Below are positions 1 to 32,814 of a stretch of 32,814 nt of DNA, piece after piece. The notes beneath the pieces are model-generated. The model saw nothing but the letters and a program-made list of their open reading frames with translations. It was not told where the DNA came from and ran no database searches. Each line of letters opens with the position of its first letter. Within the stretch, counting starts at the first letter, position 1. The position numbers and the translations under genes are program-made. Source of the DNA: a virus. The DNA is taken from positions 1 to 32,814 of IMG/VR virus record IMGVR_UViG_3300047994_000086. The stretch is one strand, 5' to 3'.

Positions 1-159
1 GATGACGTTGGAGGTGGAACCAGCAGCAAAGAAGACCTGGTTGGAAGTGATGGCACCAGCGGTAGTGACTGACTGGAAAGAGGCACCTGTGGTGATGTCA
101 GAGAGGTAGGCCACAGTGCCACCCATGCTCCTGAAGATAGCACCACCTGACATTGTCTC
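1..159. repeat. Terminal repeat marking circular overlap
   Basis: Bases 1-159 match 32656-32814 except at position 50 (A) versus 32705 (G). A minus-strand reading frame runs through the repeat in the same phase at both ends, so joining the ends restores one continuous fibre gene. This fits a circular or circularly permuted genome of about 32,655 bp. A true short direct terminal repeat is possible but less likely, because the repeat lies inside a gene. Confidence 0.85.
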
Positions 160-1002
160 GCCAGTAGGAACGAGCATAGTGATACCTCCTGCATTACCAT
201 TAGTAATGGTTATTCCAGCTGTGGCACCAGCTACAAGAAATCTAATAAATGAATGTTCAGTTGAACCTATGCTACCAAAATTGCTGTAAAAAAATGCATC
301 CACACCAAGGCTGCCTATACCTAAATTAATTTGAGCAGAGCCATCATCACTTTCTAAATTTAGCTGTGTAGTGCCAATAAATGCAAAAGATGAACCATCT
401 TCAAAGAGTAATTCAGAGTTACTCAAAGTAGAAGTTAATCCACCAGTTCCTGAAAGTGTCATGCTAGCAGTAGCTCCATATGTTTCAAGAGTGATCACTG
501 AACTAGGTGCTGTACCATACGCGTTAGACAATTGCATTAGTGTATCATTTGGAGCGAAACCTAAGCTGAATACACTAGTAGTGCTACCAATGAAACCCAT
601 GTCCATTCCAAGGCTACTGAATGTTGAAAAAGCACCGTTACTATTATCTTCTATGTTTAATCCAACTAAAGAACTTGGATTAGTGGTAAGAGTCAATGTT
701 ACTGCAGTCCCCCCAGTCCCGTACACCTGCAGCACCGGGCTGACGCTGAACGTGCCACCCAGGAAACTGCTCCCAGAGACTCCGATCGTCACTGTGGCTC
801 CAGAGGCTCCAGTGATCAGCAACTCGTTCTGCACCACCAGACCAGGGCCTGTCGTGCCAGAGACACCTATTTGCACGCTCGAGTCCCTTCCCCTACCGTC
901 CTGTATGTTGACAAGGCCTGTCCCACCGGTAGCGAACCCTGTCGAGTCAAAGGTCGTTACCAGAGCTTGTGGTGGTATGTAGGGTGACTGAGTTAAGTCC
1001 AT
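1..1002 (-). CDS. Tail fibre protein, N-terminal 334 residues (continues across the contig junction)
   Basis: This frame starts with ATG at 1002 and stays open to base 1. Through the terminal repeat it continues in phase to the stop at 31969, giving a predicted protein of about 562 residues. The sequence is rich in Gly, Thr, Ser and Val with short beta-type repeats, as in trimeric phage fibres. Near residues 308-325 it carries a QSVTTAGA-type motif that also occurs in the collagen-like protein at 17226-19004. The product probably acts in host recognition at the tail tip. Codons of roughly residues 100-275 (about 180-705) are clearly more A/T-rich than both flanks, suggesting a recombined segment. 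The rightward open frame over 371-982 is a shadow. Specific receptor or fold: unknown. Confidence 0.8.
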   Translation of the reverse strand, partial: MDLTQSPYIPPQALVTTFDSTGFATGGTGLVNIQDGRGRDSSVQIGVSGTTGPGLVVQNELLITGASGATVTIGVSGSSFLGGTFSVSPVLQVYGTGGTAVTLTLTTNPSSLVGLNIEDNSNGAFSTFSSLGMDMGFIGSTTSVFSLGFAPNDTLMQLSNAYGTAPSSVITLETYGATASMTLSGTGGLTSTLSNSELLFEDGSSFAFIGTTQLNLESDDGSAQINLGIGSLGVDAFFYSNFGSIGSTEHSFIRFLVAGATAGITITNGNAGGITMLVPTGETMSGGAIFRSMGGTVAYLSDITTGASFQSVTTAGAITSNQVFFAAGSTSNVI

Positions 1003-1020
1003 CTTTGTTTCTAGTTTCTT

Positions 1021-2841
1021 TTAGGCTGTCTGCACGTTACCAGGGATGCTGAGCTCGTAAGTCCAGGAGAGCTGCACCAACTTGCTGTCTATGCTGATCT
1101 GTTTCTTCTCGCTGTAGCTAGCGTCTGTCCTGACCGCGGTCAGCGGGTAGAGCGGGTTCCAGGGTAACCAGACATGCACGAGAGGGCTGTTGTAGAGGCT
1201 CTTCAGGAATGTCACTTCTGCAGCAGGGATGTAGTCAGAGACCACTGTTATCTTCCTTGTGACAGTGTTGTTGATGACCTGCGTGCCACCTTGCCACGGT
1301 GCAGACACCCAGGTGTGCGAGCTTGAAGCGTTATTCCAGTAGGCTGGGTCTCTCCAGAAAGTGTTGCTGGTGTCAGTCTCTGTGGTCACTTCAAAGTACT
1401 TGGTGAAGTTGTAGTAGTCCCTTCCACCCAGGCTGTTCAACCAGGAGAACCTGATAGGTGGGTAATCATTAGGGTCAGGGTTGTAGATGACGTAGCGTAC
1501 TACCTGGCTGATCGGGTAGTTGTAACCAGAGGTGCCAGTGACACCGTAGGCGAACCCCTCGTCAGCTGGGTAGGGCGTGCTAGGGGCTGTTGTACCAGGG
1601 AAGGTTGGGCCCGCGAAGCTGAAGAGCTGCACGTCGTAGTAGGCCACCTGGGTGAAGTCGAAGGACGGGTAGGTTGTGCTATTGAATATCGGTGCCAGGT
1701 CTGCGGGGCCAGTGACCAGAGACTGCATGAAGGAGAAGGTGGCACCAGCGTACTTGATACCATTAGCGTCAGTGCTGGTAGCGAAGGTGCCGCTGTCGAC
1801 CACCCTGTTGGAAAGGGTGTCTGCAGCGTTGACACCCGGGCTGAAGGAAGAGGCTGTTGACCAGTTACCCAGTTGGTAAGCAAAGTGACTACCAGTCTTG
1901 GTGGTGAAGACAATGCTGACCCAACCTGGTGTGATGAAGCGTTGGTGCGTGTCAGAGGTGCCCATCTGGGGTGCGATGTTCAACCACTGGAGGGTGGCAT
2001 GGTCATGTGTCCCGACAATGTTGACACTGGCAGTGCATGCTTGAAATACGTTAGTCCATGTCTGCGTTGCAAGGGAAGAAGTGTTGTCTGAGAGGAACTT
2101 ACCCGGTACCAAGTCTGGAGTGTTGCTAGCAGGCCACGGGTACTTCAGGGGGTCTGACCAACCCGCAGTTGACCCTGGCATGAGGTAGGGCGCAAGGGAA
2201 GCGCAGTTCAACGCGTAGTTCACCGTGTTCTGTGTGTAGACTTTCTCCCAATCGATGCCTGCTGGGATACCCCTGCACAACCCGTCACCATAGTCTTGAG
2301 CAGTCGTCAGGAAGTACTGCACGTACAGCTCACCAGAACCCAACGGGTTGCTACCCACCCAGCCCGAAGAAGAGTTTGTCAGACCGTTGAACATTTGCAA
2401 CGCGGTGCCGACAGAGGACAACGTTGCACCGGTGACGTAGTCAGAGGTCAGCACCTGATACTGCTCTCCCACGTTCACCTGCACCAGCACCTGGCTGTCG
2501 TACCCGTGGATGGGTGTGACGCGCATGGTGTAGTCACCAGCTTGAAAAGTGTTAGTCCAGGTAGCCGAGGTGGAGCCCATCGGGTACACTGCAGAAGCTA
2601 TCTCATGGAGCACGCTATGTGGTAGGTTAGCGTAGTTCCTGGCTATCGGTGCCACGTCTATGATACCCACCCCGTTGCTGTTGGGTTGCTGCACCAGCCT
2701 GCCCGCGTAACTACTGTTGACAAACACGTCAAACACGTAGCTGAAGTTCAAGCTGTTCACGTGGTCGCTAGTAGCTGAGTAGATTATCGGTCCCCAGAGG
2801 GCCTCGTAGACTGCTGGGCTGTTGTCCTGTCCTGTTATCAT
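1021..2841 (-). CDS. Tail-associated structural protein, fibre or baseplate type
   Basis: A 606-residue protein rich in Tyr, Trp, Asn, Ser and Thr, with no signal peptide or transmembrane segment. The opening region (about residues 25-70), with alternating hydrophobic residues and an Asn/Gly turn, resembles N-terminal domains of Bacteroidota-phage tail proteins, but I cannot name a family. It sits between the tail assembly chaperone and the junction-spanning fibre in the leftward late operon, which argues for a virion tail role. The start at 2841 follows an A/T-rich leader with no Shine-Dalgarno site. Only 12 bases separate the chaperone stop at 2854 from this start. The exact role (baseplate ring, adhesin or fibre) is inference from context. 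Confidence 0.7.
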   Translation of the reverse strand: MITGQDNSPAVYEALWGPIIYSATSDHVNSLNFSYVFDVFVNSSYAGRLVQQPNSNGVGIIDVAPIARNYANLPHSVLHEIASAVYPMGSTSATWTNTFQAGDYTMRVTPIHGYDSQVLVQVNVGEQYQVLTSDYVTGATLSSVGTALQMFNGLTNSSSGWVGSNPLGSGELYVQYFLTTAQDYGDGLCRGIPAGIDWEKVYTQNTVNYALNCASLAPYLMPGSTAGWSDPLKYPWPASNTPDLVPGKFLSDNTSSLATQTWTNVFQACTASVNIVGTHDHATLQWLNIAPQMGTSDTHQRFITPGWVSIVFTTKTGSHFAYQLGNWSTASSFSPGVNAADTLSNRVVDSGTFATSTDANGIKYAGATFSFMQSLVTGPADLAPIFNSTTYPSFDFTQVAYYDVQLFSFAGPTFPGTTAPSTPYPADEGFAYGVTGTSGYNYPISQVVRYVIYNPDPNDYPPIRFSWLNSLGGRDYYNFTKYFEVTTETDTSNTFWRDPAYWNNASSSHTWVSAPWQGGTQVINNTVTRKITVVSDYIPAAEVTFLKSLYNSPLVHVWLPWNPLYPLTAVRTDASYSEKKQISIDSKLVQLSWTYELSIPGNVQTA

Positions 2842-2853
2842 TCTAGTTATTTA

Positions 2854-3671
2854 TTACCAGGGAGCTCCCTGCCTGCTGGCTTCCTCTTTCCTGTTCTCTG
2901 CCTCTATTGCCTTGTTGCTCATGTAGACTATGTAGTCGAGAGCAATCTTGTGATTAAGTCTCTCGACTGCTTCAGCCTTGAGAATGTCTCCTCCGGCAAG
3001 TTGTATGACGACTTCGTACCAGCCCTTGAAAGCGTCTTGTGCAGTGACAATAGCTTCTTTCGTGTTTTCCAGTTCTTCTCTTTCTTCGCCAAATATCGAA
3101 GGGTAATAAGATTGCAGCTTTCTGCGGTAGCTAAAAAAAAAGAGCTTGCACCCTTGTAGACTCGTACATCTACCTCGTCAAAGAGGTGTTGCCTAGCGGC
3201 GCACTTGTCACTGTCGTACTCTTCAACTTTGAACCCTCTTAGCGTGTTATCGATGACAGGTCTGTACATCACTGACAGCACCTCGTTGATACTGTTGTCA
3301 CTCTCGTCTTTGAAAAATATGTCTAAGTTAGACATCTCACCAAGCGTCATCTTTGCAAAGTCAAAGAAAGCATAGTCTTGTCCTTCCAAGTGCAAAGAGT
3401 TGACAAAGGGAGCATCGGTGTTATTGAACACTTTTTCTACTATGTCTTGGTAGAGCTTCTTGAAAGCTGCAAAGTTCATATTGTCCAGCAGCTCTTCTTG
3501 AGGGCACTCTGCTAAGACAGAAACTATCTTGACACAGCTCTCTAGGTCATCGTTACCTAGCAAGTTCTTTATCTCTTTCCAGTGCTTCACTTTCACTCTG
3601 TCTATGGTGTAAGTCTTATCGTTAGACAGAGCAAACCAGATTGTGTGTGTATTTGTGCTTGATCCTTTCAT
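2854..3671 (-). CDS. Tail assembly chaperone, probably made by -1 frameshift
   Basis: The zero frame runs from ATG 3671 to a stop at 2928 (247 residues). The -1 frame is open from the T-run at 3133-3141 to the TAA at 2854-2856 and encodes a credible C-terminus with LAGGDILK and a Lys/Glu-rich helix (NHKIALDYIVYMSNKAIEAE). A slip at T-TTT-TTA would give 180 + 92 = 272 residues. The N-terminal part has a YRP motif (about 137-139) that I associate with Bacteroidota-phage tail assembly chaperones. In this family frameshifting yields G and GT forms that load onto the tape measure. The start overlaps the upstream stop (ATGA). A homopolymer sequencing error would also join the two frames, so the mechanism is not proven. 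Confidence 0.65.
3132..3141 (-). other. Slippery heptamer for -1 frameshifting
   Basis: On the minus strand nine T are followed by A, read in zero frame as TCT TTT TTT TTA GCT. The heptamer T-TTT-TTA at 3138-3132 has the canonical X-XXY-YYZ form. Slipping back one base enters a frame that stays open for 92 codons. No strong downstream hairpin was identified by eye. Confidence 0.55.
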
Positions 3672-4135
3672 TTCCCGTATAGTTTCTTGTACTCGGCTGT
3701 GAACCTCCTCACCATCTCTTGTATCTCGTTGCTGTCTGGTAAGAACTTCTCAGCCTTGATACCGTTCAGCGCTATCGACTGGCGCACCGCGTAGGGAAGG
3801 TCACCGCCGATGACCTTGTGCTGGAACTTGAACTGTGAACCCGAAGTAGCATCGATACCCCAGACACTGTCGATGTCCACCACCCCCGGGTCATTACCCA
3901 GGTAGCCCAGCACGCCAAAGTTGACAAAGAAACCGTAGATGTTCATGCCCGCCTGCACTGTCTGGCTATCATCATCGTAGGCGAACTCTATGCTGCCCAC
4001 CAGCGACCCAGAGTCTGACGGGCAAGCTGCGATGGCGTAGGACTCACACTCCTTGGCGATCCTCCACCCCAGCCTTGACCTGACACTGTCGACGTAGTCT
4101 ATGTCCGGGAAGCTGCTCTTTACATTTATCTGCAT
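3668..4135 (-). CDS. HK97 gp10-like tail completion / head-tail joining protein
   Basis: The 155-residue protein has the layout of the HK97-gp10 family: a helical N-terminus, a CPSDSGSLVGSI segment (about residues 39-50) equivalent to the family's 'P-x-D-T-G-x-L-x-x-S-I' region, then a beta stretch ending in YGFFVNFG (about 67-74), and a basic helical C-terminus. Family members act at the head-tail interface or as tail completion proteins. It lies between the upstream 179-residue completion protein (3 bases away) and the chaperone, whose start overlaps its stop by 4 bases. That is the usual neighbourhood for this family. Assignment is by motif pattern and position. Confidence 0.7.
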   Translation of the reverse strand: MQINVKSSFPDIDYVDSVRSRLGWRIAKECESYAIAACPSDSGSLVGSIEFAYDDDSQTVQAGMNIYGFFVNFGVLGYLGNDPGVVDIDSVWGIDATSGSQFKFQHKVIGGDLPYAVRQSIALNGIKAEKFLPDSNEIQEMVRRFTAEYKKLYGK

Positions 4136-4138
4136 CTC

Positions 4139-4678
4139 TTAGTATCCTGTTGGCCCGAGGTAAGGGTAACCCGGTATGTACAACCTCTGTTGCGGCTGCT
4201 CGACAACGAACTGCACCGTGAACTCCACCCCTGTCACCTTGTCAGTGAACTTGTCTGAGAAGGGGTGCAGTTGCACTTTCAAGTTACCAGACTGGTTGTC
4301 TATGTAGTAGGGGCCAAAGTCTCCCGTGACCGTGTTGAAGTAGGTGATGAAGTCCCTAGCAATGTCTATCATGTTAGACTGCCTGGTGAGGCGGTCTGCT
4401 TGGGTGAGGAGAGTGGTGGCCCCGTCCCTGCACTGGTCCATGATCGACATCTTCAGCTCCACCAGCATGTCAGAGGTGCTAGAGTTTGAACGCAACCAGA
4501 GCCTGGGAGTGTTCATGTCCTGTAGCACGAAGCAGTAGGGGTAGGTGACAGTGGAGCTGTCGAGTGGAGTGGTCAGCTCAGTGATCGTCCCCATCTTGAC
4601 AGTGGCTAGCTGGGGGTGACCCTGGAGCCATGTCAGGATAGCTGTGATGAAGGAGGAGTAGGTGAGGTAAGTGTCCAT
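4139..4678 (-). CDS. Putative tail terminator / head-tail completion protein
   Basis: A 179-residue soluble protein placed between terL and the gp10-like gene, the slot of tail terminator or neck proteins in siphoviruses. It has an N-terminal helix followed by alternating beta segments, including YCFVLQD (about residues 48-54) and a late VEFTVQFVVEQ strand (about 151-161). No catalytic motif or membrane segment is visible. The start at 4678 lies only 24 bases after the terL stop and is preceded by a TATATA element 4 bases upstream. No Shine-Dalgarno sequence is present. The role is inferred from position and size; I do not recognise the family with certainty. Confidence 0.55.
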   Translation of the reverse strand: MDTYLTYSSFITAILTWLQGHPQLATVKMGTITELTTPLDSSTVTYPYCFVLQDMNTPRLWLRSNSSTSDMLVELKMSIMDQCRDGATTLLTQADRLTRQSNMIDIARDFITYFNTVTGDFGPYYIDNQSGNLKVQLHPFSDKFTDKVTGVEFTVQFVVEQPQQRLYIPGYPYLGPTGY

Positions 4679-4682
4679 GTAG

Positions 4683-4689
4683 TATATAT
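4683..4689 (-). promoter_or_regulatory. TATATA element before tail-completion gene
   Basis: On the minus strand GGATATATACTAC ends directly at the ATG at 4678. It is one of ten ATATATA-type elements seen at gene edges. It could be an internal promoter -10 or an A/T-rich translation initiation region. Confidence 0.35.
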
Positions 4690-4702
4690 CCAGTGAGTCT
4701 GG

Positions 4703-6025
4703 TTACTTCCACCACATGACAGCGTCTGGGCCACCCTCTGCTTTCATCTCAGCCACTTTTTCTAGGTGGTAGGTGTCGAACATGCGAGTGGGTGCTAGCT
4801 TGTCCAAGCTGAGGCAATATCTCACAGCGTCCATGAGGTGGTTGTTGCAATCCTCAGGCTTGTCAGTGCCCTTCTTCCAGGCGTAGAGGTCGTACTCCCT
4901 AGCCAGGTTCTGCGAGGAGCTGCTGTAGGTGACTGCGTACTGCTTCACTCTGTTGATACCCGCGACAATGCTGTCTGCCCCCTTGAGGCAGGGCCTGATG
5001 TTCTTGAAACCCATCCTCTTGAGGTCTGCTATCGAGGTGGGTGCTGCTGAGTCTGCTATGATCTCAGCATTGAGGGGTACTCCCCTGCTGACTAGTGTGT
5101 CGTACCATTCCTGAGTGTCAAGCTTGGTAGCGTACATGACTTCGTGGAGGTGGAGAGTCTTCTTGTCCCTATCGACGTGCGCCCTGACGCAGGCAGTCGG
5201 GTCAGTAGAACCGAAGTCCAACCCATAGATGACCTCGCCGGGAGGGTCTGGGTTGTCTGAGACCTTCCAGCCGCTGTATATCTGGCCCTCGACACCCGCA
5301 GTCCAGCAACCCTCGTAGACGTTCATGTACTCGATCATGTTGGTAGCCCTGGAGATCTCCATGTCACCAGACATCTTCTCGTAGTTGAAGAGCCAGTCAC
5401 CAGTCTCTGGGTGGACACAGTCTCGGTAGGTGGTGTGGATGAACTCGTGTGTGTCGAGGAAGACGGGCTTGGGGTGCTTGTCTGCTAGGTAGAAGTGCTC
5501 GTATATCCAGTGCCGCTTGGTGCTAGGGTTGAAGCAGAGGAATATCTGAATATGGGCGTTCTTGGTACGGATAGAGTCACAGAACTGTCGGTACTCTGAG
5601 TAGTGGGCGATCTCGGTGGTCTCGTCAAGCAGGAGGTGCGTGGTGTTGGCAAACCCTTTCAGCTTGGCGTCCTGGGACATGTCGCTGACTTTCATCGACT
5701 GGAAGATGACCTCGTTGTAGGTGTTGCGGTTGTTGCGCCTAGAGGAGCGCCAGCCCTGAGAGGTCTTGACTAGGTAACCCTTCTCGACAAGGTCGTACTC
5801 GAGGATGAGGTGCTCCATCTCCTTGTAGGTAGTCTTGTACAGCTTCTCTGCAGTGTAGCGTGACATGATACCCTGGAAGAAGGGTGAGTTGATCATCAGG
5901 TCGATGAAGTACTGGACAACTGTACGTGTCTTGCCCGAGGAGCGGGAGCCTGAGATGACGAAGTAGGGCTTCTTGCTAGAGAAGATGGGCCAGTAGGCCC
6001 TAGGGTAGATCAGCTCCTTGCTCAC
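4703..6025 (-). CDS. terL: Terminase large subunit (DNA-packaging ATPase and nuclease)
   Basis: The 440-residue protein has both expected domains. Walker A is GSRSSGKT (residues 26-33) and Walker B is LLLDE (131-135), giving the packaging motor ATPase. The RuvC-like nuclease carries acidic residues D270 (GLDFG), D325 (IIADSA) and D399 (NHLMDA), which cut concatemeric or circular DNA at the head. A CFNPSTKRHW segment near 164-173 fits the coupling motif region. Length is normal for the family. Its start overlaps the small-subunit gene by 26 bases. The packaging mode (cos or pac) cannot be told from the protein alone; a circular assembly with no fixed physical end is compatible with headful packaging. 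Confidence 0.95.
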   Translation of the reverse strand: MSKELIYPRAYWPIFSSKKPYFVISGSRSSGKTRTVVQYFIDLMINSPFFQGIMSRYTAEKLYKTTYKEMEHLILEYDLVEKGYLVKTSQGWRSSRRNNRNTYNEVIFQSMKVSDMSQDAKLKGFANTTHLLLDETTEIAHYSEYRQFCDSIRTKNAHIQIFLCFNPSTKRHWIYEHFYLADKHPKPVFLDTHEFIHTTYRDCVHPETGDWLFNYEKMSGDMEISRATNMIEYMNVYEGCWTAGVEGQIYSGWKVSDNPDPPGEVIYGLDFGSTDPTACVRAHVDRDKKTLHLHEVMYATKLDTQEWYDTLVSRGVPLNAEIIADSAAPTSIADLKRMGFKNIRPCLKGADSIVAGINRVKQYAVTYSSSSQNLAREYDLYAWKKGTDKPEDCNNHLMDAVRYCLSLDKLAPTRMFDTYHLEKVAEMKAEGGPDAVMWWK

Positions 6026-6422
6026 GGATGTCTGGGTTGTTTGTTATGGGTGGTCTGACAAAGACGATGGGCTCGCCAGCAGAGGTGACGTCAAGTTCTT
6101 GCTTGGGCTTGGAGATGATGTAGGACATGCACAGCTCGATGTTCTTGCGGATGGCCATCAGCTTGGCAAGCTCGAAGGGTGTCTCGCAGGTGAGGATGAG
6201 CTCGTCCATCTGCAGCAGAGTGGAGTTGTGCGCGTCAACGTAGGCTGTGAGGTTCTCGAGGATGCGTGCCCTTGCAAGGTCTGCCTCAGCCTTGGCGCGC
6301 TGTGCTTGAGCAGACTTGCCGCCCGGGTTGCCTGAAGTCCCCGGCTTCCAGGCTGTCCTGGGTGCTGGCCTGCTAGTCTGGGTGAGACTTGGCTTGTCTT
6401 GAGGTACTTGTTCTTCTGGCAT
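6000..6422 (-). CDS. terS: Terminase small subunit (DUF5681-type N-terminus)
   Basis: The 140-residue protein begins with a Pro/Thr-rich tail and then has WKPGTSGNPGG (about residues 25-35), the hallmark of the DUF5681 domain that precedes many phage small terminases. It is followed by a basic Ala/Arg/Lys helix (about 38-55) and further helices. The small subunit recognises the packaging site and recruits the large subunit. The gene overlaps terL by 26 bases and follows an unknown small gene by 4 bases, consistent with translational coupling. The assignment rests on the motif plus adjacency to terL. Confidence 0.8.
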   Translation of the reverse strand: MPEEQVPQDKPSLTQTSRPAPRTAWKPGTSGNPGGKSAQAQRAKAEADLARARILENLTAYVDAHNSTLLQMDELILTCETPFELAKLMAIRKNIELCMSYIISKPKQELDVTSAGEPIVFVRPPITNNPDIREQGADLP

Positions 6423-6426
6423 GGGT

Positions 6427-6747
6427 CTAGCTAGGGTTAGGGACGTAGAGAGGGTGCGCTCCGAAGAACGGAGAGACTATGACCTTGTCAAGAACATTTT
6501 CTACTGTGTCTGAGTCATTGCAACAAACCTTGTACATTTCTTCGAAATCTTCGCGAGGGATTACTCTCTTGGTGACTGTGCCGTCCGCATTACTTTGCAC
6601 GACCGTGATAGTATGCGTTGCAAACTCGTGATACATCCTATTGAAATCTTCTTTTGATACAGAGCTCTTGTAATCTAGAAGTTCAATTCTACCGTTCTGT
6701 ATGCAGTACTCTAAGAATACGGTCTTGTCTGTTAGTGGTTGTGTCAT
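6427..6747 (-). CDS. Hypothetical protein upstream of terminase
   Basis: The 106-residue acidic protein has no recognised family. It has no membrane segment or signal peptide. Two Cys occur together (about residues 75-76), followed by an acidic patch and a hydrophobic C-terminal tail ending in PLYVPNPS. It sits 6 bases downstream of a 39-residue gene and directly before terS, so it is part of the leftward operon. Its position just before the terminase could mean a packaging accessory role, but nothing in the sequence shows this. Confidence 0.65.
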   Translation of the reverse strand: MTQPLTDKTVFLEYCIQNGRIELLDYKSSVSKEDFNRMYHEFATHTITVVQSNADGTVTKRVIPREDFEEMYKVCCNDSDTVENVLDKVIVSPFFGAHPLYVPNPS

Positions 6748-6753
6748 TGTTTG

Positions 6754-6873
6754 TTATCTGGTTAGAGGTTGAAAGAGATTGAGATCTTCCTGGTCTTGGT
6801 GAGAGAGTGGAGCGGCTGGGAACTTGCTGTAGAGACACTTGACAATGTCATTTTGCAAGAAGTGTCTTGTCAT
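6754..6873 (-). CDS. Small hypothetical protein, 39 residues
   Basis: The frame begins with ATG at 6873, overlapping the TGA of the preceding 88-residue gene as TGATG, and ends with TAA at 6754-6756. The next gene starts 6 bases later. This tight coupling on both sides supports a real gene in what would otherwise be a 125-base gap. The peptide begins MTRHFLQND, has one Cys and is polar with no membrane helix. No family is recognised. Confidence 0.5.
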   Translation of the reverse strand: MTRHFLQNDIVKCLYSKFPAAPLSHQDQEDLNLFQPLTR

Positions 6874-7139
6874 CAGTCTTCAGGGTGGTATACTGTGTCG
6901 TCAAAGTCAGCTGGAGGTGCTTCGAGGTCTTGAGAATCTGCTCTGTCTAAGTAATGAAAGTCTGCAGTTTCGCAGCTTGAAAAGCACAAGGTACCCTTCT
7001 CATCTTGAGAAGTGATATTGTAAGATTTTTCTTTGTGTAAATAGCTTACAATGTGTAAATGGATTACAATTCCAACTTTCCCTTTGTCATGTATTGATGC
7101 TATCTTGTCACCTATTTTAAGTTCGTAGAAGTTGATCAT
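6873..7139 (-). CDS. Hypothetical protein downstream of lysozyme
   Basis: The 88-residue protein begins MINFYELKIGDKIAS. This opening, with a following GKVGIVIHL strand, looks like a small beta-barrel of the SH3 or KOW type. It then becomes polar and ends in an acidic tail rich in Asp. Its ATG overlaps the lysozyme TGA by 4 bases (ATGA), so the two are translationally coupled. No membrane segment is present, so it is unlikely to be a holin or spanin. The barrel suggestion is pattern reading only. Confidence 0.65.
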   Translation of the reverse strand: MINFYELKIGDKIASIHDKGKVGIVIHLHIVSYLHKEKSYNITSQDEKGTLCFSSCETADFHYLDRADSQDLEAPPADFDDTVYHPED

Positions 7140-7588
7140 CTTGAGAAGTAGTTGTTTGCCTCTGTCTGCCGGCGCTTGAGGAGGCCAGAGATGACGTGCC
7201 CACCTGCTTCGTCCCAGCGGAGGAACTCTTGCTTGATGGAAGGGTCTTGAGGGTCATGGTTGACTCGCTTGAGGAGTGTGGACTGCGCTAGGGCAGTGGT
7301 GCCCAGGTTGAAAGCGAAGGAGACGAGCGAGTCGAACATTGGTTGTGTTATCTGGGAGGTGACCAGGGTGTTGACAGCTTGCTCGTAACGCACGATCTGG
7401 TAGAGGAACTCTGTCTTGACTTGGTCAAGGGTGAGGGTGTCTCCCATCTTCACAGGCAGACCAGCCACGTGGATGAACCCGATACCGATCGTTGGGATAC
7501 CCACTGCGTCTCTGTACGCTTGTGTCCTGACACCCTCAAGGTTGCAGATCATCTGGTAACCTGCTTGAGAAAGTTTGTAGTTGCTCAT
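7136..7588 (-). CDS. T4-type lysozyme (GH24 muramidase, endolysin)
   Basis: The 150-residue protein matches the GH24 family that cleaves the MurNAc-GlcNAc bond of peptidoglycan at the end of infection. The catalytic triad is visible as E18 (NLEG), D27 (YRDAVG) and T33 (PTIGIG). Spacing of 9 and 6 residues is the same as in T4 lysozyme (E11, D20, T26). There is no signal peptide, so export would need a holin. A helical C-terminal half ends with the usual basic segment (about 130-150). It overlaps a 32-residue gene upstream and the 88-residue gene downstream, both by ATGA. It is far from the other membrane-protein genes. Confidence 0.93.
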   Translation of the reverse strand: MSNYKLSQAGYQMICNLEGVRTQAYRDAVGIPTIGIGFIHVAGLPVKMGDTLTLDQVKTEFLYQIVRYEQAVNTLVTSQITQPMFDSLVSFAFNLGTTALAQSTLLKRVNHDPQDPSIKQEFLRWDEAGGHVISGLLKRRQTEANNYFSR

Positions 7589-7683
7589 CTCTTGTTGTTT
7601 AGTTTCTTCAGCTCCTCGACCATGGAAGAGACCTGGGTCTGCAGGGAGGCTATTGTCGAGAGTATCTCTGGGAGGTTGGTCAT
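7585..7683 (-). CDS. Small coiled-coil protein upstream of lysozyme, 32 residues
   Basis: ATG at 7683 opens a frame that ends with TGA at 7585-7587, overlapping the lysozyme ATG (ATGA). The peptide begins MTNLPEILSTIASLQ and has leucines and isoleucines spaced as in a short coiled coil, ending with Lys/Arg. It has no membrane helix, so it is not a classic holin. Coupling to lysozyme supports expression. A role as lysis accessory or oligomerisation peptide is only a guess. Confidence 0.5.
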   Translation of the reverse strand: MTNLPEILSTIASLQTQVSSMVEELKKLNNKR

Positions 7684-7751
7684 TTGTTGATGAGTGGTTA
7701 AATGAGCTTTACTTCTTGCGGTAGAGTTTCCACATGATTGTTTTGTTTGGA

Positions 7752-7760
7752 TTATATATC
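7752..7760 (-). promoter_or_regulatory. GATATATAA element between sigma factor and lysis genes
   Basis: The minus strand reads GGGTGATATATAA here, and the same 13 bases occur on the plus strand at 11052-11064. The site follows the sigma stop (7765) and precedes the lysozyme-terminase-tail genes, a good place for a late promoter. A TTG lies 22 bases plus one hexamer upstream of TATAAT, with identical spacing at 10819-10827. Confidence 0.45.
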
Positions 7761-7764
7761 ACCC

Positions 7765-8421
7765 TCAGAAGGAGTTTCGCTCAACAGAACGCTTGGTGGG
7801 AGGTCTCTTGCGGGGCAGCACAAAGTTGAGGGGCCCTTCAAAGTCATCCACGGTCAGGCCCATCTCGTAAGTCTGCTTGAGGACTTTCCTGAGGTTGTGC
7901 ATGGTGGACTTGACAGTGTTGATATTGATCTGGAACTCTTCAGCCACTTCCCTGTAGGTCTTACCCTGGTAGGTGATCATCTGGAATATCTTGACGTGCC
8001 TGGGAAGGAACCTCTGGTGCATGGTCTGCACGTGGTGGAGCTGCTTGTCCATCTCGTGGGAAAGCAGGACCCTCTCCTCGTCAGGAGGCACGTAGAGGAG
8101 CTTACCGAGAGCCACGTTCTCGTCCTGAAAGTCAGCGCTGTGGGTGTGAGTCTGGTAACGCTTCTCTACGAAGCACTCGTTGCGCACTATCCTGTACATC
8201 CAGGTGGAGAAACCACCCAGGCTGGAGTCGTACCTGTCGATGCTGAGTAGAGCGTTGCACCAGGCTTTCTGGACAACAGCCCTAGCAGAGTCGGTACACG
8301 AGAGGAAAGTCTTGGCGTAGTTGAAGAGACCAGGGAAGAGCCTGTTGTAGAGCTTGTTGAAGTGCCTGTCTGACCTTGAGGAGAGCCAGTCTTGAGCAGT
8401 GTCTTGTATTGAGTCAGCCAT
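7765..8421 (-). CDS. Phage-encoded RNA polymerase sigma factor (ECF / sigma-70 family)
   Basis: The 218-residue protein has a two-domain sigma layout. Region 2 spans about residues 18-90 (NKLYNRLFPGLFNYA ... FSTWMYRIVRNECF), which binds core polymerase and the -10 element. Region 4 spans about 118-183, with a helix-turn-helix (TYREVAEEFQININTVKSTM) that usually reads the -35. A basic tail (KRPPTKRS) follows. It sits just upstream of lysozyme and terminase, so it could switch on late genes, as gp55 does in T4. An ATATATA element lies 31 bases before its own start and another follows its stop. Function as a sigma factor is well supported; its promoter targets are inference. Confidence 0.88.
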   Translation of the reverse strand: MADSIQDTAQDWLSSRSDRHFNKLYNRLFPGLFNYAKTFLSCTDSARAVVQKAWCNALLSIDRYDSSLGGFSTWMYRIVRNECFVEKRYQTHTHSADFQDENVALGKLLYVPPDEERVLLSHEMDKQLHHVQTMHQRFLPRHVKIFQMITYQGKTYREVAEEFQININTVKSTMHNLRKVLKQTYEMGLTVDDFEGPLNFVLPRKRPPTKRSVERNSF

Positions 8422-8451
8422 CTTGAGAGAAAGTGGTTTAGCTTTCTGTGG

Positions 8452-8853
8452 CTATATATTGAGAGTTGGAAGAGGGAAGTCTTGAGAAGGGAAGTCTTGA
8501 GTCTGCCTGCTCTCTAGGAAGTCAAGTTCTTTCTGAGAAATAGTCTCGACCTTGGCTTTCTTTTTATTGATATGGTTACCTTTATCTTTATTACTAAGCG
8601 GTAAGGAGTGATCTTGGGTGCTTTGACCATGTAACTCGCGAGACTCCCTTAATATTTTTGAAATTAGCTGCTTTTTTAGTTGATGTCCAGTTAGTTTTTT
8701 AGGTGGTCTAAACTTTGCAGGTGTCTTCTCTGTATCAAGGTACCCAAAGTACTTTAGCTGGTAGTGCTTCTCTAGCTCAGTAATTTCTTTTTGCATGCAC
8801 ACTTTACTTTCTAGGATAACTGGAAATTGTGCAGGTAGACTGTAGTCACTCAT
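8452..8853 (-). CDS. Hypothetical basic protein upstream of sigma factor
   Basis: The 133-residue protein is rich in Lys, Gln, Ser and Asp, with an N-terminal helical part (about 15-45) and a low-complexity C-terminal half containing KDKGNHINKKKAK and two QDFPS/L repeats. The DNA here is more A/T-rich than in the structural genes. No family is recognised. It may be a nucleic-acid binding or regulatory protein by composition. Its stop codon TAG lies inside an ATATATA element that precedes the sigma gene. Expression from the 8854-9108 regulatory region is plausible. Confidence 0.6.
   Translation of the reverse strand: MSDYSLPAQFPVILESKVCMQKEITELEKHYQLKYFGYLDTEKTPAKFRPPKKLTGHQLKKQLISKILRESRELHGQSTQDHSLPLSNKDKGNHINKKKAKVETISQKELDFLESRQTQDFPSQDFPLPTLNI
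8453..8459 (-). promoter_or_regulatory. TATATA element before sigma gene
   Basis: The minus strand reads CAATATATAGCC at the end of the upstream gene, 31 bases before the sigma start at 8421. It could give the sigma gene its own promoter, for example by autoregulation. It is part of the ten-member set. Confidence 0.35.
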
Positions 8854-9108
8854 TCTACTAGCAATGTCTACTGTCTAACCTATCTTTCCCAACGGGTAAC
8901 CCTTGATAGGAGGTAACATGTAAATGTACCTCATCCTTAATTCATCTTTACGTTTCATAAGGTTTTTATGAACTAACATACATAAGTTATGTAAAAATTA
9001 ATGTGCTGGTTCCTGGGAAGTCTGAGGTTTAACTCGATGACATGAGTAATATGTTACCTAATAAAAATTTAGTTATCATGGACGGTAACTAGGAGTTAAG
9101 GAAATCAA
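8854..9108. promoter_or_regulatory. Intergenic control region with operator-like palindromes
   Basis: This A/T-rich gap lies inside the leftward early block. It holds a perfect odd palindrome ACATAAGTTATGT at 8980-8992 and a related CATAA-5-TTATG pair at 8956-8970. GGTAACAT occurs at 8912-8919 and, inverted, at 9051-9058; a third copy lies at 9381-9388 before the 86-residue gene. These look like repressor or activator sites, but no repressor gene was recognised. A 27-codon frame (8875-8958) crosses part of the region. Confidence 0.4.
8875..8958 (-). CDS. Possible small protein, 27 residues
   Basis: ATG at 8958 opens a frame to TAG at 8875-8877. The peptide begins MKRKDELRMRYIYM and ends YPLGKIG; it is basic with one aromatic patch. 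It lies 21 bases before the next gene. There is no independent support such as overlap coupling, and its start lies within one arm of an operator-like palindrome. It may be a leader peptide or chance. Confidence 0.25.
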   Translation of the reverse strand: MKRKDELRMRYIYMLPPIKGYPLGKIG

Positions 9109-9369
9109 CTACTTGTCTGTCAAGACCAACCTGAGGTCAAAGTTCTTGACGATTACCTTGTCAGGGTTGTCAATGAAGAGCTTGACAACGGTGCACCTCT
9201 CGTAGTTCTCTTTCTCGACCAGCTTGAGTAACATGTAGTCAAGAACCATCTCTACCGTCACATCGTCAGGTTGAACCTTTAAGTTGTCGCACAGGTACAT
9301 GCTGTAGTACTCTTGAAATTCTTTATCGGGTATGATGAAGGTCTTGACAGTCTCTGGCTTTATCCTCAT
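9109..9369 (-). CDS. Hypothetical protein of the replication cluster
   Basis: The 86-residue acidic protein has about 25 percent Val/Leu/Ile and predicted mixed helix and strand (LDYMLLKLVE near 45-54; DKVIVKNFDLRLVL near 69-82). No conserved motif is recognised. It follows the AAA+ ATPase by 33 bases, in the order initiator, loader, this gene, so a replication or regulatory role is possible. A GGTAACAT site lies just upstream (9381-9388). No membrane segment is visible. Confidence 0.6.
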   Translation of the reverse strand: MRIKPETVKTFIIPDKEFQEYYSMYLCDNLKVQPDDVTVEMVLDYMLLKLVEKENYERCTVVKLFIDNPDKVIVKNFDLRLVLTDK

Positions 9370-9402
9370 GGGATTGGGTCATGTTACCATTTATTTATCA
9401 AG

Positions 9403-9819
9403 CTAGAGCTCTATCACATCTGCTAGTTCAGCTATTCTTCTAGCAGAAGCTGGACCATACTTATCTTCAAGTTCTTTAAAACTCAAGTTAGTGGTAAAGA
9501 AAGTCTTGTAAGAATGATTTCCGTAGTTTGGAATAAACTGCATGTCGTATCTCTTCTCTAGAATGTACTGCATCATCATTAGCTCGCTACCAAAGAACTT
9601 GACAATAGTTGGTTCTTTACCCAAGTCATCTATGTAAAGTTCTTCCCACTTTAGTATTTCTGATAGTTTATCAAGACCGTCTTTCTTGAGCAACATCATT
9701 TGAATATCTAGCACATGAATGAAATACTTAGTTTTTGATTTGCTAGCTTTCTCTTCTTTCCTCATTAGGGTGGTCTTTCCTTTACCGGTTGAACCCATCC
9801 AGATTGTACCTTTTGGCAT
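9403..9819 (-). CDS. Minimal AAA+ ATPase, DnaC-like helicase loader
   Basis: The 138-residue protein has Walker A GSTGKGKT (9-16), Walker B LYIDDLG (61-67), a sensor-1-like TTN (109-111) and a C-terminal YGPASARRI segment (121-129) typical of DnaC/IstB-type ATPases. These load the replicative helicase onto initiator-bound DNA. It is much shorter than DnaC (about 245 residues): the protein starts only eight residues before Walker A, so the N-terminal helicase-binding domain is missing. The upstream initiator stop (9844) leaves no room for a longer start. The gene follows the O-like initiator, as loader P follows O in lambda. Loader function is inferred from family and context. Confidence 0.8.
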   Translation of the reverse strand: MPKGTIWMGSTGKGKTTLMRKEEKASKSKTKYFIHVLDIQMMLLKKDGLDKLSEILKWEELYIDDLGKEPTIVKFFGSELMMMQYILEKRYDMQFIPNYGNHSYKTFFTTNLSFKELEDKYGPASARRIAELADVIEL

Positions 9820-9843
9820 GTTTATCTTATTTTTGTTTGTTTG

Positions 9844-10704
9844 TTAGTCTTTCTTGTAAGTTACCCACTTGTTAATATCGAAGTCTTGACCTCCAGCTTT
9901 TGCAAAGTCTTCGTTAGATTTCTTGACAGCTTGTCTCTTGAAATCTTCTTCCCATTTCCTGTCTTTCAGGTAGTTTACCGGTGAAGCTTGAAACTGGAGT
10001 TCAGTTGTGCTACGGTACCATTTAGTATGCTCGATCATCCTTTGTTTAATATCCAGAGCTTGCTCTGTAGAAAGAGTCTTGAGTTCAGGTACTCCCTCGT
10101 ACAAGCCTTGAACTAGCAAGTTCTTTCTTGCAGCCTTACCGTAGGAAGGATACCATTCATTAAGAACCCAATCAGCTAGAACCTTTGCAGGGCTAGATTG
10201 GGTATTCTCTTCAAGGGAAGAAGGGGCTGAGTGTGGACTATTATCTTTTGTATCTTTATTATCTTTTGTCAGTAATCCCCGGTTATCGGTCCGATAATCC
10301 CCGATTACTGGTACCGATAACCCTGGATTACTGGTTACTTCTGCAAGTTGACTAGAACCAGTAATCCCCGGTAACTGGTTCTTTATTTTATCCATGTTGA
10401 GATCAAATGAGTAAGCAGCACCCTGGTTAGCTCTAACTTCCTTTCCCTTAGTTGAAGTGATAGTTATGTAACCGTCCTTAGAGAGTAACATAGTCATTTT
10501 AGCTATCACAGGTCTTCCGTAGCCTGTCATCTCTCTAAGTTGTGAGTAAGATATTATGTCGCTAGTTTTGTGCCAGCCTATTGTCTTCCTGCAAATAGCA
10601 AGTAGGACAACGATAGCGTGAGGTTTGTCTGCGTACTTTCTCATTACGATGTCCATGATCTCGTTTGGCACCTGAGTGTAATTGGGTGGTTGTAGCATAA
10701 GCAT
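9844..10704 (-). CDS. Phage replication initiator, O-like, with internal origin
   Basis: The 286-residue protein begins with a winged-helix domain (about 1-110; PNYTQVPNEIMD, CRKTIGWHK, SYSQLREMTGYGRPVIAKM) matching the N-terminal domain of phage replication protein O. A low-complexity linker (about 110-165) is encoded by the iteron region, as in lambda O, and a basic C-terminal domain (about 165-286) likely contacts the loader or helicase. It binds the origin and opens it for host replication. The loader gene follows 24 bases after the stop. ATG 10704 abuts a T6 run of a terminator hairpin; ATG at 10698 is an alternative. DNA is more A/T-rich than in late genes. Confidence 0.8.
   Translation of the reverse strand: MLMLQPPNYTQVPNEIMDIVMRKYADKPHAIVVLLAICRKTIGWHKTSDIISYSQLREMTGYGRPVIAKMTMLLSKDGYITITSTKGKEVRANQGAAYSFDLNMDKIKNQLPGITGSSQLAEVTSNPGLSVPVIGDYRTDNRGLLTKDNKDTKDNSPHSAPSSLEENTQSSPAKVLADWVLNEWYPSYGKAARKNLLVQGLYEGVPELKTLSTEQALDIKQRMIEHTKWYRSTTELQFQASPVNYLKDRKWEEDFKRQAVKKSNEDFAKAGGQDFDINKWVTYKKD
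10240..10378. other. Candidate replication origin: iterons plus A/T-rich unwinding element
   Basis: Four 21-bp near-palindromic repeats with consensus CCRRTAAYCCCCGRTTACTGG lie at 10269-10289, 10291-10311, 10314-10334 and 10358-10378. Starts are 22, 23 and 44 bases apart, so all fall on the same helical face; the 44-base gap may hold a degenerate copy. Beside them is an A/T-rich stretch with a 12-bp direct repeat ATTATCTTTTGT at 10240-10251 and 10258-10269. The arrangement and its place inside the initiator gene match lambda ori. Confidence 0.75.
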
Positions 10705-10745
10705 AAAAAATGGCGAGTGTCTTCGGTGCCCCCACCCACTCGCCA
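10705..10745 (-). terminator. Intrinsic terminator/attenuator directly before the initiator start codon
   Basis: A perfect 9-bp stem (10711-10719 with 10737-10745, arms TGGCGAGTG and CACTCGCCA) with a 17-base loop is followed on the minus strand by T6 (10705-10710), and the ATG at 10704 comes next. CCCCCA in the loop (10729-10734) is complementary to TGGGGG at 10785-10790 in the presumed leader, a possible competing or pseudoknot pairing. On the plus strand the hairpin is also followed by a T-run (10750-10753). Confidence 0.65.
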
Positions 10746-10818
10746 GGCTTTTTACGCCAAAAATTTTTAACTGAAATCTTTCAATGGGGGTTAAGTGAAA
10801 GGCCAGTTTCCTTATGAA

Positions 10819-10827
10819 TTATATATC
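10819..10827 (-). promoter_or_regulatory. GATATATAA element, probable promoter of the replication operon
   Basis: The minus strand reads GAGATATATAATTCATAAG, with TTG 25 bases before TATAAT as at 7752-7760. It lies about 115 bases before the initiator and upstream of the attenuator, giving a leader of roughly 105 bases. The 12 bases CTTATGAATTAT (plus strand 10811-10822) recur at 24255-24266. Confidence 0.45.
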
Positions 10828-10839
10828 TCTGCTCTTAAA

Positions 10840-10995
10840 GTTTTTGAACAAAAATCACCCTAGTATGTTTCATGCAGGAGAAATAGTAAACTCCGGGCCA
10901 CAGGATCTCCCTGTGTACCATGCACCCTGGTGATTGATTAAGTTAACACTGGAGAGCTTTCAAAAAAACTGGTGCCCTTTTAGACACCAGTTTTT
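10840..10995 (+). ncRNA. Candidate structured RNA between the divergent operons
   Basis: No coding frame is credible here. Two small hairpins are visible: GGAG/CTCC (10877-10880 with 10891-10894) and CACAGG/CCTGTG (10899-10904 with 10910-10915). The stretch ends in a strong terminator at 10964-10995. The strand and boundaries are uncertain. It could be a leader, a replication control RNA or non-transcribed DNA. Confidence 0.25.
10964..10995 (+). terminator. Strong bidirectional intrinsic terminator
   Basis: AAAAACTGGTG (10964-10974) pairs with CACCAGTTTTT (10985-10995), an 11-bp stem with a 10-base loop and A/T runs on both sides. It separates the leftward replication block from the rightward block that starts at 11071. 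Confidence 0.75.
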
Positions 10996-11024
10996 ACCGC
11001 TTATGCACCATCAATGAATCTTGC

Positions 11025-11031
11025 TATATAT
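11025..11031. promoter_or_regulatory. TATATA element in the divergent control region
   Basis: CTATATATCTAG on the plus strand (GATATATAG on the minus strand) lies 40 bases before the first rightward gene and just beyond the terminator. It may be a second promoter, in either direction. Confidence 0.3.
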
Positions 11032-11055
11032 CTAGACGATTTTTGGGAGCTGGGT

Positions 11056-11064
11056 GATATATAA
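11056..11064 (+). promoter_or_regulatory. GATATATAA element, probable promoter of rightward operon 1
   Basis: GGGTGATATATAA (11052-11064) is identical in 13 bases to the minus-strand site at 7752-7764. It is only 6 bases from the ATG at 11071. If TATAAG is a -10, the transcript would be almost leaderless. No matching -35 was found. Confidence 0.45.
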
Positions 11065-11070
11065 GGTATT

Positions 11071-11244
11071 ATGGACGAGAGACAGCAGCACCTCAGGGTG
11101 CTCATCAACACTTCCCTTGCTCTGATCAGCATGGGTTACTTGAACAGCCTGCAGAAATCTCTAGTGGAGAAAGCTATCGAGGCTTTCAGGACAAAAGGGC
11201 CGGTCGGCTCGACCCAGAACTGGGTAAACTACAAGATAGATTGA
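11071..11244 (+). CDS. Small helical protein, 57 residues
   Basis: ATG at 11071 opens a frame ending in TGA at 11242-11244. It begins MDERQQHLRVLINTSL and is mostly helical, with Leu-rich stretches and a polar C-terminus (VGSTQNWVNYKID). There is no signal or membrane segment. It is the first gene of the rightward block, just after a GATATATAA element, and its stop overlaps the TTG start of the HNH-like gene (TTGA). That position supports a real gene. Function unknown. Confidence 0.6.
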   Translation: MDERQQHLRVLINTSLALISMGYLNSLQKSLVEKAIEAFRTKGPVGSTQNWVNYKID

Positions 11245-11963
11245 TAGACAGAGAACACTTCCTGCAGAATTACCCTTACGATGTCAACGTCACCGGAGTT
11301 GTCAGGTCGAAACACGACTGGCAGATTGTCAAGCCCTGCATGATAAAGCAGGGCTACCTGGTGGTGCACCTCAGGGACATCACTAACAAGAGGAAAACGC
11401 ACATGCTGCACACCCTGGTAATGTCCCTCTTCGCACCCCCTCCCTTCTCATCCACTTGCAGAGTCAAGTTCCTGGACAGCGACAAGACGAACTGCCAGCT
11501 GAGCAACTTGGAATGGACAGACGAGCCCAAGGATATTCCCCCAGAGGCTCTAGCACGCATGGACGAGGCTAGGAAGGGTGCCCTTGAGAAAGTTATGTGC
11601 CCAGTCTGCAAGAAGATGATAACACCCAGGGGAATGGGAAAGTGGCACCTGAAGAACTTGATGAACTGCTACTCGAGAGTCAGTCACAAGAAAAGAAAAC
11701 ACGCGAGAATGTGGTTACTGATACAAGCCCCGGGAAAGAGGGCTGAGGTGGTCGTCAAGAACCCTGAAGAGATATCTCTCTACTTGCACAAGAACGGCCT
11801 GACTCTGGGGACACCCTTCCAGGCCACCACTTACTTCGTCAGAGCAGACGCTGAGAACGAGGCAAAAAAGATGAACGATGATAGAGAAGTTACTGGTAAG
11901 TCTCCTGGTAGGAGCAAGCGTGGCAAACGTGATGATGAGCGGGGTGTACAAAGCAGTAGTTAA
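11241..11963 (+). CDS. HNH-endonuclease-like protein with degenerate catalytic site and zinc finger
   Basis: The 240-residue frame begins with TTG at 11241, overlapping the previous stop. Residues 14-60 match the NUMOD4/HNH_3 layout (VTGVVRSKHDW, GYLVVHLRD, LHTLVMSLF), and 75-92 match the HNH core (VKFLDSDKTNCQLSNLEW). The usual catalytic histidine in V-N-H-x-D is replaced by Phe77, so nuclease activity is doubtful. A C2HC zinc-finger pattern follows (C120, C123, H136, C143). The C-terminus is basic and overlaps the next gene by 86 bases in another frame. A DNA-binding regulator derived from a homing nuclease is one reading; degenerate selfish gene is another. Confidence 0.7.
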   Translation: MIDREHFLQNYPYDVNVTGVVRSKHDWQIVKPCMIKQGYLVVHLRDITNKRKTHMLHTLVMSLFAPPPFSSTCRVKFLDSDKTNCQLSNLEWTDEPKDIPPEALARMDEARKGALEKVMCPVCKKMITPRGMGKWHLKNLMNCYSRVSHKKRKHARMWLLIQAPGKRAEVVVKNPEEISLYLHKNGLTLGTPFQATTYFVRADAENEAKKMNDDREVTGKSPGRSKRGKRDDERGVQSSS

Positions 11964-12129
11964 GCTGGTGGGTGTGGAAAGGTTCAAACCCCTCACTTGC
12001 TCAGTCTGCATGTCGTTCTGGGTGCTCTTCGTGATATGGGTGGGCACTGGAGACTACTGCTGGCTAGCGTGTTCAGGAGCTGCCTCGGTGGCTGCTTTCT
12101 GGACAGAAAAATACATGAGAACGTACTGA
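11878..12129 (+). CDS. Small membrane protein with CxxC-x-x-FW motif
   Basis: The 83-residue protein has two hydrophobic segments (about residues 4-20 and 46-72) around a conserved-looking FKPLTCSVCMSFW loop (about 36-48). Such short 'C-x-x-C ... F-W' membrane proteins are common in phages and bacteria, but their function is not known to me. It overlaps the HNH-like gene by 86 bases and ends in TGATG, coupling it to the next gene. It could serve as a holin: size and two helices fit, but the lysozyme gene is far away. Topology is by eye. Confidence 0.65.
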   Translation: MIEKLLVSLLVGASVANVMMSGVYKAVVKLVGVERFKPLTCSVCMSFWVLFVIWVGTGDYCWLACSGAASVAAFWTEKYMRTY

Positions 12130-12353
12130 TGAGACCCTCGCAACTGACACTACAAGACCTTGCCAAGTACGTGACAATCGGCAAGAAGACGCTGAGCAGG
12201 GAGGCTTGGGAACCCAAGCACATCGCTGACCTAGTATACTTGATCAACAAGATGATCAGGGTGACTGCAGCACCGAAGACCAAGAAGGAAGTGCAGGAAA
12301 TGATAAACGAGCTGGGAGCGCACTACAGCAACTACTTAAAACAACCCTACTGA
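12129..12353 (+). CDS. Hypothetical helical protein, 74 residues
   Basis: I choose ATG 12129 because it overlaps the previous stop (TGATG). The longer frame from 11997 would run inside the membrane-protein gene. The product begins MRPSQLTLQDLAKYV, with a possible helix-turn-helix-like start (LTLQDLAKYVTIGKKTLS) and Lys/Glu helices after it. It is basic and soluble. It may be a small DNA-binding protein, but no family is recognised. Confidence 0.6.
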   Translation: MRPSQLTLQDLAKYVTIGKKTLSREAWEPKHIADLVYLINKMIRVTAAPKTKKEVQEMINELGAHYSNYLKQPY

Positions 12354-12354
12354 G

Positions 12355-12819
12355 ATGATGAAGAGCAATGACAAGTTGACAAAGAAGCAGCTGAAGCTGG
12401 TAAAAGAGCTGGGCATAGAGCTGCTGGACAAGCTACCACAGGAAAGGCTAGAGATAACTTTCAATGACTGGTTGAGGAGAATGTTGGTCTCAGCCATGAC
12501 CAACTTTGAGAAGTGCAAGGCGGAGGCTATCGAGGAGAGAGCGGAAGCGTTGAACAGCGCTGGAGAGCTAGCAGAGACTCTGGCTTACTCTCCCGAGAAG
12601 GAGGGACACATGCTAGAGTTCACGAAAGCGGGTATCATCACTGAGCTGGAAGCAGCCAAGGACAAGGTACGTGCTACGACAGTGGAAGTGCTTCTCCACA
12701 ACTACACGATAGAAGCAATAAACAAGATGATAGTTGCAAATGAAGACTACACAGAAGCTGACGCCGAAGATGTTTCAGGAGTTCAAGAGATTAAAGAACA
12801 AGTCTCTTCAGCCAGCTAG
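12355..12819 (+). CDS. Hypothetical acidic helical protein, 154 residues
   Basis: The protein is almost wholly helical and rich in Glu, Lys, Ala and Leu: a basic N-terminus (KLTKKQLKLVKELG), an NDWLRRMLVSAM helix (about 37-48) and an acidic C-terminus (EADAEDVSGVQEIKEQ). There is no motif I can name and no membrane segment. It starts one base after the preceding stop, with tandem ATG codons (12355 and 12358), and overlaps the next frame. It is probably expressed with the rightward operon. Function unknown. Confidence 0.6.
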   Translation: MMKSNDKLTKKQLKLVKELGIELLDKLPQERLEITFNDWLRRMLVSAMTNFEKCKAEAIEERAEALNSAGELAETLAYSPEKEGHMLEFTKAGIITELEAAKDKVRATTVEVLLHNYTIEAINKMIVANEDYTEADAEDVSGVQEIKEQVSSAS

Positions 12820-12976
12820 TTACACAGAGCAAGAGTGGGTCAACATCTTCTACATCACTAACCAAGTCTGCGAGAAGAAAGAAGCTTTCTCAAAGTGCCC
12901 AAGTTGCAGAGCAGAAAGGTTGAACCTGCTAAAGGGTGCATGGGAGGGTTACGTGGCTGAGCACGGAGAGAGTTAA
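12770..12976 (+). CDS. Small protein with CxxC motif, 68 residues
   Basis: I choose ATG 12770, which gives MFQEFKRLKNK; a start at 12734 would lengthen the overlap with the preceding gene. The core has YTEQEWVNIFYITNQVC and then CPSC (about residues 46-49) and a helix with LLKGAW. This type of small phage protein with a CPSC knuckle resembles one half of a zinc ribbon. Its stop codon overlaps the stop of the leftward connector gene (12973-12976), so the two operons converge with no space for a terminator. Function unknown. Confidence 0.6.
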   Translation: MFQEFKRLKNKSLQPASYTEQEWVNIFYITNQVCEKKEAFSKCPSCRAERLNLLKGAWEGYVAEHGES

Positions 12977-13641
12977 CCCAGCCTCCAGGGTGAGTAGAAA
13001 TCAGCTAGGAGAGCTAGCTCGTACTCTGAGGTGGCTGCGTTCATGCCCTCAGCACCGTACTTCTGGTTGACAACTGCAGAGGGTGACTTGGGTAAGAATA
13101 TACCGTGGTTATAGTTGGGCTGGAAAGTGGGTTGCATGTTCTGGTTAGCCGAGAAGACTACCAAGTCAGGGTATTTCCAGATATTGATGATTATCTCCAG
13201 CCTCAGCCTTTCCTTGTAGTTCTGTCTCTTGGCATCGACTGTGGACAACAGCATGTCCAGAGCTTTAGCGTCAGCGTCCCTGTTACCAGAGTGTGGTTCC
13301 ACACCTGTCTTTGTCAGGCCAGTGTTGTATATCTTGTACTGTGCCCAGGGAAGGTAATCGTATATGGTCGACCATATCACTAGGGGCTCGACAAACTCTT
13401 CTATGAAAGTCTGGTAGAAGGGTGAGAAGACTGATGGGTCTGTGTTACCCGTGTTACCGTAGGCCACCACCTGAGCCAGGAGCACCTGGTAGAAGTTGGA
13501 ACCCATCATGGCCTGTAGCTGCATGTCTTGAGCAGTCTGGATGAAAGGGCGTATCTTCTCTGGTTGCACGTTCAAGTCGACTGGAGAGAACATCTTGAGC
13601 CTCTCCTCAGAGGTGAATAGCGCGAATGTCTGTGTTGCCAT
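12973..13641 (-). CDS. Putative head-tail connector / neck protein
   Basis: The 222-residue protein is helical with Trp/Tyr-rich parts (PLVIWSTIYDYLPWAQYKI near 87-105) and a C-terminal tail. It resembles Bacteroidota-phage virion proteins that follow the portal (possibly DUF6712), though I cannot confirm that name here. Its ATG overlaps the portal stop (TAATG), and portal-connector adjacency is usual. It is the last gene of the leftward head block and converges on the rightward block with overlapping stop codons. Role inferred from context. Confidence 0.55.
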   Translation of the reverse strand: MATQTFALFTSEERLKMFSPVDLNVQPEKIRPFIQTAQDMQLQAMMGSNFYQVLLAQVVAYGNTGNTDPSVFSPFYQTFIEEFVEPLVIWSTIYDYLPWAQYKIYNTGLTKTGVEPHSGNRDADAKALDMLLSTVDAKRQNYKERLRLEIIINIWKYPDLVVFSANQNMQPTFQPNYNHGIFLPKSPSAVVNQKYGAEGMNAATSEYELALLADFYSPWRLG

Positions 13642-14900
13642 TAGGTTGTCGGGTTAGTGTTGTTTCCAGAGTTGGGAGTGGAGACAGTATCGTTCTGGTT
13701 AGTGTTCTTGCTAACTTCCTGTATCTGGCTATTAGTGAAGAGTTGGGTGGGTATGACGCTGAGGATACCGTCGTAACCAGAGGCTGTAGACAGCTGGTTG
13801 AATATCCTGATGGGCAGGAGCCTGATCTTCTCGATAGTCTCCTTGGTGAAGTAGAGCCAAGCAGTCTGGAGCTCGTCGGCATTGTTACCCAGACCACCAG
13901 AGACTGACCTGTCACCCACTAGCAACGGTGAAGTTATCCCATGGGCCATGGCGATACGTTGTCCTATTCTCTTCTCGATCTCCAGGTAGTAGCTATCGTT
14001 AGCAAGTGTCAGCGGAGTGATTATTGCTACAGAGTCCTTGTCCCTAGCGTTGGTGATGATCATCCTGCCACCGTTGAAGGAGCCTGTCATCTTTCCCCTC
14101 AGTTCCTCGTACATCTTCTGTTTTTCCTCGTCAGTGAAGTCACCGATGAGCGCCACATGCATGGAAGGAAGGAGACCATTCTCGAGGTTTGCCAGGTGAA
14201 AACGACCCACCGCTATGTCAATCTGGATATCGTTAGCAGCACCTATGTAGTCAGGTAACGGGTAGTATATCCTTCCAGAGGAGGGTTCAGAGCAGTAGAA
14301 TATTTGCGAGAGGTTGTCAGTGAGACCAGCTTTAGCAGCTTCTCTTGCCACGTCAGGATCGTACTTAGTGAAGACTTTCCATGGGTACTCTCTAGTACGG
14401 TTCCAGTCGAACGAGAGGAAGTACTGGTGCACTTCCAAGTCAGCATTGTAGATACCCGAACGTACTCTAGTGAAGTCAACGTGCTGTATGGAGATGACTC
14501 GTTCACCTGCAGCATCCCAGACAGGGTTCAAGCAGAAACCACCAAAAATCACGTAGTCAGAGAGGCACTTGAAGAAGACATCGTTCCACGTCTCACCTGA
14601 CTTGTTAGCCACGTTCAAGAAGTAGTTATCCTCAGTCTTGTCGTAGGTGAGACCGTTAGCGAAGGCTTCCCTTATCTTCTTGTTACAGTAAGTCCTGTGG
14701 AGGGCTGAGCTGTCGTAGAGCATTCTCAAGAAGGTGGGGTACTGGTTATCACCACCAAACATGACAAAGTTGCTGCGCTTGTCAGTGACCTCAGTCATCC
14801 TCGGGAGAGAGATAGTGGCAAAGTTCTCCTGGTGGAGAGGGCCTAGCTTGTCCTTTTTCTCAGGAGTGTCTGACTTAAAACCTATCTTATTTACGGCCAT
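13641..14900 (-). CDS. Portal protein
   Basis: The 419-residue protein has features of HK97-type portals: an N-terminal tail, GDNQYPTFLRMLYDSSALHRTYCNKKIREAFANGL (about 49-84), a wing with aromatic residues, then a long helical stem/crown part with MYEELRGKMTG and IGQRIAMAHGI (about 315-325), and a low-complexity Asn/Thr C-terminus. Portals form the dodecameric ring through which DNA enters the capsid. Here the gene is distal to the capsid and fibre genes, next to the connector, rather than beside the terminase. Assignment is by pattern and neighbourhood. Confidence 0.8.
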   Translation of the reverse strand: MAVNKIGFKSDTPEKKDKLGPLHQENFATISLPRMTEVTDKRSNFVMFGGDNQYPTFLRMLYDSSALHRTYCNKKIREAFANGLTYDKTEDNYFLNVANKSGETWNDVFFKCLSDYVIFGGFCLNPVWDAAGERVISIQHVDFTRVRSGIYNADLEVHQYFLSFDWNRTREYPWKVFTKYDPDVAREAAKAGLTDNLSQIFYCSEPSSGRIYYPLPDYIGAANDIQIDIAVGRFHLANLENGLLPSMHVALIGDFTDEEKQKMYEELRGKMTGSFNGGRMIITNARDKDSVAIITPLTLANDSYYLEIEKRIGQRIAMAHGITSPLLVGDRSVSGGLGNNADELQTAWLYFTKETIEKIRLLPIRIFNQLSTASGYDGILSVIPTQLFTNSQIQEVSKNTNQNDTVSTPNSGNNTNPTT

Positions 14901-15072
14901 GCTTGTTATCTTTTCTGTACTTTACTAGAGAGTGGTACTGGTTGATTATCGTGAGAACTAGCACTATGGATGTCAGAAAACCTATCACGTGGCTAGAGCT
15001 AAACTGGTAAACCCAGGAAAGAGCCATGCTGAGTGACATTAACACGTTGCTAGAAGAGTTATCGTTGTGCAT
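14887..15072 (-). CDS. Small single-pass membrane protein, 61 residues
   Basis: The product begins MHNDNSSSNVLMS and has one long hydrophobic segment (about residues 28-46, HVIGFLTSIVLVLTII) followed by a basic tail (KYRKDNKHGRK). A polar N-terminus, one helix and a charged end fit a class III holin or other small phage membrane protein. It overlaps both neighbours by 14 bases. An internal Met at residue 12 is an alternative start. The membrane segment is clear; lysis function is only a possibility. Confidence 0.6.
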   Translation of the reverse strand: MHNDNSSSNVLMSLSMALSWVYQFSSSHVIGFLTSIVLVLTIINQYHSLVKYRKDNKHGRK

Positions 15073-15337
15073 CTGGTTCAGTAATTTTCATCCAAACAGA
15101 AACAGTCTCAAGTAATTTTTTCCAGGCATCGAGGTTGTTAACTATCGAGTCAGCCATCATTCTCGCGTCCACTCTGGGAGTGGTGAAGATTGACTTAAAC
15201 CCTGCATCGTCATGAAGAAGCATTGAGTAAGCAGTCTCTTTCAGGAGTTTTAACAGGTGTGTAGCGTCTGCCTCGTAAGCAAGTTCAGGAGTATCATAGA
15301 ACTGACCGTTGTCAGATTGGTAAAGTGTCTTTGCCAT
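15059..15337 (-). CDS. Hypothetical protein, 92 residues
   Basis: I choose ATG 15337, which gives MAKTLYQSDNGQF. It follows the previous stop (15361) by 23 bases and has a TATATA element 6 bases upstream, whereas the longer frame from 15412 would overlap the upstream gene. The protein is soluble and helical, rich in Leu, Asp and Ala, with a Trp near the C-terminus (SVWMKI). No known domain is recognised. Position between the adhesin-associated gene and portal suggests a virion or assembly role. Confidence 0.6.
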   Translation of the reverse strand: MAKTLYQSDNGQFYDTPELAYEADATHLLKLLKETAYSMLLHDDAGFKSIFTTPRVDARMMADSIVNNLDAWKKLLETVSVWMKITEPDAQR

Positions 15338-15343
15338 GTAATC

Positions 15344-15350
15344 TATATAT
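15344..15350 (-). promoter_or_regulatory. TATATA element before 92-residue gene
   Basis: The minus strand reads GAATATATAGATTAC, ending at the ATG at 15337. Distance to the start is 6 bases, like those at 4683, 11056 and 19012. Promoter or translation element. Confidence 0.35.
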
Positions 15351-15360
15351 TCATTTCTTG

Positions 15361-15645
15361 TTAGCTGACAATGTTCAGCTCTGCGACCCTGGAAATCTTG
15401 CAGAAGAGCCAACTAGCACCCTCTGTGTTGTACTCTGTCAAGTCATTATCGCTGAAGACTAAGTCTAGAGAGTAAGTGGTGCCAGAGCTTGAGCTGAGGA
15501 AGCAAGTGACTAGCAACTTTCCAGTGGAAGTGTCGACAGAGGAGAGGTTCAATGTATCGTAGAGGGTAGCGTCACCAAGCGCGTAGTTACAAGGTTCTAT
15601 GCTGACCTTGTTGTCCGTTATCGTGAAAGGGTTACAGGGAGTCAT
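15361..15645 (-). CDS. Hypothetical beta-rich protein, 94 residues
   Basis: The protein has three Cys (residues 4, 19, 48) plus a fourth near residue 82, and alternating Ser/Thr/Leu strands typical of an immunoglobulin- or jelly-roll-like small domain. It follows the LamG adhesin by 13 bases and may be an adhesin chaperone or small virion protein. This is inference from position; no family is recognised. There is no signal peptide. Confidence 0.55.
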   Translation of the reverse strand: MTPCNPFTITDNKVSIEPCNYALGDATLYDTLNLSSVDTSTGKLLVTCFLSSSSGTTYSLDLVFSDNDLTEYNTEGASWLFCKISRVAELNIVS

Positions 15646-15658
15646 CTTGTGTCTTTTG

Positions 15659-17224
15659 TTACCTAGCTACTCTGGCTATTGAGGTAGTATCTGTCATGTT
15701 GTTACCCGAGACTGAATCTACCCTAGTAGTGCCAGTAGCTTCTGAAAGGTCGTACCAGCTGACTAAGTTGGTGAGCACTGATCCTGTCATGTAAGAATAG
15801 AGTAGAGGGTCGCCGCTATTGTAGAGGTAGCTGACCTCTGTAGAAGTAATAGCCCTTGTCCAGTACCCTAGAGATGTCATGTTAGCCGCGAATGACTGGT
15901 TGTTACTACCTGCCGTCAGCTGACCTATGACATTGTTGACTGCTGTACCGCTGTAAGTTAAAGAAAGGTTGCTAGTCTCAGGAGTGTTATTATTAATGTA
16001 CAAGTTCATCTTTGGACTAGCACTCGCATCGTAAGTTAGTACAACGTGATACCACGTAAAATTAGAGAGTGTCACAGAAGAGTTGAACGTAGCTGAACCA
16101 GCGTAAAACTTGATCAAGTTATTTGTCGAGTCATCGATACCGACTACCCATCCTGTGCCTGCAGAGCTGTAGTTACTGAAGTAAGTTCTTCCTGCTTGAG
16201 TATACAACAAATAAACCCAGGCTGATACACTAAAGGCAGTAGGGTTACCCGTGAAGTTAGGGGTAGACATGTACTGCACGTATGTACCCGAGATTGGGTT
16301 GAGTTGGGCGGCGTACTGTGTGGTAGTGTAGAAGCTGTTAAAAGTTATTGTGCCAGTTCCAGAAGTCCATTGCACTACTGTGTTGCTACCCACGACAGTG
16401 GCTGTGTAAGTTCCTGTAGCAGTGTAACTAGGGACAGAGGATGTCAAGAAAGAGATGACTACTGTACCTGAACCACCGTTACCACCGTAAGTACCACCAC
16501 CGGAACCAGCAGCTCCAGCTCCACCTCCACCTCCACCAGTGTTAGCAGTAGCGTTAGTACCGTTCACATTTCCAGAACCACCGTTCCCTCCGCCAGTGCC
16601 ACCTGCACCACCTGTAGTTGAGCCACCGCCACCGCCACCACCTGCGTAACTAACAGTAGCTCCAGTTATGTTGTAATTCACGGCAGCCCCACCTGCACCA
16701 CCGATGACTCCACCACCTGAGTAGTTTCCACCAGCGCTGCCTGCACCACCACCACCACCAGCTGAGCCATTTGATCCAGTGTAAGAAGGGCCATCGCCTG
16801 CACCGCCGTAGTTACCCTGACCAGTTGTACCAGTCGTACCGAAAGAGGAACCCATGGTTGTGTAACCAGGGCCACCGGCGCCGTTACCACCGTTGGTAGG
16901 TGCAACACCTGACCAACCCGCAGCTCCAGCTCCACCAACTGCAGTCTGGTCATTAAAAACAGAATTACCTCCGTTCTTTCCAGTACAGTTAGTGTAATCG
17001 TTGAGACCTCCAGTACCGCCAGTACCAACAGAGACTGTGTAAGAAGCACCTACGGTGATCGTGTAAGCTGAGAGGTAGATCAGACCACCGGCGCCACCAC
17101 CTCCACCATTAGCGTAGGTAGAACCTCCACCTCCACCTCCACCACCGCCTGCTAAGACTAGAAGGTTTGCTGAAGCAGTGGTTCCAGCAGTTGTTGGCAT
17201 GTATATGAAACCTGGGAAGAACAT
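15659..17224 (-). CDS. Glycine-rich tail adhesin with C-terminal LamG-like domain
   Basis: The 521-residue protein has a short N-terminus (about 1-22), a long glycine-rich region (about 27-260) with many GGGGGG runs, a Thr/Val linker (about 260-320), and a LamG/concanavalin-like domain (about 325-500; FSVSAWVYLL, WYHVVLTYD, MNLYINN, LGYWTRAITSTEVSYLYN). Glycine-rich regions of this kind form polyglycine-II sandwiches in phage adhesins such as S16 gp38, and LamG domains bind sugars. The protein likely binds cell-surface glycans. It overlies low-complexity DNA. It follows the collagen-like fibre by one base, so the two may form a joint fibre complex. Confidence 0.8.
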   Translation of the reverse strand: MFFPGFIYMPTTAGTTASANLLVLAGGGGGGGGGSTYANGGGGGAGGLIYLSAYTITVGASYTVSVGTGGTGGLNDYTNCTGKNGGNSVFNDQTAVGGAGAAGWSGVAPTNGGNGAGGPGYTTMGSSFGTTGTTGQGNYGGAGDGPSYTGSNGSAGGGGGAGSAGGNYSGGGVIGGAGGAAVNYNITGATVSYAGGGGGGGSTTGGAGGTGGGNGGSGNVNGTNATANTGGGGGGAGAAGSGGGTYGGNGGSGTVVISFLTSSVPSYTATGTYTATVVGSNTVVQWTSGTGTITFNSFYTTTQYAAQLNPISGTYVQYMSTPNFTGNPTAFSVSAWVYLLYTQAGRTYFSNYSSAGTGWVVGIDDSTNNLIKFYAGSATFNSSVTLSNFTWYHVVLTYDASASPKMNLYINNNTPETSNLSLTYSGTAVNNVIGQLTAGSNNQSFAANMTSLGYWTRAITSTEVSYLYNSGDPLLYSYMTGSVLTNLVSWYDLSEATGTTRVDSVSGNNMTDTTSIARVAR

Positions 17225-17225
17225 C

Positions 17226-19004
17226 TTAAGTGGTTATGTTTCCTAAAAGTGACCAGGTATCAGTAAACAACAGTTCTAAAGTTGCACCTGAGTACTGACC
17301 GTTAAGTGACTTGTAACCAGAGACTGAATTTATGGTGACTGCTGTTGTACCAGCCGCGAAGGTGACTTTACCAGTTCCCCACTGTATTACATTAAGCACA
17401 GTTCCTATGGGGAAAGAGACTGAAGCACCAGGTGGTACGACAGCTGTAGTGGTAGCACCAGACTGGAAAGGTACAGTTGCTGAAGCATCTGCTAGAACAA
17501 ACTGGTAAAAAGACGCAGTTACACCTCTTACTGCACCAGAGATTGTACCAGTTGCACCAGTGTTACCCTGGAAACCCATTGGCCCCTGGAAACCAGCACC
17601 CGTGTTACCGATGAACCCTTGGAACCCTTGCGTCCCTGGAGCACCCACTGGACCAGTATTACCCTGGAAACCCTGTGGGCCAGCATTACCCGGGTTACCG
17701 ATGAAACCTTGGAAACCCATTGCACCAGCAGGACCGGCTGGACCTACTAGACCAGGGTTACCCTGGAAGCCCTGGAAACCTATAGCTCCTGTTGCACCAG
17801 TCGTGCCAGGTTGAACATCGTCAAGAGTCGCAAGAGTGTGCAGACCCCCCTTGTTAGGGACGAGAAGAACTGCGTTACCAGTTCCACCCGTGACAGAGGC
17901 TACCAGCGCGATCGATCCACCTGCGGAGAGCCCGTAAGTTATACTTGTCTGTGTTGCACCACCCTGGGAGTTGATGAAACCCACTCCCTGGTTGAACTCA
18001 GTAACTTGAACGAGACCGGGGCCAATTTGAGTGCTTGCTATTGTGGAAGAACCTATCCAAGAGACAAGGTTAGTAGTGGTTGCACCAAGGGTGGTGACTG
18101 ACTGGAGATTTTGTGAAGCTGCAGTTCCACCACTACCTGCAGGGCCCTGGAAGCCCTGCGTACCGCTACCAGTCACACCTGCTACTCCCTGGTTACCCTG
18201 GAAGCCCTGGTTACCTTGAAAGCCTTGGCGGCCTTGAAATCCTTGGAAACCTTGATTACCAGCTGCCCCTGTAGCTCCAGCTGAACCGGCAAGACCTTGC
18301 CATCCCTGGTTGCCTTGCCATCCCTGGAAACCTTGTGTACCAGCAGCTCCAGCAGAACCTGCTAGTCCTTGCCAACCCTGGTAACCTTGGTTACCCTGAG
18401 CACCTGTTGAGCCAGCAGCTCCTGCAGATCCGGCAGCACCCTGGAAGCCCTGGAAACCTTGATTACCAGCTGCCCCTGTAGCTCCAGCTGTGCCTGCGTT
18501 ACCTGCTGAACCCTGGAATCCCTGGTTACCTGCAGGACCCTGTGGGCCAACAGAAGCAGTTCCACCGCCTCCAGGGCCCTGGAAACCTTGCGCGCCTGTA
18601 ATACTTGCTCCAGAGGCTCCGGTGTTACCCTGCAGTCCCTGGTTACCCTGATACCCTTGTGCACCATTGTTACCTGAATTTCCTTGAAAGCCCTGGAAAC
18701 CTTGTCTGCCTTGAAAGCCCTGGTTACCCTGGAAACCTTGTGTACCAGCAGCTCCAGCAGAACCTGCTATTCCTTGCCAACCCTGAGGCCCTTGAGAGCC
18801 GGTTCCACTTGTGAAGGGAACCCCGTTGACTAGCAACGTTCCCAGGACATTTATACCCTCTCCCGGCGCACCCACTTGCAGGGAGCTGCTGACACCGAGA
18901 CCGTCTTGAACAGCAGTCAGACCAGTAAGGCCGGTGAGCCCGCCTATTCCAACTGTTAGCAGCGCAGGGTACGTATTCCTTATCTGATCACCTGTTAAAT
19001 TCAT
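17226..19004 (-). CDS. Collagen-like tail fibre protein
   Basis: The 592-residue protein has an N-terminal attachment part (about 1-65), then Gly-x-y repeats (about 68-300) dominated by GFQ, GNQ, GWQ and GAQ. A non-collagen block (about 300-390, with LQSVTTLGATTTN) follows, more collagen repeats (about 395-490), and a C-terminal cap (about 495-592). Collagen-like repeats form trimeric rods in phage fibres. Aromatic residues at the x or y position are unusually common. The LQSVTT motif is shared with the junction-spanning fibre. Start follows a TATATA element by 7 bases. It lies in the head operon, upstream of the LamG adhesin. Confidence 0.85.
   Translation of the reverse strand: MNLTGDQIRNTYPALLTVGIGGLTGLTGLTAVQDGLGVSSSLQVGAPGEGINVLGTLLVNGVPFTSGTGSQGPQGWQGIAGSAGAAGTQGFQGNQGFQGRQGFQGFQGNSGNNGAQGYQGNQGLQGNTGASGASITGAQGFQGPGGGGTASVGPQGPAGNQGFQGSAGNAGTAGATGAAGNQGFQGFQGAAGSAGAAGSTGAQGNQGYQGWQGLAGSAGAAGTQGFQGWQGNQGWQGLAGSAGATGAAGNQGFQGFQGRQGFQGNQGFQGNQGVAGVTGSGTQGFQGPAGSGGTAASQNLQSVTTLGATTTNLVSWIGSSTIASTQIGPGLVQVTEFNQGVGFINSQGGATQTSITYGLSAGGSIALVASVTGGTGNAVLLVPNKGGLHTLATLDDVQPGTTGATGAIGFQGFQGNPGLVGPAGPAGAMGFQGFIGNPGNAGPQGFQGNTGPVGAPGTQGFQGFIGNTGAGFQGPMGFQGNTGATGTISGAVRGVTASFYQFVLADASATVPFQSGATTTAVVPPGASVSFPIGTVLNVIQWGTGKVTFAAGTTAVTINSVSGYKSLNGQYSGATLELLFTDTWSLLGNITT
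17560..18800. repeat. Short tandem repeats encoding Gly-x-y triplets
   Basis: Nine- and 18-base units (CCCTGGAAA, CCTTGGTTACC and variants on the plus strand) recur through two blocks, about 17560-17815 and 18130-18800. They encode GFQG/GNQG triplets. Such DNA can expand or contract by slippage and may also be misassembled. Confidence 0.8.
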
Positions 19005-19011
19005 CGCAATG

Positions 19012-19018
19012 TATATAT
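19012..19018 (-). promoter_or_regulatory. TATATA element before collagen-like gene
   Basis: The minus strand reads TTAATATATACATTGCG, ending at the ATG at 19004. The core TAATATATACAT is identical to that at 31677-31688. It overlaps the upstream stop codon. Confidence 0.35.
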
Positions 19019-19812
19019 TAATAGCACTCCCATATTCCAGTGTCTAGCTGCCAGATGTCAGGGTCAGTATTCCAGACAGGGCACTCTGCACAATTGATGA
19101 CAGAGGTGTAGACTGAAGATAACATGTTCTCGTTGGAGCTGACGTACTCGTAGAAAACAGCTTCCTGACAGGGGCTGTCGATAGTCATCACTGACTCTAG
19201 CAACAAGTTACCCAAGTTATCAAGCACCTGGTAGTTCCAAGTTCCTGATGGGTACAAGTTAACGTAACCTGCAGTCAAACCTGCACCGTTGTAGACCTCG
19301 AAGGTGACCCACCTCGGGTTGCTGGTGACCACCACTGGCACTACTGAGAGAGTTTGCTGCGTCACCTGGCTAGTGAAGAGTATCTGGTAACTGTCAGCCC
19401 TGGTGTCCAAGCTTAAGTCGAATGTCACCGTCGCTCCTGTCCCCTGACAAGGACCTGAGGTGTAGGCAGAAGTCAACATGTTCTCGTTGGAGCTGACGTA
19501 CTCGTAGAAGGTGACTTCTGGGCAACTGTACTCGATGTTCAGGATATCCTCGTTCAAGAGGTTACCCATGTTGTCAAGCAGCTGGTAGTTCCAAGTTCCT
19601 GCTGGTTCGAGAGTCACGTAACCCAACGAGGCTGAACCAGCTACCAAGTAGACCTGAAAACTGACCCACCGGGGGTTGTCAGAGACCACCACTGGAACCA
19701 CAGAGACTGACTGTTGACTCATCTGGCTCGTGAAGACCATCTGGTAACTTGGGCTCCTGGAGTCCAGGCTGAGGTCAAAGTTACAGGTGGCACCCTGGGC
19801 AAAGTTGAGCAT
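19018..19812 (-). CDS. Virion protein with two tandem copies of a 118-residue domain
   Basis: The 264-residue protein has two copies of one beta-rich domain, each beginning with FDLSLD (about residues 12 and 130) and ending with YEYVSSNENML (about 103 and 221). The DNA copies are 354 bases apart and share a 35-base identical stretch (19121 onward and 19475 onward). A Cys-rich tail (NCAECPVWNTDPD) closes it. It lies between tail-tube-like genes and the collagen-like fibre, so it is probably a fibre connector or decoration protein. The family is not recognised. Confidence 0.65.
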   Translation of the reverse strand: MLNFAQGATCNFDLSLDSRSPSYQMVFTSQMSQQSVSVVPVVVSDNPRWVSFQVYLVAGSASLGYVTLEPAGTWNYQLLDNMGNLLNEDILNIEYSCPEVTFYEYVSSNENMLTSAYTSGPCQGTGATVTFDLSLDTRADSYQILFTSQVTQQTLSVVPVVVTSNPRWVTFEVYNGAGLTAGYVNLYPSGTWNYQVLDNLGNLLLESVMTIDSPCQEAVFYEYVSSNENMLSSVYTSVINCAECPVWNTDPDIWQLDTGIWECY

Positions 19813-19827
19813 TCTAGAAAGAGAATT

Positions 19828-20451
19828 TTAGTAAGCTGTCATCGGGTTGACAAGTTGACCGTAGCAAGCAGTCACTATGTCTGTGCTCAACCACAGTGCC
19901 CTGTTTCTTTCTTGAGAGTACATTGTCACGTTGTAACCGTTGTTGTCACCGGGTTTCTTGCCGCTGGAGTCTGTCTCATCAGTCACTTCCAGACCGTCAA
20001 AGAAACCCAGAGCTCTGTAGTTACCCGAGTAGTCGAGGATGATGACCTTGTTGTAACGCAAGCTGGAGAGTGTCAGCAACTGGCTCTCAAGGAAAGCTGG
20101 TTCAGTGGTGTCAGCGTCTTTCTCATTACCCGCAGCTAGCGTGAAGGTCAGGGTGCAGTCGTAGTAGATTGAGCTGTTCTCGCCCGACCTCACCTGCTTC
20201 TGCTTGTAGTCTCCAGAACCCTTGACAATAGCGTAGTTGTACCAAGTTCCCGTACCTACAATCGACTGAGAACCCAGACCCCCTGGAGAAATAGTGAAGC
20301 CAGGGTTCAAGTAGGTGGGAGGGTTGGTGAAACCACCAAAGCTGGTTATGTTGGGTGGGTTACCCTGGGCATCGTTTCCCAAGACCCAGACTGCCCTGAC
20401 TCCTGACTTTTTCGTGACTGCTGGTAGGCCTATGTTAGACGTTATTCCCAT
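19828..20451 (-). CDS. Tail tube-like protein, paralogue 2
   Basis: The 207-residue protein aligns over its whole length with the neighbour at 20526-21089: KKSGVRAVWVLG, YLNPGF, GTGTWYNYA, RSGENSSIYYDCTL, YRALGFFDGLEV, KPGDNNGYNVTM, ERNRALWLSTDI. The shared Lys-Pro-Gly-Asp-x-x-x-Tyr-x-Val-T loop and early RSGENSS segment resemble Bacteroidota-phage major tail (tube) proteins. Two copies suggest a tube subunit plus a variant at the end or initiator ring. A hairpin separates the two genes. Tail tube identity is inferred; alternative roles such as capsid decoration cannot be excluded. Confidence 0.6.
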   Translation of the reverse strand: MGITSNIGLPAVTKKSGVRAVWVLGNDAQGNPPNITSFGGFTNPPTYLNPGFTISPGGLGSQSIVGTGTWYNYAIVKGSGDYKQKQVRSGENSSIYYDCTLTFTLAAGNEKDADTTEPAFLESQLLTLSSLRYNKVIILDYSGNYRALGFFDGLEVTDETDSSGKKPGDNNGYNVTMYSQERNRALWLSTDIVTACYGQLVNPMTAY

Positions 20452-20471
20452 CTTGAAGTGTTATAATAAGA

Positions 20472-20508
20472 CAGTGGGAGACGGAGACTGTATCCCCATC
20501 TCCCACTG
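20472..20508 (-). terminator. Hairpin between the tube-like paralogues
   Basis: CAGTGGGAGA (20472-20481) pairs with TCTCCCACTG (20499-20508), a 10-bp stem with a 17-base loop. On the minus strand it is followed by TCTTATTATAAC, only weakly T-rich. It may tune the ratio of neighbouring genes or stabilise the mRNA end. Confidence 0.55.
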
Positions 20509-20525
20509 AGTTAATCGTTTTGCTC

Positions 20526-21089
20526 TTAGTAAGCTGTCTGTGGTTGAACAGTGAATGCTGCGCAAACAGTAGCTATGTCGCTCTGCAACCAGTAAGCTGA
20601 GTTATTCTCCTCAGTAGTGAAAGTCACCTTGTAGTTAAGGTTGTCTCCCGGTTTCGTACCGCTTCCGCTAGGAGCAGTCTTAACCTCTGCACCGTTATCA
20701 AGACCAATAGCTCTGTAAGTATTATCATTGTACATGACAATTATTTTCAGGAACCTTGCAGACAGCAAGTTCTGGAGTATGATATCGTTTGCAGCGTTGG
20801 GACCGTAGAACTCTGCAGTCAGGGTGCCCTCGTAGTAGAGCGAGCTGTTCTCGCCAGACCTCATTGGAGCTTCTGAGTAGCTAGAAGTGTTCTTGGGTAG
20901 AGCGAAGTTGTACCACGTACCAGTCCCACCGATAGAGGTCAGACCAGTAGCACCCAGTGATGGGTCAAGGTAGGTAGCAGGAGAGACGTAGGGCCCGTAG
21001 GAACTGACAGTTCCTCCCAGTATCCAGAGCGTCTTCAACCCAGCTTTCTTGGTGATCGGCTGGTTGACTATTCCACTTGATAATGCCAT
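20526..21089 (-). CDS. Tail tube-like protein, paralogue 1
   Basis: The 187-residue protein shares the same blocks as paralogue 2: KKAGLKTLWILGG, ATYLDPSLG, GTGTWYNFALPK, RSGENSSLYYEGTL, YRAIGLDNGAEV, KPGDNLNYKVTF, EENNSAYWLQSDI. The length and beta-rich pattern fit a tail tube subunit of a siphovirus. It is flanked by hairpins at 20472-20508 and 21110-21140, so it may be a discrete high-output mRNA segment like the capsid gene. The leader ACTAGAAACACAAATG lacks a Shine-Dalgarno site. Role by pattern and context. Confidence 0.65.
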   Translation of the reverse strand: MALSSGIVNQPITKKAGLKTLWILGGTVSSYGPYVSPATYLDPSLGATGLTSIGGTGTWYNFALPKNTSSYSEAPMRSGENSSLYYEGTLTAEFYGPNAANDIILQNLLSARFLKIIVMYNDNTYRAIGLDNGAEVKTAPSGSGTKPGDNLNYKVTFTTEENNSAYWLQSDIATVCAAFTVQPQTAY

Positions 21090-21109
21090 TTGTGTTTCTA
21101 GTATTTTAG

Positions 21110-21140
21110 GGGAGAGTCGGTGAACTTTACCGACTCTCCC
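21110..21140 (-). terminator. Strong hairpin after the major capsid gene
   Basis: GGGAGAGTCGG (21110-21120) pairs with CCGACTCTCCC (21130-21140), an 11-bp stem extendable by one pair, with a short loop. It lies 12 bases after the capsid stop. No long T-run follows on the minus strand, so it may be a leaky terminator or mRNA-stabilising hairpin. Confidence 0.6.
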
Positions 21141-21152
21141 GTTTGTTTAAGG

Positions 21153-22184
21153 TTAAGCTAAGCTGTTAGTTACCCAGTTCTCAGGGAAGGCGATCTTGGC
21201 ACCCACTCTGAACTTGAACATCATCTGCACAGAGTCAGTGAACCACAGGTACTCCATCTTGGCGAACTCCATGCCCGGTTTGAGACCGTAAGCGTAGATG
21301 AAGTACTCCTTGGGACCGATGATCGCTCGGCAAGAAGAACCCAGACCAGCGAAAGGTACGACCCTGATGTTTGTACCAGGGAAGATGAAACCGAGGTTGT
21401 CAGCTCCAAGACCCACAGCTTTCTGGTCATTGTAAGTGCTACCAGCGTAGAAGTTTGATCTCCACATCGCTGCTATCAGCTTCCTGTAGTTCCTGTTAGA
21501 AGTGTAGAGAACCAGGTCATCCCTGTTGAGAACAGCGTCAGGTACTGCATCGACCATCGCCTGTATCTGAGTGATCGCAGAAGCAGTCACACCAGAAAGG
21601 TTGACATCAGCAGTCCAGCACTGTATGCTACCAGAAGCACCAGTCGTACCGGTGACACCGTTGAAGATTGGCAGGTTGAGCTGGCCGAACGCTGAGGTAG
21701 AACCTGTTGCACCGTAGTAGGTGTCAGCCACGATACCGGTCAGAACACCTGAACCACCGTACGGAGCATCACCGTACCATATGATCTTCTCGATCAAGAG
21801 GTCGATCTCCTTACTTATCAGGTTCAACAGGTAGTTGTCGTCAGGGATAGTTTCCACGTTAGCAGAGGGGCTGAGGAACTTAGAAAGGTAGTAGTTCCTG
21901 AATATCTCACCAGACATGATACGTTTGTCCTGCAGGTCAGCTATTGGCATAGCTATGGTTGCCCATGAAGCTGCCGAGCCATCACCAGTGAAACCAGCAG
22001 CGGCTGGAGAGATTGTGGTGATGTCTCTCATCACGTTGATGTTGACAACACCAGCAGAGAAACCTGGTCGGTTCTGAGTGTAGTTTGCGATGTGCGACTC
22101 GGCCACAGCCATAGTCATTACTTCAAAGCTTACCTGGTCAATGTACGTTGCCAGTGCTGAAAGGTCGGTATTAAATACTGCCAT
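21153..22184 (-). CDS. Major capsid protein
   Basis: The 343-residue protein follows the scaffold gene and is followed by a strong hairpin, typical for a highly expressed capsid gene. Its N-terminal half is helical (TDLSALATYIDQVSFEVMTMAVAES), the middle has a DGSAASWATI turn, and later parts contain NRDDLVLYTSNRNYRKLIAAMW and an MEFAKMEYLWFTDSVQMMFKFRVGAKIAFPENWV C-terminal segment like HK97-fold capsid proteins. It forms the icosahedral head. The leader CACCCACAATG has no Shine-Dalgarno site. Identity is by pattern and gene order. Confidence 0.8.
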   Translation of the reverse strand: MAVFNTDLSALATYIDQVSFEVMTMAVAESHIANYTQNRPGFSAGVVNINVMRDITTISPAAAGFTGDGSAASWATIAMPIADLQDKRIMSGEIFRNYYLSKFLSPSANVETIPDDNYLLNLISKEIDLLIEKIIWYGDAPYGGSGVLTGIVADTYYGATGSTSAFGQLNLPIFNGVTGTTGASGSIQCWTADVNLSGVTASAITQIQAMVDAVPDAVLNRDDLVLYTSNRNYRKLIAAMWRSNFYAGSTYNDQKAVGLGADNLGFIFPGTNIRVVPFAGLGSSCRAIIGPKEYFIYAYGLKPGMEFAKMEYLWFTDSVQMMFKFRVGAKIAFPENWVTNSLA

Positions 22185-22205
22185 TGTGGGTGTTTAGTTT
22201 TTGAT

Positions 22206-22862
22206 TTATTGGTTGCCGTTTCTCTCGACAGCTGCGAAGATTTCTTCCCTTCTCAGTCTCTTGAACTCTTCAGCCTTTGTCCTTGCTTGGGCTTCGGGAG
22301 TGCTCTGTGCTGCGAACGTTTGCTTCTCAGCGCTTGGTGCACCGGGTATCCTGGCGAACTTCTTCAGTTCCTTGGCCATGTCAGCCTTGTGATCTTCGAC
22401 AAGTTTCTTGACAGCCGCCATTTCCTGAGAGTCTGTGCTTGACTTTGACTTGAGAGCTTCAAGTTCTTTCTTCAACTCGGTGACTTGGTCTTCCAGAGCT
22501 TTGATATGGTCTGATTTCACGTCATCCACTTTTTCTCCAGCAGCTTCAGCTGGTGTTGCTTCCATAGTCTCGGCGCTTGCATCGTCAGCAGCCATCTCTG
22601 TCTGGTCACCACCGTCAGGGGAGTCAGTAGACTCAATACTCTGTATGGTGCCATTGCTGTCGACAGTGATCTCCTGGTCAGGAGTGGAGTAGGTTCCCTC
22701 GTCAGCTGGTTCGCCGTTCACGTAGAGGACGTTACCAACAGCTAGGTCATCGCACTGCAGCGTGGTACCGTCGGTGGTAGTGATCTCAGTAGCGAACTTC
22801 TGGTCTTTCTTTGCCCCGAACAGTGACTCTCTGAGTTGCTTGAACGCTTCTTTGTTTGTCAT
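22206..22862 (-). CDS. Capsid scaffolding protein
   Basis: The 218-residue protein has an N-terminal beta region (TDGTTLQCDDLAVGNVLYVNG, about 30-50) seen in several phage scaffolds, an acidic Ser/Ala/Asp-rich low-complexity part (about 70-115), then a coiled coil (about 116-165) and a basic helical C-terminus (about 175-218) suited to bind the capsid shell. It lies directly before the major capsid gene, the usual scaffold position, and opens the leftward head operon. It would be removed or cleaved by the XkdF-type protease encoded at 25682-26440. Scaffold role is inferred from order and composition. Confidence 0.75.
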   Translation of the reverse strand: MTNKEAFKQLRESLFGAKKDQKFATEITTTDGTTLQCDDLAVGNVLYVNGEPADEGTYSTPDQEITVDSNGTIQSIESTDSPDGGDQTEMAADDASAETMEATPAEAAGEKVDDVKSDHIKALEDQVTELKKELEALKSKSSTDSQEMAAVKKLVEDHKADMAKELKKFARIPGAPSAEKQTFAAQSTPEAQARTKAEEFKRLRREEIFAAVERNGNQ

Positions 22863-22883
22863 TCAGTTTAAGTTTTTTAACTT

Positions 22884-22912
22884 CTAATTTATATAACTGC
22901 GAAAAACTCAAA
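22884..22912 (-). promoter_or_regulatory. Bacteroidota-type promoter for the head operon
   Basis: On the minus strand TTTG (22912-22909) is followed after 17 bases by TAAATTAG (22891-22884), one mismatch from the Bacteroidota -7 consensus TAnnTTTG. The usual gap is about 19-21 bases, so this site is imperfect. It is 22 bases from the scaffold start. Confidence 0.4.
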
Positions 22913-22929
22913 AAGGGTCTGTTTCAAGC

Positions 22930-22938
22930 GATATATAA
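22930..22938 (+). promoter_or_regulatory. GATATATAA element, probable promoter of rightward operon 2
   Basis: GCGATATATAAACC lies 19 bases before the chosen GTG start of the first rightward gene and is divergent from the head operon promoter. It belongs to the strict GATATATAA subset with 7752, 10819 and 11056. Confidence 0.45.
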
Positions 22939-22957
22939 ACCAAACATACTAAAATGC

Positions 22958-23491
22958 GTGAAAGAGTGGAAAGTTGGTCACGACCTAGAGATTGGAGAGC
23001 TAGCAAAGGTTGACCCAGCAACGTGGAGAAGGGAGCACCCAGACACCCTGGCCTTCGATAGTTTCAGCTACTCTTGCAAGGTCAAGCACTACAACGACTG
23101 GCAGAGGTTGCACCCAGACGTCTACGGGGTCTTCGCAAGGGTCTGTCACATGTGCTTCATCCAGGAGAAGAACCCTGGGCTGCTGGACAGCGAGTTACAC
23201 AGGTTGACTACCGAGGACGGTAACGTGAAGATACTGGGAGAACCCAGGTGGAAAGTCAACATGGAAAGGGACATGGAGTTCCTGAAAACTGGACAGATGG
23301 GAACCCGCATGAACGAGAAAGTGGAAGCTAACGTGGGTGCTAGCAGGAGGTACTACCAGAACACGCACTGTTACATAAACGGTAAGAAGAGAGAGCTGAA
23401 GAAGAGAGAAGTGGTGCTAGAGAAGCTAGAGAAAATACTAGCAGAGTACGAGCTGAGGAGAAAAAGGCTCAGCACAAATTTGTTAAGTTGA
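22958..23491 (+). CDS. Hypothetical protein with HPD repeats, 177 residues
   Basis: I choose GTG 22958 because upstream codons overlap the promoter and the divergent gene; the ATG at 22954 is in another frame. The product has two DP/W...HPD units: VDPATWRREHPDTLAF (about 17-32) and NDWQRLHPDVYGVF (about 44-57). These are followed by CHMCF (about 61-65) and a basic helical C-terminus (about 140-175) with many Lys/Arg/Glu. The repeat and CxxC look like a DNA- or RNA-binding protein, but no family is recognised. It is the first gene of the accessory operon. Confidence 0.6.
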   Translation: MKEWKVGHDLEIGELAKVDPATWRREHPDTLAFDSFSYSCKVKHYNDWQRLHPDVYGVFARVCHMCFIQEKNPGLLDSELHRLTTEDGNVKILGEPRWKVNMERDMEFLKTGQMGTRMNEKVEANVGASRRYYQNTHCYINGKKRELKKREVVLEKLEKILAEYELRRKRLSTNLLS

Positions 23492-23493
23492 AC

Positions 23494-23589
23494 ATGACAA
23501 AGAGAGAGAAGAAGCTGAGGAAACTGAAGTGGAAGATGATACTGGCTGCAAGAGAGAGCAAGAGGGTCTTCAAGGGGAACCTGTTCTAG
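23494..23589 (+). CDS. Very small basic protein, 31 residues
   Basis: ATG 23494 lies 2 bases after the previous stop, and the frame ends with TAG 23587-23589 just before a terminator. The peptide is about one-third Lys/Arg and helical (begins MTKREKKLRKLKWKM, ends FKGNLF). It could bind nucleic acid or continue the preceding gene's basic tail. Operon position supports expression; function is unknown. Confidence 0.5.
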   Translation: MTKREKKLRKLKWKMILAARESKRVFKGNLF

Positions 23590-23595
23590 CGTGGA

Positions 23596-23628
23596 CACCA
23601 CCTCTTTGGAGGTGGTGGTCTTTCTTTG
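23596..23628 (+). terminator. Intrinsic terminator of the first accessory genes
   Basis: CACCACCTC (23596-23604) pairs with GAGGTGGTG (23609-23617), a 9-bp stem with TTTG loop, followed by a U-rich tail TCTTTCTTTG. It ends the transcript of the 177- and 31-residue genes. Confidence 0.8.
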
Positions 23629-23871
23629 TCTAGCTACGAATTGGTTGTTAGTCAGCTCGACTGCTTAACTGGCTCGAGCTCTCCTTGGTGGTGTAACTTG
23701 TCTCTTGTCAGGTCTCGTCTGATGCTAAAGGGCACCCGCCCACCTGACTCCCCTGTTACCACTGTTTCCCTTTCGCTTAGTGTATCAACCACCCACCCAA
23801 CCACCTTTTGTATTATTGCAAATCAACAATAGTTCTGAACAAAACACCTTGGTGCACACCATAAAAAATCC
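23629..23871 (+). other. Non-coding, pyrimidine-rich interval
   Basis: About 240 bases with no supported gene. The centre is C/T-rich (ACCACCCACCCAACCACC near 23788-23805), and GCTCGA/TCGAGC (23655-23660 and 23672-23677) could form a short stem. The right end holds a promoter. An untranslated leader, a site for packaging or a small RNA are possible; nothing decisive is seen. Confidence 0.35.
23807..23837 (+). promoter_or_regulatory. Bacteroidota-type promoter for genes from 23872
   Basis: TTTG (23807-23810), a 19-base spacer and TAGTTCTG (23830-23837) match the Bacteroidota TTTG...TAnnTTTG consensus with one mismatch. The next ATG is 34 bases further on. It would serve the 23872-25377 genes using the host primary sigma. 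Confidence 0.5.
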
Positions 23872-24108
23872 ATGATACCTTCAAAACAACAGAGAGAGCA
23901 AGAGTTTCTTGACAAACTGGAGAAGTGGTGCAAAGCAAACCCAGTGAGTTTCTACCACGTTACAGACTACCAAATAAGGGTGACAAAGGGTACGAGGAAA
24001 CTTGACCTATTCCCAAAGACAGGAAAGTACCATGACATTGGCTCCAACAAGAGAGGGTTTGTCGAGGAAAGGGTAGCAGAGTTTCTTGACAAGTTCTTTA
24101 ACTGGTGA
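23872..24108 (+). CDS. Hypothetical protein, 78 residues
   Basis: The protein begins MIPSKQQREQEFLDKLEKW and has a beta part with YHVTDYQIRVTKGTRKLDLFPKTGKYHDI (about 26-54). That segment looks like small phage proteins of unknown role that carry a K-x-L-D-L-F-P-K-T-G-K-Y motif. The C-terminus is helical (VEERVAEFLDKFFNW). It is basic and soluble. It is the first gene after the Bacteroidota-type promoter and its stop overlaps the next GTG. Confidence 0.6.
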   Translation: MIPSKQQREQEFLDKLEKWCKANPVSFYHVTDYQIRVTKGTRKLDLFPKTGKYHDIGSNKRGFVEERVAEFLDKFFNW

Positions 24109-24230
24109 GAGTTTACGAGATAGACTTAGGAAACGTGACTGTTCAAGAGAAAGACTTGCCCAGTCTGATTGTAGAAGAGTTAAGGGTAGCAGTCAAGAAA
24201 CTTGAAGAGGGTGAGATGATAATTTGGTGA
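24105..24230 (+). CDS. Small acidic protein, 41 residues
   Basis: GTG 24105 overlaps the previous stop as GTGA, and the frame ends with TGA 24228-24230. The peptide has DLPSLIVEELRVAVKKLEEGEMIIW, a helix with a hydrophobic face. Translational coupling supports it as a gene. No family is recognised. It may be an anti-host or regulatory peptide, but that is a guess. Confidence 0.5.
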   Translation: MRVYEIDLGNVTVQEKDLPSLIVEELRVAVKKLEEGEMIIW

Positions 24231-24298
24231 CCTTTTTAGGAACCTCCTTTCTTACTTATGAATTATTTGGTTAAATTTACAATATAATTCAATACTAT

Positions 24299-24694
24299 AT
24301 GACACCACTGGTAAGAGAGTTCCTGAGCCGCACGCTGATAGATTTCCCCAACAAGGACACTGACAGGTTAAGCATAGAGACACTGCACTTCTTGTACAAG
24401 AATGATCAACCTCGAGGTTTTGCTTTCAGCCTCGATGTTGATGAAAGTGACATTGAGAGTCTCAACAAGCAGATGATTGAGATTGACAGTATGTACGTAA
24501 AATCAGACAAGGAGGGCAGAGAAATAATAAAGAGTATCATGATAGAAACTTGCGAGGAGCTAGCAATGAACAAGAGAGACATTACTAGAGAAAAATCCCT
24601 AGCAATGTTTCTGATCATGCGGTTCCTGGAAGTAACCTCTACTATCAAGGCAGACGAATTCAACGGAATACTTGCATTAGTAAAAATTAACTGA
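24299..24694 (+). CDS. Hypothetical protein, 131 residues
   Basis: The protein is helical and acidic (VREFLSRTLIDFPNKD, DVDESDIESLNKQMIEIDSMYVKSDKEG, SLAMFLIMRFLEVTSTIKADEF). No motif is recognised and no membrane segment is clear. It follows a 68-base A/T-rich gap that includes CTTATGAATTAT (24255-24266), shared with the divergent control region at 10811-10822. It may therefore have its own promoter. It is followed one base later by the KTSC-domain gene. Confidence 0.55.
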   Translation: MTPLVREFLSRTLIDFPNKDTDRLSIETLHFLYKNDQPRGFAFSLDVDESDIESLNKQMIEIDSMYVKSDKEGREIIKSIMIETCEELAMNKRDITREKSLAMFLIMRFLEVTSTIKADEFNGILALVKIN

Positions 24695-24695
24695 T

Positions 24696-24920
24696 ATGAT
24701 CACCACACTCAAGAAGCACGATTTCAAGAACAGTTCCAACCTGGGAAGCATGGAGTACGACATGACTACCAAGAAACTAGTCATCAACTTCCTCAACGGT
24801 GGCACTTACAGGTACTCCAGGGTGCCCTACGAGGATTTCCTGAAGCTCAAGAGGGCAAAGTCAGCGGGCAAGAGTTTCAACAGGAACGTCAAGAACTTCT
24901 ACAATTTTGAAAGGTTATGA
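24696..24920 (+). CDS. KTSC-domain protein
   Basis: The 74-residue protein matches the KTSC domain along its full length: NSSNLGSMEYDMTTKKLVINFLNGGTYRYSRVP (about 12-44) then AKSAGKSFNRNVKNFYNFERL (about 54-74), where the family has an S-x-G-x-x-F-N motif. KTSC domains are small and widespread in phages and bacteria, often linked to nucleic acid or RNA-related proteins, but without a settled function. It overlaps the next small gene (ATGA). Confidence 0.85.
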   Translation: MITTLKKHDFKNSSNLGSMEYDMTTKKLVINFLNGGTYRYSRVPYEDFLKLKRAKSAGKSFNRNVKNFYNFERL

Positions 24921-24979
24921 TAAAGAGGGCATGGGAGTACATAAAAATATTCATTAACTGGTTAAAAACAAATCTATGA
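24917..24979 (+). CDS. Twenty-residue amphipathic peptide
   Basis: ATG 24917 overlaps the KTSC stop and the frame ends with TGA 24977-24979, overlapping the lipoprotein ATG at 24976. The peptide begins MIKRAWEYIKIF and ends NWLKTNL; it is rich in aromatic and Lys residues, as in a membrane-surface helix. Overlap on both sides favours real translation, possibly only for coupling. A membrane-active role is possible. Confidence 0.45.
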   Translation: MIKRAWEYIKIFINWLKTNL

Positions 24980-25377
24980 GAAAGAAAGCACTAGTAATTG
25001 CAGCAGGACTGATGATGATCCTGGGAAGCTGCACAAAGAAAGCTGACTCCAGGTCAGTAACACCCTCTTCAAGCTATATGAGTCCCTCTGCAGAGCTTGA
25101 GAGTTGCGTGTGGTACGATATCACTTTAGGAAATGCAGACACAGTAAAGTTTACCTACGATAGCGTAGCATTTTCAGGACCTAGTGTAGGTCATTATCCT
25201 GTATTTACTCAGGAATACACTCACATATCAGACAGTGTAGTACAAGTAGAGTCATGGGAAGGTGGTTTCGGTGTACTTCTTCTGACAGAAAGAGAGTACG
25301 GAACTGATACTATACGGTTATCAGGTCTTTACCCTGGATACTACGATGTTACATTTACTCTGGTAAGACATCTCTAG
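24976..25377 (+). CDS. Phage lipoprotein
   Basis: The 133-residue protein has a lipoprotein signal: MRKK, a hydrophobic stretch (about 5-17) and lipobox LGSC with C19, followed by TKKADSRS. The mature part is beta-rich with many Tyr and a second Cys (about 44). After lipidation it would sit in the periplasm or at the outer membrane. Phage lipoproteins often block superinfection or act as spanin Rz1-type proteins, but Rz1 proteins are smaller and Pro-rich, so exclusion seems more likely. Its stop overlaps that of the leftward membrane-protein gene (25374-25377). Confidence 0.75.
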   Translation: MRKKALVIAAGLMMILGSCTKKADSRSVTPSSSYMSPSAELESCVWYDITLGNADTVKFTYDSVAFSGPSVGHYPVFTQEYTHISDSVVQVESWEGGFGVLLLTEREYGTDTIRLSGLYPGYYDVTFTLVRHL

Positions 25378-25685
25378 CTTTGTCCAGCGTCTTCAACGGG
25401 AGGGTCTACGGGCTCTCCCTCTGTTGTGCTAGCATCGTCAGCCACTACAGGGTCTGGTTGGCTCTTCCTGTAGCCCAGCAAACCTGCTCCTATTGTCACC
25501 ACGATTATGCTGCTGTTCATGACGTCTGCAGTCTTGCTCAACCACATCTTGTCCACCATCCCTAGCAAGAAGCCTATCACGCCCGCAAAGCAGGTGAGGC
25601 AACCCATGGTGCCACTGCCACTAGTCTTACCTGAGTTGTTGCTCACCAGCTGAGCAAAGCTGAACTTGTTGATATCTAGTTTCAC
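25374..25685 (-). CDS. Two-helix membrane protein, candidate holin
   Basis: I choose GTG 25685, whose GTGA overlaps the protease stop; the longer frame from 25799 would lie inside the protease gene. The 103-residue product begins VKLDINKFSFAQL and has hydrophobic segments near residues 27-40 (GCLTCFAGVIGFLLGMV) and 55-72 (SSIIVVTIGAGLLGYRK), then an acidic tail. Two helices and size fit a class II holin. The lysozyme gene is elsewhere. It ends the leftward late block. Holin function is unproven. Confidence 0.6.
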   Translation of the reverse strand: MKLDINKFSFAQLVSNNSGKTSGSGTMGCLTCFAGVIGFLLGMVDKMWLSKTADVMNSSIIVVTIGAGLLGYRKSQPDPVVADDASTTEGEPVDPPVEDAGQS

Positions 25686-26440
25686 TGCCACCTGACAAAT
25701 TTTGTGTCGAACATCCCTTGCAACGACAGACCCTTCAGCACCCTGTTCTTGACCATGCTCCATGTCACGTCGTCCAGTACTTTCAGCACTGTCATCCATG
25801 TCCCCTTGGGCATGCTGAAACCGAAGAAAGCGCTCTTGTCAGCTTTGGGGTCTTCCACTATCCAGCTCTCTTTCATCACCACGCTAGTGGGCAGAGTGCT
25901 GTCGTGCATGAGGTTGCTGTTGTTGATGAGCAGGTTCTTAGCGTACCTTTCCTGCATTGTTGAGATAGTGTCTGCAGAGAAGAAACCGTAGTACTCTTCC
26001 TTGGTCTCAGGGTCTACCCTCAGTATCAGCTTGTCAGGTATCATCACCGGTGCCATCACCAGTCTCCTCTCCTCGCTGACAAAGCACAGTTGCTTGCTAC
26101 CCTCTATCACGTAGTCTTCCCTGGAGAACTTGTGCTCTCCTGCAAAGTCAAAGACGTTCTCACCATTCCTGAACCAGGGTCTGAGTATCTTGTCCATGAG
26201 AAACAGGTCCTCGGTGGAGAAGTACTTGTCCTTTCTCCTGTAGGAGTTCTTGAAAGCCTTGTCCCTTCCCATCTCCTCGCAGAGTTGGTCTAGACCAGAG
26301 AAGCAGTCTTTCACAGTTTCCTGACGCTTGAAGTACTGCATCTCTACACCCGTCGCCGGGTCGTCCACCAGGGCTATCGCGTTCATTCCCTCTTCCTCGT
26401 CAGGTGGGAGGACGAACTCCATTATCTTCTTGCTTGCCAT
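25682..26440 (-). CDS. XkdF-type prohead protease
   Basis: The 252-residue protein matches the XkdF-like peptidase family (Peptidase_S78_2): MNAIALVDDPATGVEM (about 19-34), LVMAPVMIPDKLILRVDPETKEEYYGFFS (about 127-155), NLMHDS with H179, ESWIVEDPKADKSAFFGFSMPKGTWM (about 191-216) and LKGLSLQG with S239. His179 and Ser239 are the expected catalytic residues. It cleaves scaffold or capsid during head maturation. It lies after the tape measure, far from the capsid genes. Confidence 0.9.
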   Translation of the reverse strand: MASKKIMEFVLPPDEEEGMNAIALVDDPATGVEMQYFKRQETVKDCFSGLDQLCEEMGRDKAFKNSYRRKDKYFSTEDLFLMDKILRPWFRNGENVFDFAGEHKFSREDYVIEGSKQLCFVSEERRLVMAPVMIPDKLILRVDPETKEEYYGFFSADTISTMQERYAKNLLINNSNLMHDSTLPTSVVMKESWIVEDPKADKSAFFGFSMPKGTWMTVLKVLDDVTWSMVKNRVLKGLSLQGMFDTKFVRWQ

Positions 26441-26456
26441 TTTCTTGTTTGTTGTT

Positions 26457-28748
26457 TTACCTGTTGTTCATGCCTGCCATTCTCTGGATACGTTTGGTAG
26501 CTTCTTGCTGGCTACTCATCTCAGAGTCTACCACGTAGGCTTTCACCACTGGTGTGGGTGCAGCTGGCAAGGGTTGGTTTGTCAGGGGTCTTCCACCACC
26601 CGCCACGTTGATAGCGCTGAGTATTGGCTTGTACATGGAGGTAGATACCTTATTTATCACTGCCTCGTGTCCCTCTAGTTCACCAAAACTGGTCTTTATT
26701 CCACCGTACGCGTGTGAAGGGCCGTCCAAGATACCACCAAGAGCGTACTTCGAACCTGAACTAGAAGAGCTTGAAGAGTCTGGTTCAAATTTCTTTGCCA
26801 GTATTGCTGCTATCTCAATTGCTCCTGTAGCTGCTATCAGGGCTTCTTCTGCTGCCAAGTAACCTGCTCCTATTGCTATACCTGGTATACCTGCTTGAGA
26901 AGTTATCTTGGCTGCTGCTATGACTGCTGATATCTCACCCTCTGCTATCTGTATACCTATGTTAGCTATGGAAAGTGCTTTGTTTCTGTCAAAAGCAGAT
27001 TTCTGAGCAGCTATAGACAGCGTTTCTCCTTTCTTTAACTTGTCTGCTTGTAACTCGTTAGCAAGTTGGTTAGTAGCATCTAGTAATTTGACACTGTCTT
27101 TTGCTGCCTGTATCTCCTTTTTCATGAGCTCAAGCTGTTTCTCAGTAGTAGTCTCGTTATCTTTCTGAAGCTTCTGATTATGAGCTTTGTTAGCAGCTTC
27201 AATAGCATTATCTCTTAACTTTTTCAGCTTCTTTGCTTCCTCGTCACTTATGACATTCTCCCCTATTACTTTGTCAAAGTAATTCTTTATGTTTTCTAGC
27301 TTTCTAGCATATGCCAAGTTCTCTTCTTGAACACCTGTCTTGTCAAGGCTAGCAATATCGTTCTCTGTTTGTTTCTGAAGAGAAACTTCTGCTGCAGCAA
27401 GGTCTTCTCTAGATTTCTCTTGATTATCGAGTAACTTATCTCTAGCTGCTTGTTCATCCATCAAGAACTTTGTCCTCAGAGCAGCTTGATCTCTTTCAAA
27501 CTGTGTCCATTCTTGTTCTTGTTTCTTAGTAAGAGTTATGTACTGTCTCTTTAGCTCAGAAACATCTTTACCCTCAGCTTTTGCAGCTTCTATACCCTCG
27601 CTTGCCATTTCACGTTCGTGTCTCTGTTTTTCAGAGAGTTCAGCTTTCTGACGTTGTACTGCGTCAATTATTCTTGAGTTTTCTAGCTCATTTTCATCAC
27701 TGATAGATTTCTCTTTTTCTTGCCTTTCTTCTTTTCGCTGGGCATTATTTATGTCTGCAAGTTTGTCATTGTAGATAGTATCTAGCTCTGTTAACTTGTC
27801 TGCATTATCTTTCCAGATTTCAACTTCTTTGGCTTTTTCTTGCTGTAGAGCCAACCTTTGCCTATCGTAGTTAGAAGTAACTGCTAACGCTGCCCTATCA
27901 TCAATCTCTTTTTGCTTGTCAGTGTACTCGATCTCAATCCTGAGACGCTCGTTACGTAAATTATTTGCAGTGAGCACAGCCTGATCGTATGTCTTCTTTG
28001 CTTCTTCTCTCTTTGACTCTTCTGCTGCTAAGTACTTACTGTAAGATTCATTGACAGCATTGTCTGCTGCAGTTATGCTAGTAGTTAGAGCTGCATGCTG
28101 AGCTGCGTAGATTTGAGCAATGCTCTTTGTGGCTATCGCAGTTCTAGCAGCATCGTTCTGAGCAATGGCAGCAGTCTCGTTGAGGTACAATGATAGCTGT
28201 TCGTTCAAGAGTTTCTGTGCATTAACTTCTTTCTCAGTGTCTGTGATCAGGTAAGCTAGAGCAGCTCCCATAGCAACAAATGCAGCCGTGATTGCAATGA
28301 TTGCCCCGACAGGGTTAGCATCCATTGCTGCGTCAAGTTGTAACTGTAGCTGTGTCACAACAGGTAGCAATACCTTTTGAGTTTCTAGAGCTAGATTGAC
28401 TACTTCAATCGCTCCAGCAGCCATTGCCATAGCTTGAGTTAACTTCTTAGATTCTAGGCCGAATGCTTCAGTGGCCTCAGTAGCTAACCTAAAAGATGAT
28501 CTAGCAACATTACCAATACCTCTCATCTGTTGTTCAAGGGGCTTAGAAGCATTTCTGAGTTCCATGAGCTCTGTCCTGAAAGCTTTTGCGTTTGCTGCTG
28601 CTATTGCAAAACCTTTCGAGTCTTCTCTCATGGCAATCATCTGCTCGTTAGCACCCTTCAGCTGATTTCTCAAATTCTGGGTGTAACTGATGAACTCTTC
28701 TACTCCGTCAGTAACTATCTTGACACCAAACTGTTCTTGATCAGCCAT
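26457..28748 (-). CDS. Tail tape measure protein
   Basis: The 763-residue protein has a helical N-terminus (about 1-105), Ala-rich hydrophobic segments (about 105-175; NPVGAIIAITAAFVAMGAALAYLI), a long Glu/Lys coiled coil (about 215-560) and a C-terminal part with IGIQIAEGEISAVIAAAKI and GGILDGPSHAYGGIKTSFGELEGHEAVIN, typical of phage tape measures. Its length sets tail length; about 0.15 nm per residue suggests a tail of around 115 nm. It overlaps the upstream tail gene stop (TAATG). It follows the large tail protein in a leftward operon. Confidence 0.9.
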   Translation of the reverse strand: MADQEQFGVKIVTDGVEEFISYTQNLRNQLKGANEQMIAMREDSKGFAIAAANAKAFRTELMELRNASKPLEQQMRGIGNVARSSFRLATEATEAFGLESKKLTQAMAMAAGAIEVVNLALETQKVLLPVVTQLQLQLDAAMDANPVGAIIAITAAFVAMGAALAYLITDTEKEVNAQKLLNEQLSLYLNETAAIAQNDAARTAIATKSIAQIYAAQHAALTTSITAADNAVNESYSKYLAAEESKREEAKKTYDQAVLTANNLRNERLRIEIEYTDKQKEIDDRAALAVTSNYDRQRLALQQEKAKEVEIWKDNADKLTELDTIYNDKLADINNAQRKEERQEKEKSISDENELENSRIIDAVQRQKAELSEKQRHEREMASEGIEAAKAEGKDVSELKRQYITLTKKQEQEWTQFERDQAALRTKFLMDEQAARDKLLDNQEKSREDLAAAEVSLQKQTENDIASLDKTGVQEENLAYARKLENIKNYFDKVIGENVISDEEAKKLKKLRDNAIEAANKAHNQKLQKDNETTTEKQLELMKKEIQAAKDSVKLLDATNQLANELQADKLKKGETLSIAAQKSAFDRNKALSIANIGIQIAEGEISAVIAAAKITSQAGIPGIAIGAGYLAAEEALIAATGAIEIAAILAKKFEPDSSSSSSSGSKYALGGILDGPSHAYGGIKTSFGELEGHEAVINKVSTSMYKPILSAINVAGGGRPLTNQPLPAAPTPVVKAYVVDSEMSSQQEATKRIQRMAGMNNR

Positions 28749-31660
28749 TATCCCTGGTAATTGTTTATCTTTATTAAGTTGACCTTACACTTGCAGATCT
28801 CCCCGACTATGTAATCTTCTATGCTAGTCACAAAGTACCAAGAGTCCACTATGTACACCTGGTCATTGAACTGCAGTTGCTGCACGTCCTGGTAAGTCAG
28901 CACTAGGGTCATCGACAACTTGCTGGCAAAGGGGTCATACATGCAGTTGAACCACTTAGACCAGTAGACCTGAAAAGCACCAGCAGCACCCTGCTCCAAG
29001 TTAGGGACAGGTGTAGAGTAGCTAGTATAGGTGGAAGAAGCTGCCACGCTGTTGGCTGGCGGGTTTATCCAAGAAGAGTAGTCCCAGTGCAACCCAGAAG
29101 CAGCGGGCCCTTGAGAAATAGTGTTGGGTGAGAAGACTCCTATGTGGTCAACGCTAGAAACTAGTGGGTAAGCAGCTAGCGGGCCAGAAGAAGCACCCCT
29201 TTCTACCACCACCACACCACCACCTGGGTTGCTAGGGTCAGCTGGTGAGTAACCAGAACCCCCGTTGGAGGACATGTCATCCCAGAATCTCCAGTTTATT
29301 CTACCAAAGTTAGTAGGTGCAGTCCACATAGTATTTGCATCATGAAAGCTGTAGGTTGGTGTAGGGACAACACCGTTGTAGTAGAATAACCTCGGAACTT
29401 GAACTATGGGTAGTATCTTTCCCACCGAGGTAGCAACGCTGTTCATCGGGTTCACCTGGTCAGCCTTAGCGAAGTGGGGTATCATCATACCTACAGTGTC
29501 TGGAACTTGCTCGTTAGAACCTCCAGCCCTGTAACCTATTGGGCCCAGGGGTACAGGTGCGAAGAACCCTTCCACTTTCTGCTCACCAGTGATAGTCTGT
29601 ATACCAGAGTCTGTCCTCAACCAACCGTAGACGTACTTGTTATTCTGCTGGTAGAGGTAGTTGAGGTAGTCAGCATCTTCAGCGTCGGTGAAGAACATTT
29701 CCCGTTTCATGTCCCTGTAAAGGGCAGTATCTGTCACGGGAGAACCCTCGTCAAGCTTGTGTGTCCAGTCGTGCTTGTTACCGCTCTGTATCCAGTTTGT
29801 CCAGGGTTGCACGTTGCTGAAGTGGTAGGGTTGTGACTTGTCAGCCACCCAGACTAGCTTGAACTTGTCAGTCAGACCCTTGATGAAGTCAACTTGTTTC
29901 TTGTTATCAGGTAACATTTCCTGGATACTACCCATCCCTGTTGGCCAAGCAGTGCATATCCATATCATGTTGACTGAGGAGCACCTTGCACTGCTGTGTA
30001 CAGGTAGAGCAGCGGGTGCAGTCACCTGAAGTTGCAAGATATCCCTAGCGTTCATGAATATCGTGAAGTTCATGCCAAAACTAGCAGGAACTGGAGCAGT
30101 GGAAGAGCTTGTGGTAGGCACAAAGTGTATGGTGCTACCAGTCAGCGCAATGTACTGCACTCCGGCATCGTTGACAGCTTGAATAGTCCATGAAGCAGTC
30201 GTTGCACCAGTAGACCACCACTGTATACCACCTATAGTACCAGAGGGAAAGAACTGGTCATTTACCACCGTGAAGCTGTAGTTACCAGTGACAGGTGCAG
30301 TGAACGTTACTGGAGGACATGCACCGTTGTAAGCTGCTAGACCACCTGTAGCATCTATACCTGGGTTTCCGCTCCTGCTATTCCAGTTAGTCAAGTTGAA
30401 CCCTCTAGTAGCAGTTCCTGTGATTACTACTGGTACTGTACCAACTGTACCATCAGTGAACGAGGGGCCCACGTTGTAGATGGGCTGGTAATCTAGGCAG
30501 TAGCTATGCGCTCCAACACTAGTGAAGTTAGAGTCTTCGAAATTGTAAGTTGACTTGCACTGTTCGATCACGTTATCCCTGAAGAGAGTCAGCAAAGTGC
30601 ACTTGAAGTAGGCTAACCCAGGGTAACGGCTCCTCTCCTCGTTCTCAGTAGACAAGTACAAGTTGCTGAATTTGAAATTGGGTGCCTGGCTGACAGTTTC
30701 CAGCCCGTTCAAGAAGTTACTGTTGTAAGTGTAACCAGCATCGTTGACTATGGCATCGACAATGGCCCTTGCTCGAATGGCAGGTTTCATCTGCGAGATA
30801 CCCAGCTGTCCACCTTTCCAGAGGGGTGCAGTCGGGTTAGGGTTGTAACCCAGCGAGGGGCCAAAGGTGGCTCCAGTGAAAGAGAACTGGTAACCCACTG
30901 AGTGGGTTGGTACGGTAGGTTGGTTGTTTATCTCGTTGTAGTCGTAACCGTAGTTTACTAGAGGAAAGAGTATGTCACCGTCTTGGCCCTTCATTGCTAG
31001 GGAAGCTACTGGACAGTTGGGCCCACCCACGCCGTAACCAGTCTCTCCAGCGATGAAGTTACCATCAGGTTTGAAGTAACCGGGTTGTGACAGGGTGTAC
31101 CAGCTAGCAGTCACACCGTTGACTGCGTCTATGCTGCTCAACCCTGTCCAGTCAATGTTGTACTTTGACATGTCCAGGTCAGACAACCTGCCCGTCTGGG
31201 GAGGTGGAGTGTAGGGGCTAGCACCGTTGTAGACTGCGGCAGAAGCACCAGTCAGGGCACCTATCGAGGCCATGAAGTTCTGGACAGCTCCCTGAAATAG
31301 CACTTCGTAGCTGTAAGTCCCGTCCTTGCGGTTCCTGATGACCTGGTTCAGCAAGATATTACCAGACTTGAAGAGTGCACCGTTGACAGTCAAGTAAGCT
31401 GCGTTCAGCAACGCCCTGTTATAGGACACTCCGTTGACTGAGTAAGCAGTCTTGAAAAACTTGTTGTTGGTAGCAGTGTTGGGTAGCGTGAAGGGTTTAG
31501 TGAACTCAGAGACATTGTTAGAGTTCATCACGTCGTACCCTTGCAAGGTCATCCTGATGGGTTCAGTCTGGTCAATGTCTAGCTGCACAAAGTTTGACCA
31601 GCTAGCACCCGCTGGTAGAAAAGGGTCTTGAACAAAGAGGCAGACTGTCTGAGATGGCAT
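28748..31660 (-). CDS. Large tail protein (distal tail/baseplate hub type)
   Basis: The 970-residue protein begins with a beta region (about 5-145) containing EFTKPFTLPNTATNNKFFKTAYSVNG, a pattern I associate with Bacteroidota-phage tail proteins that follow or precede the tape measure. The middle is rich in Tyr, Asn, Gly and Ser. Near the C-terminus are YWSKWFNCMYDPFASKL and strands typical of hub proteins. It is likely part of the tail tip. Its stop overlaps the tape measure start. No catalytic motif is visible. Confidence 0.7.
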   Translation of the reverse strand: MPSQTVCLFVQDPFLPAGASWSNFVQLDIDQTEPIRMTLQGYDVMNSNNVSEFTKPFTLPNTATNNKFFKTAYSVNGVSYNRALLNAAYLTVNGALFKSGNILLNQVIRNRKDGTYSYEVLFQGAVQNFMASIGALTGASAAVYNGASPYTPPPQTGRLSDLDMSKYNIDWTGLSSIDAVNGVTASWYTLSQPGYFKPDGNFIAGETGYGVGGPNCPVASLAMKGQDGDILFPLVNYGYDYNEINNQPTVPTHSVGYQFSFTGATFGPSLGYNPNPTAPLWKGGQLGISQMKPAIRARAIVDAIVNDAGYTYNSNFLNGLETVSQAPNFKFSNLYLSTENEERSRYPGLAYFKCTLLTLFRDNVIEQCKSTYNFEDSNFTSVGAHSYCLDYQPIYNVGPSFTDGTVGTVPVVITGTATRGFNLTNWNSRSGNPGIDATGGLAAYNGACPPVTFTAPVTGNYSFTVVNDQFFPSGTIGGIQWWSTGATTASWTIQAVNDAGVQYIALTGSTIHFVPTTSSSTAPVPASFGMNFTIFMNARDILQLQVTAPAALPVHSSARCSSVNMIWICTAWPTGMGSIQEMLPDNKKQVDFIKGLTDKFKLVWVADKSQPYHFSNVQPWTNWIQSGNKHDWTHKLDEGSPVTDTALYRDMKREMFFTDAEDADYLNYLYQQNNKYVYGWLRTDSGIQTITGEQKVEGFFAPVPLGPIGYRAGGSNEQVPDTVGMMIPHFAKADQVNPMNSVATSVGKILPIVQVPRLFYYNGVVPTPTYSFHDANTMWTAPTNFGRINWRFWDDMSSNGGSGYSPADPSNPGGGVVVVERGASSGPLAAYPLVSSVDHIGVFSPNTISQGPAASGLHWDYSSWINPPANSVAASSTYTSYSTPVPNLEQGAAGAFQVYWSKWFNCMYDPFASKLSMTLVLTYQDVQQLQFNDQVYIVDSWYFVTSIEDYIVGEICKCKVNLIKINNYQG

Positions 31661-31678
31661 TCGCGGAGCGTGTTTATG

Positions 31679-31685
31679 TATATAT
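31679..31685 (-). promoter_or_regulatory. TATATA element before large tail gene
   Basis: The minus strand reads GTAATATATACATAAAC; it overlaps the upstream stop and lies 18 bases before the ATG at 31660. TAATATATACAT is identical to the element before the collagen-like gene. Confidence 0.35.
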
Positions 31686-31969
31686 TACGAGTTCATGACG
31701 TACCAGTAGAAGGTGGAACTGTCAGCCACTGAGGAAGAGTTGACAGTGAAGCTGGAACCCGTGTTGAAGAGGTTGCTGGGTGCTGAGAGGAACCCCTGAG
31801 TGCCCGCTGGTTGACCGTAGCTGAGAAAGACCAGGCTGGTAGCAAGCACCGCTGTGCAAGGGACAACGCAAGTGCCCAAGGTCAGCTGAGCTGTGCCCGA
31901 GGTAACCTGCTTGTAGGGGCTGATCGCTCCTGTCTGTACAAGCTGCTGGTAGGAGGGTAAGTCTGGCAT
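31685..31969 (-). CDS. Small virion-associated protein, 94 residues
   Basis: The protein begins MPDLPSYQQLVQTGAISPYK, then has a Thr/Val/Ser-rich beta part (SGTAQLTLGTCVVPCTAVLATSLVFLS) and a C-terminus with SSVADSSTFYWYVMNS. It is Ser/Thr-rich and resembles beta-sandwich capping or decoration proteins. Its ATG overlaps the fibre stop (TAATG) and its TAA is part of a TATATA element. It probably acts with the fibre as cap or chaperone, but no family is recognised. Confidence 0.6.
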   Translation of the reverse strand: MPDLPSYQQLVQTGAISPYKQVTSGTAQLTLGTCVVPCTAVLATSLVFLSYGQPAGTQGFLSAPSNLFNTGSSFTVNSSSVADSSTFYWYVMNS

Positions 31970-32814
31970 TACGATCTGAAGTATTTTACTGTGAGAAACT
32001 CGGCGAAGACCTTGTTGTTGAAGTCTTGACCAAGCACCCCGTTGAAGTTGAGGTTGATGGGCGCTGAGAAGCTGAGACCGGTGAGGTCATAGACAGCCGC
32101 GGTGGCCTGGTTGGTGACAGGGTTTGTCGAGGCGTCTCGTGTCACTCCCCTGACTGTGCTAGCATCTGACTTGACAAGGGTGACCTCGGCGGTGAAGGTG
32201 TTGTAGGTGGAGGGTGCCGAGGAACCTATGGTGTAGACTAGCTGGCTACCAAAGTAGATGTCAACTTCTGCAGAGTGTGTGGAACCAGTGGTGGAGCACT
32301 GGTAGTAACCCCCGAGGAGCACCTTGAGGCTGTCACCGTTGTTGACAAGAGTGTTGGCCGGTACAGCGTAGCTGAGGAGTATCGAGCCAGTGGAACCGGT
32401 GGGGGAACCCAGGAACTGGACAGTAGTGTAAGACTCTGTCAGACCAGAGACATCATGGAGGGTGGCCACCTGGTCAGTGCGGACAGGGAAGTAGAGTGAG
32501 TGTGCACCAGTGCCACCAGTGATCGAGAGCGCCAGTGAACCGAATGGCTCAACAAAGGTGACTGAGGAGGCAGTCGAGCCAGTCAGCGATACGTTGAGAG
32601 CTAGCTGGTGCGTGCCAGAGTTGTCCTGTAGAGTGATGTTGGGGTCAGGGCTGATGATGACGTTGGAGGTGGAACCAGCAGCAAAGAAGACCTGGTTGGA
32701 AGTGGTGGCACCAGCGGTAGTGACTGACTGGAAAGAGGCACCTGTGGTGATGTCAGAGAGGTAGGCCACAGTGCCACCCATGCTCCTGAAGATAGCACCA
32801 CCTGACATTGTCTC
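31969..32814 (-). CDS. Tail fibre protein, C-terminal part (continues from 1..1002)
   Basis: This frame enters from the right edge and ends at 31969; its first 53 codons (32656-32814) are the copy of bases 1-159. Joined at the repeat, it supplies 228 residues after the 334 encoded in 1-1002. It has a FAAGSTSN fibre motif, FGSLALSITGGTGAHSLYFP (about 96-115 from Met at 32808) and a C-terminal beta domain (SYAVPANTLVNNGDSLKVLLGG ... FNNKVFAEFLTVKYFRS) of the sort found at fibre tips. The Met at 32808 is internal, not the true start. The one mismatch changes Ile to Thr in the shared part. Confidence 0.8.
   Translation of the reverse strand, partial: ETMSGGAIFRSMGGTVAYLSDITTGASFQSVTTAGATTSNQVFFAAGSTSNVIISPDPNITLQDNSGTHQLALNVSLTGSTASSVTFVEPFGSLALSITGGTGAHSLYFPVRTDQVATLHDVSGLTESYTTVQFLGSPTGSTGSILLSYAVPANTLVNNGDSLKVLLGGYYQCSTTGSTHSAEVDIYFGSQLVYTIGSSAPSTYNTFTAEVTLVKSDASTVRGVTRDASTNPVTNQATAAVYDLTGLSFSAPINLNFNGVLGQDFNNKVFAEFLTVKYFRS

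Follow-up and report, generated by a model that had tools for sequence, protein, structure and literature searches.

The replication initiator gene (repO) of the virus analyzed here, a 32 814-base IMG/VR virus record (hereafter, the window), is directly preceded by a hairpin that is probably an intrinsic terminator located in the repO leader and, as judged from the sequence, serving as an RNA attenuator of the replication operon. This reading, which was already proposed in a preliminary description of the same DNA, is well supported by the anatomy of the leader and by the recurrence of such terminators in unrelated RepO phages, whereas the specific switch between loop and leader that was proposed along with it, the pairing of CCCCCA with UGGGGG, is weakly supported in the window. 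The results suggest that such phages restrict their own replication, in the manner of some plasmids.

The host is likely to belong to Bacteroidota because the portal protein is distantly related (23–24% identity) to the portals of Nonlabens and Bacteroides phages and because most of the phage genes in the window lack Shine-Dalgarno (SD) sequences. The replication genes and the associated repeats are the following:

9844–10704, minus strand: repO, replication initiator of 286 amino acids (Pfam Phage_rep_O, 1e-11; phrog_678, 3e-16)
9403–9819, minus strand: DnaC-like helicase loader, the next gene of the operon after repO (phrog_50, 1e-13)
10270–10379, unstranded: inverted iteron-like 21-bp repeats, CAGTAATCCCCGGTTATCGGT and variants, inside repO (sequence)

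The repO product scores 45.6 bits against the Pfam cut-off of 28.7 bits for Phage_rep_O, and alignment with RepO homologues sets its N-terminus within two codons, at ATG 10704 or at the in-frame ATG 10698. The repeats represent a probable origin of the lambda type. No direct homologues of the RepO and DnaC-like proteins were detected in scans of viral contigs with both proteins and of GTDB contigs with RepO, and no homologous leader in an exact hairpin scan and a DNA search of phages; the relatives of the portal protein are at most 29% identical to it, and 33 of their records lack Phage_rep_O.

The terminator and its surroundings consist of four elements:

10711–10745, minus strand: terminator hairpin with a 9-bp perfect stem, an inner GGTG/CACC helix and a 17-nt interior (0/200 shuffles)
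10705–10710, minus strand: U6 tract of the terminator (TTTTTT), adjoining the repO ATG at 10704–10702 (sequence)
10749–10757, minus strand: 5' side of an extended stem, GCGUAAAAA, and the T5 tail for the hairpin on the plus strand (repeat search, folding)
10701–10709, minus strand: 3' side of the extended stem (U tract, AUG and C), pairing with 10749–10757 (repeat search, folding)

Read on the minus strand, the hairpin comprises the 5' arm TGGCGAGTG (10745–10737), the 17-nt loop GGTGGGGGCACCGAAGA (10736–10720) and the 3' arm CACTCGCCA (10719–10711), and ends 6 nt from ATG 10704, so that the earlier observation of a 9-bp stem with T6 directly before this start codon is accurate in both sequence and position. 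A stem rich in G+C with a U tract immediately after it is the arrangement expected of an intrinsic terminator. This is the sole stem in the 32.8 kb with at least nine perfect pairs followed by T5, and none of the 200 dinucleotide shuffles matched it; a terminator scan with a loop limit of 8 passes over it, given the loop of 17 nt. The bare stem folds at -19.7 kcal/mol, and with the flanks the energy reaches -29.9 kcal/mol (z = -4.5) because GCGUAAAAA (10757–10749) pairs with UUUUUUAUGC, that is, with the U tract and the AUG. In this predicted fold, the AUG at 10704 is >97% paired, and ATG 10698 is outside the stem and unpaired. There were no Rfam matches in the window at the gathering score; a hit to P26 at 10934–10993 (23.4 bits, under the cut-off of 36) was dismissed as chance. 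Elsewhere in the window, two very strong hairpins (20472–20508 and 21110–21140, z of -6.0 and -6.9) lie ∼20 nt before the structural genes 19828–20451 and 20526–21089.

The position of the hairpin relative to the neighboring signals bears on whether it is an attenuator. Two signals delimit the leader:

10818–10851, minus strand: candidate promoter TTGTTC (10851–10846)-N18-GATATATAAT, with the RNA start estimated near 10811 (motif)
10964–10995, unstranded: bidirectional terminator AAAAACTGGTG..CACCAGTTTTT, shielding the repO leader from upstream transcription (z = -5.5)

Because the RepO homologues fix the start and there is no space for a promoter between the terminator and this start, repO transcripts must pass the terminator, which bears out the earlier claim that transcription of the replication genes has to read through it. 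The likely genes upstream of repO, between 11071 and 12976, are on the plus strand, and minus strand transcription coming from the structural genes would already be halted by the bidirectional terminator. There is no minus strand gene between the hairpin and the bidirectional terminator at 10964–10995, so only the repO transcript must pass the hairpin, which marks it as a likely attenuator rather than an operon-end terminator. The hairpin thus lies between the putative promoter of repO, a motif 110 nt upstream, and the start codon, with no other transcript to end.

The promoter box GATATATAA (10827–10819) contains the motif ATATATAM, which occurs seven times in the window compared with 0.28 expected (at 4682, 7752, 10819, 11057, 19011, 22931 and 31678), with most copies just upstream of gene starts, and perhaps is the promoter box for the phage's own sigma factor (7765–8421). 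The promoter previously placed at 10819–10827 is therefore backed by an over-represented motif that is mostly found near gene starts, but its sigma70-like score alone is unremarkable (p = 0.28). This score counts against the attenuator reading, as does the failure to find an exact TAnnTTTG promoter ahead of repO. Antisense promoters of the sigma70 type were not detectable in the window leader (p = 0.68). A leader peptide was considered and rejected, the leader having no ATG-started reading frame. On the plus strand, TTTG-N17-TATGTTTC at 10842–10877 is near the Bacteroidota promoter pattern and faces the terminator at 10964–10995, so the rightward genes may also have an attenuated leader; on the minus strand, TATGTTTG at 22941–22948, ∼80 nt before the gene 22206–22862, is a candidate late promoter.

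To place this arrangement in context, RepO-type genes were gathered from viral contigs and genomes, and a leader was taken to carry a strong terminator when the hairpin had dG ≤-12 and ≤-0.33 per nt, at least 5 T were present in the next 7 nt and the stem was ≤35 nt from the start codon; this criterion was fixed after the first set and then used on new sets, with both the criterion and the curation chosen in the course of the work. Such terminators precede 21 of the 156 distinct RepO-type leaders' start codons, compared with 8 of 356 other gene starts from the loci of the first two sets (pooled Fisher p 2e-6). By set, 4/71 (the set on which the criterion was chosen), 6/28 (p 1.8e-4), 0/11 and 11/46 (p 5e-7) leaders pass, with the caveat that some lineages may be over-represented because the second and fourth sets were seeded with RepO proteins whose leaders were hits. 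The count for the second set was 8/29 before L320 was dropped and L230 and L234, being homologous, were merged. L320 (1384–1476), with hairpin, T6 and ATG, resembles the window and was rejected given that the hairpin is perhaps within a longer frame; the same stretch is also readable as an N-terminal extension of RepO. The hit leaders tested had no DNA similarity outside known relatives. Several observations count against the attenuator reading: 135 of the 156 RepO leaders have no such terminator, and none of the 11 clear RepO leaders in genomes of one bacterial phylum passes. With a looser definition of a terminator, the first set did not differ significantly from other gene starts (5/71 compared with 13/299, p = 0.36).

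For the analyses of the leaders as a class, L357, whose hairpin is apparently located within the upstream gene, was left out, so that 20 members remain, none with an Rfam match at the gathering score. Complementarity of at least 8 nt between the leader and the hairpin interior is present in 12 of these 20 compared with 13 of 99 control terminators (p about 3e-5; 2.6e-5), and the combined shuffle p is 3e-10 for the members and 0.017 for the controls; the interior is longer in the members (median of 44.5 nt compared with 31 nt), a difference that is taken into account by the shuffle test but not by the count. The complementary segments include:

L242: GAAGTATTGGCA, 12 nt
L149: TAGAGAAGAGT, 11 nt
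L382: GCCATGCAAGA, 11 nt
L354: TATGCACAAA, 10 nt
L383: TGGGTAGAGT, 10 nt
L401: TAAATGGGGA, 10 nt
L230: GTCCGCAAG, 9 nt

When the interior has just been transcribed, the helix between leader and interior is predicted with P ≥0.84 in L149, L230, L226, L242, L240 and L315, and in the full leader, the terminator is predicted to replace this helix in all six except L240. The pairing measure alone did not differ significantly between the first ten members and the controls (p 0.10). A mutually exclusive alternative leader structure is supported for the class by the complementarity statistics. Upstream of the members, there is an excess of sense promoters (combined p 2e-7), with RNA starts at ∼-95 to -162, and no such excess of antisense promoters (combined p 0.98, for the sigma70 type only, so that other types would be missed). 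The 140-nt leader shared by L230 (1337–1476) and the matching stretch of L234 is 99.3% identical, compared with ∼91% for the flanks and repO, and in L092, L304 and L312 the complementary segments are constant and the neighboring positions variable. No covariation was seen among the class leaders, whose sequences are either closely similar or unrelated. The specific switch is unproven in the window but has strong precedent in the class, for which the corresponding layout finds strong support on sequence grounds.

In the window, the switch would involve the following elements:

10769–10808, minus strand: leader stem-loop SL1, two 6-bp helices and a 12-nt loop with CCCCCA (folding)
10785–10790, minus strand: CCCCCA, apical loop of the leader hairpin (folding)
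10729–10734, minus strand: UGGGGG, terminator hairpin interior, the complement of CCCCCA in the leader (folding)

A match as long as the 6 nt of CCCCCA/TGGGGG occurs in 4.6% (67-nt leader) to 16% (90-nt leader) of the shuffles. At the point at which the loop emerges, pairing is predicted with a probability of 0.05 for the guessed RNA 5' end and of 0.46 for a longer leader. In nested folding, the terminator is preferred to the best alternative leader fold by 13 kcal/mol. Hence the pairing put forward in the preliminary description exists as a complementary match, but with p of 0.05–0.16 and a nested fold that does not favor it. A loop-loop kiss between SL1 and the terminator, which lies outside what folding programs model, is possible.

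The following mechanism can be proposed. Transcription would start near 10811 and copy a leader of ∼105 nt, and by default, most polymerases would stop at the U6 tract before the start codon, those that read through giving rise to RepO and the helicase loader; in the read-through mRNA, the stem is also predicted to mask the first AUG. Pairing of leader and loop in cis, before the 3' arm exists, would delay the terminator and let the polymerase pass. Terminated leader RNAs would accumulate with the genome copies and restore termination by base-pairing in trans to the 5' segment of transcripts being newly made, and the outcome would be self-limiting replication. The least certain step is the window version of the pairing, a putative loop-loop kiss of CCCCCA with UGGGGG. 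Among the remaining mechanisms, the simplest would be one of the P4 type, in which the leader itself acts in trans.

The hairpin could instead be a constitutive leaky terminator that keeps repO expression low without any switch, a possibility that we consider real if doubtful, given that the terminator dominates the predicted fold of the complete leader and that the leader-loop match in the window is not significant; this would, however, leave the long complementarity between leader and interior across the class unexplained. It is unlikely that the hairpin is mainly translational, hiding the start codon and the ribosome landing zone with little termination. The extended stem pairs AUG 10704 to >97%, the phage genes mostly do without SD sequences, and in Flavobacterium, initiation is lowered by structure near the start and also tuned by A at -3 (PMC6847099), all of which is compatible with such a role. 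However, the U6 tract, a mark of terminators, is unnecessary for masking a start, ATG 10698 stays open, and most other class members have an SD sequence beyond the U tract, clear of the hairpin. Translational control in addition to attenuation is plausible, given the scarcity of SD sequences and the reach of the stem: the base at -3 of ATG 10704 is T, and this codon is part of the stem, so that the read-through mRNA may be poorly translated, which would amount to a second brake.

Two further explanations were considered. Under one, which appears very unlikely, the hairpin does not regulate repO but is a bidirectional or antisense terminator that ends plus strand RNA leaving repO. On the plus strand, the hairpin is indeed followed by GGCTTTTTACG, with a fold z of -3.8, but the nearest likely plus strand gene in the leftward direction is 371–982, the T6 side faces repO, and across the class, the T tract lies on the sense side, as required by the criterion, with no sigma70-type antisense promoters seen. 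Under the other, the hairpin belongs to the replication origin as a DNA element (a site of single-strand initiation or protein binding) and is not an RNA signal. The iteron-like repeats ∼330 bp inside repO speak for this reading; yet nothing connects the hairpin with the iterons, and the T tract, the location of the hairpin at the start codon and the presence of promoters upstream across the class all fit an RNA terminator, so that we regard it as highly improbable.

Control of copy number by RNA attenuation is classic plasmid biology; if an equivalent recurs just ahead of the initiator gene in otherwise unrelated phages, phages would also meter their early replication by RNA. More tentatively, many RepO-type phages might share an unnamed, fast-diverging class of leader RNA that counts genomes, the terminated leader being its own countertranscript; each terminated leader, carrying both the 5' segment and the complementary loop, would then silence the initiator with no need for an antisense gene of its own. 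Such a class would be a source of many naturally orthogonal attenuators. Its prediction is simple, namely that RNA 3' ends should be mappable in any culture infected by a phage with such a leader. A limited search of open-access full text found no published description of such a leader class, and there is none in Rfam.

Among the known systems, plasmid pT181 produces antisense RNAs from a promoter of their own, and the pre-emptor of this plasmid acts on the terminator by pairing with its 5' arm; to our knowledge, RepO is unrelated to RepC. Unlike in pT181, there is no detectable antisense promoter here, and the complement is in the hairpin interior rather than in the 5' arm. The likeness lies in the terminator that abuts the initiator start and in a leader segment that, in the class, would compete with terminator formation: repC of pT181 is controlled by a countertranscript-driven attenuator, with a terminator-like stem-loop just upstream of the initiator start codon (PMC5703833), and the terminator in the window occupies the same place. 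In pIP501 and the Inc18 plasmids, RNAIII attenuates repR at a poly-T terminator just before rep, so that premature termination in the leader of the initiator mRNA would be shared, although that of pIP501 is antisense-induced (PMC4981023, PMC5703833). The pIP501 leader is longer (∼320 nt in staphylococcal relatives) and comes with an RNAIII gene and CopR, neither of which is seen here. The class is not filed with pT181 or pIP501 because a search for the antisense promoter that defines these systems, in which non-sigma70 promoters would be missed, yielded none. In P4, the CI RNA silences the replication genes by premature termination, pairing with sequences of the same leader (seqA, seqB and seqC) (PMC4825925). 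The leaders described here resemble P4 in combining an RNA from the same leader with complementary leader sequences, of which the complementarity alone is seen here; unlike the P4 CI RNA, which is processed from a longer untranslated transcript and serves prophage immunity, they have the terminator adjoining the initiator start. With lambda, the window shares the RepO family and the inverted iterons within the initiator gene, whereas the lambdoid relatives compared have O after cII-like genes in an operon, with no abutting terminator by the criterion used. Taken together, the class apparently works most like the control of pT181 and pIP501 or that of P4, without a separate countertranscript.
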